A DNA stretch of 64,000 nt from Opitutus terrae PB90-1 (GTDB lineage Bacteria; Verrucomicrobiota; Verrucomicrobiia; Opitutales; Opitutaceae). The stretch lies in NCBI RefSeq assembly GCF_000019965.1, contig NC_010571.1, forward strand, positions 1,922,001 through 1,986,000. The letters run 5' to 3'. The notes beneath the pieces were generated by a model. The model saw only the letters and a program-made list of their open reading frames with translations, had not been told where the DNA came from and searched no databases. Position numbers and translations under genes: made by a program. Below, piece by piece: positions 1 through 64,000 of the stretch. How positions within the stretch are numbered: position 1 is the first letter of the stretch; each line of letters opens with the position of its first letter.

Positions 1-1
1 C

Positions 2-778
2 ATCGCGGTTGAGGTGATGAAACACGGGGCGCTCGATTACGTGATGAAAGACACGGTCATGCTCGACGTGCTGCCCGGGATGGTCGACCGGGCTCTCACG
101 GCGATCGAACGCGACCGGGCGCTGGCCGCGGCCGAGCGCGAACGGCAACGACTCGAGCGCGAGATCCTCGAGGCCGGCGAGCGCGAGCAGCACCGAATCG
201 GGCAGGACCTGCACGATGGACTCGGCCAGCAATTGACCGCGATCGAGATGATGTGCGCGTCGCTGAAGGCCGACGTCGCCGTGGCGCAGCCGGAGCTGAC
301 GAAGCAGGTCGAACGGATCTGCGCGGCATTGCGCGAGGCGGTTTCGCACACCCGGTCGATGGCGCGCGGACTCGTGCCGGTGAAGGACGAGCCCGAGGCG
401 TTGTGGGCGAGCTTGATCGAGCTGGCGGAGCGCACCACCGCGCTCGGCCGCGCGACCTGCCGGCTGGATTGTCCCGAGCCGGTGCTGGTCACGAACAACG
501 TCGTGGCCGGCCACCTTTATCGCATCGCGCAGGAAGCGGTGAACAACGCGATCAAGCACAGCGGCGCGACGGAGGTGGTGATTTCGCTGGCCTGCCACGA
601 CGGCGAGCTGCGGCTCGGAATCGTCGACAACGGGCGCGGGCTCGCGCGGACGAAGAGCGCCGGCATGGGCCTGCAGGTGATGAAGCACCGTGCGCGGGTC
701 ATCGGCGCCGAGTTGGAAGTGGAGTCGAAATCCGGCAAAGGCGTCGCGATCGCCTGCACGTTGCCGCTGGCCTCATGA
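2..778 (+). CDS. Sensor histidine kinase, NarL/DesK type (5' end outside window)
   Basis: The reading frame is open at the left edge, so the start lies upstream. The first visible residues (AVEVMKHGALDYVMKD) look like the end of a receiver domain, so this is probably a receiver-kinase hybrid. A coiled-coil-like stretch rich in Arg and Glu (about residues 35-65) leads into a HisKA_3 dimerisation/phosphoacceptor motif, EREQHRIGQDLHDGLGQQL. An HATPase_c domain follows, with an N box (QEAVNNAIKHSG) and G boxes (VDNGRGL, GMGLQVMKHR). The cytoplasmic protein should phosphorylate the response regulator whose ATG overlaps this stop codon (ATGA). The stimulus cannot be read from the part seen. Confidence 0.9.
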   Translation: MAVEVMKHGALDYVMKDTVMLDVLPGMVDRALTAIERDRALAAAERERQRLEREILEAGEREQHRIGQDLHDGLGQQLTAIEMMCASLKADVAVAQPELTKQVERICAALREAVSHTRSMARGLVPVKDEPEALWASLIELAERTTALGRATCRLDCPEPVLVTNNVVAGHLYRIAQEAVNNAIKHSGATEVVISLACHDGELRLGIVDNGRGLARTKSAGMGLQVMKHRARVIGAELEVESKSGKGVAIACTLPLAS

Positions 779-1464
779 GTGCCGCCGGAGCCGAAACAAC
801 CGCAGGCGAGCGGCGCCGGATCCTGATCGTGGACGACCATCCGTTCATGCGCGCGGGTCTGGCGCAGCTGATCGAGAAGCAGCCCGGGCTGACGGTGTGC
901 GGCGAAGCCGGCAATCCGGCCGCAGCGATGACCGAGATCGAGAAGGGTCGGGTCGATCTGGTGTTGAGCGACATCACCATGCCCGGTCGCAGCGGGCTCG
1001 AGTTCATCAAGGATCTGCAGGCGATCCGACCGGAGCTGCCGATACTGGTGGTGTCGATGCACGACGAGCTGATCTACGCCGAGCGCGTGCTGCGGGCCGG
1101 CGCGCGCGGCTACATCATGAAGGAGGCGGGCGGCGAGGCGCTGCTCGCGGCGATCCGGCAGGTGCTGACGGGCGAGGTCTACGTGAGCCCGAAGATGTCC
1201 GCGCGGATCCTCGACAGTCTTTCGGGCCGGAAGCCGCGCGGTTCACAGTCGCCGATCGAGAAGCTCACGGATCGCGAGTTCGAGGTGTTCCAACTGATCG
1301 GCCAGGGCAAGAGCACGCGCGACATCGCGAAGCAGCTTCACCTCAGCTCCAAGACGGTCGACGTGCACCGCGGGCACATCAAGGAGAAGCTGGAATTGAA
1401 GGACACGACGTCGCTCGTGCGGCACGCAGTGCGTTGGGTGGAGACGCAGAACCTCGGCACCTAG
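775..1464 (+). CDS. Response regulator, NarL/FixJ family
   Basis: The product is 229 aa. An N-terminal receiver domain (about residues 14-130) carries the acidic pair in IVDDHPF, the phosphoacceptor Asp in DLVLSDITMPG and the conserved Lys in GYIMKEAGG. A LuxR-type helix-turn-helix (about 160-220) is marked by LTDREFEVFQLIGQGKSTRDI and SSKTVDVHRGHIKEKL. The start ATG overlaps the stop of the upstream kinase, so the two are cotranscribed and form a two-component pair. Its stop TAG overlaps the stop of the convergent efflux gene within the shared sequence CTAG. Target genes are not visible. Confidence 0.95.
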   Translation: MSAAGAETTAGERRRILIVDDHPFMRAGLAQLIEKQPGLTVCGEAGNPAAAMTEIEKGRVDLVLSDITMPGRSGLEFIKDLQAIRPELPILVVSMHDELIYAERVLRAGARGYIMKEAGGEALLAAIRQVLTGEVYVSPKMSARILDSLSGRKPRGSQSPIEKLTDREFEVFQLIGQGKSTRDIAKQLHLSSKTVDVHRGHIKEKLELKDTTSLVRHAVRWVETQNLGT

Positions 1465-4400
1465 GGCGCCGGCAGGCTGCGACGCCGCCACATGTAGAAT
1501 ATCGCCGGATATACCAGGAGCTCCATCAGCACCGACGTGATCACGCCGCCAACCATCGGCGCCGCGATACGCTTCATGACGTCGGCCCCGGTGCCGGTGC
1601 TCCAGAGGATGGGCACCAAGCCGATGAACGTCGTGGCGGCCGTCATCATCTTCGGCCGAATGCGCTGCACCGCGCCATGGTGGATCGCGGCGACCAGATC
1701 GTCCGAATGCCGCATTCGGCCGGTGCGGACGCCGTCCGCGTAGGCGATGTCCAGGTAAAGTAGCATCACCACGCCGGTTTCCGCATCGAGGCCGGCTAGC
1801 GCGATCAGTCCGATCCACACCGCCACGCTGAGGTTGTAATCGAGCAGATGGAGCAACCAGAACGCGCCCACGAGCGAGAACGGCACCGCCAGGAAGACGA
1901 TCGCCGTCTTCACCAGCGAGTGTGTGCTCAGGTAGATCAGAATGCCGACGATGAAGAGCGTGATCGGGACGATGAGCAGCAGCCGCTCCTTGGCGCTGGT
2001 CATGTATTCATACTGCCCGCTCCAAAACAGATTGTAGCCTTCCGGCAGCCGGATCGTGCCGGCTTTGACGGCTTCGTCTACGACGCGCCGTGCGTTCTGG
2101 ACGTAGGTGCCGATGTCGACACCGTGCACGTCGACGTAGACCCAGGCGTTCGGGACGGACGCCTCGCTCTTGATGCCCATCGGGGCGGCGACGACGCGGA
2201 GCTTCGCGACTTGGCTGAGCGGAATCTGGGCGGGCGCCGCGGTGCTGTTCGCCGGTGCGAGCGCCGCTCCCATCGCCGCGGCCGAATCGCCCATCCCGCC
2301 GGAACTCGCGCCCATCGCCCCGCCGGAGCGGACCGGGATCGCGATTTCGCCGAGCGCCTCGAGGTTGTCGCGATAATCGCGGTCGTAGCGGAGAATGACG
2401 CCGTAGCGCTCCAAGCCCTCGACCGTCGTGGTGAGCGGCATGCCGCCCAGCGCGACCTCGAGCACGTCCTGCACGTCGCGCACGTTCAATCCGTAGCGCG
2501 CGATGGCCGCGCGATCGATGTCGAACTCGATGTAATTTCCGCCGAGGACGCGTTCGGCGATGGCCGTGCTCGTGCCGGGCACGAAGCGAACCACGGCCTC
2601 GACCTCGGAGCCGATCCGCTCGAGCTCGGCCAGATCGGTTCCGGCGATCTTGATGCCGACCGGGGTCTTGATGCCGGTCGCCAGCATGTCGATGCGCGTC
2701 CGGATCGGCATCGTCCACGCATTGGTGAGCCCCGGGATCTGCACGGCGCGATTGAGCGCGTCGGTGAGTTCGTCGAGCGTGCGCCGCCGGTGCGCGACGA
2801 CGCGCCCTTCCATGTCGAGAATGTCGACCTCCGGCCATTCGGCCTCCGGCTTCAACATGATCGTGGTCTCGATCATGTCCATCGGTGCCGGGTCGGTGGC
2901 GGTTTCCGCGCGGCCGATTTTGCCGAAGACGTGGTGCACCTCGGGGAACGATTTGATGATCTGGTCCGTTTGCTGGAGCAGCTCGCGCGCCTTCGTCGGT
3001 GAGAGGCCGGGGAACGTCGTCGGCATGTAGAGCAGGTCGCCTTCGTAGAGCGGCGGCATGAACTCGGAGCCGAGATTCTGATACGGGAAGATCGGGTTGA
3101 GCTTGCGGGCGAACTCCTTGACGCGACCGTAGGGCAGCGGTTCGACGACCCAGCGGTTCCACGGCACGAACACCCACAGGACGAGCACGGCCGCGGTGAT
3201 GACCACCGGCCAGCGCCAGCGGATCACCCGGTTGATCACCGGGTGGTAGAGCCAGATGAGGAAGCGGCTGACCGGGTTTTTCTCCTCCGGCCGCAGCCGG
3301 CCGCGGATGAAGTAGCCGGCGAGTACGGGTGCCAGCGTGATCGCGAGCAGCGCGGCCGCGGCCATCGAATAGGTCTTGGTGAACGCGAGCGGCTTGAAGA
3401 GCCGGCCTTCCTGTTCCTGCAGGGTGAAAACCGGCAGGAATGAAACCGTCACCACGAGCAGCGCGTAGAAAATGGTGGGACCGACCTCCACGGCGGCGTC
3501 GCGCACGATTTCCCAATGTGGCTTCGTGCCGGCGTCGCGCTCGAGGTGCTTGTGGGTGTTCTCGACGAGGATGATCACGCCGTCCACGAGCACGCCAATC
3601 GCGATCGCGATGCCGCCGAGCGACATGATGTTGGACGAGATGCCCTGCCCATACATGATCATGAACGACGCCAGCACGGAGATCGGCAGGATGAGGATCG
3701 GGATCAACGCCGTGCGCAGGTGCATCAGGAACACGATGATGACGAGGGCGACGACGATGCTTTCCTCGAGCAGGGTGTGCTCGAGCGTCTTGACCGAACG
3801 CTCGATCAGGGCGGTGCGATCGTAGGTGACGGTGTAGCTGACGTCGTCGGGCAGGCCCTTCATCGCCTGGTCGAGCCGCGCCTTGACGGCCTCGATGACC
3901 GCGCGGGTGTCGACGCCATAGCGGACGACGACGACGCCGCCGACCGTTTCGCCCTCGCCGTTCAGTTCGGCGATGCCGCGTCGCATGTCGGGGCCGAGCT
4001 GCACATTGGCCACCTCGCCAAGGAGGATCGGGGTGCCGCCCGGGCCGACGCCCACCGCCACCTGGCGGAGATCATCGAGTCCGGTAACATAGCCCTTCAC
4101 CCGCAGGATGAACTCCTTTTCCGCCAACTCGAGCGAGCGACCGCCCACCTCGCCATTGCTGCGCTGCACGGCGCTGGCCACCTCGCCCAGCGACAGCCCG
4201 TAGGCGCGCAGCCGGTTCGGATCGACGGTGATCTGGTATTGTTTGACGTAGCCGCCGACCGACGCGACCTCCGCGACGCCATCGACGCTGGAGAGCTGGT
4301 ATTTCAAATACCAGTCCTGCATCGAGCGCAGCTCGGCCAGGTCGCGCTTCGGCGAGTTGATCGAATACATGAACGCCCAACCGACGCCGGTCGCGTCGGG

Positions 4401-4790
4401 CCCGAGGGTGGGCGACACCCCCTTCGGGAGCGAATTCGAGAGCCCGCTGAGATATTCCAGGACGCGGCTGCGCGCCCAATACGGGTCGGTGCCGTCGTCG
4501 AAGATGATATAGACGAAGGAGAATCCGTAGAACGAGTAGCCGCGCACGACCTTGGCCGACGGCACGGAAAGCATCTTCGTCGTGATGGGATACGTGAGCT
4601 GATCCTGGACGATTTGCGGCGCCTGGCCCGGCCACTCCGTGTAGATGATGACCTGGGTGTCCGACAGATCTGGGATCGCATCGAGCGGGATGTTCCGCAC
4701 CGCGTAGACGCCGCCGATGATCAACGCAGCGGTGGCGACGAGCACCAGGAATCGGTTGGCGAGCGAAAACTCGATGATGCGCTTCAGCAT
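1461..4790 (-). CDS. cusA: Heavy-metal efflux RND transporter, CusA/CzcA family
   Basis: This 1109-aa inner-membrane proton antiporter is the pump subunit of a tripartite metal efflux system. The N-terminal segment (SLANRFLVLVATAALIIGG), the GPDATGVGWAFMYS region and the TM4 charge-relay segment GVLVDGVIILVENTHKHLE are typical of the HME-RND class. Methionines in PMDMIETTIM and RIDMLATGIK lie where Cus-type (Cu/Ag) pumps carry functional Met residues, which favours monovalent copper or silver over Zn/Co/Cd. Length is normal for the family (about 1040-1110 aa), with a Gly/Ala/Ser/Met-rich insertion near residues 820-855. It is last in the operon after the adaptor and outer-membrane genes. Metal specificity is inferred. 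Confidence 0.92.
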   Translation of the reverse strand: MLKRIIEFSLANRFLVLVATAALIIGGVYAVRNIPLDAIPDLSDTQVIIYTEWPGQAPQIVQDQLTYPITTKMLSVPSAKVVRGYSFYGFSFVYIIFDDGTDPYWARSRVLEYLSGLSNSLPKGVSPTLGPDATGVGWAFMYSINSPKRDLAELRSMQDWYLKYQLSSVDGVAEVASVGGYVKQYQITVDPNRLRAYGLSLGEVASAVQRSNGEVGGRSLELAEKEFILRVKGYVTGLDDLRQVAVGVGPGGTPILLGEVANVQLGPDMRRGIAELNGEGETVGGVVVVRYGVDTRAVIEAVKARLDQAMKGLPDDVSYTVTYDRTALIERSVKTLEHTLLEESIVVALVIIVFLMHLRTALIPILILPISVLASFMIMYGQGISSNIMSLGGIAIAIGVLVDGVIILVENTHKHLERDAGTKPHWEIVRDAAVEVGPTIFYALLVVTVSFLPVFTLQEQEGRLFKPLAFTKTYSMAAAALLAITLAPVLAGYFIRGRLRPEEKNPVSRFLIWLYHPVINRVIRWRWPVVITAAVLVLWVFVPWNRWVVEPLPYGRVKEFARKLNPIFPYQNLGSEFMPPLYEGDLLYMPTTFPGLSPTKARELLQQTDQIIKSFPEVHHVFGKIGRAETATDPAPMDMIETTIMLKPEAEWPEVDILDMEGRVVAHRRRTLDELTDALNRAVQIPGLTNAWTMPIRTRIDMLATGIKTPVGIKIAGTDLAELERIGSEVEAVVRFVPGTSTAIAERVLGGNYIEFDIDRAAIARYGLNVRDVQDVLEVALGGMPLTTTVEGLERYGVILRYDRDYRDNLEALGEIAIPVRSGGAMGASSGGMGDSAAAMGAALAPANSTAAPAQIPLSQVAKLRVVAAPMGIKSEASVPNAWVYVDVHGVDIGTYVQNARRVVDEAVKAGTIRLPEGYNLFWSGQYEYMTSAKERLLLIVPITLFIVGILIYLSTHSLVKTAIVFLAVPFSLVGAFWLLHLLDYNLSVAVWIGLIALAGLDAETGVVMLLYLDIAYADGVRTGRMRHSDDLVAAIHHGAVQRIRPKMMTAATTFIGLVPILWSTGTGADVMKRIAAPMVGGVITSVLMELLVYPAIFYMWRRRSLPAP

Positions 4791-4847
4791 GGATGGTGGC
4801 GGAGCAAAACCTGGAGAGGTGGCGGAGAAGGCTGGCCGGAGGCGGCG

Positions 4848-6995
4848 TCAGATCTTTGGGCGTCGCGACGCATCCGCGTTTTTCGCGGGGAAAACCTCGT
4901 GTTCGCAGGGTTCGCCGGCCGCCGTCGCCGCGGCCGACATGCCGCAACCGCGGCAGCCGCCGCTCGCGTGCGCCGTTTCATCCGCAGGCGTGGCGAGTGC
5001 GACGGGCACGCCGATTTGCGAACGGAGAAAATCGCTCCCGCTCATGGCGGCGCGCGGCGGCTTCGTTCCGGCGAGTCGACGGATGGGCGGGTGACCTGCC
5101 GGCAGTTTCATGCCGGCGTCGGCGGACGGCGCCGTTGCCGCGGAAGGGCCGTCGATCTGTTCGCCGCAGCGTGGCATGTCCGAACCGAAGAATGGATTCT
5201 TCGTGCCGCTCTCGCGCTGGAGCCAGCGAGCCTTGCCGAGCACGGGCGACATCGGGCACTCGAAGATCCGCAGTCCGGCGGTGTGCTGGAGATGACTGGC
5301 GCGAGCGAGATCCGCGACGGCGGTGCTGAGCGGCTCGAATGCCTGGCGGGCCGATTCCAGATCGGTCGGCTCCGGCAGGGCGCCCTTGTATTTGGCCAGG
5401 CCGCTTTGCGGTGCGGCCTGGACCAGCCCGGCGACGGCGGTTCGCAGCGCCGGGAGCTGTTGGCGGTAGGCGCTCAAGTCGTCGGCGGCGAGCGCGGCCG
5501 CCGCATCCGCGCTCGCGAACGCGAGCTGCTTGAGCGCGGGCTGCGCCTCGGCCGGCATCGCCGGCGCCGCGGCAGTCGCTGGTGCAGGTTGCGGTGACGA
5601 AGGCCCGGAGCCGGCACCTTGGGCGGCGGGCGTGGAGGCCGCCGCCGTGCCGCCGCCGGCCTGCGTGGCGCGAATCATCTTCTGAATGGCCGCGCGCAGC
5701 TGGCTCTCCGAATCGAGCAGGAACTGGCCGGACGTGACCACGCGTTCACCGGCGGCGAGGCCCGAGCGCACCGCGAAGAAATTGTCCTGCGTGCGCGCGC
5801 CGAGTTTCACCTCGCGGGCCTCGAACGTGCCGCCGTCACGCGCGACGAACACCGTGTTGCGTTCGCCGCTGCGCAGCACCGCGAGATCGGGCACGAGTAC
5901 CGCCGACGGCGCGAGCTCGGCCTCGAAGCGGACGTCGACGAACATGCCCGGCTTGAGCGCGCGGTCGGGATTGTCGAGCACGAGCCGGGCCTGGGCCGTG
6001 CGGGTCTCGTTCACGATTTCAGGAATCAGCACTTCGACTTCGCCGTGAAACTCGCGCTCCTGGCCGAAGCTCGTGCGCACCACCGCGTGCTGGCCCTCGT
6101 GGACGAACGCCAGGTCTTTTTCGTAGATCTGCGCATTGACCCAGACGGTGGACAGGTCGGCGAGGCGGAAGATGCGTTCGCCGGGCCGGACCATCATGCC
6201 CTGCACTGCCGGTTTCTCGATCACCACTCCGTCGACGGGCGCGCGATAGACGACCTTGCGCCGGGCTTCTCCGGCCTGCGCCAATTCGGTGATGAACGCG
6301 GCCGGCACGTCGAAGAGCTGCAGCCGCGCGCGAGCGGCGTTGGTCAGCGGCCCGCCCTCGGATCCTTCGCTGCGCAGCGCCACGAGAAAGTTGAGCTGCG
6401 CGTTGTAGAGATCGGGCGAGTAGATTTCGAACAGCGGCGTGCCGGCTTTCACCCGAGTCCAGGTGGCGTTGACGAAGAGTTTTTCGATCCAGCCCTCGTA
6501 TTTCGTCGTGATGTCGATCAATCCGGGCTCGCTGAAGCCCACTGTGCCGACGGCGCGGATGGTGCGGCGGACGGGGCCGGTCTGCACCAGCGCCGTCTTC
6601 AGGTTCATTTTCTGAATCGTGATCGGGTCGATCGTGATGGCGCTGGCGGCGTCGAATTCGTCCTCGTAGACCGGCACCCTGTCCATGCCCATGGAATCCT
6701 TGCCCGGGTTCGGGCTGACCTCGCCCGGGATCATGGTGGACTTGTAGAACTTCACCTTGCGGTCGCCTGCGGTGGCGGCGGCGCCCGGGTTGTTGCCGCG
6801 AATCGGCGTGAGCTTCATCCCGCAGATCGGACAGTTGCCCGGCTCGGATTTGATCACCTGCGGGTGCATGCCGCAGGTGTAGAGTTGCTGTTCCGCGGCG
6901 TGCGCATGCGGCACGAGAAATTCGGCCACTTCAGGGGCGATCAACCCGCTGGCGGCGAGTGACACGATCAGGAGAAGGACTCGAGGAGACTTCAT
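4848..6995 (-). CDS. cusB: Efflux RND periplasmic adaptor, CusB-like, with extra metal-binding modules
   Basis: This 715-aa membrane-fusion protein links the pump to the outer-membrane channel. A signal peptide (about residues 1-33) precedes a heavy-metal-binding domain with YTCGMHPQVIKSEPGNCPIC and CGMKLTPI. Barrel-sandwich and beta-barrel adaptor regions follow (about 95-440), for example VNAQIYEKDLAFVHEGQ. After an Ala/Pro-rich linker there is a DUF3347-like segment (about 480-610) ending in ECPMSPVLGKARWLQ and DMPRCGEQ, then a tail of about 100 residues carrying GGCRGCGMS and PCEHE. The protein is much longer than E. coli CusB (about 400 aa) because of these modules. It lies 57 bp before cusA and 10 bp after the channel gene. 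Confidence 0.9.
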   Translation of the reverse strand: MKSPRVLLLIVSLAASGLIAPEVAEFLVPHAHAAEQQLYTCGMHPQVIKSEPGNCPICGMKLTPIRGNNPGAAATAGDRKVKFYKSTMIPGEVSPNPGKDSMGMDRVPVYEDEFDAASAITIDPITIQKMNLKTALVQTGPVRRTIRAVGTVGFSEPGLIDITTKYEGWIEKLFVNATWTRVKAGTPLFEIYSPDLYNAQLNFLVALRSEGSEGGPLTNAARARLQLFDVPAAFITELAQAGEARRKVVYRAPVDGVVIEKPAVQGMMVRPGERIFRLADLSTVWVNAQIYEKDLAFVHEGQHAVVRTSFGQEREFHGEVEVLIPEIVNETRTAQARLVLDNPDRALKPGMFVDVRFEAELAPSAVLVPDLAVLRSGERNTVFVARDGGTFEAREVKLGARTQDNFFAVRSGLAAGERVVTSGQFLLDSESQLRAAIQKMIRATQAGGGTAAASTPAAQGAGSGPSSPQPAPATAAAPAMPAEAQPALKQLAFASADAAAALAADDLSAYRQQLPALRTAVAGLVQAAPQSGLAKYKGALPEPTDLESARQAFEPLSTAVADLARASHLQHTAGLRIFECPMSPVLGKARWLQRESGTKNPFFGSDMPRCGEQIDGPSAATAPSADAGMKLPAGHPPIRRLAGTKPPRAAMSGSDFLRSQIGVPVALATPADETAHASGGCRGCGMSAAATAAGEPCEHEVFPAKNADASRRPKI

Positions 6996-7005
6996 TAAGT
7001 TAAAA

Positions 7006-8376
7006 TCAGCGGTGAGCTGTGGGAGCTTGGACGAGGAGCGGCGCGGCGGAGGGTACCTCGCCGGCCATGACGACGAGCAGGTCGGTCGCGGCGAGCTCGC
7101 GTTCGCGGAGCGCCTTGGCGCGTTCGAGCTGCATCAGGAGCGCCATGTGGCGTGCGTCGACGATCATGGCCGCTCCACCCATGCCTGATTGGTAACCGGC
7201 CGCAGCCGACGCGGCGGCGCGTTCCAGGTTGGGCAACGCGGACTCGTCCAGGTAGGCGATCATCCGGTCGGCCTCGCGGACCATGAACAGCATCTGGGCG
7301 ATTTCCGCGGCGAGGTTGAGCTGCTCGGCGGTGAGCCGGGCGACGGCGGCATCGTGACGGGCTTTCGCACCGGCGATGGTCGCGGCGATCTTGTCGCGCC
7401 AGATCGGCAGCGACAGCGAGGCCTGCGGACGATACATCAACGGATCGGCCTTCACGTCGGCCATGAGCCCGATCGCGAAATCGGGCCGGTCGGTGGTGTT
7501 GGCGACGCCGACTTCGGCAACCGCTATGTCGACCATCGCGCGCATCGAACCGAGCTCGGGATTCGCCGCGAGCGCGCGCTGCCACAGCGTGTCCTCATCC
7601 GGCAATGCGGTGGGTTGCAGCGCGGACTCGGGCCAGGCGGGATCGGCCTCGTCGCGCGTCAGCCCGAGTGCCGATTTGAAGCGGGCGCGGGCGGCGCCCC
7701 GCCGGTCGCTGAACGCGGCGTGATGACTGTGGTGTTCGGCGACGAGGTTTTGCAGCCGGACCATTTCATTGAACGAGACCATCCCGCGGCCGGTGGAGAA
7801 TTCGGAGGCCGCGAGCTGCAGCGACTGGTCGACGTTGTGCAGCGTCGCGGTGTAGAGCCGCAGGGTTTCGGTGGTATACGCGAGTTCGACCCAGGCCTTC
7901 CGCACCTCGGCGGCCGTCTGGAGCACGGCGGCGACATACGCGCGATACGCGACGCCGCTTCGCGCGGCGGCCTCGTTGGCCATGGCGGCGCGTTTGCCTG
8001 CGCCCATGAAATCAAACATCAGTCCCGGCATCAGCGTCATCAGCATGTCGGCGATGTCGGCCTCGAACGTGAGCTTCGGATCCGGTTGCGCGCGGGCCGG
8101 CGTGATCGCTTCGACGCTCGCCCGCCAGTCGTAGTAAGCGGCCTCGACCTGCGGATGATTGAGCACGCCGAACGCGACGTAGTCCTCCAGCTTCGAGTCG
8201 GCACCGAGCACGGGCAGCACGGGCTTGTGACCCGAAGGCCGATAGGCGGCGGCCACCCGGCCGAGCTGTTCGCGTGCAGCCCGCTCTCCTGCCATGGGAG
8301 CGGTGCTGCAGCCGGCGAGGGCGAGCAGCAACGCGGCGAGGAGCAGCTGAGGCGAGTGTCGGCGGGCAGTGTTCAC
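7006..8376 (-). CDS. cusC: TolC/CusC-type outer-membrane efflux lipoprotein
   Basis: The product is about 456 aa if translation starts at the GTG that encodes the residues MNTARRHSP. That start gives a clean lipoprotein signal with lipobox LAGC, and an upstream extension would run through a palindromic repeat. The protein has the two-repeat OEP architecture of outer-membrane channels, with long helical segments such as SGVAYRAYVAAVLQTAAEV and AARARFKSALGL. It is the outer-membrane exit duct of the efflux pump encoded by the next two genes. A Met-rich stretch (DMLMTLMPGLMFDFMGAG) may contact metal; that is inference. Confidence 0.88.
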   Translation of the reverse strand: MNTARRHSPQLLLAALLLALAGCSTAPMAGERAAREQLGRVAAAYRPSGHKPVLPVLGADSKLEDYVAFGVLNHPQVEAAYYDWRASVEAITPARAQPDPKLTFEADIADMLMTLMPGLMFDFMGAGKRAAMANEAAARSGVAYRAYVAAVLQTAAEVRKAWVELAYTTETLRLYTATLHNVDQSLQLAASEFSTGRGMVSFNEMVRLQNLVAEHHSHHAAFSDRRGAARARFKSALGLTRDEADPAWPESALQPTALPDEDTLWQRALAANPELGSMRAMVDIAVAEVGVANTTDRPDFAIGLMADVKADPLMYRPQASLSLPIWRDKIAATIAGAKARHDAAVARLTAEQLNLAAEIAQMLFMVREADRMIAYLDESALPNLERAAASAAAGYQSGMGGAAMIVDARHMALLMQLERAKALRERELAATDLLVVMAGEVPSAAPLLVQAPTAHR

Positions 8377-8390
8377 GAGAGTGTGGAACG

Positions 8391-8467
8391 GTAGGGACGG
8401 CTCTCCGAGCCGTCCGAAGCGCGAGCGAGATTGCCCCATCGCAGACGCCTCGGTGAGGCGTCCCTAC
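8391..8467. repeat. Palindromic repeat pair (GTAGGGACGG type)
   Basis: Two hairpins face each other: one opens with GTAGGGACGGCTCTCCGAGC and the other closes with TCGGTGAGGCGTCCCTAC. The outer ends GTAGGGACG and CGTCCCTAC are mutual reverse complements, as in a REP/BIME element. It sits between the small metal-binding gene and the channel gene. A related fragment (GTAGGGACGGCTGTCC) occurs near 15665. Confidence 0.8.
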
Positions 8468-8483
8468 CTGTGGCGAGTTCGGC

Positions 8484-8843
8484 TCAGTGCTTGGACGCTG
8501 TGTGACCGGCGGCCTTATTCGCCGCGGCTTCGTCGATCTTCTTCAGATACTTCGCCGGGTCCTTCTTGAACTTCTTCACGCAGCCATCGCAGCACATCCT
8601 CACGAGGCGGTCGGGCTTGCCGTCCTCCTTGTGAATGTAGTCGAACGGCTCGCCCATGCTGCCGAGCTCCTCGCCGGACACCGCGCAGACTTGGAGCGGG
8701 TAGTCGGCCTTTTGGGCGGCGATGCTCTCGGAGGCGGCGGGCTGGGTGGCGCCGGAATCAGCGGCGTGATCGTGTTGGGCGAAAGCTGCCGGAGCAGCGA
8801 GAACGAGCAGGGCGGAGCAGGCGAGGGTAAGGAGGGATTTCAT
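8484..8843 (-). CDS. Small periplasmic Cys-rich YHS/TRASH-like metal-binding protein
   Basis: The product is 119 aa, starting at the ATG that begins a signal peptide (MKSLLTLACSALLVLAAPA, cleavage near AFA). The mature part contains CAVSGEELGS and MCCDGCVKKFKKDPAKYLKK, a cysteine pattern like YHS/TRASH metal-sensing or metal-binding domains. A His-rich mature N-terminus (QHDHAAD) and C-terminus (GHTASKH) add potential ligands. It is first in the leftward efflux operon, so a role in periplasmic copper or silver binding ahead of the pump is likely. No enzymatic motif is seen. Confidence 0.75.
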   Translation of the reverse strand: MKSLLTLACSALLVLAAPAAFAQHDHAADSGATQPAASESIAAQKADYPLQVCAVSGEELGSMGEPFDYIHKEDGKPDRLVRMCCDGCVKKFKKDPAKYLKKIDEAAANKAAGHTASKH

Positions 8844-8980
8844 GAGTGCAGGGATGATTTCACCCCTCACTACACCTGCATGGACGCAAACCCTCGGGAA
8901 AAATTGCCAAGCAGGCTCGGGAGTGTGGTTCGGTTCTTCGCTTTGGGCGGGTCGAAACTGGGTGCGTCAGGTGTCGCCCC

Positions 8981-9012
8981 TCGACAGGCGCTCGGGACCC
9001 TGAGCCCGTCGA
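8981..9012. repeat. Imperfect inverted repeat (TCGACAGGC...GCCCGTCGA)
   Basis: TCGACAGGCGCTCGGGACCC followed by TGAGCCCGTCGA forms an imperfect hairpin in the space between the divergent efflux and sigma-factor operons. It resembles a widespread class of short intergenic palindromes. No function can be assigned. Confidence 0.55.
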
Positions 9013-9101
9013 ACGGGCGAACGGCACACCACCGGGTGGGGCGGCAAACCGGAAAAGAGCGGGAGGGGCGGCGCCGCGAGATTTTCTGCGGGTTTTTCGA
9101 G

Positions 9102-9116
9102 AACCCGGGTTATAGT
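9102..9116 (+). promoter_or_regulatory. Possible promoter/operator of the cnrYXH-like operon
   Basis: A perfect 10-bp palindrome, AACCCGGGTT (9102-9111), runs directly into TATAGT (9111-9116), a fair -10 box located 15 bp before the ATG of the first sigma-operon gene. No convincing -35 element at 16-18 bp spacing is seen, and spacing from GAACCC to GTCT is too short for a normal ECF promoter. Tentative. Confidence 0.25.
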
Positions 9117-9131
9117 CTGCATACGCAAATC

Positions 9132-9437
9132 ATGAAATCACCGGAGCAGAACGACCTTTTTGCGGATGTGCTGGCCGACTGGCGAGTGCAGCCGCCTCGC
9201 GATCCCAACTTCCGCGCCGCGGTGTGGGCGCGGATTGCGGCGACGAGCCGCGGGCTGAGTTGGGCAGGTTACGCGCGCACGCATCTGGCGGCGCTGGCGG
9301 GTGCCCTGGCGTTGGCGCTGTTGCTCGGCGGTTGGGCGGGACGCGAGCAGGCTCGCTCGGTCGTCGCCGCGGATCGCGCCGAAATTGCCGCCACGTATGT
9401 CCAAACGCTGGATGCGCGCGCGATGTGGGAGCATTGA
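9132..9437 (+). CDS. Small membrane protein, CnrY-like anti-sigma candidate
   Basis: The product is 101 aa. An N-terminal cytoplasmic part (MKSPEQNDLFADVLADWRVQ onward, about 60 residues) is followed by one hydrophobic span (LAALAGALALALLLGGWAG) and a short periplasmic tail. This is the layout of a membrane-anchored anti-sigma factor. I see no family motif, so the call rests on position: it is the first gene of a three-gene unit followed by a periplasmic metal-sensor protein and an ECF sigma factor, the order of cnrYXH in Cupriavidus. It would hold the sigma factor inactive until metal is sensed. Confidence 0.55.
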   Translation: MKSPEQNDLFADVLADWRVQPPRDPNFRAAVWARIAATSRGLSWAGYARTHLAALAGALALALLLGGWAGREQARSVVAADRAEIAATYVQTLDARAMWEH

Positions 9438-9483
9438 AAGCGGTGAGTCTAGAGCTAAGAGTCCAGAGCTGAGAGCGGAGAGC

Positions 9484-9912
9484 ATGAAGAATTTCTGGTT
9501 GAGCGTGTTGATGGTCGTCGCGGTGGGCGCGGTGTCGTTTGCCGCGTTCTACGCGCTTAACGATGCGCCGGAGATCCGGCGGGCCGCGCGGGAGCACGAC
9601 GCGATGGCGTGGCTGCGCGTGGAGTTTAAGCTCGATGAGACGCAGTTCGCGGCGATCAAGCGACTGCACGACGACTACGGCAAAGTCTGCGAGCAGCACT
9701 GCAACGCGATCCTGCGGGCGCGCCGGCAGAAGGCTCCGCCGGCGGAGATTGCGGCGCTGGAGCAGGTCTGCGTCGGCTCGATGACCGAGCACTTCCGGCA
9801 GGTCGCGGCGCTGATGCCGGCGGGGCAGGGCGAACGTTATCTCGCGATCGTGTTGCCGCGCGTGTCGGACTACTCGCACCAAGGCGCGCCCAACCTGCAG
9901 GTGCAGCCTTGA
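9484..9912 (+). CDS. Periplasmic heavy-metal sensor, CnrX/Metal_resist family
   Basis: The product is 142 aa with an N-terminal membrane anchor (FWLSVLMVVAVGAVSFAAFYA). A helical hairpin follows, carrying HDAMAWLRVEFKLDETQ and KVCEQHCNAILRARR, the signature of the Metal_resist domain (CnrX and relatives). His, Glu and Cys residues here are candidate metal ligands. The sensor would detect periplasmic metal and signal through the upstream small membrane protein to the sigma factor, whose TTG start overlaps this stop. A short purine-rich repeat fragment lies just upstream (9449-9481). Confidence 0.75.
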   Translation: MKNFWLSVLMVVAVGAVSFAAFYALNDAPEIRRAAREHDAMAWLRVEFKLDETQFAAIKRLHDDYGKVCEQHCNAILRARRQKAPPAEIAALEQVCVGSMTEHFRQVAALMPAGQGERYLAIVLPRVSDYSHQGAPNLQVQP

Positions 9913-10541
9913 GCGACGAACCGCCTTTGCCCGCAGGCAGGAACGCTGCGCCGGCCGGCCCGGCGGGGCCGAGCACGGAATGGATGCGGCGGGTGCAGGC
10001 GGGCGACGAGGCGGCGCTGGCGGCATTGATGGCCGAGTGGGAGTTGCCGGTGAAGGCGCTGATCGCGCGGATCGTGTTGAACGCGCGGGAAGCGGACGAA
10101 CTGGCGCAGGAGACGTTCGTACGCGTGTGGCAGCAGCGGGAAAAATTTCGTGCGGGTGCGGAGTTTCGGCCGTGGTTGTTCGCGATCGCCGTGAATCTCG
10201 CGCGCAACCGGCTGCGCTGGTGGCGGCGGCGGCCGGAGGTCGCGCTCGAGGAGTGGACGGGAAACGCAGCCTCGGAGAGCGGAGACCGGAGTGCGGAAAT
10301 CGGGAGACGGGGAGGCATGATGGGGGCGGAAGCGTTGGAGCGCGCGGAGCGGGCGGGGGCCGTGCGCGATGCGATCGCGGCGTTGCCGGTGGAGTTGCGC
10401 GAGGCGGTGGTGCTGTTCGAATACGAGCAGATGTCTCACGCCGAGATCGCGCTTGCGCTCGGGACGACGCCGAAGGCGGTGGAGACGCGGCTCTATCGTG
10501 CGCGCGAAAAACTGCGGAAAACGCTGGCGAAATGGGCGTGA
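9909..10541 (+). CDS. ECF RNA polymerase sigma factor
   Basis: The product is 210 aa, starting at a TTG that overlaps the upstream stop (TTGA). Sigma region 2 is seen around residues 45-95 (LAQETFVRVWQQREKFR, FRPWLFAIAVNLARNRLRWW). Region 4 is near 150-205 (ALPVELREAVVLFEYEQMSH, ALGTTPKAVETRLYRAREKL). The linker between them (ASESGDRSAEIGRRGG) is encoded by purine-rich sequence like the repeat fragments at 9449 and 15602. It should direct transcription of metal-resistance genes, most simply the divergent efflux operon and its own operon. That target assignment is inference. Confidence 0.9.
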   Translation: MSDEPPLPAGRNAAPAGPAGPSTEWMRRVQAGDEAALAALMAEWELPVKALIARIVLNAREADELAQETFVRVWQQREKFRAGAEFRPWLFAIAVNLARNRLRWWRRRPEVALEEWTGNAASESGDRSAEIGRRGGMMGAEALERAERAGAVRDAIAALPVELREAVVLFEYEQMSHAEIALALGTTPKAVETRLYRAREKLRKTLAKWA

Positions 10542-10637
10542 GCGGCGACGAGCAACCGGGGGACGGCATTTCCACGTGGCACAACGAGTGGTCGTTTATC
10601 GAGACTTGTCAGAAGAAGTGGCGAGGTAGGCTGCGAT

Positions 10638-10701
10638 GGTAGGGCGCGACCGCTGGCGCACCGCGAATAGTAGGCGGCGGGCCTAGCGGTCCTGCCCTAC
10701 C
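10638..10701. repeat. Palindromic repeat (GGTAGGGCG...CGCCCTACC type)
   Basis: GGTAGGGCGCGACCGCTGGC and GGCCTAGCGGTCCTGCCCTACC form a long imperfect hairpin downstream of the sigma-factor gene. It belongs to a family also found at about 16651, 36935, 42100 and 43236, all with GTAGGGC and GCCCTAC ends. Confidence 0.8.
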
Positions 10702-10778
10702 CGAAGCCGCGTCACTTCTGTCAGGAGGGCTCAATAGGTTACCCTTTCGGTTGAGCTGGGCGGTCGCGAGAGAGCTGA

Positions 10779-11804
10779 CTAAAAACTCCAGCTCACGCTG
10801 GCGCGGAGCCGGTAGTCGGGTGTGAGCTGCAGTACGGTGTTGTCGACGCTCACCGGAATGTCTGCGCCGAGCGCAGCGCTGAGGTTGAGCCCGAACGTCG
10901 CGGAAACCCGGGGGCCGAGAAACACCGAGCGGATGCCGGTATCGTCCGCGCGTTCGCCGGCGAAATCGTCGCGGCCCTTGGTTTCGCCGGAGGCGACGAG
11001 CTGGAGCGCAAGTGTGCGCGTGTGACCGAGGATCAGATACGCGCCGGGAGCCAATTCCCACGTGAGATCGTTGGCGAAACGATAGTCGTAATCGCCGCGC
11101 GTACGCAGGGTGTATTGCAGCAGCGCCGTGGCCAGGAACCGGGCGCGCCGAAAGAAGAGGTTTGCGCCCAGGTGGGCATCGGTCGATCCGGTGCCGAGCG
11201 TGAGATCGTGCCCGTGCACGCCACTGGCCGGTCCGTGAGCGTGGCCGTCGTGAAACGGTCGGATCTCCGAGTCGGCGGCGAGCAGGGCGAGGATGGGCGG
11301 TGCGGCGTCCGGCTCATCCTCTTCGGTTGTTTCCTCGGCGAGCCGGCGGGTGCTGCCGGTGGGCAACTTCATGCCGGCGTGCGCGTCGAGAATGAACGTG
11401 GTTTGCTCGGTTTCGCGGCGGAACACCTCGCCGCGCGCCAGCACGGAGATGTCGCCCAGCCCGCGTTCGCGTCCGTCCTCGATGCCCTCCGCGCTGGGTC
11501 GCCGGAACGAGCGGGTGATCAGCGGAACGTTGAGTTGCGCGCTCCAGCGCGGGGAGAAGGCGCGGCGCGCGACGAGCTGAGTGATCACGCTGTCCATTCG
11601 CTGATCGGCCGGATCGGCGACGCGTTCTCCGTCGAGCCGCAGGGTGCCGAAATGCGTGAATTGCGTTGCGGCGCTGAGCGTCCAAGCCGACGACGAGAGC
11701 CCTTGCGCGTGAACCGCCGAATACACGGCGCAAAGATCGCAGGCGGGCGCCGCGGCCGGCAGCGCGAGCGCCACGACGAGCATGAAACGGGCTGGAGATC
11801 TCAT
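10779..11804 (-). CDS. Predicted outer-membrane beta-barrel protein of unknown function
   Basis: The product is 341 aa, starting at the ATG of MRSPARFMLVVALALPAAAP, a signal peptide followed by ACDLCAVYSA. The body alternates short hydrophobic and polar segments and ends in VSWSF, with a C-terminal aromatic residue as in outer-membrane barrels. A His-rich loop (HDGHAHGPASGVHGHD, about residues 205-220) and the CDLC motif after the signal could bind metal. No named family is recognised. It lies downstream of the metal-responsive sigma factor on the opposite strand, so an association with metal resistance is possible but unproven. Confidence 0.6.
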   Translation of the reverse strand: MRSPARFMLVVALALPAAAPACDLCAVYSAVHAQGLSSSAWTLSAATQFTHFGTLRLDGERVADPADQRMDSVITQLVARRAFSPRWSAQLNVPLITRSFRRPSAEGIEDGRERGLGDISVLARGEVFRRETEQTTFILDAHAGMKLPTGSTRRLAEETTEEDEPDAAPPILALLAADSEIRPFHDGHAHGPASGVHGHDLTLGTGSTDAHLGANLFFRRARFLATALLQYTLRTRGDYDYRFANDLTWELAPGAYLILGHTRTLALQLVASGETKGRDDFAGERADDTGIRSVFLGPRVSATFGLNLSAALGADIPVSVDNTVLQLTPDYRLRASVSWSF

Positions 11805-12069
11805 GAATGACGATTGGATCGCGACGGAAGGGCGGAGGTTACAACGGAGGGCGGTGCCGAGTGGCAAGCTCCGGCGGGGCGCATGACACGGGCCAGGCCC
11901 GCGCGATGTGCGGCCGGCGGCGTGAGCACGCTGGATGCTATCCGAAGCAATGATTCGCGCGCCTGGGAGTCGGTTGGCTGCTTCAGCGCCTCTGCGATTC
12001 GAGGAAGCTCCTTCGAGCTCGCAGGCCTCGGGAAAGCATCCTGACCGCTGCGGGATTTGCGGATGGCTG

Positions 12070-12522
12070 CTACTGCTGGCGCGTGCGCTCGACCTCGAGT
12101 TGCACGGCGTGGAGCGAGGCGAAGATGTCGCGGAGAAACGCGACCAGCGCCGCGGCGAGGAAGAGGATGCTCAGCAGAAACACGGCGGCGATGCCCAGGC
12201 CGGGATTGAGCTCCAAAAGTGCGCCGATGAACAGGCCAAGAATCAGAACGCACGAGGTCAGCATGCTGCAGCCGGCGAACGTGACCGCGAGTCGCACGAG
12301 TCCGGCGCGGCGCCAGAGAATCTCGAGCTGACTGCGCGCGTGTTCGCGCTCCTCACCCGTGGTCGAGCGGGTCTCGCCCGCCAGAATGCGCGTGCGATCG
12401 ACGATTCGCGCCATCCGGTTGGTGAGGGTGATGGTGAGCGCGCCGACGCCGGAGATCAGGATCACCGGGGAGATCGACAGTTCGATGATCGAGGTGAGCG
12501 AGCCGGCGGAGAAGAGTTGCAC
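12070..12522 (-). CDS. DUF2721 family membrane protein
   Basis: The product is 150 aa with about three membrane spans. An N-terminal span (ISPVILISGVGALTITLTNR) is followed by a basic cytoplasmic loop (RMARIVDRTRIL) and two C-terminal spans (VTFAGCSMLTSCVLILGLFI; LGIAAVFLLSILFLAAALVA). This pattern and length match DUF2721, whose function is unknown. It is separated from the neighbouring pyruvate kinase gene by about 127 bp on the same strand. Confidence 0.7.
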   Translation of the reverse strand: MQLFSAGSLTSIIELSISPVILISGVGALTITLTNRMARIVDRTRILAGETRSTTGEEREHARSQLEILWRRAGLVRLAVTFAGCSMLTSCVLILGLFIGALLELNPGLGIAAVFLLSILFLAAALVAFLRDIFASLHAVQLEVERTRQQ

Positions 12523-12649
12523 GAACCGCAGGCTGCAGGAGCAGCATGGCTAGGGCAAGCTGCGGGGAGGGGAGGGAACGCGAACGGGAATGGCGGGCGG
12601 CGCGAGGCCGGCGGCCCCGAATGCGCGCGGGACGCCGCGCTCCCAGATG

Positions 12650-14086
12650 CTACCGCACGGTGCGGAGTTGGACGGCGTCCACGAGCCGGTCGGCGGCGAG
12701 AATGTCGGTGGCGACGATCAGCTTGTCGCCCGGCTTGATCCGGCCGGCCTGGCGCAACATCTCGATCGCGTTCTCGATCGTGGCATCCGGCTTGGCGGCG
12801 AACGGCATCAGGAACGGCTCGACCGAGCGCAGCAGCCGCATCTGGCGCAGCACCTCGATGGTCGGCGTGAAGGCGTAGACGGCCGCGCACGTGGGGCGCA
12901 GCGCCGCGAGGCCTTGGGCCATGTAGCCGTAACGCGTGAAGGTAAGAATTTTCGAGCCGGGAATCTCGTTCGCGAGTACGACGGCGGAGTGGAGGATCTT
13001 CATCTTCTCCGTCGAGAAATTCAGCGGCTCCTGATGATCGGGGTCCATCTCGGCTTCGATCCGCCGGGCGATCTTGTCGAGCATCTGCAGGCACTCGAGG
13101 GGGTATTTGCCGACGGTGGTTTCGCCCGAGAGCATCACGCAGTCGGCGCGCTCGTAGGCGGCGTTGGCGACGTCGGTGATCTCGGCGCGGGTGGGCACGG
13201 GCTGGCTGATCATCGACTCCAGCATGTGGGTGGCGACGATCACGGGACGACCCTTGGCGATGCAGGCGCGAACGGCGCGGCGCTGGATGACCGGCAGATC
13301 CTCGAATGGACACTCGATGCCGAGATCGCCGCGCGCGATCATCAGCCCGTCGCAGGCCTCGATGATCTCGTCGAGATTGCTGATCGCGGACTGGTCCTCG
13401 ATCTTGGCGATAATGCGCGCCTTCGAGCCATGCTCGTGCAGGAAGGTGCGGAGATCGTTCACGTCCTTGGCCTCGCGCACGAACGACAGCGCGATGAAGT
13501 CGACGCCTTCGGCGATGCCGAGGCTCGTGTCGACGCGGTCTTTCTCGGTGAAGGCCGGCAGGTTGATCCGCACGCCCGGGAGATTGATGTGCCGGCGGGA
13601 GCTGAGCTGGCCGGGGATGAGCACGCGACAGCGGATGTGCGCCTGGTCCTTTGCGAGGACCTCGAGGCGGATCAGCCCGTTGTCGACGAGCACGGTGTCG
13701 CCAATCTGGATGTCGTTGACGAGATCGCGGTAGTTGACGTCGACGGAGCGCACCTCCTGATCGGACTCGCGCGACGTGCTCGGATGCACGGTGAAGTCGA
13801 AGATCTCGCCGGGTTTCAGCTGGATCGGGCTGGGCAGGTCGCCGGTCCGGATCTCGGGGCCCTTGATGTCCATCAGGAGCGCGACCTCGCGGTTCACGCG
13901 GGTGCTGATCGCGCGGATCCGGCGGACGATGGTGCGCGTCCACTCGTGGGAGGCGTGGGCCATGTTGAGCCGGACGATATCGGCGCCGCCGACGATCATC
14001 TTTTCGAGCATGGCTTCGCTCTCGGTGGCCGGGCCGAGGGTGAAGATGATCTTGGTGCGGCGAAACGCGTCGGGAGTGACGTTCAT
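12650..14086 (-). CDS. pyk: Pyruvate kinase
   Basis: The product is 478 aa. It catalyses the last ATP-forming step of glycolysis, phosphoenolpyruvate plus ADP to pyruvate. The start at MNVTPDAFRRTKIIFTLGPA matches the family N-terminus; an upstream in-frame extension is Pro/Arg-rich and unlikely. Motifs are GADIVRLNMAHASHEW, MDIKGPEIRTG, the catalytic-site region KIEDQSAISN with IARGDLGIE, and MLESMISQPVPTRAEI with MLSGETTVGKYP. The usual ATQMLESM reads ATHMLESM here. The gene diverges from the antiporter gene at 14244. Confidence 0.96.
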   Translation of the reverse strand: MNVTPDAFRRTKIIFTLGPATESEAMLEKMIVGGADIVRLNMAHASHEWTRTIVRRIRAISTRVNREVALLMDIKGPEIRTGDLPSPIQLKPGEIFDFTVHPSTSRESDQEVRSVDVNYRDLVNDIQIGDTVLVDNGLIRLEVLAKDQAHIRCRVLIPGQLSSRRHINLPGVRINLPAFTEKDRVDTSLGIAEGVDFIALSFVREAKDVNDLRTFLHEHGSKARIIAKIEDQSAISNLDEIIEACDGLMIARGDLGIECPFEDLPVIQRRAVRACIAKGRPVIVATHMLESMISQPVPTRAEITDVANAAYERADCVMLSGETTVGKYPLECLQMLDKIARRIEAEMDPDHQEPLNFSTEKMKILHSAVVLANEIPGSKILTFTRYGYMAQGLAALRPTCAAVYAFTPTIEVLRQMRLLRSVEPFLMPFAAKPDATIENAIEMLRQAGRIKPGDKLIVATDILAADRLVDAVQLRTVR

Positions 14087-14243
14087 GTGGGAGGGTTCGT
14101 GGTGGAGGGGAAACGTCGGGGCAAGGCGGCGTCGCGTCAATGGCGGCGGGCGGAAGCCGAATGGTGGCATCAGCGCGGCGTGCGCCGGCGGCGCGCGCGA
14201 ATTTCCGTGCAGCGCTGGCGGTTTCCGTTTGGAGTCTGCGCCC

Positions 14244-15596
14244 ATGAGTTCCGACGCCGGCCACCCGAGCCGCCCCGTGCTGCAACCGCCTCATCCGCCC
14301 CATCCGCCCGGGCTGCGCGCCCGGCGCGGCCTGAACTGGGCCACGGTGGGCCTGATGTACACGAGCTACTATTTCTGTCGCTACAACTTCTCGTATGCAA
14401 ACAAGGCGATCAAGGACGAGTTCGGGTTCACGAACTCGGACATGGCGACGATGCTGTCGGCGCAGTTTATCGCCTACGGTTGCGGGCAGATCATCAACGG
14501 GCTGCTGACCGATCGCATCGGCGGCAAGAAGGCGATGCTGATCGGCGCGGCCGGCACGATCACGGTCAACCTGCTGTTTGGCGCGGCTTCGTTCTGGGGC
14601 ATGCTGAGCCTGTTTTCGCTACTGTGGGGCCTCAACGGCTACATCCAGTCGTTTGGCTCGCCCGGGTTCATCAAGATCAACAGCGCGTGGTTCAGCGAAA
14701 AGCAGCGCGGCACGTTTGCGGGGATCTTCGGGTTCATGATCAACCTCGGCCGGCTGGCGGCGAACAAGCTGCTGCCGCTGCTGCTGGCGGGCTTCGCGAT
14801 CGGCACGATGATGAACGTGCCGCCGCTGCACTGGCGCTGGGTGTTCTGGGTGCCGGCGATCATCGCCTCGATCGTGGCGGTGGTGTTCGCGTTCGTGGTG
14901 AAGGACACGCCGGAGGAGGCCGGCTTCCACGATGTCTTCAAAGGCGAAGCAGATCACGCGGAAACCAACGTTCGCGCGGAGATCTGGCCGGTGCTGACGC
15001 ATATCGTGACGAACCCGATGGTGTGGATCATCGCGCTGGCGTATGCGTGCACCGGCGCGGTGCGGCAGGCGATCGACCAGTGGTTCCCGGTGTATTTCCA
15101 GGAAGTGCATCACCTCAAGATGACGGGCGCGCAGTTCCAGTGGTTGGGCTACATGATCCCGCTGGTGGCGTCGTGCGGGTCGTTTCTTTCCGGTTGGGTG
15201 TCGGACCGTTTTTTCCAGTCGCGGCGCGCGCCCGTGGCCGGCGCGGTCTACATCATCGAGATGGTCGTCATTCTGGCGGCGACGCAGGTGCACACGGTGG
15301 GCTGGGCGATCGGGTTCTTCATCATGGTGTCGTTCACCGTGAACTCCACGCACTCGCTACTCGGGCCGGCGGCGGCGATGGATATCGGCGGCCGCAAGAT
15401 GGCGGCGTTCGCCTCGGGCTGCATCGACGCCTTCCAGTATTTCGGCGCGGCGCTGGGGATGACGATCCTCGGCTACGTCCTCGATAATTACGGCTGGGGT
15501 TACTACTTTTACTACATGCTACCGTTCGGCGTGGTCGGATCGATTTTGATGTTCTCGATTGCGCACCGGAAGAGCCTGAAGAAGGGCGCGAAGTAA
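14244..15596 (+). CDS. MFS transporter of the organophosphate:phosphate antiporter type (GlpT/UhpT-like)
   Basis: The product is 450 aa with about 12 membrane spans after a Pro-rich N-terminus. YTSYYFCRYNFSYANKAIKD, the first-loop motif DRIGGKKAMLIGA, NGYIQSFGSPGF and a mid-protein cytoplasmic loop are features of the OPA branch that exchanges glycerol-3-phosphate or hexose phosphates for phosphate. The N-terminal segment with paired Tyr and Arg residues matches the substrate-binding Arg region in GlpT. The substrate cannot be fixed from sequence. It is divergent from pyruvate kinase, with 157 bp between the start codons. Confidence 0.85.
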   Translation: MSSDAGHPSRPVLQPPHPPHPPGLRARRGLNWATVGLMYTSYYFCRYNFSYANKAIKDEFGFTNSDMATMLSAQFIAYGCGQIINGLLTDRIGGKKAMLIGAAGTITVNLLFGAASFWGMLSLFSLLWGLNGYIQSFGSPGFIKINSAWFSEKQRGTFAGIFGFMINLGRLAANKLLPLLLAGFAIGTMMNVPPLHWRWVFWVPAIIASIVAVVFAFVVKDTPEEAGFHDVFKGEADHAETNVRAEIWPVLTHIVTNPMVWIIALAYACTGAVRQAIDQWFPVYFQEVHHLKMTGAQFQWLGYMIPLVASCGSFLSGWVSDRFFQSRRAPVAGAVYIIEMVVILAATQVHTVGWAIGFFIMVSFTVNSTHSLLGPAAAMDIGGRKMAAFASGCIDAFQYFGAALGMTILGYVLDNYGWGYYFYYMLPFGVVGSILMFSIAHRKSLKKGAK

Positions 15597-15601
15597 GACG
15601 G

Positions 15602-15759
15602 AAGTCTAGAGCCCAGAGCGGAGGGCAGGGAGCAGTTGAGAGTTGAGGGTTGAGAGATGAGAGAGGTAGGGACGGCTGTCCGCGCCGGCCGCGAGGATTC
15701 CTAGCGCTTTCGGACGCCACGGAGTGGTGCAGTGCGTTGAGGGCAACGCGTTCCACCTT
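15602..15759. repeat. Composite of purine-rich repeat and palindromic repeat fragments
   Basis: The interval between the antiporter and hydrolase genes is built from three pieces. The first is a purine-rich tract with GTCTAGAGCCCAGAGCGGAG (also seen near 9449). The second is a GTAGGGACGGCTGTCC fragment like that at 8391. The third, at the end, is GTTGAGGGCAACGCGTTCC, also present at 53649. No gene is seen in it. Confidence 0.7.
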
Positions 15760-15778
15760 CCGCTTTTCGGATCTCTGC

Positions 15779-16582
15779 TCACCCGCAGTCGCAGAGCGGC
15801 GTGCTCTCGCCTTGGCAGACGATCGAGAACTCGCAGGCGGTGAGCGTGGGGCGCAGCGTGGCCAACATCCGCTCGACCGCGGCGCGGGAGTTACACTCGC
15901 GCGAAAGGTGCGTCAGGTAAACGTGCCGCCACTGCGGGCAGGCGATCTCGGTGAGGAGTTCGCGCACGGCTTCGTTGGAGAGATGCCCATGCCGGCCGCT
16001 AATCCGCTGCTTCGTGGGCCACGGCCGGCGCGTGTCGGCTTTGAGCAACTCGGGGCAGTGATTCGCCTCGATCACGACAACGCAGCAGTCGCGCAGCTGT
16101 TCGCGGACGTTCAGCGGCGCATGCCCGAGGTCGGTCAAAAACGTGAGCGAGCGTCGCGGCGAAAACAAATCGCCGTCGTGCCCGGAGGTGAACCGGAACC
16201 CGACCGGCTCCTGGGCATCGTGTGGCACCGAGAAGGTGGTGACCTCCAGATCGCGAAACAGGAAACGCGCGCCGGTCTCGAACAGGTGCCAGGTCGGCCG
16301 GTAGGAAAGCCCGGCCTGCACCGCGCGGGCCGTGCCGGCGTTGGCGAAGATCTGGATGTGCGGAAATTTTTTCAGGCCCTCGATGCCGCCCGAGTGGTCG
16401 CCGTGCTCGTGCGTGAGGAACACGGCGTCGATCCGGTCGAGCGACTCACCGACGGCGGCCAGCAGCGTGCCGAGCCGGCGGGCGGAGAACCCGGCGTCGA
16501 CCAGCACGCGCGCGCCCTCGGTGACGAGGAGCGCGGCGTTGCCGGAACTGCCGCTGCCAAGAATGCTGAACCGCATGGCCAT
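15779..16582 (-). CDS. MBL-fold metallo-hydrolase (WalJ/YycJ-like)
   Basis: The product is 267 aa. The metallo-beta-lactamase fold is shown by the N-terminal RFSILGSGSSGNAALL, the metal-binding motif THEHGDHSGG, the later His in FSVPHDAQEP, LTDLGHA, EANHCPELL and a C-terminal HLS motif (VYLTHLSREC). These match the YycJ/WalJ type of single-domain hydrolases, some of which act as 5'-3' exonucleases in DNA repair. Cytoplasmic, with no signal peptide. Substrate not proven. Confidence 0.85.
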   Translation of the reverse strand: MAMRFSILGSGSSGNAALLVTEGARVLVDAGFSARRLGTLLAAVGESLDRIDAVFLTHEHGDHSGGIEGLKKFPHIQIFANAGTARAVQAGLSYRPTWHLFETGARFLFRDLEVTTFSVPHDAQEPVGFRFTSGHDGDLFSPRRSLTFLTDLGHAPLNVREQLRDCCVVVIEANHCPELLKADTRRPWPTKQRISGRHGHLSNEAVRELLTEIACPQWRHVYLTHLSRECNSRAAVERMLATLRPTLTACEFSIVCQGESTPLCDCG

Positions 16583-16650
16583 GCTGGATGGTTCTTGAAC
16601 CCCCAGCAGGGCGTTGCGCCAAACAAAAAAGTGTCAGGCGGGAGTAAAGG

Positions 16651-16736
16651 TGGAGCGCGCGGTAGGGCGCGTTATCCCTAACGCGCCGTCAGGTTGATCG
16701 GCCAACAGCGGAGCGGCGGGTTGGGGACAACCCGCC

Positions 16737-16741
<5 letters not shown>
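16651..16741. repeat. Palindromic repeats of the GGTAGGGCG type
   Basis: GGTAGGGCGCGTTATCCCTA plus ACGCGCC, and GGCGGGTTGGGGACAACCCG ending CCCTACC, form two adjacent hairpins. The right end supplies the stop codon of the kinase/pyrophosphorylase gene: CTA at 16737-16739 is read as TAG on the minus strand. Confidence 0.75.
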
Positions 16742-20114
<3,373 letters not shown>

Positions 20115-20224
20115 GAAAAGGAAGCTGGGACCATGAAACACACGAGCGTCCCGAAAGCGTGACCTAACAAGCGGCCGCGATCGGGATGCGCGAAGAGTTC
20201 GATCACAAATCGGCAGCACTGGAG

Positions 20225-20280
20225 CCGCGACGCCCTCGTCGCGGTTCTGCTCGAGCGACGCGACGAGGGCGTCGCGTCCC
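20225..20280. repeat. Inverted repeat (CGACGCCCTCGTCGCGG type)
   Basis: CCGCGACGCCCTCGTCGCGG and CGACGAGGGCGTCGCG are near-perfect inverted copies separated by a short spacer, in the gap between two nucleotide-sugar genes on the same strand. This may act as an intergenic hairpin. Confidence 0.75.
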
Positions 20281-20316
20281 CAGCATCTCTTTCGAAAGAT
20301 GGCACCGTTCCGTTCA

Positions 20317-21162
20317 TCACTCTTTCGGCCGCGCGGCGAGGAGTTCGACGAGCTGGGTGAGGACGTGGTCGCGGTCGCGGCCGGAGAGCGACAGCGCGAG
20401 CTGAGCGAAGAGCAATCCGTAGGACGCACCGATGTCGTAACGGCGGCCTGCAACCGAAAACGCGAGGTAGCGCTGCCGGCTGGCGAGCGCGTGCAGCGCG
20501 GGCGAAAGACTGAGCGGCGTGTCGGGGGCGGCGGCCTGCTGCTGTTCCAACAGCGAGAAGATTTCCGCGCCGAGGACGTGTAGTCCGAAGAAGCAGAGAT
20601 AAAAACCCGCACGGAGGCCTGGGACGATCAGCTGCTGCTCGGCGACCGACGGCGTCGGTTTTTCGAGCACAGATTCGATCTGATAAAGTGGTTGTTCGCC
20701 ACCGACGAGCCGGCCTCCGACGGCGCCGTAGGACGTGAGCTGGCTCTCGCGCGTCGGCTGGACGGCGGAGACGGAGGCGTTTTCGGCGACGGCGATGTCG
20801 ATCAGCTGGCGCGCACAGCTCTTGTCGTTGTGCGAAACGTGCAGGTGATCGCCGACGAGATGAAGGAACGGTTCGTCGCCGATGAACTCGCGGCCGCAGA
20901 GCACGGCATGACCGTAGCCGCGCGGGGTGCTTTGCGGAATGAACCGCACGCGTTCGCGCAGCGTGCCACAGGCTTCGGCGTAGGCGGATTCATCGCCGGG
21001 GCAGACGATCACACAGAATTCGTCGACGCCGGCACCGGCGGCCTCCTCCAGGATGATCTGGAGGGCGGCTTTGGTTTCGCCGTGCGGGTCAACGAGTGTC
21101 TGGAGCGGGAGGGTGCGTTGGCGCGGATTTGCGGCCGTGACGAGGGCTTTGCGGATTTTCAT
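20317..21162 (-). CDS. Sugar-phosphate nucleotidyltransferase, GalU-like
   Basis: The product is 281 aa. It has the nucleotidyltransferase fold of UTP-glucose-1-phosphate uridylyltransferases: an N-terminal loop (MKIRKALVTAANPRQRTLPL), LVDPHGETKAALQIILEEA, QSTPRGYGHAVLCGREFIGD, LVGDHLH and EKPTPSVAEQ. The canonical GxGTRxxP loop is degenerate (TAANPRQRTLPL), so substrate or activity may be altered. It probably makes an NDP-sugar and lies 202 bp upstream of the kinase/pyrophosphorylase fusion on the same strand, suggesting a joint role in nucleotide-sugar supply. Confidence 0.75.
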   Translation of the reverse strand: MKIRKALVTAANPRQRTLPLQTLVDPHGETKAALQIILEEAAGAGVDEFCVIVCPGDESAYAEACGTLRERVRFIPQSTPRGYGHAVLCGREFIGDEPFLHLVGDHLHVSHNDKSCARQLIDIAVAENASVSAVQPTRESQLTSYGAVGGRLVGGEQPLYQIESVLEKPTPSVAEQQLIVPGLRAGFYLCFFGLHVLGAEIFSLLEQQQAAAPDTPLSLSPALHALASRQRYLAFSVAGRRYDIGASYGLLFAQLALSLSGRDRDHVLTQLVELLAARPKE

Positions 21163-21324
21163 GACAGGAGCTGCAGCGGACCCACCACAGGTCAGCGCGG
21201 GCGGACAAGTGGTTCAATCTGAAAGCGGTAGATCGGGGGGAGCGCCATGAGTTCCTCAGGGAAGCCCTGAGCGCGGCGACGCGATTGTTGAATCCGTCGT
21301 GTTATCCGCGATTTCGTGAGTAGG

Positions 21325-21364
21325 CGGCGCGGGGCGCCGTCCACGGGCGGGACGCCCGTGCCAC
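21325..21364. repeat. Palindromic repeat (CACGGGCGGGACGCCCGTG type)
   Basis: GGGGCGCCGTCCACGGGCGG leads into GACGCCCGTGCCAC. It matches the intergenic copy at 35876-35914 over about 40 bp, including flanking bases. It lies in the 298-bp space between divergent genes; nothing else is recognised there. Confidence 0.85.
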
Positions 21365-21460
21365 GCTCCTGTTATCCGACAGAGCAGAAGCTATTTCGGC
21401 CGAACTGTTACGGTCGGGGCGATTGACCCGGTGGGATATTTCGCTACCTCTGCCCCCTTC

Positions 21461-21946
21461 ATGCCTGCGAAGTCCCGCCGCCGCCGATCCGCCGCGCGCT
21501 CACCGCGCGTGCTGCGCGGCACCGTGTTCATCACGCGGCAGGTGCACTTCAACGCGGCGCACCGGCTCTACAACCCGACCAAGAGCCAGGCATGGAACAC
21601 GAACCAGTATGGGCTTTGCACCAGTCCCAACTGGCACGGGCACAACTACGTGCTCGAGGTCACTGTGCGCGGCGAGCCCGACCCGGAGACCGGCTACATC
21701 GTCGACTTGTCCGAGCTGAAGCGCGTGCTGCACGAGACGGTCGTTGACCGCTGCGATCACCGGAACCTCAACGACGACGTGGATTTTCTGCGCAACGTCA
21801 TTCCGACGACCGAGAATCTGGTGATCGCGTTTTGGGATCAGATCGAACCGGCGTTGCCCGCGGGGAAGCTGCATTGCGTGCGGCTGTATGAGACGCCGCG
21901 GAATTTCGCCGAGTATTTCGGACCCGATGCGCCGGCGCGGGCGTAA
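21461..21946 (+). CDS. 6-pyruvoyl-tetrahydropterin synthase / QueD family
   Basis: The product is 161 aa. Zinc-binding histidines are seen in VHFNAAHRLYN and HGHNYVLEVTV, with the catalytic Cys region GLCTSPNWHGHNY. RGEPDPETGYIVDLSELK and CDHRNLNDDV resemble eukaryote-like PTPS more than QueD. It would convert dihydroneopterin triphosphate to 6-pyruvoyl-tetrahydropterin, or act in the queuosine path. The next genes encode FolE2 and a sepiapterin-reductase-like SDR, which supports pterin cofactor synthesis. About 20 basic residues precede the domain. Cytoplasmic. Confidence 0.88.
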   Translation: MPAKSRRRRSAARSPRVLRGTVFITRQVHFNAAHRLYNPTKSQAWNTNQYGLCTSPNWHGHNYVLEVTVRGEPDPETGYIVDLSELKRVLHETVVDRCDHRNLNDDVDFLRNVIPTTENLVIAFWDQIEPALPAGKLHCVRLYETPRNFAEYFGPDAPARA

Positions 21947-21976
21947 CGCCTCGGGACGGCGCCGCATCAAAACGAC

Positions 21977-22960
21977 ATGAGCAAGAAGAAGAAGTCGATG
22001 TATCTCCATGAGTCCGCCAGTGGGGCGGCGCCCAAGATCCAGCGGCGCTACGATCCCGCGTTCGAGGTGGACGCGGCCTATCGGGCTTCGCTGCCGGACA
22101 TGATGGAGGCGGCGTATGCGGCCATCCAGGGCGCGCACGTGCCGATCCAGCAGGTGGGCGTGTCGAACTTCAAACTGCCGCTGAAGTTCCGGACGAAAAA
22201 GGGTGAGATCCTGACGCTCGAGGCGAGCATTACCGGTACGGTCTCGCTCGAGGCGGACTTGAAGGGGATCAACATGAGCCGGATCGTGCGCTCGTTCTAC
22301 GACCACAAGGACGAGGTGTTCACCGGCGAGTGGATGGGCAAGATCCTCTGCGCCTACCTGCGCAACGTGAAGAGCAAGGACGCGCGGCTGAAGGTGAGTT
22401 TCTCCTATCCGATGCTGCACCGCAGCCTGCGCAGCGGGCTGGAAGGCTACCAGTTCTACAACGTCGCGTTCGAGGGCGTGCTGACGCGGAAGGGCGACTA
22501 CCGGCGGTTCATCCATTTCGATTTCGTTTACTCGTCGGCGTGCCCGTGCTCGGCAGAGTTGGCGGAGCACGCGCGGGACCAGCGCGGGGTTTACAGCGTG
22601 CCGCACTCGCAGCGCAGCAAAGCGCGCATCGTCGTGGAAGAGACGCAGGGTAAAAAGATCTGGATCGAGGACGTGCACGCGCACTGCCTCCGCGCGCTGC
22701 AGACCGAGACGCAGGTGATGGTGAAACGCGAGGACGAGCAGGCGTTCGCCGAGCTCAATGGGGCGCACCTGAAATTCGTCGAGGATGCGGCGCGGCTGCT
22801 GTATCGGGAATTCGACGCGGACGAGAAGATCGCCGATTTCCGGATCGCGTGCTCGCACCTCGAATCGCTGCACTCGCACGATGCCGTGAGCGTGATCTGC
22901 AAAGGCGTGAAGGGCGGGTTCACCGCGGACTTCATGGATTTCCAATCGCTGGTGTGCTAA
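21977..22960 (+). CDS. folE2: GTP cyclohydrolase IB (FolE2)
   Basis: The product is 327 aa. It converts GTP to 7,8-dihydroneopterin triphosphate, the first step of folate, queuosine and biopterin synthesis. The FolE2 signature regions are present: [49 protein letters not shown] with the conserved HSQRS, and [13 protein letters not shown]. The metal-site Cys is in SACPCS. It lies 30 bp downstream of the PTPS-like gene on the same strand, an obvious pathway pair. Confidence 0.95.
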
Positions 22961-22980
22961 GAGGCCAATATTCGATCGTT

Positions 22981-23417
22981 CCCGCGGATGGCGCGGATGG
23001 ACGCGGATTGTGGCAATGATTCACGAAGAGTTGAGCGGAGAGATCATCGGTGCCGCGATGGCGGTGCTCAACGAGCTCGGCCCAGGGCTCGACGAAAAGC
23101 TCTACGAACGCGCGTTGGTCATAGAACTCCGGAAGCGCGGGCATACGGTGGAGCAGCAGCGCGCGTTTCCGGTGCACTATTCTGGCGAGCTGATCGGCAC
23201 TCTTGTTCCAGACACCATCGTCAATGGACTGGTGGTGGCGGATCCTAAGGTCGTCGAGGCGTTCACGGACACGCACGTTCGGCAGATGATTGGGTATCTC
23301 GCGGTCACAGGACTCAAGCTCGCACTCCTGCTCAATTTCAAGTTTGCCAAACTACAGTGGAAACGCGTCGTCCGTGATCCCCATGAATAATCCGCGCCCA
23401 TCCGCGAAATCCGCGGG
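22981..23417. mobile_element. Candidate mobile cassette: GxxExxY gene bracketed by 28-bp inverted repeats
   Basis: The sequence at 22981-23008 begins CCCGCGGATGGCGCGG. The sequence at 23390-23417 is its reverse complement with about 3 mismatches in 28. Between them is a single gene. The right repeat also supplies the first codons of the downstream reductase. Tandem GCGGATG-like units are visible within each end. No transposase is present, so mobility would have to be in trans. Confidence 0.6.
23016..23390 (+). CDS. GxxExxY family protein
   Basis: The product is 124 aa from the ATG at MIHEELSGEII; a GTG two codons earlier is possible. The family signature GxxExxY is read as GLDEKLY, preceded by MAVLNELGPG. 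QQRAFPVHYSGELIGTLVPD and VVEAFTDTHVRQMIGYLAVTG match the conserved body, which resembles a PD-(D/E)XK nuclease-like fold as far as I recall. Cellular function is unknown. It interrupts the pterin cluster, lies inside inverted repeats and overlaps the next gene by 8 bp. Confidence 0.85.
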   Translation: MIHEELSGEIIGAAMAVLNELGPGLDEKLYERALVIELRKRGHTVEQQRAFPVHYSGELIGTLVPDTIVNGLVVADPKVVEAFTDTHVRQMIGYLAVTGLKLALLLNFKFAKLQWKRVVRDPHE

Positions 23418-24129
23418 AGAAAACAAGCCGCTCGTTCTCATCACCGGCGCGTCGCAGGGAATTGGGGAGGCGATTGCACAGGTGTTTGCCCGCGAACTGC
23501 CGGGCGTCCGGCTCGCTCTGGTCGCGCGCAGCGAGGCGAAGCTGGCAGGCGTGGCGCAGGCGTGCGGGGGAGCCGGAGCCGAGGCGGACGTGTTCGGCTG
23601 TGACGTGACGGACGCAGGCTCGGTCGCGCGGATGGCGGAGGTGGTGACGCAGCGGTTCGGCCTGCCCGACGTGTTGATCAACAACGCGGGCGGATTCGTG
23701 CCGAAGAAGTTCGCGCAGACGACGGTGGAGGATTTCGACGCGATGGTGGCGGTGAACCTGCGCAGCGCATTTCTCGTTACGCACGCGTTCCTGCCGGCGC
23801 TGCTGAAACGCGGGAGCGGCGACGTATTCTTCATGAGCTCGATTGCCGGGCTGGCCGCCTATCCGGCGAGCGCGGCTTATACGGCGGCCAAATTTGGGGT
23901 GACGGGACTGGCGAAAGCGTTGCGCGCCGAGACCAGGGACGCCGGGCTGCGCGTGTGCTGCGTGCATCCGGGCGCGACCTGGTCGCCATCGTGGTCGGGC
24001 AGCGGAGTGGCGCCGGAGCGGATCATGCCGACGGAGGATGTGGCGCAGGCGTTTTATGACGTTTACCGAATGTCGCGGCGCACGGTCGTGGAGGAGATCG
24101 TGCTGCGGCCGCGACTGGGCGATATCTGA
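23383..24129 (+). CDS. Short-chain dehydrogenase, sepiapterin-reductase-like
   Basis: The product is 248 aa. The Rossmann motif TGASQGIGEAI, the cofactor-specificity segment ALVARSEAKL (an Arg fitting NADPH), NNAGG, the catalytic Ser in FMSSIAG and YTAAKFGVTG (Tyr and Lys) define an active SDR. The C-terminus SRRTVVEEIVLRPRLGDI closely resembles the end of bacterial sepiapterin reductase. With FolE2 and PTPS next door it would reduce 6-pyruvoyl-tetrahydropterin to tetrahydrobiopterin. The first dozen residues (NPRPSAKSAG) are encoded by the inverted repeat of the GxxExxY cassette, so the original start may have been displaced. Confidence 0.8.
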   Translation: MNNPRPSAKSAGENKPLVLITGASQGIGEAIAQVFARELPGVRLALVARSEAKLAGVAQACGGAGAEADVFGCDVTDAGSVARMAEVVTQRFGLPDVLINNAGGFVPKKFAQTTVEDFDAMVAVNLRSAFLVTHAFLPALLKRGSGDVFFMSSIAGLAAYPASAAYTAAKFGVTGLAKALRAETRDAGLRVCCVHPGATWSPSWSGSGVAPERIMPTEDVAQAFYDVYRMSRRTVVEEIVLRPRLGDI

Positions 24130-24431
24130 GTTGCAGCACCGATAACGCGGTTGCTGGGAGCCGTGAACAAAACCCTGAGCGGACACTGACACGGTTGCGG
24201 TGGCCGGTATCGGGAAAGCTCCGGGGAACGCGGCGCGCGCGCATCGTGTCGCCGCGGGGATGCCAACGCCCCTGCTGGTTCCCGCGGTTTGCACGAGCGA
24301 GAAAAGCGGGTTCGTGCGGAATGCGGGAATTTTCGCGGGCGCGGGGCGGCTGAGAAAACGGAGTTGCCGGAACGGGCGGAGGTTACGGATTCCGCCGGAG
24401 CGTTGGCACGATCACGGCTGAAAGACGGACC
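24130..24431. other. Intergenic stretch, nothing recognised
   Basis: A 302-bp interval between the reductase and a small membrane-protein gene. No reading frame, RNA gene or clear hairpin is supported. Purine-rich GAAAACGGAG-like tracts near the right end may include the promoter of the downstream gene. Confidence 0.5.
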
Positions 24432-24824
24432 ATGAATTTCAAACATGCGATCGGCTTCATGATCATCGGGGCGGTGTTCGGGTTGCTGCCGAGCTTGGTG
24501 CCGGAGTGGTGTCCCGCAACAGGACCGGACGGATCGAGCACGCGGGCGCTCTGGCTCGGACTGATGAGCACCGTAATGATCTCGATCGCGCTGAGTTACT
24601 TCGGGCGGCGGATCCTCGGCAGTCTGGCGTTGCTGCTCGAGCACGGACCGGCGGGCGCGGAGGAAGAGGCAGTTCCGGCGTTTGAGGTGCCGGCGGCTGA
24701 GGAACTCGCGGCACTCGTGCGCGTCGCCCGGCAGCCTGGCAATGGGCTGGCGGTGGCGGGGGCAGGCATCGCGTCGCCGTTGCCGTTCAGCCCTACGCTG
24801 GTCGAGCCGCGCCGCGCGGCGTGA
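24432..24824 (+). CDS. Small membrane protein of unknown function
   Basis: The product is 130 aa. There are two predicted membrane spans, FMIIGAVFGLLPSLVP near residues 8-24 and ALWLGLMSTVMISIALSYFG near 39-58. An acidic Ala/Glu/Val-rich cytoplasmic or periplasmic tail follows. No family recognised. A strong terminator follows 33 bp after the stop, supporting a real single-gene transcript. Confidence 0.6.
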   Translation: MNFKHAIGFMIIGAVFGLLPSLVPEWCPATGPDGSSTRALWLGLMSTVMISIALSYFGRRILGSLALLLEHGPAGAEEEAVPAFEVPAAEELAALVRVARQPGNGLAVAGAGIASPLPFSPTLVEPRRAA

Positions 24825-24857
24825 CGCACGAAACCTTGAAGTGGAAGTGAAGGTGCA

Positions 24858-24885
24858 GCCCGCCGGCGACGGCGGGCTTTTTTTT
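24858..24885 (+). terminator. Rho-independent terminator
   Basis: GCCCGCC (24858-24864) pairs with GGCGGGC (24871-24877) over a short loop and is followed by eight T residues. It ends the transcript of the small membrane-protein gene. Confidence 0.9.
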
Positions 24886-24922
24886 GGCAACAGCGGGTAA
24901 AGGGCTGCGACCGCGCCACACG

Positions 24923-25714
24923 TCAGTCGACCAGCGGGTAGCGCTTCACTCCGGTTTTTTGCAGCGCCACACGGAGCAGGAAAATGGGATTCGTCTTGAG
25001 ATAGCGACCGACCAGCCGACGCGGCTCGAGGCAGAGACGAAACAGCCACTCGAATCCGCTGCGCTGGATCCAGCGCGGCGCCTGACGCACGCGGCCGGCG
25101 TGAAAGTCGAACGCGGCGCCGACGCCGATGAGCAGGCCGGCCTCGAGCTGCTGCCAATGCGCCGCCATGAACCGCTCCTGCTTCGGGGTACTCAGCCCCA
25201 CCCAGATCACATCGGGCCGGGTGCGGGCGATCTCGGCGCGCAGCGCGTTCGCCTCGTCAGGCTGCAATGGCCGAAACGGCGGTGTGAACGTGCCGGCAAT
25301 CTCCAGACCGGGATAACGCGCCGCGAGCCGTTGCGCGAGCTCGGTGGCGATGCCCGGCCGGCCGCCGTAGAAGAAATGCCGTAGTCGGACACTGCGGCCG
25401 GCGTTGCAGACGGCGCCGAGCAGGTCGGGACCGTAGACGCGCTCTACGCCGTGCGGCGCGAGCCAGACCAACGGCATTCCGTCCGGCGTGGTGAGATAGG
25501 AGCGGTTGAGGATCCGACGAAAATCCGGATCGGCGCGGGCTTCGCCGACGCTGTGCACGTTGCACAAGCAAACGTACCCGAGTCGCTGCGCGCCACGCGC
25601 GCGGAGCACAAGGTCGCGAGCTTGCGCCAGCGTAAGCGCGGAGACACCGACGCCCAAGACGTTGTAGCGCGGGGGAAGAGTCGACGCGACGGCCGGGTTC
25701 GAAACCGCGGGCAT
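24923..25714 (-). CDS. WecG/TagA/CpsF family glycosyltransferase
   Basis: The product is 263 aa from the ATG of MPAVSNP; a TTG four codons upstream is possible. Family motifs are CLCNVHSVGEARADP, YLTTPDGMPLVWLA (the catalytic Asp region TPDGMP), FFYGGRPGIATELAQ, VIWVGLSTPKQERFM and GVGAAFDFHAGRVRQAPRW. Members transfer ManNAc-type sugars to undecaprenyl-linked acceptors in cell-surface polysaccharide synthesis. It stands alone here, opposite to its neighbours. Confidence 0.92.
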   Translation of the reverse strand: MPAVSNPAVASTLPPRYNVLGVGVSALTLAQARDLVLRARGAQRLGYVCLCNVHSVGEARADPDFRRILNRSYLTTPDGMPLVWLAPHGVERVYGPDLLGAVCNAGRSVRLRHFFYGGRPGIATELAQRLAARYPGLEIAGTFTPPFRPLQPDEANALRAEIARTRPDVIWVGLSTPKQERFMAAHWQQLEAGLLIGVGAAFDFHAGRVRQAPRWIQRSGFEWLFRLCLEPRRLVGRYLKTNPIFLLRVALQKTGVKRYPLVD

Positions 25715-25906
25715 GAGTGCGAGCAAGCCAGAAGGTGTCGCCGCCGCAACCGGATAGTCTGCTCCGCGGCAGGAGCCGATCTAACCGCAAAGGCTGCCTT
25801 GTCTCGTAACGCGCGGGCCCTCTCGATCGTTCAGCATGGTTAACGCGCGAGAAAGCCTGCGCCCCCCCGCCGCACCGTCGCGCTCCACGCCGACCTGTTG
25901 AGTAAA

Positions 25907-25931
25907 CAATTTCACGTAATACGTGAAATTG
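25907..25931. promoter_or_regulatory. Perfect palindrome, candidate operator
   Basis: CAATTTCACGT (25907-25917) and ACGTGAAATTG (25921-25931) are perfect 11-bp inverted repeats around AAT. The site is AT-rich in a GC-rich setting and lies in the 386-bp space between the divergent wecG-like and uup genes. The rest of that space holds a GC-rich tract and nothing else recognised. No T-run follows, so an operator is more likely than a terminator. Confidence 0.45.
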
Positions 25932-25933
25932 GC

Positions 25934-26040
25934 CCGAGGGTACAGCGGAGGGCAGCGGAGTCGCGCGAAGGGCAGCGGTAGCGCGGAAGGTAGCGGGGCA
26001 GCGCGGACGGCAGCGGAGGTGGGCGGGACGGGAAAGGAGG
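25934..26040. repeat. Degenerate GCAGCGG/GCGGAAG low-complexity tract
   Basis: A purine- and G-rich tract with irregular reiterations of GGCAGCGG, GTAGCGGGG and GGCAGCGGAGG lies just upstream of uup. It is non-coding by appearance; it could be slippage-prone or part of the 5' leader. Confidence 0.55.
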
Positions 26041-26100
26041 CGCGTGGAGCGTCGGCGGGCTTGCGCGGGACGGGGCGGGGCGTGCAACGTGACCGGCTTC

Positions 26101-27912
26101 ATGGCCCTGGTGAGTCTCCTCGATGTCAGCCTGAGCTTCGGCGGCGCGCCGTTGCTGGACCGCGTCAATCTGCAGATCGACCGCGGCGAACGCGTGTGTC
26201 TCGTCGGCCGCAACGGCGCGGGCAAGTCGACGCTGATGAAGCTGATCGCGGGTGAACTCCAGCCGGACAGCGGTCAGGTGATGCGCAGCGCGGGCGCGGC
26301 GTTTGCGCGGTTGCAGCAGGAGGTGCCCGCCGGGCTCGTGGGAACCGTGCGCGCGGTCGTGGAAGGCGAGGGCGGGGCGTTCGAAGAGCACAATGACTGG
26401 GAGCGGCACGATCGCGTGGAGCGGCTGCTGGCGAGCATGGGGCTGCCGGCAGAGGCGGCGTTCGGCTCGCTCTCGGCGGGACAAAAGCGTCGCGTGCTTC
26501 TGGCGCGGGGACTCGTGGAGCAGCCGCAGTTGCTGCTCCTCGACGAGCCGACGAATCACCTGGATCTTGCCTCGATCGAATGGCTCGAGAACTACCTGCT
26601 GCAATGGGGCGGCGCGCTGCTGTTCGTGACGCACGATCGCGCGTTCCTGCGGAAACTCGCGACGCGGATCATCGAGATCGACCGCGGCCAGCTCATCGGT
26701 TGGGCGTGCGACTACGACACGTTCCTTGTCCGCAAGCAGGCGGTACTCGAGGCGGAGGAGGTGCAGCGGGCGCAGTTCGACAAGAAACTCGCGCAGGAGG
26801 AGGAGTGGATCCGTCGCGGCGTGAAGGCGCAGCGTTCGCGCGCGCAGAACCGAATCCATGCGCTGGAGAAAATGCGGGCCGAGCGGGCGGCGCGACGTGA
26901 ACGCGCAGGTACCGCAAGACTGACCGCGCAGGAAGCCGACCGCAGCGGGTTCAAGGTCATTGAATGCAAGGATGCGGGCTTCCGGCACGCCGCGGACGCG
27001 CGTTGGATCGTACGGCACCTCGACGTGCGGATCGAACGCGGCGACAAGATCGGCATCGTCGGACCCAACGGCGCGGGCAAGACGACACTGCTGCGGCTGC
27101 TGCTCGGCGAACTCGCGCCGCAGGAAGGCACGATCGAGCAAGGCACGCGGTTGGAGATCGTCTACTACGACCAGCTCCGCGCGCAGCTGAACGAGGACCT
27201 GCGCGTGCAGGACGCCGTCGCCGACGGGAACACTACGGTCACGATCAACGGCCGCACGCGGCACGTGATTTCGTATCTGGAGGATTTTCTTTTCGAGCCG
27301 GCACGGTCGCGCACCCCGGTGCGGGCGCTTTCCGGCGGCGAGCGGAACCGGCTGTTGCTGGCGCGGCTGTTCACGAAACCCTGCAACGTGCTCGTGCTCG
27401 ATGAGCCGACCAACGATCTCGATGCCGAGACGCTGGAGTTGTTGGAGGATCTGCTGGTGGAGTTTGGCGGGACGCTGCTGCTGGTGAGCCACGATCGCGC
27501 GTTTCTCAACGAGGTGTGCACGAGCTTGCTGGTGTTCGAGGGCGAGGGCGACGGTCGCGTGACGGAATACCTCGGCGGCTACGACGACTGGCAGCGCGAG
27601 CGCGCGGCGAAAGCGGCGGTCGAGGAAAAGCGGCGCGAAGCCGAAAAGGCGCGGACAAACAGCGCGCCAGCTGAGCCGCAGCCGGTCGCCAAACCCCGGA
27701 AGCTGCTGAACCGCGAGCGCGCCGAGTTGGAAGCACTGCCGGGAAGGATCGAGGCGCTCGAGGCCGAGCAGCTGCAGCTGACTAACCAGCTGGCGGATCC
27801 GACGTTCTTCAAGCGGGCAGGGGCGGACGTGGCGAAAGCGACCGCGCGGTTGCAGGAACTCGAACAGGAGATCGCCGCGAATTACGCGCGTTGGGAAGAA
27901 CTGGGCGGATAG
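26101..27912 (+). CDS. uup: ABC-F family ATPase, Uup-like
   Basis: The product is 603 aa, starting at MALVSLLDVSLSFGG because the upstream extension is low-complexity. Two ABC domains are seen. The first has Walker A GRNGAGKST, signature LSAGQKRRVLLARGL and Walker B LLLDEPTNHLD. The second has GPNGAGKTT, LSGGERNRLLLARLF and VLVLDEPTNDLD. A charged inter-domain linker and a C-terminal coiled coil (LEALPGRIEALEAEQLQL) match Uup, a soluble DNA- or ribosome-associated ABC protein. No membrane segment. Confidence 0.92.
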   Translation: MALVSLLDVSLSFGGAPLLDRVNLQIDRGERVCLVGRNGAGKSTLMKLIAGELQPDSGQVMRSAGAAFARLQQEVPAGLVGTVRAVVEGEGGAFEEHNDWERHDRVERLLASMGLPAEAAFGSLSAGQKRRVLLARGLVEQPQLLLLDEPTNHLDLASIEWLENYLLQWGGALLFVTHDRAFLRKLATRIIEIDRGQLIGWACDYDTFLVRKQAVLEAEEVQRAQFDKKLAQEEEWIRRGVKAQRSRAQNRIHALEKMRAERAARRERAGTARLTAQEADRSGFKVIECKDAGFRHAADARWIVRHLDVRIERGDKIGIVGPNGAGKTTLLRLLLGELAPQEGTIEQGTRLEIVYYDQLRAQLNEDLRVQDAVADGNTTVTINGRTRHVISYLEDFLFEPARSRTPVRALSGGERNRLLLARLFTKPCNVLVLDEPTNDLDAETLELLEDLLVEFGGTLLLVSHDRAFLNEVCTSLLVFEGEGDGRVTEYLGGYDDWQRERAAKAAVEEKRREAEKARTNSAPAEPQPVAKPRKLLNRERAELEALPGRIEALEAEQLQLTNQLADPTFFKRAGADVAKATARLQELEQEIAANYARWEELGG

Positions 27913-28005
27913 TCTCCCGCGGAGCCGAAGTGGATGACGGACGGCTTCGCCTGGGTGATCCCAGCGCTGACGTAGCCGCCGCAGGCGGCAACCGAGTCTG
28001 CGCAA

Positions 28006-28674
28006 CTACCCGCGTGGCGAAGCCGCTTGCCCGGCAAAACGCGTGAGCAGGTGGTCGAGGCTGAACTCGGCGAGCGACGTGGCGCGCAGGTCCGCGGGCG
28101 AGAAATCGTGATGGGCGGTCGATGGCCCCGGCACCGCGACGGCCCAGAGATTGGCCCGCTTCGCGGCGAGCACGCCGGTGGCGGAATCTTCGAATGCGAT
28201 GGCTTCGTCGCCGCGAAGTCCGAACCGATTCAACACGAGTCGGTAGAGGTCCGGTTCGGGTTTTGGCGACGCTGCGTCCTCGCGGCAGGCGAGAAAATCG
28301 AAATGCGGAAGTAGCCCGATGCGCCGCAGGTGCGGCTCGACCCACGCGTGTTCGGAGTTCGAGGCGAGGCCGATGCGCAGGTTGCGGGATCGGGCGGCAG
28401 TGATCAGCTCAGCCGCTCCGGGCAGCACCGGCTGGCGCGCGAGCAGATCGGATTTCACCGTGCGACGCTCGAGTTCGAGCGCGGCGCGATCGGCATGCGG
28501 GCTGAAGCCGTGCCACGGGTCGAAGGCGTACTCCGCATGGCCGACGCTGCGGATGAACACCGCGCGATCGAACGGAACCCCATGCCGGGTGTGCACGGCC
28601 GCGTAAGCGTCGATCAACGGAGTTTCCGTGTCGATGATGAGGCCGTCGAAATCGAAAACGAGCGCTTGAATCAT
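28006..28674 (-). CDS. HAD-superfamily hydrolase, phosphatase/phosphomutase type
   Basis: The product is 222 aa, starting at MIQALVFDFDGLIIDTE, where the catalytic DxD nucleophile motif sits at the N-terminus as expected. IGLASNSEHAW is motif II, KPEPDLYRLVL supplies the motif III Lys, and AIAFEDSATGVLAAK is motif IV. Cap insertion is type C1, like beta-phosphoglucomutase and phosphoglycolate phosphatases. Substrate unknown. A small zinc-ribbon gene lies 35 bp upstream on the same strand. Confidence 0.88.
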   Translation of the reverse strand: MIQALVFDFDGLIIDTETPLIDAYAAVHTRHGVPFDRAVFIRSVGHAEYAFDPWHGFSPHADRAALELERRTVKSDLLARQPVLPGAAELITAARSRNLRIGLASNSEHAWVEPHLRRIGLLPHFDFLACREDAASPKPEPDLYRLVLNRFGLRGDEAIAFEDSATGVLAAKRANLWAVAVPGPSTAHHDFSPADLRATSLAEFSLDHLLTRFAGQAASPRG

Positions 28675-28709
28675 CCGGCGGACAACGAGCGGCGGAGCGG
28701 CCGGCGGAG

Positions 28710-29096
28710 TCAAGGAGTGCGTGCCTGCAACAGGCGGCGAACTTCGGCCTGCGCGGCTTCGGCATCAACGCCGGCTTCGCGCAGCAGCCCCACCAGGAGG
28801 TTGAACTGCTGGCGCCGGCGCTGGGCGTCCTCGCTGCGACTGCGGCGGTCCTGGCAGCGAAGCGCGAGGGAGGTGCCGCAAAGGCAGTTGCGCACGAGCA
28901 GCACGAAGGTGCCGCTGCCGGGCTGCTCCTGTTGCATCAAGCCGGAGGAATAGAAGATGGGCGTGGTGCGGGAGAGATAGTCCTTCACGTCGCCGAACCG
29001 GCGCTGGCAATGCGGGCAGGTGAGGGGGAACAGTTCCCCCGCCGTGACCTGCAATCCCTCGTACGGCGACGGAATGGAACCAGGAGGGGTATCCAT
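28710..29096 (-). CDS. Small predicted zinc-ribbon protein of unknown function
   Basis: The product is 128 aa. Two Cys pairs, CPHCQRRFGD and NCLCGTSLALRCQ, could form a zinc ribbon. The C-terminal third is charged and helical (RRRQQFNLLVGLLREAG). No family recognised. It is upstream of, and probably cotranscribed with, the HAD hydrolase gene. Confidence 0.6.
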   Translation of the reverse strand: MDTPPGSIPSPYEGLQVTAGELFPLTCPHCQRRFGDVKDYLSRTTPIFYSSGLMQQEQPGSGTFVLLVRNCLCGTSLALRCQDRRSRSEDAQRRRQQFNLLVGLLREAGVDAEAAQAEVRRLLQARTP

Positions 29097-29210
29097 AGCG
29101 GCACCGAAAGGGGACGCGGGAACGGGGTGGTTGGCAACATCGAAACCGGTTTCGCGTCAGCGGCGTTTTTCGCATTGCGGTCGCATCACGGCGGATTCAC
29201 ACGGCTGCGG

Positions 29211-29840
29211 ATGCTGCGCGTTTTGCCCGTGATTTTGACCGGAGCCCGGGTGCGGTTGGAACCGTTGGTTCCGGCGCATCTCGACGAGCTCACGCGGGCG
29301 GGCAGCGAGCCGGAAATCTGGCGCTACTTCCCCTGTGCGCCGGCGGTCTCGCGCGAGCAGATGCGCGCGTGGATCGAGGCGCGCCGCGGGCAGGAGCAGT
29401 TGGGCACGGCGCTGCCATTTGCGATCATCGATCTGGTGCATGGCCGCGCGGTGGGCAGCACGAGCTACATGGATATCTCGGCGCGGGACGACCGGCTGGA
29501 GATTGGCAGCACCTGGCTGGGCCGCGAGGCGCGGCGGACGGCGATCAACACGGAGTGCAAGTTTCTCCTGTTGCGGCATGCGTTCGAGGTGCTCGGGGCG
29601 AATCGCGTACAGCTCAAGACCGATGCCCGCAATCTGCGGTCGCAAGCGGCGATCGAGCGGCTCGGCGCGATCAAGGAAGGCGTGCTCCGCGCGCACATGG
29701 TGATGGCCGACGGTTTCGTGCGCGACACCGTGATGTATTCGGTGATTGCGGCCGAATGGCCGGCGGTGAAGCAGCGGCTGGAGCAGCTGCTGCGGCGCAC
29801 CCGTGGTCGCGAGCAGCGGGCGGGGGCGGGCGCCCCGTAG
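29211..29840 (+). CDS. GNAT N-acetyltransferase, RimJ/RimL type
   Basis: The product is 209 aa. MLRVLPVILTGARVRLEPL is the typical start of RimJ/RimL-like acetyltransferases. The acetyl-CoA site is indicated by LGREARRTAINTECKFLLL and the family pattern VQLKTDARNLRSQAAIERLG, with GVLRAHMVMADGFVRDTVMY near the end. It should acetylate an amine, possibly a protein N-terminus or small molecule. It is convergent with corA, 8 bp apart. Confidence 0.88.
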   Translation: MLRVLPVILTGARVRLEPLVPAHLDELTRAGSEPEIWRYFPCAPAVSREQMRAWIEARRGQEQLGTALPFAIIDLVHGRAVGSTSYMDISARDDRLEIGSTWLGREARRTAINTECKFLLLRHAFEVLGANRVQLKTDARNLRSQAAIERLGAIKEGVLRAHMVMADGFVRDTVMYSVIAAEWPAVKQRLEQLLRRTRGREQRAGAGAP

Positions 29841-29848
29841 CGCGAGGC

Positions 29849-30820
29849 TCAGAACCAGTTTTTCTTCTTCAGGTAGATCGACATCAGCACGGTCGAGACG
29901 ATCGTCAGGCCGAGCGCCCAGTAATAACCGTGCGGCGATTGCAGCTCGGGCATGTGCACGAAGTTCATCCCGTACCAGCCGCCCACCAGGACCGCGGGCA
30001 GGGTGACGGCGGTGAGCGCGGTCAGGAATTTGATGCCGCGGCTCGATTCGAACGCCGCCTTGTTGAGGTAGATGTCGAACGCCATCAGCAAACGCTCGTG
30101 ATAACTGGCCGCGGAGTCTTCGATGCGAGCGAGATTGTCGCGCAGGTCGCGGAAGTAAGGCAGCAGGAGCGGACGGATCAGCTTGCTGTCACCGCGCGCG
30201 AGCCGGTCGATCAGATCGCGCTGCGGTCGCACGATGCTGCGCAGCCGGGAGAAATCGCCCCGCACCTGGATGATCTCACCGATGAACTCCTCGCCGGAAT
30301 CCTTCGCGAGCACGGCCTCTTCGATTTCCTCCAATTCCTCGCCGAGCTCGGAGAGCACCGGCTGGTAGTTGTCGATGAGGAAATCGATCAGTCCGTGCGC
30401 CAGCCGGTCCGGGCCGCGCGCGATCACGCCGACGCTCTTCGTGACGCGGTCGATCATGCTTTGGACGGACTTCAGCGGCTTGCGATGAAACGTGACGAGA
30501 AACTCCTTGCCGAGGAAGAGATCGAGCTCGGTGCTGGCGAATTTCTCCGACCGGGTGAAGTCGATGGCGTGGGTGACGATGAACAGGTAGTTCTCGTAGT
30601 CCTCGACCTTCGGCAGCGAGCTGGGCGTGACGCAGTCCTCGATGGCGAGCGGGTGGAACTGGAACACGCCTTCGAGGATCGCCTTGATTTCCTCGTCGGT
30701 GGGATTGTCGAGATCGACCCAGACGATGAGCCCCTTGTCGGCGCCGACGAGCCGCAGAGCCTGCAGCTCGAGATCGCGGCCGATCAGCTTTCCATCGCTG
30801 AAGACGAACGACTGGATCAT
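29849..30820 (-). CDS. corA: CorA family Mg2+/Co2+ transporter
   Basis: The product is 323 aa, starting at MIQSFVFSDGKLIG. A large N-terminal cytoplasmic domain (with FHPLAIEDC) leads to two C-terminal membrane spans. The first is followed by the hallmark YGMN selectivity motif (GGWYGMNFVHMPEL). The pentameric inner-membrane channel imports magnesium and sometimes cobalt or nickel. A PtsN-like gene lies 38 bp upstream on the same strand. Confidence 0.95.
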   Translation of the reverse strand: MIQSFVFSDGKLIGRDLELQALRLVGADKGLIVWVDLDNPTDEEIKAILEGVFQFHPLAIEDCVTPSSLPKVEDYENYLFIVTHAIDFTRSEKFASTELDLFLGKEFLVTFHRKPLKSVQSMIDRVTKSVGVIARGPDRLAHGLIDFLIDNYQPVLSELGEELEEIEEAVLAKDSGEEFIGEIIQVRGDFSRLRSIVRPQRDLIDRLARGDSKLIRPLLLPYFRDLRDNLARIEDSAASYHERLLMAFDIYLNKAAFESSRGIKFLTALTAVTLPAVLVGGWYGMNFVHMPELQSPHGYYWALGLTIVSTVLMSIYLKKKNWF

Positions 30821-30858
30821 GGGAGAGACCTCGCAGTCCGGGCGGCGCTGGGCGAGGC

Positions 30859-31332
30859 TCAGGCGGGGCCGAGCAACTTGGTTTCGGCGTCCGCGACGAT
30901 CCGCATGAAGTCCTCCGGCGTGGGCGCGGTGAGGAAGGCTTCGCGGGTGGAGCCGTCCTTGAGCACCCGGCACAGCGTGCTGAGCACCTGCAGATAATCG
31001 CCGGGGCGGGCCTTGGGCGTACCGAGCATGAACATCAGCCGCACGTTTTCGCCGGTGTCGAACGGAATACCGGCCTCGCTGCGGCCCACCGCGAGCACGA
31101 TCTTTTGCACGTGATCGGTCCGGGCGTGCGGCACGGCGAAACCATGGCCGAGACTGGTGCTGTCGAGTCGGTCGCGCGCCAGCAACTCGCCGTAGAAACC
31201 TTCAAAATTCAATACGTCGGGATGATTCGCCAGCAATTGGGCGACCTCGTGCAGCGCCGAGGTGCGCTTCACGTTTTTTACCTGCAGCGAAATGCGGGCG
31301 GGATCGAGGAGTTGGGAGAGACGGCCGGCCAT
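30859..31332 (-). CDS. PTS EIIA domain protein, PtsN (EIIA-Ntr) family
   Basis: The product is 157 aa, starting at MAGRLSQLLDPARIS. The single EIIA type-2 domain has its phosphorylatable His in HGFAVPHARTD and conserved RSEAGIPFDTGENVRLMFML. Members of this family regulate potassium, nitrogen or carbon pathways by phosphorylation state rather than by transport. No other PTS component is present in the window. Confidence 0.9.
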   Translation of the reverse strand: MAGRLSQLLDPARISLQVKNVKRTSALHEVAQLLANHPDVLNFEGFYGELLARDRLDSTSLGHGFAVPHARTDHVQKIVLAVGRSEAGIPFDTGENVRLMFMLGTPKARPGDYLQVLSTLCRVLKDGSTREAFLTAPTPEDFMRIVADAETKLLGPA

Positions 31333-31451
31333 GCTACACAGCGGACAGATACGGGACCTCAGTGACACGCGGGGCAAATTCATTGGCAAGCGCGGAGTCA
31401 GCGGGCGGAAAATAATTTGCGGCGCGGCGAACGCGGACTATTTGCCGGGGC

Positions 31452-32003
31452 ATGCAATCGCTGTGGCGCGGGATGCGGGTCGTAGTTTGCTGGGCGGGGC
31501 TGGTGGTTGCGATGAGCGCGGCGGAATTCTCGCGCAGTCTGACGCCGGCAGAGTTCGCGGCGGCCGGGCTGGACAAGCTCAGCGCCGCGGAACTCGCGCG
31601 GCTCGACGCGTTGGTGCAGGCGCGCCGCGAACGCGACGCCGCGGAGCACGACGCGGCCGCGTCGCGTGATTCGGCGATAACGAACGCGAGCACCGCCACG
31701 AAGCCGTCCTCACCCGGGCTGTTCGCGCGGATGCGGGTGGTGCTCAAGCCCGGCACCGAGATCGCGTATGAAACCGTGGAGACGGAGATCACGAGCGGAT
31801 TTCGCGGTTATGAACCGGGGAAGGTGCTGACGCTGGCCAATGGTCAGCGCTGGCGCGTGGTCGACGGAAACTTTTGGGCGCCGGCGCGCGACGCCAACAG
31901 GCCGCGCAAGGTCACGATCGAGCCGGGCGTGCTGGGCAGTTTCTTCTTGCGGATCGAGGATGGGGGCCGGCCGAAGGTGAAATACGTCGGGATGGCGAAC
32001 TAA
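31452..32003 (+). CDS. Secreted protein of unknown function
   Basis: The product is 183 aa. An N-terminal hydrophobic segment (MRVVVCWAGLVVAMSAAEF) looks like a signal peptide. It is followed by a charged helical stretch (LDALVQARRERDAAEHDAA) and a small C-terminal domain with LANGQRWRVVDGNFWAPA and VLGSFFLRIEDG. No family recognised. It is divergent from ptsN. Confidence 0.6.
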   Translation: MQSLWRGMRVVVCWAGLVVAMSAAEFSRSLTPAEFAAAGLDKLSAAELARLDALVQARRERDAAEHDAAASRDSAITNASTATKPSSPGLFARMRVVLKPGTEIAYETVETEITSGFRGYEPGKVLTLANGQRWRVVDGNFWAPARDANRPRKVTIEPGVLGSFFLRIEDGGRPKVKYVGMAN

Positions 32004-32005
32004 CC

Positions 32006-32140
32006 CGGAAATTTTATGAACCGGATTGAAGCTCAGTCCGAAATTCCGTCCGCCTGCGGCGGAGCGACCTTGTCGCGGTTAGCCCCGACGGAGTCGCCCC
32101 GGAGGACGGATATTTCATGAAATATCCGGGCTAAGCGGCC
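32006..32140. repeat. Dispersed repeat element plus perfect palindrome
   Basis: The left part (about 32006-32082, beginning CCGGAAATTTTATGAACCGG and ending GGAGCGACCTTGTCGCGG) recurs at 35751-35836 with few differences. The right part holds a perfect 22-bp palindrome (32107-32128, with core ATTTCATGAAAT). It lies between convergent genes, where it could act as a bidirectional hairpin. Confidence 0.75.
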
Positions 32141-32214
32141 GGCGCGGCAAGACGAGGACGCGACCGATGCTCGATCCCGCCGCTCACGCGGCGGGCCCCC
32201 GATGAAGCGCGCCG

Positions 32215-32670
32215 TCAGCTCGCGCTGCGCTTGGGCTGCTCGATTTCGATCACGCGGTTGTCGCGGAACTTGATCCGGATGTTCTCCTCCTCGTGCTCGC
32301 TGTAGACGTCGGTGTAGACCGGCTCGTGATAGACGATGTAGCGGCGGCTGCGGGGGTCGAAGACCACGTAGCGCCGGTAACCGGCGTGGAACTCGCCCTC
32401 GTATTGCTGGAAGTAGGTATTGTAGACCCAGGTCATTTCCTGGCCGCTGGGCGTGGCTTTTTCGCGCCTCTCGTTGGGCGCGCCCAAGGCGATGTAAACC
32501 ATATCGGGCGTGTTACCGAGCTCGATCTCCCCGCGGCGGAGTTTCTCGCGCTGTTCGGGCGCGAGCGCCTCGAACACCGCGGCCTTCTGCCGGGCGCGCC
32601 GGTCGAACGTATCGCACCCGGTCAGCGCCACGCCGAGCAGCACGGCGAGGAGGGGAAAAATGATTTTCAT
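32215..32670 (-). CDS. Lipoprotein, BamE/SmpA-like
   Basis: The product is 151 aa, starting at MKIIFPLLAVLLGVALTGCD, a lipoprotein signal with lipobox LTGC. The mature part has EIELGNTPDMVYIALGAPNE, reminiscent of the SmpA/OmlA beta-lactamase-inhibitor-like fold, then MTWVYNTYF and a charged tail. The fold assignment is tentative. A role in envelope assembly is possible but not shown. Confidence 0.65.
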   Translation of the reverse strand: MKIIFPLLAVLLGVALTGCDTFDRRARQKAAVFEALAPEQREKLRRGEIELGNTPDMVYIALGAPNERREKATPSGQEMTWVYNTYFQQYEGEFHAGYRRYVVFDPRSRRYIVYHEPVYTDVYSEHEEENIRIKFRDNRVIEIEQPKRSAS

Positions 32671-32776
32671 GGGCTCTTTGACGACGAAAGATGCGCGCGG
32701 TTGCAGGCGGCGCAAGCATGGTGGTCGCGGCCCCGCCGGCGCAGTGGCTCAGGCGAGGAGCCGGATGAGTCCATGC

Positions 32777-33475
32777 TTACTCCTTGGCGACGACGGCCAC
32801 GAACGCGCGGGCCAGCGGCGGAGTGCGGCCGGCAAGAGCGGCACGCTCGGGCTGGAAGAGAGTCCCCACGAAGAACGGATGCACGTCAGCGGGCAACTCG
32901 GCCGCGCGGATTGCGCCGTCCTCGTCGAAGGCCGTGAAACGCAAACCGGCGCGCTCAAACGCGGCGCGATATGCCGGAGCGGGGCCGTAGTTGCAGCGAT
33001 AGCCCTCCTCGGCTGAATCCGCGCCATACGCGGCCTGCACTCGGCTGCCGGGGAGGAAGTGCAACTGCTGCGTGCGTTCGACGAGTGAGCAGGTCAGTCG
33101 CGTGACGACGAGTTCGCCGCCATGTGGATTGGTCTCCGCGTGATCGGCAGCGGTGAGCCCGAGGACGTTGCGCGCGAACTCGATCAGCGCGTGTTGAAAG
33201 CCGCCGCAGGTGCCCAGCAGCGGACGATGCGTTTCGCGAGCCCAACGAATCGCCGCGAGCACGCCGGGAGTGTTTTCGTAGGGACTGCCTGGTGTGACCC
33301 AGAGCCCGGCGCAACCAGCGAGGTCGCGCGGCGGATCGTGCAGGTCGCGGGTCAACACCCAGTGCCAGGACACGGATCGGCCGAGTTCGGCTGCGGCGCG
33401 TTCGAGGGCCAGCGGGATGGCGCGATGCGCGGTGATCTCCGGAGAATAGTCGCCGATCAGTGCGATTTGGAACAT
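32777..33475 (-). CDS. CTP-synthase-like class I glutamine amidotransferase
   Basis: The product is 232 aa, starting at MFQIALIGDYSPEITAHRAI. A class I GATase triad is visible: nucleophilic Cys in LLGTCGGFQHALIEFARNV, then His in ADVHPFFVGTLFQPE followed by the Glu. The N-terminal GDYS and TPGSPYENTPG segments resemble the amidotransferase half of CTP synthase, but the synthetase half is absent. The acceptor substrate is unknown. A DJ-1-family gene lies just upstream. Confidence 0.8.
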   Translation of the reverse strand: MFQIALIGDYSPEITAHRAIPLALERAAAELGRSVSWHWVLTRDLHDPPRDLAGCAGLWVTPGSPYENTPGVLAAIRWARETHRPLLGTCGGFQHALIEFARNVLGLTAADHAETNPHGGELVVTRLTCSLVERTQQLHFLPGSRVQAAYGADSAEEGYRCNYGPAPAYRAAFERAGLRFTAFDEDGAIRAAELPADVHPFFVGTLFQPERAALAGRTPPLARAFVAVVAKE

Positions 33476-33508
33476 GGGCGGAATCAGCAACGAATCGGCA
33501 CGCGGGCG

Positions 33509-34090
33509 TCAGGCGCGGCGATACTCCATGGTGCGCGCGGTGGTTTCCGCGGCGGCGGCGCCGAGCAGACGTTCGACGACGTGCAGCGAGCAGTCGATGC
33601 CCGCGGAAATCCCCGCGGCGGTGAGCACCTGGCCGTTGTCCACGAAACGCGCCTCCGGATCGATCTCGGTGCGCGGCGCGAGGGCGCGGAGTTCGTCGAG
33701 GTACGCATGGTGGGTCGTCGCGCGCAGTCCGTCGAGCAGTCCGGCGCGCGCGAGGACGAGTGCGCCCGTGCACACGCTCATGAGGAGCTCGATCTTGCGC
33801 GACTTCACGCGCAGCCACTCGAGGAGCGAGGGCATCTGCAGCAGCGGGCGCGTGCCGGCCCCGCCGGGAATCACGAATACGTGCGGCAACGGACAGCTTT
33901 CGAGCGTGAAGTCGGGCACGATCTTCAGGCCGTTGCGCGTGCGCACGGTGCCCGGTTTCAGCGCGAGCGTGAAGGTATGAAACACGGCGTGATCGTGGAG
34001 TTCGTCGGCGAGCGCGAACACCTCGAACGGTCCGGCGAAGTCGAGGACCTCGACGTCGTCGAAGACGAGGATGGCGACGTGGCGCTTCAT
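33509..34090 (-). CDS. DJ-1/PfpI family protein
   Basis: The product is 193 aa. It has the flavodoxin-like DJ-1 fold with DDVEVLDFAGPFEVFALA, VIPGGAGTRPLL, the nucleophile elbow SVCTGALVLARAGLLDG and HHAYLDELRAL. The arrangement resembles isonitrile hydratase or the amidase-like domain of GlxA-type regulators, without the AraC domain. The Cys is in the expected place, so an active hydrolase/hydratase is likely; the substrate is unknown. Confidence 0.88.
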   Translation of the reverse strand: MKRHVAILVFDDVEVLDFAGPFEVFALADELHDHAVFHTFTLALKPGTVRTRNGLKIVPDFTLESCPLPHVFVIPGGAGTRPLLQMPSLLEWLRVKSRKIELLMSVCTGALVLARAGLLDGLRATTHHAYLDELRALAPRTEIDPEARFVDNGQVLTAAGISAGIDCSLHVVERLLGAAAAETTARTMEYRRA

Positions 34091-34105
34091 GGGCAGCTAC
34101 AGACT

Positions 34106-34128
34106 CACGGGCGGGACGCCCGTGCCAC
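34106..34128. repeat. Palindromic repeat (CACGGGCGGGACGCCCGTG type)
   Basis: CACGGGCGGGACGCCCGTGC plus CAC, a further copy of the element found at 17914, 21341, 35891, 43651 and 57787, here just upstream of the DJ-1 gene start. Confidence 0.85.
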
Positions 34129-34143
34129 GCGATCTGCGCCGGC

Positions 34144-35595
34144 TCAGGCGGCGAGCTGGTTCTTCGCCAGTTCGCCGAGCGTGCGCAGCGACTGCTCGAT
34201 CACGTCGTTCCACGGCAGGCCGCAGTTCATCCGCAGGCAATTGCGGTAGCGGTCCTTGACGGAGAACAGCGGCCCGGGCGCGGCGCAGATCCGCTGCTTC
34301 GCGGCGTCGCGCTGCAGCTTGACCGCGTCGACGCGCGGCGGCATTTCGATCCAGAGGATGAACCCGCCCTGCGGCCGGCTGAGCCGCGTGCCCTCGGGGA
34401 AATAGCGGAGCACCGCCTGCGAGACGACGTGGAGCTGGTTGTGGTAGGCGCGGCGGATCGAGCGCAGGTGGTGGTCGTAGCCGCCGTTGCGCAGGAAGTC
34501 GGAGACGGTCTTCTGGAGAATCACCGGCGTGCCGAGGGTATTCGTAAACTTGAGCCGCCGGAGCCGTTCGAGATAACGGCCCGGCGCGCACCAGCCGACG
34601 CGGAGCGACGGCGCGAGCGTCTTGCCGAACGAACTGCACAACAGCACCCGGCCGTCGGTGTCCCACGCCTTGAGTGGCTTGGGCCGGCGTTCGCCGAAGT
34701 GCAGGTCGCCGTAGATGTCGTCCTCGATCGCGGGCACGTCGTGCTGCTGCAGGAGCTCGTAGAGCTTCGCCTTCTTCTCGTCCGGCATGCAGGAGCCGAG
34801 CGGATTCTGGAAACTCGGCATCACGATGAGCGCCTTCACGTCGTTGTGCGCGAGCGCGTCCTGGAACGCGTCGAGGCAGAGACCGGTGCGCGATTCGGTG
34901 GGAATCTCGAGTACGCGCAGGTTGAGGCTTTGGATCGTTTCGAGGAAGCCGAAGTAGGCGGGGGTTTCGACCGCGACGGTGTCGCCGGGCTTGGTGACGG
35001 CGCGCAGCGACAGATTGATCGCCTCGGCGCAGCCGATGGTAATGACAAGCTCGTCGTGCGACAGCGGCGCGCCGCACTGCAGGTAGCGGCGGGCGATCTC
35101 GCGGGTGAGCGGATCGTAGGCCCAGTTCATCGCGTAGCGGCCGAGCATCGCGGGATCGTTGCGGCAGACCGAGCCGACGAGCCGCGCCAGCTTGCGCGTC
35201 GGGAAGAGCGTGTGGTGCGGGCACGCCGCGCCGAACTGCACGAAGTCAGGATCGGCGCACAGCGCCAGCATCTCGGCGGTGAGGTCGTTTTCGCCGACGT
35301 AGCTCGGCTTCGCCATGGGCTTGGCCATCCGCGGCTCGAGGGCCTGGCCGACGAGCTGCGGCCGGATATAGAAACCCGACTGCGGCCGCGCCTCGAGCAC
35401 GCTGCGGTTTTCCAACACCGTGTAAGCCTGAATGACCGTGGAAATGCTCACGTCGCGCTGGAGGGCCATCCGGCGGACGGACGGCAACCGGTGGCCGGGA
35501 CGGAGCGTGCCCTGTTCGACGAGCTCCTGGATTTCGCGGGCGAGCTCGAGGTAGAGCGGCGCACGTTCGGGCTTGGCGGCGATGGTCTGGATCAT
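34144..35595 (-). CDS. MocR-type regulator: GntR DNA-binding domain fused to PLP aminotransferase
   Basis: The product is 483 aa, starting at MIQTIAAKPERAPLYLELA. A GntR winged helix (about residues 15-85) has HRLPSVRRMALQRDVSISTV and QAYTVLENRSVLEARPQSG. A fold-type I aminotransferase domain follows, with ITIGCAEAINLSLRAV, MPSFQNPLGSCMP, AIEDDIYGDLHFG and the PLP-binding Lys in CSSFGKTLAPSLRVGW. Such proteins regulate amino-acid, PLP or polyamine pathways on ligand binding. Two adjacent palindromes about 100 bp upstream are candidate autoregulatory operators. Target genes are not evident. Confidence 0.92.
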   Translation of the reverse strand: MIQTIAAKPERAPLYLELAREIQELVEQGTLRPGHRLPSVRRMALQRDVSISTVIQAYTVLENRSVLEARPQSGFYIRPQLVGQALEPRMAKPMAKPSYVGENDLTAEMLALCADPDFVQFGAACPHHTLFPTRKLARLVGSVCRNDPAMLGRYAMNWAYDPLTREIARRYLQCGAPLSHDELVITIGCAEAINLSLRAVTKPGDTVAVETPAYFGFLETIQSLNLRVLEIPTESRTGLCLDAFQDALAHNDVKALIVMPSFQNPLGSCMPDEKKAKLYELLQQHDVPAIEDDIYGDLHFGERRPKPLKAWDTDGRVLLCSSFGKTLAPSLRVGWCAPGRYLERLRRLKFTNTLGTPVILQKTVSDFLRNGGYDHHLRSIRRAYHNQLHVVSQAVLRYFPEGTRLSRPQGGFILWIEMPPRVDAVKLQRDAAKQRICAAPGPLFSVKDRYRNCLRMNCGLPWNDVIEQSLRTLGELAKNQLAA

Positions 35596-35695
35596 GGCGG
35601 GAGGAAGTTCACGCCGCCGACGATACGGGAGGATCGAAATCGGCGGCAGGGTTAATGCCCGGCATTTGGCACCAGCACAGTTGCGCATCCCGAGT

Positions 35696-35723
35696 TTTGT
35701 GACCATCACAAATCGTGTCACGA
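35696..35723. promoter_or_regulatory. Two adjacent palindromes upstream of the MocR-type gene
   Basis: TTTGTGACCATCACAAA (35696-35712) is a perfect palindrome with 7-bp arms. TCGTGTCACGA (35713-35723) is a second with 5-bp arms. They lie about 100 bp before the start of the divergently placed regulator and fit tandem operator half-sites. The rest of the 408-bp interval to 36003 holds repeat elements only. Confidence 0.4.
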
Positions 35724-35750
35724 GTCGCGGCGCCGCGCGCTGGCACCGAC

Positions 35751-35995
35751 CCGGAAATTTCATGAACCGGAGTGGAGTAAGGCTCAGTCTGAAATTTCCG
35801 TCCGCTTGCGGCGGAGCGACCTTGTCGCGGCTAGGTTCGCAGTCGGAACATGGCGGAGGGCGGGCGAGGCGTTGCGGCGCGGAGGGCCGTCCACGGGCGG
35901 GACGCCCGTGCCACCGTAGGATTGTCGGACGCGTTCCGCCACGGCGCCGGCCGTGCGGCTGCAAGGAGCGCGGTGAAGGCAACGCGCTCCACCTT
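35751..35995. repeat. Three abutting repeat elements
   Basis: At 35751-35836 lies a second copy of the element at 32006 (CCGGAAATTTCATGAACCGG to CTTGTCGCGG). At 35876-35914 is a CACGGGCGGGACGCCCGTG palindrome. At about 35932-35995 is a GAAGGCAACGCGCTCCACC element related to those at 15735 and 53649. No gene is present here. Confidence 0.75.
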
Positions 35996-36003
35996 CCTCC
36001 GGT

Positions 36004-36831
36004 TCAGGGCAGGTTGAGCTCGCCGCGGAGGTAGAGCACGGCTTGGCCGGCGATTCGCACGCGCGATTCGGCGGTGCCGCGACCGGGCACGTGTTCGCAC
36101 CAGAGCTCGCCGCCTCGCGCGGAAACCTGACGCGCATGTAGGATCGTCTCGCCGAGTCGGCCGGCCCAGTAGGGCACCAGCGTCGCATGCGCCGAGCCGG
36201 TGACCGGGTCCTCGTTGATGCCGGCGCCCGGCGCGAAATAGCGGGAAACGAAATCGCAGTCGGTGCCGGGCGCGGTGGCGAGCAGTCGCGCATCGCCGAG
36301 ACTGGCTATTCTCGGGAAATCCGGACGCAGCGCGCGCACCTCGGCTTCGGTGGCGAAGAGCGCGACGTAGTGCGCGTGCGTGGTCACCTTCAGCCACTCG
36401 GCCGGCCGTGTGCCGGCGAGGCTTTCGCGCATCGGGGCGGGCACTTCGGCCGGATCCAGGCGCATGGCCGTGCGTGCGGGAAAATCCATCTCCAGCTTGC
36501 CGTCCGGGCGACGCGCGACGGTCAGGGGGCCGCTTTTGGTGTCGAATACGATTTGATTGCCTGACTGACCCAGCTGCGTGAACAAGGTGAACGCGGTGGC
36601 GAGCGTGGCGTGGCCGCACAGATCGACTTCGAGCGCGGGCGTGAACCAGCGCAGGTGAAGCCGTGCCGCGCCGGTGCGGACGACGAATGCCGTTTCCGAA
36701 AGCCTGTTCTCGAATGCGATTCGCTGGAGGACCGCGGCGTCGGGCCAAGTGTCGAGCGGGACCACGGCTGCGGGGTTGCCCGAAAAAACGCGGTCGGTGA
36801 ACGCGTCGATCCAGTAGAGCGGAAGCTTCAT
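36004..36831 (-). CDS. PhzF family isomerase/epimerase-like protein
   Basis: The product is 275 aa, starting at MKLPLYWIDAFTDRVFSGNP. The family hallmarks are the catalytic Glu in NRLSETAFVV, the motif DLCGHATLATAF and GINEDPVTGSAHA. PhzF proteins resemble diaminopimelate epimerase and isomerise small acids; outside phenazine operons the substrate is usually unknown. No phenazine genes are nearby. Confidence 0.92.
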   Translation of the reverse strand: MKLPLYWIDAFTDRVFSGNPAAVVPLDTWPDAAVLQRIAFENRLSETAFVVRTGAARLHLRWFTPALEVDLCGHATLATAFTLFTQLGQSGNQIVFDTKSGPLTVARRPDGKLEMDFPARTAMRLDPAEVPAPMRESLAGTRPAEWLKVTTHAHYVALFATEAEVRALRPDFPRIASLGDARLLATAPGTDCDFVSRYFAPGAGINEDPVTGSAHATLVPYWAGRLGETILHARQVSARGGELWCEHVPGRGTAESRVRIAGQAVLYLRGELNLP

Positions 36832-36934
36832 CGACGCAGCGTAGCACGCTCCCTTAGCACGTGGTAGACGCAGTCGCGCGCGTATTCGTGCGGTCCAGGG
36901 AGTTCGCGGGATGATCCGCGACAAGGTTAGTTCT

Positions 36935-37005
36935 GGTAGGTCGCGGTCTCCTGACCCCGCCGCCTCGATCGATTTCCCCGGCGGGGTCGGGAGAGCCCGC
37001 CCTAC
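36935..37005. repeat. Palindromic repeat (GGTAGG...GCCCTAC type)
   Basis: GGTAGGTCGCGGTCTCCTGA and GGCGGGGTCGGGAGAGCCCG with CCTAC form a long hairpin of the same family as 10638 and 16651, in the gap between two leftward genes. Confidence 0.75.
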
Positions 37006-37035
37006 ATTGAAGCGCTCGGTTGGCTGAGGAGGAGT

Positions 37036-37509
37036 TTAGCGGTAGTGCGCGAGCGCAGCGCCGGAGAGCCGGCAGATCCGCTGATCGGGAATGCGTTGTG
37101 CGCCGAGGCGGTGATAGAACTCGATGGCGGACTCGTTCCAGTCGAGCACCGTCCACTCCATCCGGCCGCAGCCGCGCGCATTGGCGAGCTGGGCCAGATG
37201 GACCAACAGTGCCTTGCCAATGCCACGACCGCGAAATTCCTCCTGCACGAAGAGATCTTCGAGGTAGAGCCCGGGTTGGGCGAGGAACGTGGAATAGTTG
37301 GTGAAGAAAACGGCGAAACCCGCCGGCCCGCCGTCGGCGAAGGCGAGCACGCACTCTGCCGCCGGTTTGGGGCCGAATAGCGTGGCGCGTAGTTGCGCCT
37401 CCGTCGCGCGGACCTCGTCGAGCATCTTCGCGTAGCGGGCAAGGGCGCGAATGAAGTCGAGGATCAGGGGAACGTCCTTGTCGGTGGCGGAGCGGAGCTC
37501 GAGGCGCAT
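37036..37509 (-). CDS. GNAT acetyltransferase, diamine acetyltransferase-like
   Basis: The product is 157 aa. The acetyl-CoA loop reads QEEFRGRGIGKALLVHLAQL, followed by CGRMEWTVLDWNESAIEFYH and RLGA. The central FAVFFTNYSTFLAQPGLYLE resembles spermidine/spermine or diamine N-acetyltransferases. It is cytoplasmic, and the substrate is inferred from resemblance only. Confidence 0.85.
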   Translation of the reverse strand: MRLELRSATDKDVPLILDFIRALARYAKMLDEVRATEAQLRATLFGPKPAAECVLAFADGGPAGFAVFFTNYSTFLAQPGLYLEDLFVQEEFRGRGIGKALLVHLAQLANARGCGRMEWTVLDWNESAIEFYHRLGAQRIPDQRICRLSGAALAHYR

Positions 37510-37665
37510 CGCACCAGACCGGTCAGTCGCGGAGCCGTGTCAATGGCAGTGGCTGGGCGGGCCCGCACACCGACCGCCAAGTGCTGGCGGAACAGATCAG
37601 TTGCGGGAGACGAAGATTGTGAACAACCTACTGCCGATCGGGTCAGTGGCCACTCCAGTCAAACC

Positions 37666-38070
37666 ATGAAAACCAAATCTCCGGTGCGTGTTGTCGCGCT
37701 TCTTTCGTTGGCTGTTTCGCTCGCCGTCGTGGCGGGCATGACCGGCTGTGTCGCCGTCGCGGCAGGGGCCGGGGCTGGTGCGGCCGTGGCCTGGGTTCGC
37801 GGTGAACTCCAGACGAACCTTTCGGCCGATTTCGAAAACGCGGTGCGTGCTACGAACCGTGCGCTGACTCAGCTGCAGTTGGCCAAGATCAGCGAAAAGA
37901 AGGACGCGTTGAACGCCGTCATCACCGCGCGCAACGCGGCGGACAAGAAGATCGAGATCCAGCTGGCGAATGCGGCGCGCAACCTCACCAAGGTGGAAAT
38001 CCGCGTGGGAGTATTCGGCGACGAGCCGCTGTCGATCGCGATCCTGGAGAAGATCAAAGACAACCTCTGA
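37666..38070 (+). CDS. DUF3568-like lipoprotein
   Basis: The product is 134 aa, starting at MKTKSPVRVVALLSLAVSL. A lipoprotein signal ends in MTGCVAV. It is followed by a Gly/Ala-rich stretch and a helical domain (WVRGELQTNLSADFENAV, LAKISEKKDALNAV) ending in VEIRVGVFGDEPLSIAILEK. This matches the small DUF3568 family. Function unknown; envelope-located. Confidence 0.7.
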   Translation: MKTKSPVRVVALLSLAVSLAVVAGMTGCVAVAAGAGAGAAVAWVRGELQTNLSADFENAVRATNRALTQLQLAKISEKKDALNAVITARNAADKKIEIQLANAARNLTKVEIRVGVFGDEPLSIAILEKIKDNL

Positions 38071-38106
38071 TCGTTCGGAGCGCGCAGGGCGCCGCGGGCC
38101 GGCGGT

Positions 38107-38562
38107 TCAGCTCGCATGCGCGCGTCGCAGCGCGGCGGAGGTTATGCCGGCGCCGATTTCGGCGTGCATATCGGCGAGGGTGACTCGGCGGAGCGCCGCT
38201 TCCATCCCGGCCTGCGCTTCACCGAGCACGCGATGGAGGATGCGTTCCATCCGCGCCCCGACGGGGCAACCCGGGTTGGGCGAAAAATGGCGCAGGCCCT
38301 GATCAGGCGCGGGTTCGACGGCGCGGTAAACGTCGAGCAAGGTGATGGCTTCGGGCGCTGCGGCGATGGCGAAGCCGCCCGTGGCTCCCTTGTGGGCGGT
38401 GACGAGGCCGGCCTTGGCGAGTGCGGACAACAGCCGGCGAATCACCACCGGGTTGGTGTCGACGCTCCGGGCGATCTCCGCCGATGGCACCGCCGCACCG
38501 GCCCGATAAACCAGGTAGGCGAGGATGTGCAGACTGACGGCGAAGCGCGAATTGCCTGGCAT
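38107..38562 (-). CDS. Rrf2 family transcriptional regulator
   Basis: The product is 151 aa. The winged-helix N-terminus reads FAVSLHILAYLVYRAG and SVDTNPVVIRRLLSALAKAG, with the wing KGATGGFAIAA. Only one Cys (PNPGCPVGARM) lies where Fe-S members carry three, so it probably lacks an iron-sulfur cluster, as in YwnA-like relatives. It is divergent from the helicase gene with 121 bp between starts and could regulate it or itself. Confidence 0.9.
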   Translation of the reverse strand: MPGNSRFAVSLHILAYLVYRAGAAVPSAEIARSVDTNPVVIRRLLSALAKAGLVTAHKGATGGFAIAAAPEAITLLDVYRAVEPAPDQGLRHFSPNPGCPVGARMERILHRVLGEAQAGMEAALRRVTLADMHAEIGAGITSAALRRAHAS

Positions 38563-38683
38563 CGGGTTGCGTGCACGGAAGTGTGGCTTGCGCGGGAGTC
38601 AAACGGCGGCGGGCCGTGGGATGAGGATATCGGGGATTGCAAACCGGAGCGATTCGACGAGTTTGGCGGCTCTACAAGCACTC

Positions 38684-40288
38684 ATGTTAAAGAAAATTTT
38701 CGCGAAGCTACGGCAGACTATCGCCCCTTCGCCGTCGTCGAAGCCCGCTGCAGCGGGTGACAAACGTCCTTCATCGGCCAAATCCCACGGCACGCCTCGC
38801 CACGAACCACGCTCCGCGCACGGAGGTGGCAAGTCGCCGGAGTCCGGCCGAACGCACGGCGGTGCGCAACCGGCCCGCGAGGCCCATGGCCGCCGGGACG
38901 AAGAGGGACAGGGCGGACGCCGCCGTCGCCGCGGCGGCAGGGGCCAACGCGACCGTTTCGGCAGCGAGCCGGCGCGGGGGCATGGAGCGCGCGCGGAACG
39001 GCCCTCGCACGCGGAGCCCTACGAGCATCCGGGGCACGAGGCGGTGAAACCGACGGTGCCGATCGCGGTGCCGAAGATGGATACGGCGTTCAGCAAACTC
39101 GGTTTGCAGGACGCGTTGGCGTATGCCGTGCAGAAGATGGACTACGTAGAGCCGACGCCGATCCAGGCGCAGGCGATCCCCATCGTGCTGAAGGGCGGCG
39201 ACGTCATTGGTTCGGCCCAAACGGGCACGGGCAAGACCGCAGCGTTCGCGCTGCCGATCATCCAGCGGCTGAGCACGCACGGGCGGCTGCGCTGCCTGAT
39301 CCTCGAGCCGACGCGCGAACTGGCGCTGCAGGTGGAGGAGGCTTTTCACAAATTTGCGAAGTTTACCGATCTGCGCGTGACCATCGTTTACGGCGGCGTC
39401 GGTTACGGGAAGCAAACCAGCGATCTGAAGCGCGGCATGGACATCCTCGCGGCGACGCCAGGCCGGCTGCTGGATCACCTGGGGCAGGGCAACTGCTCGC
39501 TCGAGGATGTGGAGATTCTCGTGCTCGACGAAGTCGACCGGATGCTCGACATGGGCTTTCTGCCGGACGTGCGGAAGATCGTGCAGCGCTGCCCCAAGGC
39601 GCGGCAGACGCTGTTCTTCTCGGCCACGCTGCCGCCGGAGCTCGAGCAACTCGCCGGCTGGGCGCTGCACAATCCCACCAAGGTGGAGATCGGCCGCGTG
39701 CGTTCGCCGGCGGAGACGGTGTCGCACGGCTTTTATCCCGTGGTGGCTTCGCAGAAATTCGATCTGCTGCAGCTGCTGCTGGAGCGGACGGAGTTCAAGA
39801 GCGTGCTGATCTTCTGTCGCACGCGGATGGGCGCGGACCGGATTGCGCACCGGCTGAAGACCAAGGGGCACACGGTGGGCGTGATGCACTCGGACCGCAG
39901 CCAGCGCGAACGCATCGAGGCGCTGGACGGTTTCAAGAGCGGCAAGTTCGAGGTGCTCGTGGCGACGGACATCGCCGCGCGCGGGCTCGACATCGCGGGG
40001 GTCTCGCACGTGATCAACTACGACGTGCCGGAGAATCCGGAAGACTACGTGCATCGGATCGGCCGGACCGGCCGCGCGCACCACACGGGCGATGCGTTCA
40101 CGCTGGTCACGGAGGAAGACGTGCGCGACGCGCGGTCGATCGAGCGTTACATGGGCATGGCAGTGGAGCGCAAGAAGGTCGAAGGCTTCCCCTACATTTA
40201 CTCGGCGCTGTTTGACGAAAAAGCGCTGGCGGAGATCTCGGCCGCGGCGCCGAAACCGGCCGGCCGGCTGCATCGCGGCATGCGCTGA
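38684..40288 (+). CDS. DEAD-box RNA helicase with basic N-terminal extension
   Basis: The product is 534 aa, starting at MLKKIFAKLRQTIAP. About 120 residues of Arg/Gly/Ser-rich sequence (GGRRRRRGGRGQRDRF) precede the helicase core. Core motifs: Q motif region PTPIQAQAIPIVL, motif I AQTGTGKTAA, Ia PTRELALQ, DEAD variant VLDEVDRM (DEVD), SAT in FFSATLPP, and C-terminal ATDIAARGLDIAG and HRIGRTGRA. It unwinds RNA in ribosome assembly, decay or cold response. RNA-binding RG tails are usually at the C-terminus; here it is N-terminal. Confidence 0.93.
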   Translation: MLKKIFAKLRQTIAPSPSSKPAAAGDKRPSSAKSHGTPRHEPRSAHGGGKSPESGRTHGGAQPAREAHGRRDEEGQGGRRRRRGGRGQRDRFGSEPARGHGARAERPSHAEPYEHPGHEAVKPTVPIAVPKMDTAFSKLGLQDALAYAVQKMDYVEPTPIQAQAIPIVLKGGDVIGSAQTGTGKTAAFALPIIQRLSTHGRLRCLILEPTRELALQVEEAFHKFAKFTDLRVTIVYGGVGYGKQTSDLKRGMDILAATPGRLLDHLGQGNCSLEDVEILVLDEVDRMLDMGFLPDVRKIVQRCPKARQTLFFSATLPPELEQLAGWALHNPTKVEIGRVRSPAETVSHGFYPVVASQKFDLLQLLLERTEFKSVLIFCRTRMGADRIAHRLKTKGHTVGVMHSDRSQRERIEALDGFKSGKFEVLVATDIAARGLDIAGVSHVINYDVPENPEDYVHRIGRTGRAHHTGDAFTLVTEEDVRDARSIERYMGMAVERKKVEGFPYIYSALFDEKALAEISAAAPKPAGRLHRGMR

Positions 40289-40330
40289 TCCGGGATTGCC
40301 CGGACAACGGCACGTGGCTTGTTTCCCGGG

Positions 40331-40372
40331 CTGACCAAAACGGTGTTACACCTGTAACACCGTTTTGGTCAG
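40331..40372. promoter_or_regulatory. Perfect 42-bp palindrome downstream of the helicase gene
   Basis: CTGACCAAAACGGTGTTACA (40331-40350) and its exact reverse complement (40353-40372) are separated by CC. The hairpin could end transcription of the helicase gene, though no T-run follows, or be a protein-binding site. A partial relative (TCTGACCAAAGCGTTACGG) occurs near 57826. Confidence 0.6.
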
Positions 40373-40477
40373 ACCCCAGATGGTAGAGGATGGCAGGCGT
40401 CGCGAGCCGGCCCTCGATCAGGTCCGGCGGCGGCGCGCGCCTTTCGCGGGCGCCTGGCCCCATCACTACTGCTCTGC

Positions 40478-42078
<1,601 letters not shown>

Positions 42079-42082
<4 letters not shown>

Positions 42083-42633
42083 GCGGGTCTGCGCAGAATT
42101 GTAGGGCGGGGTCTCCGCACCCCGCCGTCGCGCCAAATACGGCGGAGTCGGGAGCCCTCGCCCTACAGGACGCGGCTTCATCACGAGAAGGCATCTTTTC
42201 GATCGAGCCTGCGCAGCCGCAGGATGGCGCGTCGATCGGTGAACTGTTGGGTGCGGCCGGGCTGCCGCACGAGGATTTCGCGCCGCACCTGAATCGTTTC
42301 CTGGTGGCGCGGCGCGGCCAGCAGGTGATCGGCGCAGTGGGGGCCGAGGTGATTGGCGAGGACGCGTTGCTGCGCTCGCTCGTCGTCGACCTGGGGGCGC
42401 GCCGCGCCGGATTAGGCGAGGCGTTGGTGCGGCGGATCGAAAACGAGGCGGCCGGCTGGGGTGTGCAGCGCTGGTGGCTGCTCACGACGACAGCCGAGGA
42501 GTTTTTTAGAAAGCGCGGTTTCCGCGTGACGCCGCGCAACGAGGCGCCAGCGGGCATTGCGGCGACCGCCGAGTTTCGCGGGCTCTGTCCGTCGATGGCC
42601 GCCTGCCTCTCGCGCGAAAGGCGGAGCGCATGA
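42079..42633 (+). CDS. arsN2: ArsN2-type GNAT acetyltransferase (arsenic resistance)
   Basis: The product is 184 aa from the ATG overlapping the arsM stop. The GNAT core includes LLRSLVVDLGARRAGLGEAL and WWLLTTTAEEFFRKRGFRV. The C-terminal EFRGLCPSMAACL is the ArsN2 signature. The first about 30 residues are encoded by a palindromic repeat (42100-42167) and are probably not part of the ancestral protein. The acyl acceptor in ArsN2 proteins is not firmly known. It sits between arsM and the sigma gene. Confidence 0.85.
42100..42167. repeat. Palindromic repeat within the start of arsN2
   Basis: TGTAGGGCGGGGTCTCCGCA and CGGGAGCCCTCGCCCTACA form a hairpin of the family at 10638, 16651, 36935 and 43236. 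It lies wholly inside the annotated reading frame, 20 bp after its ATG. Confidence 0.8.
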
Positions 42634-43208
42634 GCGTGACCGAGTTCGATGCGGCGGTGACGGAGTTTTCGACCAAGCTGCGGGCGTTCGTGCGCCGGCG
42701 GGTGCGCGACGAAGCGACCGCGGATGACCTCACGCAGGAAACGCTCCTGAAAGTCTTCCGGTCCCGGGAAACGCTCCGCGACGGCCAGCGACTCGAGGCG
42801 TGGCTGTATCGGATCGCGCGCACCACCCTGGTGGATCATTACCGCCGGCAGCGGCCTAGCGAAGAATTGCCGGAGACGATGGCGGCGGAATCGGTCGACG
42901 AGATCGAGGCGTTGCGGCAGGCGCTCGCGCTTTCGACGCAGCGGTTTTTGGAGGAGCTGCCGGAGTGTTATCGCGTGCCGGTGCGGCTGGCGGAGCTGGA
43001 GGGCCTGCCGCTTGCGAAGATCGCGCTGCGGCTCGACCTGTCGCTCACCGCGGTGAAGTCGCGCGTGCGTCGCGGCCGGGCGATGTTGAAGACGAAGCTG
43101 CAGGAGTGCTGCCGGCTGGAATTCGACCGGAGCGGCAAGCTCATTGGCTGCGAGCGGCGTGAGCGTTGTGGAGAGTCGCAGAAACGAACGGCGACGGAGC
43201 GTGCTTAA
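42630..43208 (+). CDS. ECF sigma factor, SigZ-like, with Cys-containing C-terminus
   Basis: The product is 192 aa. Region 2 is DLTQETLLKVFRSRETLRDG and WLYRIARTTLVDHYR. Region 4 is LPECYRVPVRLAELEGLPLA and LDLSLTAVKSRVRRGRAML. The tail QECCRLEFDRSGKLIGC has the Cys pair and acidic motif of SigZ-type factors and may bind arsenite or another thiophilic metal directly. It overlaps arsN2 by 4 bp. No anti-sigma gene is adjacent. It probably directs transcription of this arsenic operon; that is inference. Confidence 0.88.
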   Translation: MSVTEFDAAVTEFSTKLRAFVRRRVRDEATADDLTQETLLKVFRSRETLRDGQRLEAWLYRIARTTLVDHYRRQRPSEELPETMAAESVDEIEALRQALALSTQRFLEELPECYRVPVRLAELEGLPLAKIALRLDLSLTAVKSRVRRGRAMLKTKLQECCRLEFDRSGKLIGCERRERCGESQKRTATERA

Positions 43209-43235
43209 TGAAAATTATCCGGCGAAGTGACGCCG

Positions 43236-43310
43236 AGGTGGGGCGGCGAATCCCCTCGCCGCCGCGACGACCAGAGGTGCTCGCGGCGGGGAGCGGAATC
43301 CGCGCCCTAC
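43236..43310. repeat. Palindromic repeat (GGTGGGGCGG...GCCCTAC type)
   Basis: GGTGGGGCGGCGAATCCCCT and GGCGGGGAGCGGAATCCGCG with CCCTAC form a two-part hairpin between the sigma factor gene and the small Cys-tailed gene. Confidence 0.7.
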
Positions 43311-43356
43311 TGGACTGCCATACCTTCTTTCCGTGATCCTCAACAAGAGGCAAAAG

Positions 43357-43623
43357 ATGAAGACGAACGACACTGAACGAGCAGATCCGCGCCCGTCGCG
43401 CTGGCAGGCGTGGCTGGAGTATGTGAACGCCGTGTTTGCGATCAGCTCCTGGGGGCTTTACGGCCCACGGGCGTGGCCGATCGACGATCAAGCGCGCCAG
43501 CTGCTGTTGCAGGTCATGTCCCGGTCGCGGAACAAGCCAGAGCGACCGGGCCAAGTGGCGAAGGCTCCGGTGCCGCCGGCAGCCGCCTTGGCGGGCTGTT
43601 GCTGCGGCTGCGCGGCGAGCTGA
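43357..43623 (+). CDS. Small protein with Cys-rich C-terminus, unknown function
   Basis: The product is 88 aa from MKTNDTERADPRPSRWQAW; a GTG 24 bp upstream is possible. The N-terminal part is charged. The middle, LEYVNAVFAISSWGLYGPRA, is amphipathic or weakly hydrophobic. The end reads ALAGCCCGCAAS, four Cys in five residues, suited to binding thiophilic metals or arsenite. No family recognised. It follows the arsenic operon on the same strand. Confidence 0.55.
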   Translation: MKTNDTERADPRPSRWQAWLEYVNAVFAISSWGLYGPRAWPIDDQARQLLLQVMSRSRNKPERPGQVAKAPVPPAAALAGCCCGCAAS

Positions 43624-43650
43624 CACACGCGAATACCCGTATCCGGCAAA

Positions 43651-43697
43651 CCACGGGCGGGACGCCTGTGCCACGTGGCATGGGCGTCTCGCCCATG
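43651..43697. repeat. Palindromic repeat pair (CACGGGCGGGACGCCTGTG type)
   Basis: CACGGGCGGGACGCCTGTGC is followed by GTGGCATGGGCGTCTCGCCC, an inverted pair like that at 17914 but in an intergenic setting. Confidence 0.85.
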
Positions 43698-43795
43698 ACG
43701 GAACAGTGAGATGCGCCGGGCGACGGAAGGTCGCGGGAGCGGTCGTGGGTTTGCCATTGCGTCGGCGAGTGTTTCGGAGTGCGTTCGCCGGTTTC

Positions 43796-44404
43796 ATGAA
43801 ACTGGAAATCCCGCCCGGCGATTTCGCCGGCTACATTTTCGATTTGGATGGCACGCTCATCGACACCATGCCGCTGCACTATCGGGCTTGGGACGAGGCG
43901 ATGCGACGCGCTGGATTAACGGTGGCGCTGGACGAGGACTTGTTTTACTCGCTCGGCGGGGTGCCGACGCGGCGGGTGGCCGAGCTGATTGCGGCGCATT
44001 ACGGGCTGAAGATCGACGCGCAGCGCGTGTTTCACGAAAAAGAATCGCTGTTCACCGAGCTGCAAAAGGACGCGCAGCTGATTGCGCCCACGGTGGAGTT
44101 TGCACGCAAGGCCGCCGCCACGCACCCGATGGCGATCGCGTCCGGTGGGCCGCGCGACATCGTGCGGCGCTCATTGGAGCTCGCGGGCTTGGCGCCCTTG
44201 TTCAAGGCCGTCGTCACGGCAGACGACGTGGTCCACGGCAAACCGGCGCCGGACATGTTCCTGCTCGCGGCCAAACTGATCGGCGTGGCACCGGAAAGAT
44301 GCCTGGTATTCGAGGATGCCGAGCCGGGCTTCAAGGCGGCGGCGGCCGCGGGCATGCGCGTGGTGCGCGTGCCCAGCCGGATTCGGTGTACGAAACGCAG
44401 CTGA
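43796..44404 (+). CDS. HAD hydrolase, beta-phosphoglucomutase-like
   Basis: The product is 202 aa, starting at MKLEIPPGDFAGYIFDLDGT. Catalytic DxD is in FDLDGTLIDTMPLHYRAWDE, motif II in MAIASGGPRDIVRRSLE, Lys in VVHGKPAPDMFLLAA and the acidic motif in CLVFEDAEPGFKAAAAAG. The C1 cap and sequence style fit beta-phosphoglucomutase or sugar phosphatases. It precedes hisC by 135 bp on the same strand; no functional link is apparent. Confidence 0.88.
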   Translation: MKLEIPPGDFAGYIFDLDGTLIDTMPLHYRAWDEAMRRAGLTVALDEDLFYSLGGVPTRRVAELIAAHYGLKIDAQRVFHEKESLFTELQKDAQLIAPTVEFARKAAATHPMAIASGGPRDIVRRSLELAGLAPLFKAVVTADDVVHGKPAPDMFLLAAKLIGVAPERCLVFEDAEPGFKAAAAAGMRVVRVPSRIRCTKRS

Positions 44405-44539
44405 CCCGCGAGGTGCGGTCCGGCGCGGCCGCGGGAAGGGCAGAGGGCGAGGGGAATTTGGCGCAACTGACGTGGCTCGCGGAAATCGCGAGGCAAAACC
44501 CGCTTTCATTTGCAGCGGTTCCCGTTCATTCGTGGGAGC

Positions 44540-45637
44540 ATGAATTTTCAGGCGCTCGTCAAACCCGCGGTGCTCACGCAGCCGGTCTATGAACCGGGCA
44601 AGCCGATCGAAACGGTGGCCCGCGAGCTGGGGTTGGACCCGGCGGGCATCATCAAGCTCGCGTCGAACGAAAACGCGTTCGGCCCGTCGCCGCGAGCCGT
44701 CGCGGCCGCCAATTTGGCGCTCGGGGAGGGCGAACTTTATCCCGACGGCGGCTGTTTCGCCCTGCGCGAGAAACTCGCCCAGGTGCGCGGACTCGCGCCG
44801 GATCAGTTCATCATTGGCAACGGCTCGAATGAGATCATCGAGCTGCTCGGGCACGCGCTGATCGGCGCGGGCGACGAGGTGGTGATGGGTTCGCCGGCGT
44901 TCGTCGTTTACAAGCTCGTGACGTTGGTGTTCGGCGGAAAAGCCGTCGAGGTGCCGCTCGTGAATCACCGCCATGACCTGCCGGCGATCCGCGCCGCGAT
45001 CACGCCGCGGACGAAGCTGGTATATGTGTGCAGCCCCAACAACCCGACAGGCACCGCGAACACCGAGGAAGAGCTGCTGACCTTCGCCCGCTCGCTGCCG
45101 GAGCACGTCGTGGCCGTGTTCGACGAGGCGTATGCGGAATATATTCCCCAGGCACCCGATCTGCGGCCGCTGCTCCGGGAGGGCCGCAATGTCATCTGCC
45201 TGCGGACTTTTTCAAAGATCTACGGGCTCGCGTCGTTGCGGATTGGTTACGGCTACGCGGCGGCGGAGACGATCGCCCTGCTCAATCGTGTGCGGCAGCC
45301 GTTCAACGTGAACGCCATCGCCCAGGCCGCGGCGGTGGCGGCGCTCGACGACATCGAGTTCACCACGCGCTGTCGCGACGCGAACTTGGCCGGGCTGCGC
45401 CAACTCGAAGCGGGCTTCCGCAAGCTCGGACTCGAATATGTGCCGAGCGTGGCGAACTTCCTCGTGGTGCGGGTGGGCGACGGCGCGCGCGTGTTCGACG
45501 CCCTGCAACGCCGTGGGGTCATCGTGCGCCCGCTGAAACCCTATGCGATGCCCGAGTGGTTGAGGGTGACGGTGGGGACGCCGCAGCAGAATGATCGGCT
45601 CCTCGCCGAACTCGCCCGATACAGGGATAACCCCTAG
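44540..45637 (+). CDS. hisC: Histidinol-phosphate aminotransferase
   Basis: The product is 365 aa, with a GGAG ribosome-binding site before MNFQALVKPAV. It is a fold-type I PLP enzyme: IIKLASNENAFGPSPRAV, NGSNEIIELLGHALI, VCSPNNPTGTANTEEE, VVAVFDEAYAEYI and the PLP Lys in TFSKIYGLASLRIGYGYA, with the phosphate-binding Arg region VTVGTPQQNDRLL. It catalyses the imidazole-acetol phosphate to histidinol phosphate step. Other his genes are not adjacent; aromatic aminotransferase activity is an alternative. Confidence 0.92.
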   Translation: MNFQALVKPAVLTQPVYEPGKPIETVARELGLDPAGIIKLASNENAFGPSPRAVAAANLALGEGELYPDGGCFALREKLAQVRGLAPDQFIIGNGSNEIIELLGHALIGAGDEVVMGSPAFVVYKLVTLVFGGKAVEVPLVNHRHDLPAIRAAITPRTKLVYVCSPNNPTGTANTEEELLTFARSLPEHVVAVFDEAYAEYIPQAPDLRPLLREGRNVICLRTFSKIYGLASLRIGYGYAAAETIALLNRVRQPFNVNAIAQAAAVAALDDIEFTTRCRDANLAGLRQLEAGFRKLGLEYVPSVANFLVVRVGDGARVFDALQRRGVIVRPLKPYAMPEWLRVTVGTPQQNDRLLAELARYRDNP

Positions 45638-45981
45638 GCAGATTTCAGGGACGGCCGGGCGATGCGTCCGGACCGACGCGGCGGAGGCGCGCACACTCGG
45701 GACAAGCTTACGCGAGCAGCGACGAACTGTGTCATCAAATCGGAATGGCCGTCTAAAGTGGCGAAGCCACTTGCTATACAGAGTTTTGTGGCCCGGCATT
45801 CGCATAAAATATGCCTTGCTTGTGGCCCCCCGATGGTGGTTTAAGTAACGGGTCGACTTCACACCAACCGCCTTAAAGGGGGTAACGTAGCTCCTCGTCT
45901 GCACACACAGCATGAGTGCGCGAGCTATCCCCTGATGGGTAGGGTCGGCTTCCAGCCCTCCAACTTCAACTCACTGCGATC
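45638..45981. other. Long leader upstream of the exopolysaccharide operon
   Basis: A 344-bp interval of lower GC than its surroundings. It holds a small hairpin (AAGTGGCGAAGCCACTT, 45755-45771), AT-rich CATAAAATATG near 45802-45812 that may include a -10 box, and pairable GGGTAGGG and CCAGCCCTCC tracts close to the next start. It probably carries the promoter and a structured 5' leader. I could not match a known riboswitch. Confidence 0.4.
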
Positions 45982-47133
45982 ATGAAGATCACACGCCTTA
46001 TTGCCGTGTCGGCTCTGCTGACGACGGGCGCCTACGCCGCTCCCTTTCTTGCCATCAGCGACAACGCTGAAATTTTTCTGACCGGCACCCTCGGTGTGCG
46101 GGCCGACGACAACATTTTCATGACCCCGGATGCCCAGAGCGACACGATCTGGGACATCAATCCGGGCGTGCAGCTGGTGTTTGGTCGCTCCAGCATGCTG
46201 CAGGGGACTTGGTCGGTGGTGGAGAGTTTCGCGAACTACTCCGACCACAGCGACCTGAACTCGAACCTCTTCTCCACCGCGTTCAACGCCGCCTACGACG
46301 ACGGCAAGGCGAAGAGCACCTTCAACGCGAGCTTCAACGAGATCAACCAGAACACGGTGGACGTGCGGTCGAACGGCGATGCGCTGATCCGGCGCGACGT
46401 GTTCGCGATCGGCGGCCAGAGCGAGGTGAACGTTTCCGAAAAATCCAGCGTGGCGGTGGGCGTGCAATACACGGGCACGAACTACAAGCGGATCGGCTTT
46501 AGCGACAGCAAGGTCGGGACGATCCCGGTGAGCTACTACTACGAGATGACGCCCAAGGTCGATATGGCGCTGACGTATCGCTATCGCCAATCCTGGTTGC
46601 AGCACGGCTACGACTCGAAGGATCACGCGGTCACGGTCGGTGCGCGCGGTGAGTTCACCCCGAAGCTTACCGGCCAGGTGCACGTCGGCGTGACCCAGCG
46701 CAATTTCCGCCACCACAAGGGGCTCCCGGATCTCGACGACAAGACCCTGCTCGGGATCGATTCGAGTCTGAGCTACGCGGTCTCCCCCAAGTCGACCCTG
46801 CAGTTCGGCGTCAGCAACGACTTTGATGCCAACTCGCAAGGCAACCAGCAGAAGAACCTCACGATCCGCGGCTCGGCCATCAGCAATATCTCGGATGAGT
46901 GGAGCGTGCTGATCGGCGCATCCTATCGGGCCATCAATTACTACGCGCAAGGCGGCATGACGGCGAAGGCCCGCACGGACGACTACATGGAGGGTCAGAT
47001 CGGCGCCACCTACAAGGTGAACGAGTACCTGCAGATCACCGGCGCGCTCGCGCTGCGCTCGAACAAGTCGGATTTGGACACCTCCGACTTCGACAACAGC
47101 GTGGTGAGCCTCGCGGCGAATCTTCGCTTCTAG
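45982..47133 (+). CDS. Outer-membrane beta-barrel protein of the exopolysaccharide locus
   Basis: The product is 383 aa. A signal peptide (MKITRLIAVSALLTTGAYA) is followed by alternating beta segments, for example LGVRADDNIFMTPDAQSDTI, and a final SLAANLRF with terminal Phe, typical for barrels. EpsL-like or BBP2-like outer-membrane proteins occur in such loci. It probably forms or supports the outer-membrane passage for the polysaccharide. A terminator separates it from the export gene, which allows differential expression. Confidence 0.75.
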   Translation: MKITRLIAVSALLTTGAYAAPFLAISDNAEIFLTGTLGVRADDNIFMTPDAQSDTIWDINPGVQLVFGRSSMLQGTWSVVESFANYSDHSDLNSNLFSTAFNAAYDDGKAKSTFNASFNEINQNTVDVRSNGDALIRRDVFAIGGQSEVNVSEKSSVAVGVQYTGTNYKRIGFSDSKVGTIPVSYYYEMTPKVDMALTYRYRQSWLQHGYDSKDHAVTVGARGEFTPKLTGQVHVGVTQRNFRHHKGLPDLDDKTLLGIDSSLSYAVSPKSTLQFGVSNDFDANSQGNQQKNLTIRGSAISNISDEWSVLIGASYRAINYYAQGGMTAKARTDDYMEGQIGATYKVNEYLQITGALALRSNKSDLDTSDFDNSVVSLAANLRF

Positions 47134-47158
47134 TTCGCTGAGCTTGCGTCACTCTTGG

Positions 47159-47196
47159 AAAGCGGAAGAAGATCGTTCCGGTCTTCTTCCGCTTTT
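47159..47196 (+). terminator. Hairpin terminator
   Basis: AAAGCGGAAGAAGA (47159-47172) pairs perfectly with TCTTCTTCCGCTTT (47182-47195), a 14-bp stem with a 9-base loop, followed by TGTTTC. It ends immediately before the next gene's start, so it may act as an attenuator between the barrel and export genes. Confidence 0.85.
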
Positions 47197-47202
47197 GTTT
47201 CT

Positions 47203-47823
47203 ATGGCTTCCCGCTTCACTCGAGGTCTCTGGCTGGCGGTTTTCACCTGTTGGGTACAGTCCGCTGGCGCCGCGTCGTCGGAAAGTTCGTCAGCGTCGTC
47301 CACGGCGCCGAGTGTAAGCCGGTCGGACTATGTGCTGCTCCCTTCCGACCTGCTCCGGGTGCAGATTTTCCAGGAAGAGGACCTCACGCGCGAGGTGCGC
47401 ATTTCCCAGGAGAATACGATCAATCTGCCGCTGATCGGCGCCATCACCACCAAGGGCAAGAACGTCCGCCAACTGCAGGAGGAGATCCGCGATCTCTACG
47501 ACCATGACTACGTCGTCAACCCGCAGGTGAACGTGTTCGTCCTCGAATACGCCAAGCGCAGCGTCAACGTCATCGGCTCGGTCACCACCCCCGGCGTGGT
47601 GCTCTTCCCGCAGGAGCAGGGTTTGACGCTGTTGGACGCGATTTCGCGCGTGGGCGGTTTCAATCGGCTGGCCGATCGCCGGAAGGTGAAGCTGACCCGT
47701 ACGATCGAGGGCAAGGTCAACACCTACATCATCAACGCGGACGACATCATCGAGGGCAACACGAGCGCCAACTGGCCGCTCGTGCAGGATGATGTGATTT
47801 TCGTGCCGGAACGTATCCTTTAA
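47203..47823 (+). CDS. Polysaccharide export protein, Wza-like
   Basis: The product is 206 aa, starting at MASRFTRGLWLAVFTCWVQS, a signal peptide without a clear lipobox. A Poly_export domain (DYVLLPSDLLRVQIFQEEDL) is followed by an SLBB-type segment (VNVIGSVTTPGVVLFPQEQG, LLDAISRVGG) and VQDDVIFVPERI. It forms a periplasmic/outer-membrane conduit for exopolysaccharide. It is shorter than E. coli Wza and lacks the C-terminal membrane helix, so the upstream barrel may supply the pore. Confidence 0.9.
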   Translation: MASRFTRGLWLAVFTCWVQSAGAASSESSSASSTAPSVSRSDYVLLPSDLLRVQIFQEEDLTREVRISQENTINLPLIGAITTKGKNVRQLQEEIRDLYDHDYVVNPQVNVFVLEYAKRSVNVIGSVTTPGVVLFPQEQGLTLLDAISRVGGFNRLADRRKVKLTRTIEGKVNTYIINADDIIEGNTSANWPLVQDDVIFVPERIL

Positions 47824-47829
47824 TCGAAC

Positions 47830-50049
47830 ATGGAGCAGGAGACCAAACCACCCGCGCCGAGCACGGACGGCAATCACCCGAATGCCGGCTATCCCGGCTA
47901 TTCGGCTCCCGGCTACGGCTATGGCTACGGGGAGGAGTCGCCGGTCCACCGGACCCTACAGGACTACCTGCTGATCCTGCGCGAACGCATCTGGTATATC
48001 ATCGTCGTCTTCCTCGTCGTTTTCTCGTCGGCGCTGGTTTACACGCTCAGTCGGCCGAAGATCTATCAGTCGAGCGCCAGCGTGCAGGTCTTCCGGCGGG
48101 ATCCGACGATCATGCAGGTCCAGGCGGTGATGGATAACGAAATCCGCTCCGCGGAGGATCTGAACACGCAGGTCAAGATCCTGGAGAGCGCGACCATCGT
48201 CCAGAAGGTGGCGGCGCGCCTGTCCGGCAAGGAACTGGCAGACTTCCTCGCGCCATATAAATCCGAGGCGGACGAGACCGAGCCGCTCACCGCGGACGTC
48301 GTGCTGATGCGGAACCGCAAGATCATCCCGCAACGGCTGACGTTGATCATCGTGGTGCAGTATCAGCACACGGACCCGCAGCTCGCGGCGAAGATCGCCA
48401 ACATGTTCGTCGACGAGTATATCAACTACAACGCCCGCGTGCGCATCGACGAATCGATGAAGGCCGTCGAGGACCTCAAGGTGCGGGTGGAGCAACAGCG
48501 CAAGAAGGTCGACGAGCTCGCGATGAACCTGCAGGCTTACCGCGCCAAAAGTAATCTCGTCTCGCTCGATGAGCGGAAGGACATCGTCACCGAGAAGCTG
48601 AAGGCGCTGAACATGCTGGTCACGCAGACCACCTCGCGCCTCGCCGATGCGGACGTGCGGCTCAAGCAGGTGCGCGAACGCCGCGCGACGAAGGGCGACC
48701 TCACCGAGCTGCCCTTCATCGCCGCGAGCCAGCCGTTGATCGCGCAACTGCAGCAGCAATTGTCGGCGCAGAAAATCGCCATGGCGCAGTTGCGCGATCG
48801 CTACCGCGAAAAACACCCGCGCATGATCGAGGCGACGAATCTGGTGAACCAGACCCAGCGCGAGCTCGACAAGGCGATCCGCACCGCCGAGGCCGCGATC
48901 GAATCCGAATACCAGACGGCCCTGCGCAACGACCAGGAGGCGCGCGCGCAGCTTTCCGCGCAGGAGGCCGAGTCGCTCATGATCGATCGCTACGGCGTCG
49001 AGTACGACAACATGGCCCGCGAATTGCGGATCAACGAGCAGATCCTGCAGACCATCCTGGCGCGCACCCGCGAAACCTCGATGACGAGCACGATCGAGAC
49101 CCAGAATGCTCGCATCGTCGATCACGCGCTGCCGGCGTTGCGGCCGTCGTCCCCGAAGGTCGCGCTGAACCTCGCGCTCGGGCTGGTCGGCGGGCTTGGC
49201 CTCGGCCTCGCGTTCGCGTTCTTCGTCGCCTACATCGATGACCGGGTAAAGAGCTCGTTCGATATTGAGGGCGTGGTCGGGCTGCCGCTGGTCGGAATCA
49301 TTCCCCAGATCAAGCGCATGGAGCAGCCGGAGAAGGCCCAGATCGTGGTCAACAACGCCGACCGGCAGGTGTCCGAGGCCTTCCTCACGTTGCATTCCAG
49401 CCTGCGGTTGAAGGACGACACCAAGAACGCGAAGTGCCTGCTGACCACCAGCACGATCCCGGGCGAGGGAAAATCCTTCATCACCACCAATCTCGCGCTG
49501 ACCTTTGCCGCGCACGGCGAGCGCGTGGCGATCGTCGACTGCGATCTGCGCAAGCCGAACATCCACAAATCATTTCGGGTGGAGAATCTGCGCGGCGTGA
49601 TCGACGTCTGCAACGGCACCGCGACGATCGACGAGGTCGTCCAGCGCAACCTCCAGCCGAATCTCGATGTCATCGCCGCCGGCGGCCGGGCCAAGAATCC
49701 GACGCAGGTGCTCAACAGCAAGAATTTCGAGCTGATGGTCTCCGATCTTCGCAAGCGCTACGACCGGGTGTTTTTCGACACCCCGCCGCTCGCGGCCGTG
49801 AGCGACGCGCTGATCGTGCTGCCGCTCGTCGACGGCTCGATCTTCACCATCTTCTTCAACAAGGTCCGGCGAAAAGCGGCGCAGTTCTGCGCCAAGAAGC
49901 TCCTCGATGCGAACGTACCCTGCGTCGGTGCCGTACTCAACGGGCTCAACCTGACCGTTTCCGGCTACTACTACGCGCAGTATTACGACAAATCCTACAA
50001 GGACTACTACGTCGTGATGGCGAAGGACGAGGAAGCCGAGGTGCGCTGA
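47830..50049 (+). CDS. Polysaccharide co-polymerase with tyrosine autokinase domain, Wzc-like
   Basis: The product is 739 aa. A Tyr/Gly-rich N-terminus leads to a Wzz domain with flanking membrane spans (RIWYIIVVFLVVFSSALVYT and about residues 445-470) and a long periplasmic coiled coil. A BY-kinase domain follows, with Walker A STIPGEGKSFITTNLAL, Walker A' VAIVDCDLRKPN and Walker B RVFFDTPPLA. The end has a Tyr cluster (GYYYAQYYDKSYKDYYVV) for autophosphorylation. It controls chain length and export. It lies 6 bp after the export gene. Glycosyltransferases and polymerase are not in this window. Confidence 0.93.
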   Translation: MEQETKPPAPSTDGNHPNAGYPGYSAPGYGYGYGEESPVHRTLQDYLLILRERIWYIIVVFLVVFSSALVYTLSRPKIYQSSASVQVFRRDPTIMQVQAVMDNEIRSAEDLNTQVKILESATIVQKVAARLSGKELADFLAPYKSEADETEPLTADVVLMRNRKIIPQRLTLIIVVQYQHTDPQLAAKIANMFVDEYINYNARVRIDESMKAVEDLKVRVEQQRKKVDELAMNLQAYRAKSNLVSLDERKDIVTEKLKALNMLVTQTTSRLADADVRLKQVRERRATKGDLTELPFIAASQPLIAQLQQQLSAQKIAMAQLRDRYREKHPRMIEATNLVNQTQRELDKAIRTAEAAIESEYQTALRNDQEARAQLSAQEAESLMIDRYGVEYDNMARELRINEQILQTILARTRETSMTSTIETQNARIVDHALPALRPSSPKVALNLALGLVGGLGLGLAFAFFVAYIDDRVKSSFDIEGVVGLPLVGIIPQIKRMEQPEKAQIVVNNADRQVSEAFLTLHSSLRLKDDTKNAKCLLTTSTIPGEGKSFITTNLALTFAAHGERVAIVDCDLRKPNIHKSFRVENLRGVIDVCNGTATIDEVVQRNLQPNLDVIAAGGRAKNPTQVLNSKNFELMVSDLRKRYDRVFFDTPPLAAVSDALIVLPLVDGSIFTIFFNKVRRKAAQFCAKKLLDANVPCVGAVLNGLNLTVSGYYYAQYYDKSYKDYYVVMAKDEEAEVR

Positions 50050-50061
50050 GCGGCGCGGCGA

Positions 50062-51057
50062 TCAGCCGCGTCCGGCAGCGCGCGCGAGCCGGTCGTTGAT
50101 GGCGTCGGCCAGGCCGCCGCCGCGGGCGCGTTCGAAATGCAGCCGCTTGAACCGCTGCGCGTCGACCAGCCGCAGCGTGTGGAAAAGTCGGCGCGCCGCT
50201 TCCCGGAGCGAGCCACGTTCGCTCAGCCAGAAAATATTCTCCCCGCTCACTCCCGCCGGACGGGCGACGAAGATCCAGGCTTCGTCCACGCGGGAATCTC
50301 CGACCTCGCGCGCCGAGAACCGTTCGTGCAGCTGCGACGGCGTGCGGGGGCTGTAGTGGCGGGAAAGCAAGCCGGGCGAAATGGGCGCATGCGGCGCAGT
50401 GCGGCGCGTGGGCATCCGCACCCGCACCCCTAGCACGCTTTCCAGCTCGCGGCGGCTGACCGCCCCTGGTCGGAGCAGCTGCGGATGTCGCGGATCGCGG
50501 AGATCAACGATGGTGGACTCAACGCCGATCGGACACTCGCCACCGTCCAGAATGGCCGGAATCCGCCGGCCAAGCCCGGCTCGTACGTGGGCGGCCGAGG
50601 TCGGGCTGATGTAGCCGAACGGATTCGCGCTCGGGGCGGCGACCGGCATGCCGGCGCGGCGCAGCAGCTGCCGGAAGAGAGGATGCGCCGGCATCCGGAC
50701 CGCGACGCTGGGCAATCCGGAAGAAACCACAGCCGGCACGATCGAACGCCGGGGCAATACCATCGTCAACGGCCCGGGCCAGAACGCCCGCGCCAGCCGC
50801 TCGGCTGCGGAGTTGGTTTCGGCGAGCAGATCGAGCTGGGCCCGGTCGTGGATGTGGACGATCAACGGATCGTTCGCGGGGCGACCCTTCGCCCGGAAAA
50901 TCTTCCGGCAGGCGCGGGCATCCAGCGCGTTGGCGGCGAGCCCGTAAACCGTTTCAGTCGGCACCGCCACCAGCTCGCCGTCGCGCAGCATCCGCGCGAG
51001 CCGCGCCAGGTTGCGCGGGGTACCGCGGTAGAGGCGGGCAGTGGCGGGACGGGTCAT
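50062..51057 (-). CDS. Threonylcarbamoyl-AMP synthase, Sua5 type
   Basis: The product is 331 aa, starting at MTRPATARLYRGTPRNLARL. The YrdC domain has GELVAVPTETVYGLAANALD, KGRPANDPLIVHIHD, WPGPLTMVLPR, VAVRMPAHPLFRQLL and AAPSANPFGYISPTSA. A Sua5-type C-terminal domain (from about residue 230, with ISPGLLSRHYSPRTP) is present, so this is the two-domain form. It makes threonylcarbamoyl-AMP for the t6A modification of ANN-decoding tRNAs. It is downstream of rpsR on the same strand, beyond a terminator. Confidence 0.93.
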   Translation of the reverse strand: MTRPATARLYRGTPRNLARLARMLRDGELVAVPTETVYGLAANALDARACRKIFRAKGRPANDPLIVHIHDRAQLDLLAETNSAAERLARAFWPGPLTMVLPRRSIVPAVVSSGLPSVAVRMPAHPLFRQLLRRAGMPVAAPSANPFGYISPTSAAHVRAGLGRRIPAILDGGECPIGVESTIVDLRDPRHPQLLRPGAVSRRELESVLGVRVRMPTRRTAPHAPISPGLLSRHYSPRTPSQLHERFSAREVGDSRVDEAWIFVARPAGVSGENIFWLSERGSLREAARRLFHTLRLVDAQRFKRLHFERARGGGLADAINDRLARAAGRG

Positions 51058-51063
51058 GGCACG

Positions 51064-51092
51064 AAAAAGGCCGGAGCCATCGACTCCGGCCT
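51064..51092 (-). terminator. Rho-independent terminator of rpsR
   Basis: AGGCCGGAG (51068-51076) pairs with CTCCGGCCT (51084-51092). On the minus strand the stem is followed by TTTTT (51068-51064). It ends the rpsR transcript just before the Sua5-type gene. Confidence 0.88.
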
Positions 51093-51116
51093 GAAGTGGT
51101 TTGGCAATCGCAACCC

Positions 51117-51314
51117 TTACTGCGCTAGGAGCATGTTCCGGGCGTGCTTGATCGTCTTGGTTACCGCGCGCTGGTGCTTGGCCGAAAGGTGGGTGTATTT
51201 GCGCGGCAGGATCTTGCCGGTGTCGGTGATGTAGCCGCGGACAGTTTCTTTCGGCGCCGTGAACGGGATCTCGGCGGGGGTGAGGCTGTGCTGCGGTTGT
51301 TCGTTGGTGCTCAT
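51117..51314 (-). CDS. rpsR: 30S ribosomal protein S18
   Basis: The product is 65 aa. The S18 core ETVRGYITDTGKILPRKYTH and LSAKHQRAVTKTIKHARNM is unmistakable. The usual neighbours rpsF, ssb and rplI are absent, so the gene is monocistronic here with its own promoter and terminator. It is divergent from the tRNA-Arg gene. Confidence 0.96.
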   Translation of the reverse strand: MSTNEQPQHSLTPAEIPFTAPKETVRGYITDTGKILPRKYTHLSAKHQRAVTKTIKHARNMLLAQ

Positions 51315-51332
51315 GTCGGAAAAAGGGGGTCA

Positions 51333-51361
51333 AACACAGGCGGCGGCCCGGGTGATGTCAA
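51333..51361 (-). promoter_or_regulatory. Promoter of rpsR
   Basis: On the minus strand a perfect -35 box TTGACA (51361-51356) is followed after exactly 17 bp by TGTGTT (51338-51333), a weak -10. Transcription would begin about a dozen bases before the rpsR ATG, leaving a very short leader. Confidence 0.45.
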
Positions 51362-51419
51362 CCTGCATTTTTGGGATGCAAAATCGCACCGGTTCGCTCC
51401 ATCTTCGAGGGCACCGTGG

Positions 51420-51495
51420 GTCCCCATAGCTCAACTGGATAGAGCAGCGGTTTCCTAAACCGCGCATCCCGGTTCAAGTCCGGGTGGGGGCGCCA
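51420..51495 (+). tRNA. tRNA-Arg (anticodon CCT)
   Basis: A complete 76-base cloverleaf. The acceptor GTCCCCA pairs with TGGGGGC (one G-T pair), the D arm is GCTC...GAGC, the anticodon stem GCGGT/ACCGC encloses the loop TTCCTAA with anticodon CCT, and the T arm CCCGG/CCGGG carries TTCAAGT. The 3' CCA is encoded. It decodes AGG. Its 3' three quarters are copied after each of three downstream nuclease genes. Confidence 0.95.
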
Positions 51496-51504
51496 GCCTG
51501 AGAA

Positions 51505-51759
51505 ATGCACTGGGTCTACATGCTGCAGGACGAAGCGGGGCGCTGTTACATCGGCGAAACGGCAGATTTGGCCAAACGCCTGGCGCAGCATCGTTGCGGT
51601 GGGACGCAGACGACGCGCCGGATGAAGGGCGAACTGCGGCTGATCGCGACCCGCGTGTTGGCGGACGCCCATGAGGTACGTGTCCTTGAGCGAACGCTCA
51701 AATCCTGGAAGAACCCGGCCAAGGCTCGGCAATATCTCGCGGGCTCGACTTCAGGATAG
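51505..51759 (+). CDS. GIY-YIG nuclease family protein, copy 1
   Basis: The product is 84 aa, a minimal single GIY-YIG domain. GIY is represented by HWVYML, YIG by CYIGET, the catalytic Arg by DLAKRLAQH, and the Glu-containing helix by VLERTLKSWKNPAKA. It begins 9 bp after the tRNA CCA. Its last codons and TAG stop (GGATAG) lie inside a copy of the tRNA D-arm sequence. It resembles YhbQ/URI-type small nucleases of uncertain function. Confidence 0.85.
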   Translation: MHWVYMLQDEAGRCYIGETADLAKRLAQHRCGGTQTTRRMKGELRLIATRVLADAHEVRVLERTLKSWKNPAKARQYLAGSTSG

Positions 51760-51814
51760 AGCAGCCCCGACGAAGTCGGGGCGCATCCCGGTTCAAGTCC
51801 GGGTGGGGGCGCCA
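51754..51814 (+). repeat. Chimeric 3' tRNA-Arg copy, number 1
   Basis: GGATAGAGCAG is identical to the tRNA D arm. The anticodon arm is replaced by the hairpin CCCCGACGAAGTCGGGG, and then the variable region, T arm, acceptor strand and CCA are identical to the tRNA. The 5' acceptor strand is missing, so it is not a working tRNA. Confidence 0.85.
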
Positions 51815-51823
51815 GCCTGAGAA

Positions 51824-52078
51824 ATGCACTGGGTCTACATGCTGCAGGACGAAGCGGGGCGCTGTTACATCGGCGAAACGGCAGATTTGGCCAAACGCCT
51901 GGCGCAGCATCGTTGCGGTGGGACGCAGACGACGCGCCGGATGAAGGGCGAACTGCGGCTGATCGCGACCCGCGTGTTGGCGGACGCCCATGAGGTACGT
52001 GTCCTTGAGCGAACGCTCAAATCCTGGAAGAACCCGGCCAAGGCTCGGCAATATCTCGCGGGCTCGACTTCAGGATAG
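51824..52078 (+). CDS. GIY-YIG nuclease family protein, copy 2
   Basis: The gene encodes the same 84 aa as copy 1 and I find no base difference between the two genes, indicating a recent tandem duplication, conversion or assembly duplication. Its start has the same 9-base distance from the preceding CCA, and its stop again falls in the regenerated D-arm sequence. Catalytic motifs are intact. Confidence 0.85.
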   Translation: MHWVYMLQDEAGRCYIGETADLAKRLAQHRCGGTQTTRRMKGELRLIATRVLADAHEVRVLERTLKSWKNPAKARQYLAGSTSG

Positions 52079-52130
52079 AGCAGCCCCGACGAAGTCGGGG
52101 CGCATCCCGGTTCAAGTCCTGTGGGCGCCA
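52073..52130 (+). repeat. Chimeric 3' tRNA-Arg copy, number 2 (decayed)
   Basis: Same layout as the copy at 51754, but the T-arm and acceptor read TTCAAGTCCTGTGGGCGCCA, so the T stem and acceptor are damaged by substitution and a 3-base loss. Confidence 0.8.
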
Positions 52131-52141
52131 GCCTGTGAGAA

Positions 52142-52396
52142 ATGCACTGGGTCTACATGCTGCAGGACGAAGCGGGGCGCTGTTACATCGGCGAAACGGC
52201 AGATTTGGCCAAACGCCTGGCGCAGCATCGTTGCGGTGGGACGCAGACGACGCGCCGGATGAAGGGCGAACTTCGGCTGATCGCGACCCGCACGTTGGCG
52301 GACGCCCATGAGGCACGTGTCCTTGAACGAACGCTCAAATCCTGGAAGAACCCGGCCAAGGCTCGGCAATATCTCGCGGGCTCGACTTCAGGATAG
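52142..52396 (+). CDS. GIY-YIG nuclease family protein, copy 3
   Basis: The product is 84 aa. It differs from copies 1 and 2 at two residues: V to T in TRTLADAHE, and V to A in HEARVLERT. It also has two silent changes (CTT for CTG, GAA for GAG). All motif residues are kept, so selection may be maintaining the protein. It is the oldest or most diverged unit of the array. Confidence 0.85.
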   Translation: MHWVYMLQDEAGRCYIGETADLAKRLAQHRCGGTQTTRRMKGELRLIATRTLADAHEARVLERTLKSWKNPAKARQYLAGSTSG

Positions 52397-52451
52397 AGCA
52401 GCCCCGACGAAGTCGGGGCGCATCCCGGTTCAAGTCCGGGTGGGGGCGCCA
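52391..52451 (+). repeat. Chimeric 3' tRNA-Arg copy, number 3 (right end of array)
   Basis: Intact version of the D-arm / CCCCGACGAAGTCGGGG / T-arm / CCA segment. After CCA the sequence diverges from the other units (ACGGCACGCC instead of GCCTGAGAAA), marking the right boundary of the array. Confidence 0.85.
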
Positions 52452-52542
52452 ACGGCACGCCGACAGGGTGTGAAACGAGGAAACATTTCGCCAGTGGCGG
52501 GCGTCTCGACAACCTGCCCGTCTGGGTCATTCTATCCTGCTC

Positions 52543-53001
52543 ATGTTGCGTTCCCGCCTTCTTCTCCGCCGTCGGCCTTCGCTGCGCCGGGGCTTTACGC
52601 TCCTCGAAATCATGATCGCGCTGGCGATCCTTGGACTCCTCGTCGGACTGGCCGTCACCAATCTGGACACGATTTTTGGCGGCGCGCAGGTGAAGACCGC
52701 CGAGCTCTTCGTGCGCCAATCGATCAAGCTGCCGCTGACCAGTTACCGGATTCACATGGGCGATTATCCTTCGACGGCGGAAGGGTTGCAGGCGTTGATC
52801 ACCCCGCCGACCAATCGCGCCGACCAGTGGCGTGGCCCGTACCTGGAGCCGGCGACGCTGCCGCTCGATCCGTGGGGAGACGCTTACATCTATCGCTATC
52901 CGGGCACCCACAACAAAACGAGCTATGACATCGTCTCGAAGGGGCCGGACCGCACCGAGGGCACGCAGGACGACATCGGCAACTGGACCGGGGAGAAGTA
53001 A
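52543..53001 (+). CDS. gspG: Type II secretion major pseudopilin GspG-like
   Basis: The product is 152 aa. A basic leader (RSRLLLRRRPSLRRG) is followed by the prepilin cleavage motif GFTLLEIMIALAILGLLVG with Glu at +5. The body has YPSTAEGLQALITPP, the PLDPWGDAYIYRYPG motif and SKGPDRTEGTQDDIGNW, which carries the calcium site of GspG. It is the main subunit of the T2SS pseudopilus and is first of a seven-gene operon. Confidence 0.93.
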   Translation: MLRSRLLLRRRPSLRRGFTLLEIMIALAILGLLVGLAVTNLDTIFGGAQVKTAELFVRQSIKLPLTSYRIHMGDYPSTAEGLQALITPPTNRADQWRGPYLEPATLPLDPWGDAYIYRYPGTHNKTSYDIVSKGPDRTEGTQDDIGNWTGEK

Positions 53002-53004
53002 CGC

Positions 53005-53568
53005 ATGGTGCTTGGTGCAGGTGAACGCAGCCGGCCTTCGTCGGTGCCGGGTTTTCCTCCTCGCTGCTTGTACCCGGCACGCACGCGCCGTGCGTTCACG
53101 CTGCTCGAGATCCTTTTGGCGCTCGCGTTGATCGGCTTGCTGTCGGGTGCTTTGGTTACCGGGGCGGTGAGCCTGCTGAACACCGAGCCGCAATCGCCCG
53201 AGGAGGTCTTTTGGGCCGCGAGCCAGCAGGCGCGCCGCGCGGCCCTGCGCACGCAGCAGGAGGTCGCGCTGAGTTTCGACGCGAAGGAAAAGGAGTTCGT
53301 GGTCACGGAACCGAGCGGCCGGCGGAGTTTTCCGATTCCCGCCGCCTCGCGTGAGCTCACGATCGATCTGCTGCAGGCACAGGCCAGCGGGGGCTCGGTG
53401 CTGATCGGCGGCCAGCTCGTCGACACGCGCACGCTGCCGAGCGTGAGCTTTTATCCCGACGGCACGTGCACGCCGTTTCGGGTGCAGTTCCGCACCACGG
53501 GCCCGGCCCGCGTGATCGCGATCGATCCGTGGACGTGCGCGCCGGTGCTGAAAACCGAGCGGACTTAA
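53005..53568 (+). CDS. Minor pseudopilin, GspH-like
   Basis: The product is 187 aa. The N-methylation segment is RRAFTLLEILLALALIGLLS, after a leader of about 28 residues. The C-terminal part (ASGGSVLIGGQLVDTRTLPS, SFYPDGTCTPFRVQF) is a small beta domain with two Cys that could pair. It lies 3 bp after gspG. GspH is assigned by order between G and I. Confidence 0.75.
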   Translation: MVLGAGERSRPSSVPGFPPRCLYPARTRRAFTLLEILLALALIGLLSGALVTGAVSLLNTEPQSPEEVFWAASQQARRAALRTQQEVALSFDAKEKEFVVTEPSGRRSFPIPAASRELTIDLLQAQASGGSVLIGGQLVDTRTLPSVSFYPDGTCTPFRVQFRTTGPARVIAIDPWTCAPVLKTERT

Positions 53569-53576
53569 CCCTCGTG

Positions 53577-54158
53577 ATGCCGCCTGCGCCCGACTCATTC
53601 CTGGTGGAGCGCGTTGCCCCCAACCCGGTGCAGCGAACGCGCCAATGCGTTGAGGGCAACGCGTTCCACCTTGCTTCGAAAGCTGCGGCGCAGCGGCCGC
53701 TACACCGGCGCGCCGCCGGCTTCACCTTGCTCGAGGTGCTGGTGGCGCTCGCGGTGTTTGCGCTGGCCGCGGTGATGCTGGCGTCGGCGTACCTCAACGT
53801 GCTCAACGCCTACGCCTCGGCGAACCGCACGGCGCTGCGCGACGACAACGTCCGGTTTGCGCGGGCATTTCTGCTCGCCGAACCCGATCGCCGGAAGGCG
53901 GAGGAGGGCGACTCGTTCGAAGGTACCGGCGGCGCACGCGTCGTCTGGCGCGCGACGATCGAGCCGACGAGCACCGCTGATCTCTTCCACGTGGAATTCG
54001 TGTGCGAGGTCAACGAGCCGAAATCCACCGACCGCCGACCGGCGGTGACCGAGCAATTCATGCTGCTGCGGCCCACCTGGTCCGAAGGCGTCGACACGGC
54101 CAAGCTCCGGGCCGACGCCAAGGAGCGTATCCTGGAACTGCGGGCGAAGCTGAAATGA
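53577..54158 (+). CDS. Minor pseudopilin, GspI-like
   Basis: The product is 193 aa from the ATG at MPPAPDSFLVER. The pseudopilin motif AAGFTLLEVLVALAVFALAA comes only after about 44 residues, because a palindromic repeat (53603-53670) encodes most of the leader (VERVAPNPVQ, VEGNAFH). A later start or a shorter leader may be used. The domain (SAYLNVLNAYASANRTALRD) fits GspI. It overlaps gspJ by 4 bp. Confidence 0.75.
   Translation: MPPAPDSFLVERVAPNPVQRTRQCVEGNAFHLASKAAAQRPLHRRAAGFTLLEVLVALAVFALAAVMLASAYLNVLNAYASANRTALRDDNVRFARAFLLAEPDRRKAEEGDSFEGTGGARVVWRATIEPTSTADLFHVEFVCEVNEPKSTDRRPAVTEQFMLLRPTWSEGVDTAKLRADAKERILELRAKLK
53603..53670. repeat. Palindromic repeat inside the gspI leader
   Basis: GGTGGAGCGCGTTGCCCC and GAGGGCAACGCGTTCCACC form inverted arms. 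Right-arm relatives are at 15735-15757 and 35966-35992. The element is in frame within the presumed signal region. Confidence 0.8.
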
Positions 54159-54844
54159 GATCGTCGCGCCGCATCCCTGTCTTTCGCCCGGCGTGCCCGA
54201 GCCCGCGCGCGGCGTTCACGCTGCTCGAGATCCTGCTCGCGCTGTCATTGGTTGGGCTCGTGCTGGTCGCGCTCAACTCGCTTGTGTTCTCGATGGGCGA
54301 GCTGTGGGGTCGCAACACCGACGTGCGCTTGTTCGACCAGCATGTGCGCGCCGTCACGCGCTTTCTCGAGCAGGAACTGCGTTCCGCCGCACTGCCGCCC
54401 TCGGCCGAGCAGGGAGCGACGGCGATCACGGCCCAGGAGATCCGCCCCGCCAACGGGCCGACCGACAACCTGCTGACCTTCGAGCTGCGCGAGGGGTGCC
54501 GGCTCTTCACCTGGCCCGACCGACCGCTCCCGGAGGTCGTGTGCTCGCTGCAGTTCCGCGATCGTGACGGGCTCTGGCTGCTCTGGCATTCGCGCCTGGA
54601 GAAACGCTTCGCCGAGGATCCACCGCGGGAGACGCAGATCACGCCACTCGTCACGGCGATGAGCTATCTCTACTACGATCCGGCCTTCAAAAACTGGAAG
54701 GACGAGCCGCAGCTGCGGCGCGACAACCAGAGCCGGCTGGAGACGCCGCAGCGGCTCCGACTGACGTTCACCTACGGCAAGCTGACGCGCGAAACCTTCG
54801 TGATTCTCCCCGCCGTGACCGGCCAAGGGCTGCCGAACTTCTGA
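54155..54844 (+). CDS. Minor pseudopilin, GspJ-like
   Basis: The product is 229 aa. The leader MRSSRRIPVFRPACPSPR precedes AAFTLLEILLALSLVGLVLV. The body VRAVTRFLEQELRSAALPPS and AMSYLYYDPAFKNWKDE is typical of GspJ. Translationally coupled on both sides (ATGA with gspI, 1-base overlap with gspK). Confidence 0.82.
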   Translation: MRSSRRIPVFRPACPSPRAAFTLLEILLALSLVGLVLVALNSLVFSMGELWGRNTDVRLFDQHVRAVTRFLEQELRSAALPPSAEQGATAITAQEIRPANGPTDNLLTFELREGCRLFTWPDRPLPEVVCSLQFRDRDGLWLLWHSRLEKRFAEDPPRETQITPLVTAMSYLYYDPAFKNWKDEPQLRRDNQSRLETPQRLRLTFTYGKLTRETFVILPAVTGQGLPNF

Positions 54845-56058
54845 TGAAGTTACGATTTCCGATTTTCGATTTTGGATTCGCGCAGCCACGTAGGCGTAGC
54901 TCGCGCGCGCCCGGTCAGGGGCTGAAATCAAAAATCAAAAATCAAAAATCGAAATTATCCTCCCGCGGTTCGGTGCTCGTGATCGTGCTGGTCACCGTGC
55001 TGTTTGCGGCGACGGCGCTGATCGCGTTCACCGAGAAAGCGGAGGACGACCTCTTGGTCGAGGCGCGCGAGATCGCCTCGAACCGGCTGCGGCGCGAGGC
55101 TTACTCCGCGCTCGAGGTGACGCTCGCCGTGCTTGAGGATTTTCGGCTGGTCAACGGTGGCTGGCGCAGCCCGGCCGAGGGGTGGGGCGATCCGCTGGAG
55201 TTCGCCGGCTGGGCGCCGCGCGATGGATTGCAGGTCGAGATCGCTTTCGAGGACGAGAGCGGGAAGCTGTCCCTCCCCCACGTGGAGGCGGCGACGCTCG
55301 TGAATCTGTTCGAGGAGTGGGGGCTCACGAAGGGCGACGCGGAAAACCTGACCGACGCGCTGCTCGAATGGATGCGCAAGGACCACGTCGCGACGCGCGC
55401 GCGCACGTCAGACTACGAACGTGCGGAGCTGCCCTACGGCCCGCCGCAGCGTTCGCTGCGCAGCTTCTCGGAGCTGGCCGCGATCGAAGTCGTGCGGGAG
55501 ACGTTCTTCGACGAGACCGGCCGGCCGAACGAACTCTGGCATCGGTTCGTCGCGACGATGTCGCTGCTGGATTTCAAGCAGACCAACCTGAACGGCGCCG
55601 CGGGCGACGCGGTGCTCGCGCTCGGTTCGCTCGATCGTTTCCAGCAGCAGCAACTGAACGATTATCTGCACGGCACCGGCGATCGCGCGCAGCAGGGCCC
55701 GGGTTTTTTTCAAACGACCGCGGACGCTGCCGGAATTCTCGGCGTCCCGTCCTTGCCCAACGGCTACGGGACGGAGATCGCCGCGCTGCGCATCCGCCTC
55801 ACCGTGCGCGAAGGCGGCACGGCGTTTCAGCTCTCGGCGGTCGTCGCTCCGCCGGGCGGCGCGAAGTTCGTGCCGCCGATGGCCGACCCTGCCACCTCAA
55901 GTGAAACCGGTTCGAGCACCGGGGACAAAACCGCATCAGCCGCCGGGACCACGGAAACGGCCGCGGACTCGAAAAAACTGAACTATCCATTTACGCTCTT
56001 GGAAATTACCGAGAATGCTGAATTTTCTCGGGTTCCTGCACCGGAACCGAAGGCATGA
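54844..56058 (+). CDS. T2SS GspK-like minor pseudopilin
   Basis: The product is 404 aa. A hydrophobic segment RGSVLVIVLVTVLFAATALI with Glu after it replaces a perfect FTLLE. The soluble part has DESGKLSLPHVEAATLVNLF, LTDALLEWMRKD and RSFSELAAI, the GspK helical domain that caps the pseudopilus. The first about 38 residues are encoded by an AT-rich inverted repeat (54853-54956). The Ser/Thr/Ala-rich tail is low complexity. Confidence 0.8.
   Translation: MKLRFPIFDFGFAQPRRRSSRAPGQGLKSKIKNQKSKLSSRGSVLVIVLVTVLFAATALIAFTEKAEDDLLVEAREIASNRLRREAYSALEVTLAVLEDFRLVNGGWRSPAEGWGDPLEFAGWAPRDGLQVEIAFEDESGKLSLPHVEAATLVNLFEEWGLTKGDAENLTDALLEWMRKDHVATRARTSDYERAELPYGPPQRSLRSFSELAAIEVVRETFFDETGRPNELWHRFVATMSLLDFKQTNLNGAAGDAVLALGSLDRFQQQQLNDYLHGTGDRAQQGPGFFQTTADAAGILGVPSLPNGYGTEIAALRIRLTVREGGTAFQLSAVVAPPGGAKFVPPMADPATSSETGSSTGDKTASAAGTTETAADSKKLNYPFTLLEITENAEFSRVPAPEPKA
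54853..54956. repeat. AT-rich inverted repeat at the start of gspK
   Basis: CGATTTCCGATTTTCGATTT on the left faces tandem AAATCAAAA units ending AATCGAAAT on the right (54925-54955). The AT content is far from the surrounding coding DNA, which suggests an inserted element captured by the reading frame. Confidence 0.8.
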
Positions 56059-57188
56059 CCCTCCCCCTGCTCAGATTGCTGAAAGCCGGCCCGCCGCCGC
56101 CGCGGGTGGTGCTGCTGCCGGACGCGATGTTCTTCACGCGTTCGCTGCCGGTGGACGCGGGGGCGACGCCGGCTGACGTCGCGGCCCAGGTGGAGCTCGC
56201 GCTCGAGACGCTGTCGCCGTTTCCGCCCGCGCAGCTGTATCACGGTTTCTTCTGGCCGCCGGGCGCGGAGCGCGTGCTGGTCTTTGCGGCTTATCGCCGT
56301 CGGTTCTCCACGGAGCAAACCGCCGCGTGGGAAAATGCCGAGCTGGTGATCCCCGCCTTCGCCGCGCTGCTCGGCGGCACCGTGCAGCCGGGCACGGCCG
56401 TGGTGATTCCTTCGGCCGAAGGCCTGACGGCGCTGTACTGGGAGCAGGGTCCGGTGCCGGTCCGAGTCGCGTTCCGGCCGGTTGATCCGCAGGCGCCCGA
56501 AGCCGAACTCGTGCTGGCGCGCGGCGAGCTGTTGCGCGAGGCGTTCGACAGCCGCGCGGTCGTGCTGGCGGCGGCGCCCGAGCCTGAGTCGTCGCTGAAC
56601 GAGCGCGAGTTCGTGTTTCGCGCGGAGGCTTTTCGCTCGCGGATTCCGCTCGCGGTGGCGCACGCGCTCGACGTCCGCGACAAGTCAGCGCTGGCGGGGC
56701 TGCGCCGTGCCCGTGCGCGCGACCTGCTGTTGTGGCGCACGTTTCTCGCGTTGGTGGGCGTGCTCGTGCTGCTCGGGATCGGCGAACTGGCGCTGTTCGC
56801 GAACGGGCTCTGGCAGCAGACCCGCCGCGCGCAGGCGGACGCCCAGCGCCCGGTCGTCGAGCGGATCATGTCGGCGCAGAGCCTGACCACCCGCATCAAC
56901 GAGCTGTCCTCGAAGCGGCTGCTGCCGCTGGAAATGATCACCTTCGTGGTCGGCAAGAAGCCGGCCGACGTCACGCTGGTGCGCACGTCCTCCGTCGGAC
57001 TCTACGGGCTCACGGTCGAGGCGACGACGCCGAATCCAGCGTCGGTCTCAGCCTTCCGCACCGCGTTGAGCAGCGATCCCGGCCTGGAGAAAGTCGACGT
57101 GCTCGATCAGCGCGCGCGCGACAACGTGACGAACTTCAGCTTCGCGCTGACGTTCCGTCCCGGAACCATCAAGCCCGCCACGCAATGA
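56055..57188 (+). CDS. T2SS assembly protein, GspL/PilM-PilN-like
   Basis: The product is 377 aa. The N-terminal part (to about residue 220) resembles the actin-like cytoplasmic domain of GspL. A single membrane span (LALVGVLVLLGIGELALFAN) is followed by a periplasmic PilN-like region (INELSSKRLLPLEMITFVVG to SVSAFRTALSSDPGLEKVDV). It links cytoplasmic ATPase and pseudopilus. Overlaps gspK and the next gene by 4 bp. Confidence 0.72.
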   Translation: MTLPLLRLLKAGPPPPRVVLLPDAMFFTRSLPVDAGATPADVAAQVELALETLSPFPPAQLYHGFFWPPGAERVLVFAAYRRRFSTEQTAAWENAELVIPAFAALLGGTVQPGTAVVIPSAEGLTALYWEQGPVPVRVAFRPVDPQAPEAELVLARGELLREAFDSRAVVLAAAPEPESSLNEREFVFRAEAFRSRIPLAVAHALDVRDKSALAGLRRARARDLLLWRTFLALVGVLVLLGIGELALFANGLWQQTRRAQADAQRPVVERIMSAQSLTTRINELSSKRLLPLEMITFVVGKKPADVTLVRTSSVGLYGLTVEATTPNPASVSAFRTALSSDPGLEKVDVLDQRARDNVTNFSFALTFRPGTIKPATQ

Positions 57189-57715
57189 GAACCCTGAAAG
57201 CCTTCTTCATTGGCCGGCTGTTGCGCGAGAAGCTCATGCTCGTGGCGTTCGTGGCGCTGGGCGTGGCCATGTGGCTCTCGAATTTCGCGCAACGCGCCAA
57301 CCGCTCCTGGCAGGCGCATCGCGCGCTCACCAACGATCTCGCCGAGCAGGCGCAGTGGCTCGCCAGCCAGTCGGCGATCGAAACGGGCGCGACGCAGGCG
57401 GTGCAGAATCTCGATCCGGCCAAGACGCTCGACGAGACCAGGCTCGTCGCGGATCTCAGCGCGCTCGCGCGGGAGCACAATCTTCGTTTTACCAACGATA
57501 CGCCGCAGACGGAGCGCAGCCGGCAGTTCGCGGTGCATACGGTTCAAGTCAACCTCTCGCGGGTGGAGTGGGAGCCGCTTAAACGGTTCTACCTTGAGCT
57601 CACGAGTCGCTCGCCTTACCTAGGGATCGAGCAGTTCGCGCTTTCGGCCGATCGGGCCAACCCGGCGCAGCTCAACGCGCAACTGCGCGTGTCGTCGGTC
57701 GAGATCATCCGGTAG
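57185..57715 (+). CDS. T2SS GspM/PilO-like inner-membrane protein
   Basis: The product is 176 aa. One N-terminal span (LMLVAFVALGVAMWLSNFA), a coiled coil, then a small ferredoxin-like domain (VQVNLSRVEWEPLKRFYLEL). Size, topology and operon position fit GspM/PilO, partner of the GspL-like protein. Sequence identity to the family is low, as is usual. Confidence 0.7.
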   Translation: MRTLKAFFIGRLLREKLMLVAFVALGVAMWLSNFAQRANRSWQAHRALTNDLAEQAQWLASQSAIETGATQAVQNLDPAKTLDETRLVADLSALAREHNLRFTNDTPQTERSRQFAVHTVQVNLSRVEWEPLKRFYLELTSRSPYLGIEQFALSADRANPAQLNAQLRVSSVEIIR

Positions 57716-57786
57716 TCGCGCCATTGGTGTGACCGGTGGTGCCGATGTATCGGGCACGCCGCCTATTGCCGCCGTTGCGGTTCAAT

Positions 57787-57810
57787 CCACGGGCGAGACG
57801 CCCGTGCCAC
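57787..57810. repeat. Palindromic repeat (CACGGGCGAGACGCCCGTG type)
   Basis: CCACGGGCGAGACGCCCGTG plus CCAC, a further copy of the element at 17914, in the 226-bp gap before the DUF3570 gene. A partial relative of the 40331 palindrome follows at about 57826. Confidence 0.85.
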
Positions 57811-57941
57811 GGCGACCTTCCTGAGTCTGACCAAAGCGTTACGGTTGGCCGCTTGAGGGTCGGATGTGGTGTGGCGAGTTTCGGATCCATCCGCTGCGCG
57901 CTGGTCCGCAGGTCCGGCTGCGGCGGAAGCGATTCCCAGCC

Positions 57942-59105
57942 ATGCGCCTTCGTCCGTCTTCCTTCCCCCCGCTCCGCGCCGTGTGGCTGCTGCTGTTGTG
58001 GCTCGTCGTGCCGCAACGGTCCGCGAAGGCGGAGACGGGTGTGAGCTACAAGTTCGCGGACTACCGCGAATCTGGCGACCGCATCGCGGTGCGGTCGCAC
58101 TACGGCCTCGTCGAGCAGACGATCGGCACCGACATGCGGCTGCGGGTCAACGGCGTGATCGACGCGATCGCGGGCGCCACCCCGACCGGCCAGCCGCCGG
58201 AAACGCCGGGCGGCCCCGTGCCGCTGACGACGATTCACGACCGACGCAAGGCGTGGGGCGCCGAGTTTTTCCGGCAGTTTCCGCGCATCGGCGTCACCCT
58301 CGGTGCCGCGAACAGCCGCGAGAGCGATTACGTTTCCACGGGCTGGTCGTTGAACACGCTGACCGATTTCAACCAGAAGAACACCACGCTGCTGCTCGGC
58401 GTCGCCGGCACGGACGACGACATCAAGGTGTTTTACCAGACGGAACGCGCGAAGAAACGCACCACGGATCTGATCGCCGGCGTCACCCAGCTGCTCGATG
58501 CGCGCACCTCCGTGGTGTTCAATCTCGGTTACGGCCACAGCGAAGGCTTTCACGCCGATCCGTACCGGCTCATCCAGAAACGCGTGGAAATTTTTCCCGG
58601 TGTCGTGCTGCCGCGGACGTTCGGGGAAAACCGACCCGACGAGCGCGACAAATGGACCGCTTATGCCGCGGTGAATCGCGCCTATCCCGCGCTGCACGGC
58701 GCGGTCGAGGCGAACTACCGGTGGTTCCATGACAGCTTCGGGACCAACGCTCACACCGTCGAACTCGCGTGGTTCCAGCAGCTCGGCGCGCGGCTGACGC
58801 TGCGCCCGGGAATCCGCTACTACCAGCAGAGCGCGGCGGATTTTTATCGGATCGATCTCGAGGGCACGAACATCCTGCCGGGCGAGCGACCGAATCCCGC
58901 CGGGCCGTTCTTTTCCGCCGACTACCGGCTCTCCGCGCTGCGCAGCACCACCTATGGATTGAAGGCGATCGCGACGCTGACGGAGCACTGGCAGCTCGAT
59001 GCCTCGATTGAACGCTACGAGATGCGCGGCCGGGACGGCCTCACCTCCCCGAGCGCATATCCCCGCGCCGTGTTGGTGAACGTCGGGGTGCGTCTCACAT
59101 GGTGA
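57942..59105 (+). CDS. DUF3570 family predicted outer-membrane protein
   Basis: The product is 387 aa. A signal peptide (LLLLWLVVPQRSAKA) precedes ETGVSYKFADYRESGDRI. The rest is beta-strand rich and ends in VNVGVRLTW with terminal aromatic, as in outer-membrane barrels. Near residues 74-82 there is DAIAGATPT, similar to the D-x-x-(S/T)-G-A-T motif that ApbE flavinylates, though Ala replaces Ser/Thr. It leads the cluster ApbE, TlpA, DUF4266. Function unknown; a role with a periplasmic redox cofactor is inferred. Confidence 0.75.
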   Translation: MRLRPSSFPPLRAVWLLLLWLVVPQRSAKAETGVSYKFADYRESGDRIAVRSHYGLVEQTIGTDMRLRVNGVIDAIAGATPTGQPPETPGGPVPLTTIHDRRKAWGAEFFRQFPRIGVTLGAANSRESDYVSTGWSLNTLTDFNQKNTTLLLGVAGTDDDIKVFYQTERAKKRTTDLIAGVTQLLDARTSVVFNLGYGHSEGFHADPYRLIQKRVEIFPGVVLPRTFGENRPDERDKWTAYAAVNRAYPALHGAVEANYRWFHDSFGTNAHTVELAWFQQLGARLTLRPGIRYYQQSAADFYRIDLEGTNILPGERPNPAGPFFSADYRLSALRSTTYGLKAIATLTEHWQLDASIERYEMRGRDGLTSPSAYPRAVLVNVGVRLTW

Positions 59106-60094
59106 GCCTGGGCTTCATGACTCTCGTGGCACACGTCTATGGCGCGCCGACGGCGGCGACACCGCACTGCCCGCTGCGCCGGATGACTTTCGGCGCACTC
59201 GGGACGCACTGCGAAATCCAATACGACTGTGATGATGCGGCGCGCGGCGCGGCGTTTGAGCAGGCGGCGCTGGGCTGGGTGCAGGCTTTTGAGGCGAAAT
59301 ATTCCCGCTTCCGGCCCGACAGTCTCGTGAGTCGCATCAACGCTGCGGCCGGAATGAGCTGGGTCGAAATCGACGCCGACGCGGAACGACTCCTCGCGCT
59401 CTGCGACACGCTGCATTTTCTCACCCAGGGGATTCTCGATCCGACGATGCTGCCGCTGATTCGGCTCTGGAATTACAAAGCCGAACAGCCCGAACTCCCG
59501 AGCGACGCTGCGGTCGAGGCGGCGCACCGGCTCGTGGGCTGGATGCAGGTGCAGCGCGAGCCAGGCCGGATTTTTCTACCGCAGCCCGGGATGGCGCTGG
59601 ATTTTGGCGGCTTCGGCAAGGAATACGCTGTGGACGTGGTGGCGCAGATTGCGATCGACCACGGCATCACCGGGGTGCTGGTGGATTTCGGGCATGATCT
59701 TCGCGGAATCGGCCGGCCGCCCGATCGACCCGCCTGGCACATCGGGCTAGAGGATCCGCAGCGGCCCGGCACGCACTCCGCGAGCATGGCGCTGACGCAG
59801 AACCGCGGCGTCGCGTCCTCCGGCGATTATCTGCGAAGATTTGTGATCGGTGGGCGCCGCTATGGACACATTCTCGACCCGCGCACCGGCCGCCCCGTGG
59901 CGAACGGTTGCCGGCAAGCGACGGTGATCGCCGGCACGTGCCTGCACGCGGGGATCCTGTCGACCACCGCGTTCATTCTGGGCGCGACCAAAGGCCTCGA
60001 GTTCATCCAGTCGTTCCCGGGCGCGGAGGGACTGATCATCACCGAAAGCGCCCGGGCGCAAACCCGCGGATTCTTCAACCATGTCGTTTCCTAG
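59099..60094 (+). CDS. apbE: FAD:protein FMN transferase (ApbE)
   Basis: The product is 331 aa. The enzyme links FMN from FAD to Thr/Ser of target proteins in the periplasm. Motifs are the LRRMTFGALGTHCEIQYDCD start of the fold, FEAKYSRFRPDSLVSRIN, MALDFGGFGKEYAVDVV and YGHILDPRTGRPVANG. A hydrophobic N-terminal segment may be a weak signal. It overlaps the DUF3570 gene by 7 bp and TlpA by 14 bp. No classical FMN_bind target is in the window. Confidence 0.93.
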   Translation: MVSLGFMTLVAHVYGAPTAATPHCPLRRMTFGALGTHCEIQYDCDDAARGAAFEQAALGWVQAFEAKYSRFRPDSLVSRINAAAGMSWVEIDADAERLLALCDTLHFLTQGILDPTMLPLIRLWNYKAEQPELPSDAAVEAAHRLVGWMQVQREPGRIFLPQPGMALDFGGFGKEYAVDVVAQIAIDHGITGVLVDFGHDLRGIGRPPDRPAWHIGLEDPQRPGTHSASMALTQNRGVASSGDYLRRFVIGGRRYGHILDPRTGRPVANGCRQATVIAGTCLHAGILSTTAFILGATKGLEFIQSFPGAEGLIITESARAQTRGFFNHVVS

Positions 60095-60623
60095 CTCCAC
60101 TTTCCCGGCCGCGTTCGCGCGCGGCCTCCGCGGCGGATTCGTCGCACTGGTTTTTGCGCTCTTGGGCCTGCCCGGTTTGGCCCGGGCGCAGATCGCGGTG
60201 GGCGACGCATTTCCCAACCTCGCGACGATGGGACTCACCGAAGGCAAACTGCCGGATTCGGCGGGTCGCGTGATGCTCGTGGATTTCTGGGCCTCGTGGT
60301 GTGCGCCGTGCAAGGCCTCGTTCCCGGCGTTCAGCCGGCTCCACACGGCGTTTGCGGAGAAAGGATTCGTGATCGTGGCCGTGAGCGTGGATGAAAAACC
60401 GGCGGCCTACGCCGCGTTCGTGAAGAAATGGCAGCCGCCGTTCACGACCGTGCTTGATCAGGCGCAGAACCTCGTGCGCGCAGTCAAGGTTCCGGCGATG
60501 CCGACGTCTTATCTGATCGGGCGCGACGGGCGCGTCCGATCGATTCATCAAGGTTTCCACGGGGCCGCGACGGAGCGGGAATTGCAGCAGTCGATTGAAA
60601 AACTTTTGGCTGAGCAGGCCTGA
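60081..60623 (+). CDS. TlpA-like thioredoxin-fold protein
   Basis: The product is 180 aa. A signal peptide (FVALVFALLGLPGLARA) is followed by a TlpA/ResA-type domain with active site FWASWCAPCKASFP and cis-Pro region VPAMPTSYLIGRDGRV. A periplasmic thiol reductase, probably acting on the Cys-rich DUF4266 lipoprotein encoded next (CGC tail) or on a redox partner. It overlaps apbE. Confidence 0.92.
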   Translation: MSFPSSTFPAAFARGLRGGFVALVFALLGLPGLARAQIAVGDAFPNLATMGLTEGKLPDSAGRVMLVDFWASWCAPCKASFPAFSRLHTAFAEKGFVIVAVSVDEKPAAYAAFVKKWQPPFTTVLDQAQNLVRAVKVPAMPTSYLIGRDGRVRSIHQGFHGAATERELQQSIEKLLAEQA

Positions 60624-60633
60624 GGAACTCGTC

Positions 60634-60876
60634 ATGAAAACAAACTCCAACCGCAAAGCCGTTGGTTGCGCGCTGACGCTCCTCGGATTCGCGCTCGCCG
60701 GCGCCGGCTGCAGCACGGTGCGGGTGCAGCCGTGGGAGCGCGCGACGTTCACCGAGTATGCCATGCGCCCGGACCGCGACCCGCTCGCGACCGCCGCGGC
60801 CGAGCACACATTTTTCTCGCGCGAAGCGGCGCACGGCGGTCGTGGCGTCGGTGGCAGTGGCTGCGGCTGCAACTGA
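60634..60876 (+). CDS. DUF4266 lipoprotein with C-terminal Gly-Cys motif
   Basis: The product is 80 aa. Lipoprotein signal with lipobox AGAGC, then VRVQPWERATFTEYAMRPDR, HTFFSREAAHGGRGVG and the terminal GSGCGCN. The conserved HxxxSREA and the CGC end suggest metal or cofactor binding, or thiol chemistry with the adjacent TlpA. The family recurs beside DUF3570 proteins as far as I recall. Function unknown. Confidence 0.8.
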   Translation: MKTNSNRKAVGCALTLLGFALAGAGCSTVRVQPWERATFTEYAMRPDRDPLATAAAEHTFFSREAAHGGRGVGGSGCGCN

Positions 60877-61013
60877 GCCCGATCGCGCCGCCGGACCGAT
60901 GCCGATGACACGGCACGGGGCGAACGGCCGCCTTGCGAACGCGGCCCCGGCGCATATCTGTCTTTCGTTCCCCCGGCGCTGCTCCGCTGCGATGGCGCTG
61001 TCCCGTTTCCACC

Positions 61014-61694
61014 ATGCGTATTCTCGTCATTGAGGATGAAGCCCAACTGGCGCGGCACATCGTGCGCGCGCTCACGCGGCACGGCCACGTTGCGAGCGCG
61101 GAGCTCGACGGCGAAAAGGGCCTGCAGTCCGTGCTGCGCGACCCACCCGATTTGGTCGTGCTCGATCTGAACCTGCCGGGCGTCGATGGCTTGGCGGTAC
61201 TCGCGCGGCTGCGCGAAGCCAATTCGCCGGCCCGCGTGCTGATCCTGACGGCGCGCAGCGAAGTGGAACACCGCGTCAAGGGCCTCAAGGCGGGCGCCGA
61301 CGACTATCTGCCGAAACCCTTTTCCCTCGATGAGCTCGTCGCGCGCATCGAGGCGCTGGGCCGGCGCGGGGCTACTCCCACGGCGGCGGATTTTCTTAAG
61401 GTGGCCGATCTGCAGATGGACGTGCAGCACCGCCGCGTGAGCCGTGCCGCGCGGCCGGTGGCACTCTCGCCCCGCGAATTCGACGTCCTGCAGGTGCTGA
61501 TGCAGGAGCCGGGTCGCGTGTTTTCCCGCACGGAACTGTGCGAACGGGTCTGGCAACGCGATCATCAGTACGACACGCGCACGGTCGAAATCTTCATCGC
61601 GCGACTGCGCAAGAAGGTGGACTCCGGTTTCAACGCTCCGCTGATTCACACCCTCCGTTCGATCGGCTACACCATCCGGGGGCCCGTGGCATGA
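61014..61694 (+). CDS. Response regulator, OmpR/PhoB family
   Basis: The product is 226 aa, starting at MRILVIEDEAQLARHIVRAL. Receiver: acidic EDE, phosphoacceptor in LVVLDLNLPGVDGL, Thr in ILTARSE and Lys in DYLPKPFSLDEL. A winged helix (SPREFDVLQVLMQEPGRVFS, RTVEIFIARLRKKVD) ends the protein. It overlaps the cupredoxin-like gene by 4 bp, which in turn overlaps the sensor kinase. It probably regulates the preceding DUF3570 cluster. Confidence 0.95.
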   Translation: MRILVIEDEAQLARHIVRALTRHGHVASAELDGEKGLQSVLRDPPDLVVLDLNLPGVDGLAVLARLREANSPARVLILTARSEVEHRVKGLKAGADDYLPKPFSLDELVARIEALGRRGATPTAADFLKVADLQMDVQHRRVSRAARPVALSPREFDVLQVLMQEPGRVFSRTELCERVWQRDHQYDTRTVEIFIARLRKKVDSGFNAPLIHTLRSIGYTIRGPVA

Positions 61695-62335
61695 GCACGG
61701 CAACCTGGCGTGCGGTGGGCGTGGCGCTGTGCCTTCTGGCGGGCGCGCTCCGCGCCGACGTGGTGATCGAGGGGCGGGTAGCGTTGCCGGACTCGCCGCG
61801 GCGGCCGGTCATCAACCAGCGCTACGAGATCGTGAGCCGCGGCGGCGTGGTGTCGACGAATCCGCCGCTCGCGGTGGTTTACCTCGAGGGCGCGTTCCCG
61901 CCGGCCACCGAGCCGCGCGTGGTGCAGCTGCCGCAGAAAGACCTCGCGTTCGTGCCCTCGCTGCTCCCGATCCAGGTCGGCACGCGGGTGGAGTTCCCCA
62001 ATCTCGACGACATCTACCACAACATCTTCTCCTACTCGGCGCCGAAGCGCTTCGATCTCGGCCGCTACCGGCCGGACGAGCGCCCGGTGCCGTCGCAGGT
62101 TTTCGACGTGCCCGGCCTGGTCACGCTGCGCTGCGACATCCATGAACACATGCGGGGCATCATCCTCGTGCTGGATACGCCGCACTTCGTGGTGACGGAG
62201 GCCACGGGCGACTTCCGGCTGGGCGGGCTGCCGGCGGGCCGCTACGTGCTGAAGGCGTGGGTGAACAGCAAAACGACGCTGGAGAAACCGGTGGAGCTGA
62301 CCGACGGCGCGGTCCTGCGGATCGACTTCCCGTGA
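61691..62335 (+). CDS. Secreted cupredoxin-like protein with carboxypeptidase-regulatory-like end
   Basis: The product is 214 aa. A signal peptide (AVGVALCLLAGALRA) precedes DVVIEGRVALPDS. The central part, IQVGTRVEFPNLDDIYHNIF and VTLRCDIHEHMRGIILVL, matches plastocyanin-like domains: a His after DDIY, then Cys, His, His and Met as the type 1 copper ligands. The end (ATGDFRLGGLPAGRYVLKAW) is a CarboxypepD_reg-like strand pair. It lies between regulator and kinase genes with 4-bp overlaps, so it may be a copper-binding accessory of the signalling pair. Confidence 0.8.
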   Translation: MSTATWRAVGVALCLLAGALRADVVIEGRVALPDSPRRPVINQRYEIVSRGGVVSTNPPLAVVYLEGAFPPATEPRVVQLPQKDLAFVPSLLPIQVGTRVEFPNLDDIYHNIFSYSAPKRFDLGRYRPDERPVPSQVFDVPGLVTLRCDIHEHMRGIILVLDTPHFVVTEATGDFRLGGLPAGRYVLKAWVNSKTTLEKPVELTDGAVLRIDFP

Positions 62336-64000
62336 TCGCGACGCGAGAGCCGCAGCCGGCCGGGGTGGCCCGCTTTCGCGCCAAGTTGTTTGCGGCGCTG
62401 ATGGTGGTGATCGTGACGGTGACCGGCGTGACGCTCTACTTCACCCAGCGCAGCGTCGCGGGCGCGTTCGAACTGGAGTTGCAGCGCGATTTCCAGGCGC
62501 AGCTCGCGGCGCTGCACAACGTGCAGCAGTTGCGCGACGCCGCCCTGGCTGAGCGATGTCGATTGCTGGTGCGCCGGCCGCGCATCCACGCCGCGTTCGA
62601 GGACAACGCGCTGGATCTGCTCTATCCGAGCGCCCGGGACGAACTGCGCGACATCATGGCGAGCGCGGACGATTCGGGCCGGTACGGGCTGCACGCGGAG
62701 TTTTATCGGTTTCTCGACCGGCATGGCGCGCCGATTCCCCCGCCGAACGCCCGTGACGTGGGCATGCTGACGCCCAGGGAGGAAGCGCAACTGTCGCTCC
62801 CCGCCGCGCCCGAGCGGCAGCAGCTGGGCTATTTGCTGCGGGAGACCGCCGTCGGGCATGATGATCTCGCGGAAGTGATCGGGCTGCCGATCGTCTCGAA
62901 CGAAACCGGCGAGGTGCTCGCCGCGCTGGTGCTGGGATTCAAGCGGATCGCGTTTGCTGACGAGGCACTTGGCAGCGGCATCAAGCGCGGGTTGTGGCTC
63001 AACGGTCGGCTGCACCTCGATCGGCCGGCCGCGGCCGGACCGGCGGAACTGGCGGCCGAGGTGGCGCGCGCCGTCGCGGCCGGCGGCCCGCCGCGCAGTC
63101 TGGCCACCGTGACCGCGGGCGCGCCGCATCTGCTCTTTTACAAGCAGCTGAATCCAGGTTCCGCTTACGCGCCGGCCTATGAAGTCTGCGTTTATCCGCT
63201 CGAAGAACTTCAGCGGCGCCAGCGCGAATCGCTCTGGCGAATCGTCGCCGTGGCGGCTGCGCTGCTGCTGGCCGGTTTTGGCGCGAGTCACCTGCTCGCG
63301 CGCCGGTTCGCGCGGCCGGTCGAGGCGTTGGTAGTGGACTCCGCTCAAAATCGCGCGCAGCGGGAGAAAGCCGAGGCGGCGCTCGAGCTAACCCACGAGG
63401 AGCTGCAGCGGGCGGCGCGTTTCTCCGCGGACGCATCGCACCAGTTGAAAACGCCCGTCACGGTGTTGCGCGCCGGACTCGAGGAGTTGCTGGCCCGGGA
63501 GAATCTCACGGCGGAGGAGTGCCATGAGATTTCCACGCTGATTCATCAAACCTACCGGCTCTCGGGCGTGATCGAGGACTTGCTGTTGCTTTCGCGCATG
63601 GACGCCGGCCGGTTGAAGATCGACTTTGGGCCGGTGAACCTGAGCCAGATGATCGAGGCCGCGCTCGATGATCTTAGCGCCCAGAGCGACGACCTCGATC
63701 TGACGGTGGAGAGCGACTACCCGCCGGATCTCATGGTCGAGGGCGAAAAGCGCTATCTTTCACTGATCCTTCAGAACCTGCTCGAAAATGCGCGGAAGTA
63801 TAACGAGCCGGGCGGCCGCGTGCGCATCACCACCCGCGCCGAAACGGGCGCGGTCTTCCTGGTCGTGGGCAACACCGGCAAGACGATCCTGCCCGCCGCG
63901 CAAGAGCACATCTTCGAACGTTTTCATCGCGGCGCAGTGGGAGAGAACGTGCCCGGCTACGGGCTCGGATTGAACCTGGCGCGGGAACTGGCGCGGCTGC
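62332..64000 (+). CDS. Periplasmic-sensing histidine kinase (3' end outside window)
   Basis: Starts at a GTG overlapping the upstream stop (GTGA) and is open to the end of the window, 556 codons visible. TM1 (LFAALMVVIVTVTGVTLYFT), a periplasmic sensor domain of about 250 residues, TM2 (IVAVAAALLLAGFGASHLLA), HisKA with phosphoacceptor His in SADASHQLKTPVTVL, and HATPase_c with N box LQNLLENARKYNEPGG and HRGAVGENVPGYGLGLNLAR. It pairs with the OmpR-type regulator two genes upstream. Confidence 0.93.
   Translation, partial: MIATREPQPAGVARFRAKLFAALMVVIVTVTGVTLYFTQRSVAGAFELELQRDFQAQLAALHNVQQLRDAALAERCRLLVRRPRIHAAFEDNALDLLYPSARDELRDIMASADDSGRYGLHAEFYRFLDRHGAPIPPPNARDVGMLTPREEAQLSLPAAPERQQLGYLLRETAVGHDDLAEVIGLPIVSNETGEVLAALVLGFKRIAFADEALGSGIKRGLWLNGRLHLDRPAAAGPAELAAEVARAVAAGGPPRSLATVTAGAPHLLFYKQLNPGSAYAPAYEVCVYPLEELQRRQRESLWRIVAVAAALLLAGFGASHLLARRFARPVEALVVDSAQNRAQREKAEAALELTHEELQRAARFSADASHQLKTPVTVLRAGLEELLARENLTAEECHEISTLIHQTYRLSGVIEDLLLLSRMDAGRLKIDFGPVNLSQMIEAALDDLSAQSDDLDLTVESDYPPDLMVEGEKRYLSLILQNLLENARKYNEPGGRVRITTRAETGAVFLVVGNTGKTILPAAQEHIFERFHRGAVGENVPGYGLGLNLARELARL

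Follow-up and report, generated by a model that had tools for sequence, protein, structure and literature searches.

A putative transposase-free element joining a small GIY-YIG nuclease gene to a hairpin-bearing tRNA fragment

Introduction

What kind of genetic element places three copies of a small nuclease gene directly behind a tRNA gene, each ending in an altered fragment of that same tRNA? The question is raised by a locus in Opitutus terrae PB90-1, which lies in the 64,000-nucleotide stretch of DNA analysed here and referred to as the window. Integrases classically insert at tRNA genes. Integrase-borne islands and prophages resemble the locus in restoring the tRNA at one end, leaving a tRNA piece at the other, and using sites at tRNA arms. 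In contrast, the units described here have no integrase, contain one small gene, and carry a hairpin at the broken edge of the tRNA piece. A far smaller occupant, equipped with a single catalytic domain, appears to use the tRNA-gene sites of integrases in distant bacteria.

The reading favoured here, with a probability of about 60%, is that the array consists of copies of a transposase-free selfish element of ~320 bp that spreads by homing-like cutting of tRNA genes followed by recombinational repair, in most cases with an intact tRNA preserved. A single-domain nuclease gene, a fixed junction within the tRNA and tandem units can all be read directly from the DNA; from these we infer cutting, movement, and a role for the hairpin. 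In most of the readable cases, an intact tRNA lies on one side of the element, and the other side holds a repeated part of the tRNA whose broken edge carries a GC-rich hairpin. The recurrence of this design beside many tRNA genes in distant bacteria suggests that a family of minimal selfish DNA has been overlooked.

An array behind tRNA-Arg(CCT)

The array begins with an intact and uninterrupted tRNA-Arg(CCT) gene, the presumed host target (51420..51495, forward strand), which was called by ARAGORN and matched Rfam RF00005 with 57.3 bits. Three tandem GIY-YIG units follow directly 3' of it on the same strand. This layout had been described in a first-pass annotation of the sequence, and is confirmed by ARAGORN, Rfam, Pfam, and the three 84-aa open reading frames (ORFs). 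Each unit runs from a spacer of 9–11 nt (9–12 had been given) through the ORF, a D-arm remnant and a hairpin to the 3' part of the tRNA. Units 1, 2, and 3 are 319, 316, and 321 nt long, the earlier figure of about 319 bp being exact for the first.

In unit 1, the spacer from CCA to ORF occupies 51496..51504 and the nuclease gene, supported by its ORF and by Pfam, 51505..51759. The D-arm remnant (51754..51764), recognised by comparison with the tRNA, overlaps the TAG stop of the gene. In every unit, the stop falls inside the D-arm copy and the anticodon arm is replaced, as first described. The hairpin CCCCGACGAAGTCGGGG (51765..51781) stands where the anticodon arm should be, before a tRNA 3' part (51781..51814) that is identical to the tRNA at 34 of 34 positions. 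Unit 2 carries the second gene copy (51824..52078), whose protein is identical to that of copy 1, the second hairpin (52084..52100), and a tRNA 3' part (52100..52130) in which the alignment reveals a damaged T arm and acceptor. Unit 3 comprises a gene copy with two amino-acid changes (52142..52396; ORF and Pfam), the third hairpin (52402..52418), and a tRNA 3' part (52418..52451) that again matches the tRNA at 34 of 34 positions and is followed by the native flank. All these features are on the forward strand. The array is flanked by S18 and Sua5 on one side and by type II secretion genes on the other. Pfam identifies ribosomal protein S18 (51117..51314, reverse strand) and a type II secretion protein G-like gene (52543..53001, forward strand) as flanking genes outside the element.

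Units 1 and 2 differ in four alignment columns and have identical ORFs; the identity first reported for these two copies therefore holds for the genes and fails for the units. Unit 3 differs from unit 1 in seven columns, and the two amino-acid changes noted earlier in its protein were found again. A repeat this long and near-identical might be an artefact of assembly or a chance arrangement, yet that explanation is hardly credible: the O. terrae genome is a single contig of 5,957,605 bases (5.96 Mb), the units differ from one another, and many genomes share the design. Differing copies on one contig speak against assembly duplication in particular, which was ruled out.

The GIY-YIG ORF is the gene-sized annotated content of the units, and no second gene was seen. 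No integrase domain was found in the ten flanking ORFs scanned within the window (E ≤ 1e-4; two of these ORFs match nothing), in keeping with the absence of large integrases noted at first pass. With no integrase in the units or in these flanking ORFs, an integrase island was ruled out for the window. A group I intron was ruled out as well, since an Rfam search of 51300–52600 (E ≤ 1) gave five matches, none of them to an intron family, and the tRNA is uninterrupted.

Empty loci in relatives

A query combining S18 and tRNA-Arg matched 60 of 61 genomes of the family, and in O. terrae itself returned one full match together with two tRNA 3' copies at E ≤ 1e-5. All ten relatives examined have a full tRNA-Arg(CCT) locus with zero GIY-YIG matches (E ≤ 0.01, six frames, loci of ~3.4 kb), the GIY-YIG-free stretch lying within ~1.5 kb of the tRNA; the same search of the O. 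terrae locus gave three matches. The comparison of occupied with empty tRNA loci proposed in the first-pass annotation could thus be made, and all ten of the relatives' loci proved empty.

In four of the ten relatives (L139, L143, L146, and L165), a protein G-like gene lies 3' of the tRNA, as in the window; in L139, which belongs to the same genus, it is ~0.8 kb downstream. Because the relatives carry no GIY-YIG gene at the locus and four of them have the protein G-like neighbour, the most fitting interpretation is that the array was added where the tRNA and its former neighbour once adjoined. The empty loci, which come from other species rather than strains, do not fix the exact insertion point. 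A search for an empty site in the genus of genome G530 reached only G530 itself.

Occupied and empty alleles of one site are shared with homing elements, the empty alleles here being those of other species. Unlike classic homing alleles, however, the occupied locus keeps an intact tRNA, and with it the presumed cut site.

A conserved single-domain nuclease

The two distinct proteins of the window match Pfam GIY-YIG (PF01541) at E 1.7e-13 and 1.4e-13, with bit scores of 51.1 and 51.3 against a cut-off of 22.6, which places them in the GIY-YIG superfamily. The profile covers residues 1–72 of 84 and is the sole Pfam match; no Y1 transposase was found, the protein matching Pfam GIY-YIG alone. The catalytic residues of GIY-YIG enzymes are two tyrosines, an arginine, and a glutamate. 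Across the aligned ORFs, these are present as Y5 in 166 of 172, Y15 in 170 of 175, R25 in 176 of 176, and E62 in 172 of 172. The roles assigned to them follow in part PMC2988022. The nuclease is conserved and, judged from coding sequence, under purifying selection: of 482 pairs, 153 gave a finite dS, and these have a median dN/dS of 0.165 (one pair exceeds 1), where pairs are non-independent and profile-based ORF finding favours conserved residues.

A structure model (mean pLDDT 82, pTM 0.67) consists of the catalytic fold and a C-terminal helix. Neither this model nor the Pfam profile revealed a separate DNA-binding region beyond the catalytic fold in the 84 residues. In this respect the nuclease differs from I-TevI, in which a separate DNA-binding region gives long specificity (PMC2988022). 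The closest solved relatives are small GIY-YIG proteins of the UPF0213 group, PDB 1zg2 (E 2.9e-18) and 1ywl (E 6.1e-12), which are also the top two fold matches. Similarity to SLX1 (best E 3.9e-6 by sequence) and to UvrC is weak, and NCBIfam, PHROGs, and PADLOC gave weak partial matches only, the best in PADLOC having an E of 0.00039 over 21 residues.

Recurrence across phyla

Recurrent tRNA/GIY-YIG junctions in other genomes, which the first-pass annotation had made a test of its proposal, were found across phyla, with tandem units at several loci. In all, 178 distinct related ORFs were gathered from Verrucomicrobiota, Planctomycetota, and Patescibacteria. An ORF was kept if its match spanned more than 45 model positions at E ≤ 1e-6 and it was distinct in its first 150 nt. 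The sample comprised 30 loci plus the next 40 places in order among the phylum profile matches (not the whole list), the loci of the order search, all 50 loci from named genomes, 30 further loci, and 29 new loci from the Peribacter phylum; the set used for ORF neighbourhoods excludes six duplicate loci and L138–L183. Sampling was biased to the best-scoring matches, and many loci come from metagenome assemblies.

At E ≤ 1e-6, the window protein matches 7 of 132 genomes of the order, its own included, and a ten-protein profile matches 154 of 387 genomes of the phylum at E ≤ 1e-8. Fifty loci came from a scan of named genomes, most of them under Verrucomicrobiota or Planctomycetota labels and five of Patescibacteria type. 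In the Peribacter phylum, taken here as Patescibacteria, 136 of 192 genomes match, with up to 14 matches per genome, the element context having been read for the fetched loci only. Among the 50 named-genome loci, a few metagenome-assembled genomes (MAGs) bear other names. L102 and L126 share sequence with the Planctomycetota MAG L128 and may be misbinned.

Of the 178 ORFs, 161 have 300 nt on either side and could be evaluated for neighbouring tRNAs. A same-strand tRNA lies within 300 nt upstream in 85 of these and downstream in 17, some ORFs scoring in both counts; a tRNA on the other strand lies within this distance in three (2 + 1). The tRNAs within 500 nt upstream represent 23 anticodon classes. 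Tandem units occur elsewhere at genes for Asn (L013/L017, L016, L093, and L104), Ala (L066), Lys (L196), and initiator Met (L118). At L101, one of the nearby tRNA calls corresponds to the truncated copy.

Not every member of the nuclease family is associated with a tRNA. Neither a detected tRNA nor a class B palindrome lies near 56 of the 178 ORFs. Some of these are later array units, or have tRNA pieces that the finder overlooked (seen by eye at L044, L067, L079, L108, L112, and L121); many lack a tRNA altogether, and it is on these that the statement rests. By eye, L067, L079, L108, L121, and L122 have only a tRNA 3' part upstream, with no whole tRNA.

Carriage by phages or plasmids is unsupported, as far as one protein and three patterns can show: the window protein had no tblastn match among plasmids and phages at E ≤ 1e-3, and viral contigs contained no stretch that fitted any of three exact chimera patterns.

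A hairpin at a fixed internal site

The tRNA 3' end could be placed downstream of 58 ORFs, although the shortest placements may be chance. Copies with less than 25 nt of tRNA identity were excluded from the analyses of hairpin and site, which left 44 of the 58 (43 distinct copies from 39 loci). A perfect hairpin of at least six pairs, its right foot no more than 2 nt from the start of tRNA identity, is present in 39 of the 43 copies, against 223 of 8600 random places at the same loci (2.6%). To the right of the hairpin, the tRNA part is identical to the adjacent tRNA at 1565 of 1575 positions, and perfect in 35 of 43 copies. To its left, on the element side, an exact tRNA run of at least 7 nt is found in 34 of 39, with shorter runs in L039, L048, L096, L097, and L104. 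Some copies have two hairpins (L096, L097, and L111; by eye). Four of the 43 fail the test. By eye, the hairpins of L092 and L119 are imperfect or have a long loop; that of L107 stands further left; and the failing copy at L222 belongs, as the 3' part, to a second tRNA-Ser that is whole.

The break falls at characteristic positions, given here as the last tRNA position on the left and the first on the right. In Asn genes, it is mostly 23/34; in elongator Met, 26/42; in initiator Met, 38–39/48; and in Ile and Val, 8/17. Arg(CCT), Ala, Pro, and Lys share a left position of 26–27 and a right position of 42–45. These sites lie in the anticodon arm or the D arm, and a third group reaches the T arm (L065 and L191; by eye). 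The stem foot reads TCCCG in 23 of 39 hairpins and CCCCG in 7 of 39, with six different feet in total. Counted from the foot, the sixth stem pair is AT in 21, CG in 16, TA in 1, and GC in 1, and all four types are present among the Asn copies alone. Since this pair varies in type, the stem stays paired while its letters change.

Such a pattern could also arise if the nuclease recognised the terminal hairpin itself, as extruded DNA, single-stranded DNA, or RNA, so that hairpin and tRNA piece together formed a working end rather than a passive scar. The perfect hairpin at the broken edge, varied in letters yet paired, and the tRNA run on its element side are consistent with this, as are the profile relatives of the protein, which include UPF0213 and, weakly, the structure-specific nuclease SLX1. 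At L242 and L077, moreover, a tRNA-less ORF lies between palindromes arranged as inverted repeats, and a comparable logic is known from REP hairpins and their transposase, or from hairpin-plus-flank guides elsewhere. On the other hand, the letters are conserved at the foot only, with five other feet in the hairpins that lack TCCCG, and the similarity to SLX1 is slight. Because the intact tRNA stays cuttable in principle, the idea that the hairpin takes a direct part in recognition competes seriously with homing-like cutting; as a full account of the element, it is rather doubtful.

The site follows the nuclease phylogeny. On a nuclease tree of 41 rows, the site label requires 10 changes against a shuffled mean of 23.1; on a poorly resolved tree, tRNA type requires 27 against 53.9. 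None of 200 shuffles was as low in either case, with near-copies inflating the clustering of both labels. One branch sets the initiator-Met group apart from all other rows, and another does so for the D-arm group. No clustering is seen for the three Asn-46 rows by site, or for the Arg, Ala, and Val labels by tRNA type. The Arg nuclease of the window falls together with nucleases of elongator Met and Lys genes that have the same site; it thus appears that relatives switched to another tRNA and retained the site.

This tracking bears on a further explanation, in which the GIY-YIG gene is mere cargo and a tRNA-specific integrase or transposase acts in trans. Such an enzyme would suit the choice of tRNA genes, the usual integrase targets, and the restoration of the tRNA on one side as in islands. 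It is nevertheless an unlikely agent, given that the hairpin site follows the nuclease tree, that the GIY-YIG ORF is the sole gene seen in the units, and that the ten flanking ORFs in the window carry no integrase domain.

Inverted repeats flanking the ORF exceeded all 100 shuffles at 10 of 98 loci with an upstream tRNA, 8 of 58 without a tRNA, and 1 of 10 with a downstream tRNA. They are thus not typical of these loci, and several correspond to tRNA terminators or to the hairpins described above.

Outer edge of the repeat and the mirror form

The first-pass proposal of an element that targets the tRNA gene can be refined: what is sharply defined is the internal tRNA site bearing the hairpin. 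The outer edge of the repeat is less uniform. Of the 43 copies, 31 have this edge no more than 5 nt from the end of the tRNA. In the remainder, the edge is 8 nt past the end (L016), 15 nt past it (L021), or more than 20 nt past it (10 copies). A further unit or unit piece comes next in four of these ten (L020, L066, L096, and L104), and at L019 the repeat continues into the ORF start. The other five (L043, L071, L083, L103, and L106) are single units in which 35–60 nt of flank is repeated, including the apparent tRNA terminator.

A mirror form also exists, in which a 5' tRNA part is followed by the hairpin, the ORF, and then the intact tRNA. Seven of 12 candidates in which a tRNA closely follows the ORF carry the 5' copy (L030, L098, L223, L227, L232, L233, and L241); L222 has 8 nt only, and L224, L225, L229, and L237 have no 5' copy. 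A 5' tRNA copy was seen by eye at L211. In L098 and L030, 33 and 76 nt upstream of the tRNA are repeated too, which would include promoter sequence.

The position of the outer edge in those 31 copies may mean that the element inserted at the 3' end of the tRNA and duplicated part of it. Insertion at an internal site, bringing the remainder of the gene with it, is taken here as the better fit to both the main and the mirror forms.

The two forms also bear on whether the unit might be useful to its host, as a module in which the truncated tRNA regulates the nuclease at the RNA level, for instance as a defence or stress device. Purifying selection on the nuclease, and the shared strand of truncated tRNA and ORF, would be compatible with such a function. 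However, the hairpin differs in position between tRNA arms, and the truncated part lies downstream in the main form and upstream in the mirror form. Together with a distribution as patchy as that across the order (7 of 132 genomes for the window protein) and with PADLOC matches that are weak and partial, this makes a host module very unlikely.

Comparison with known systems and a proposed mechanism

The closest parallel comes from T-even phages, whose GIY-YIG homing enzyme SegB reportedly acts at tRNA genes and drives tandem amplification (PMC13096335). As with SegB and the free-standing T-even GIY-YIG homing endonucleases, the nuclease gene here adjoins tRNA genes and the tRNA region is the target, putatively so in the present case (PMC13096335 and PMC2988022). 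A link to tandem amplification of tRNA and nuclease gene via a short shared sequence has been reported for the phage systems (PMC13096335, PMC2988022), and tandem units are seen here too. Unlike SegB, the element described here is chromosomal, encodes an 84-aa single domain, occurs in three phyla, includes a truncated tRNA whose hairpin occupies a fixed position, and gave no phage, plasmid, or viral match with the protein and patterns searched. REP/RAYT systems offer another likeness, in that palindromes are tied to a small single-gene mobiliser. They differ in enzyme family, the element having no Y1 transposase, and in that the element is embedded in a tRNA gene and accompanied by a copied tRNA part.

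On the homing-like reading, the nuclease would cleave the D, anticodon, or T arm of a tRNA gene that is still free of the element. Recombinational repair would then bring in the element along with the remainder of the tRNA gene, leaving the host with a working tRNA, and unequal repair between the tRNA and its truncated copies could produce tandem arrays. The hairpin forms the defined end of the element. Its most likely effect would be that the displaced piece no longer folds as a tRNA site or is no longer recognised as one; this step is the least certain. The cutting and repair steps are plausible in view of the behaviour of SegB, with its homing at tRNA genes and tandem amplification.

The element probably works like a homing endonuclease element. 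Several observations weaken this reading, among them that the intact tRNA in occupied loci retains the presumed cut site, that an 84-aa protein without a visible DNA-binding region offers little to give specificity, and that many of the ORFs are tRNA-less. Simple self-protection does not account for everything, since the tRNA beside the element keeps its presumed target; the truncated copy is altered by the hairpin, and the intact gene persists next to it. With no DNA-binding region found and an intact tRNA left beside the altered copy, the element is not classed with homing endonuclease elements. The overall direction of the first-pass proposal, a selfish element that targets tRNA genes and duplicates in tandem, is nonetheless largely upheld by the recurrence of the design, the tandem loci, and the empty loci; cutting of the tRNA gene by the nuclease and protection of the product by the chimeric arm are conjectural parts of that proposal.

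A broader interpretation is possible and is offered tentatively. The units may represent a new class of transposase-free element, whose single-domain nuclease of ~85 residues chooses its targets by nucleic-acid structure, recognising both the stem-loops of tRNA genes (D, anticodon, or T arm) and its own terminal hairpin. Such an element could persist in several phyla through insertions within tRNA genes that restore the interrupted gene, and related small GIY-YIG genes might mobilise widespread palindromic repeats. If the element moves, it would rank among the smallest autonomous mobile elements, would raise the question of how an 84-residue nuclease finds a single site in one tRNA, and could account for orphan GIY-YIG genes and pseudo-tRNAs in genome annotation. 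Among the matches listed from the open-access literature without preprints, as judged from titles and the start of abstracts, no description of such an element was seen, which is weak evidence of novelty.

A second locus in O. terrae

A scan of the O. terrae genome for hairpin chimeras found seven sites, three in the array, two at tRNA-Met, and two apparently by chance; a reversed control pattern in the same scan found six. The tRNA-Met locus is a second case within this genome and follows the same hairpin logic. Beside it lies a full-length tRNA copy that carries the hairpin and has no ORF.

A second layout at tRNA genes

Besides the main layout, in which an intact tRNA is followed by the GIY-YIG open reading frame, a hairpin and a copy of the tRNA 3' end, a second arrangement (class B) was observed among the loci retrieved for the survey (numbered with the prefix L). 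Here, a conserved palindrome lies directly after the CCA of the tRNA, and a related GIY-YIG open reading frame is located behind it. Class B loci comprise one in the O. terrae genome itself (L005, positions 1221-1776), together with L024, L027, L034, L035, L041, L045, L063, and L068. The palindrome reads ATTCGAC ... GCTCATGGCA ... GTCGAAT, and is followed by CCCTGAGC ... GTCGAAGGGC, with variants. Downstream of the open reading frame, the tRNA 3' copy is either short or not found at these loci.

At L052, four class B palindromes stand in tandem before a single GIY-YIG gene and one more follows it, an array that looks as though units lacking the open reading frame multiply. In a relative that has no GIY-YIG gene at its tRNA-Arg(CCT) locus (L141), CTCGCTCATGGTCGCCAGCCA, which resembles part of the class B palindrome, occurs less than 200 nt downstream of the tRNA.

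GIY-YIG genes without a tRNA

GIY-YIG open reading frames without a tRNA are often preceded by palindromes that start with GTCATTC or GTCATCC and end near GGAATC or GAATCC (L059-L061, L076-L078, L081, L084, L085, L228, and L242). At L242 and L077, such palindromes flank the open reading frame on both sides as inverted repeats. Small GIY-YIG genes might be mobilisers of these palindromic repeats.

Other loci

Also in the O. terrae genome, a full-length tRNA-Met copy (L004, approximately 1814-1888) lies upstream of the intact tRNA-Met; its anticodon arm is replaced by the hairpin, its T arm is degenerate, and it carries no open reading frame. In metagenome-assembled genomes of soil Verrucomicrobia (L092, L101, and L118), two distinct elements adjoin, one at initiator tRNA-Met and the other at tRNA-Asn. 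Lastly, judged by eye, the stretch preceding the GIY-YIG open reading frame at L047 appears to resemble the 3' terminus of a tmRNA gene.
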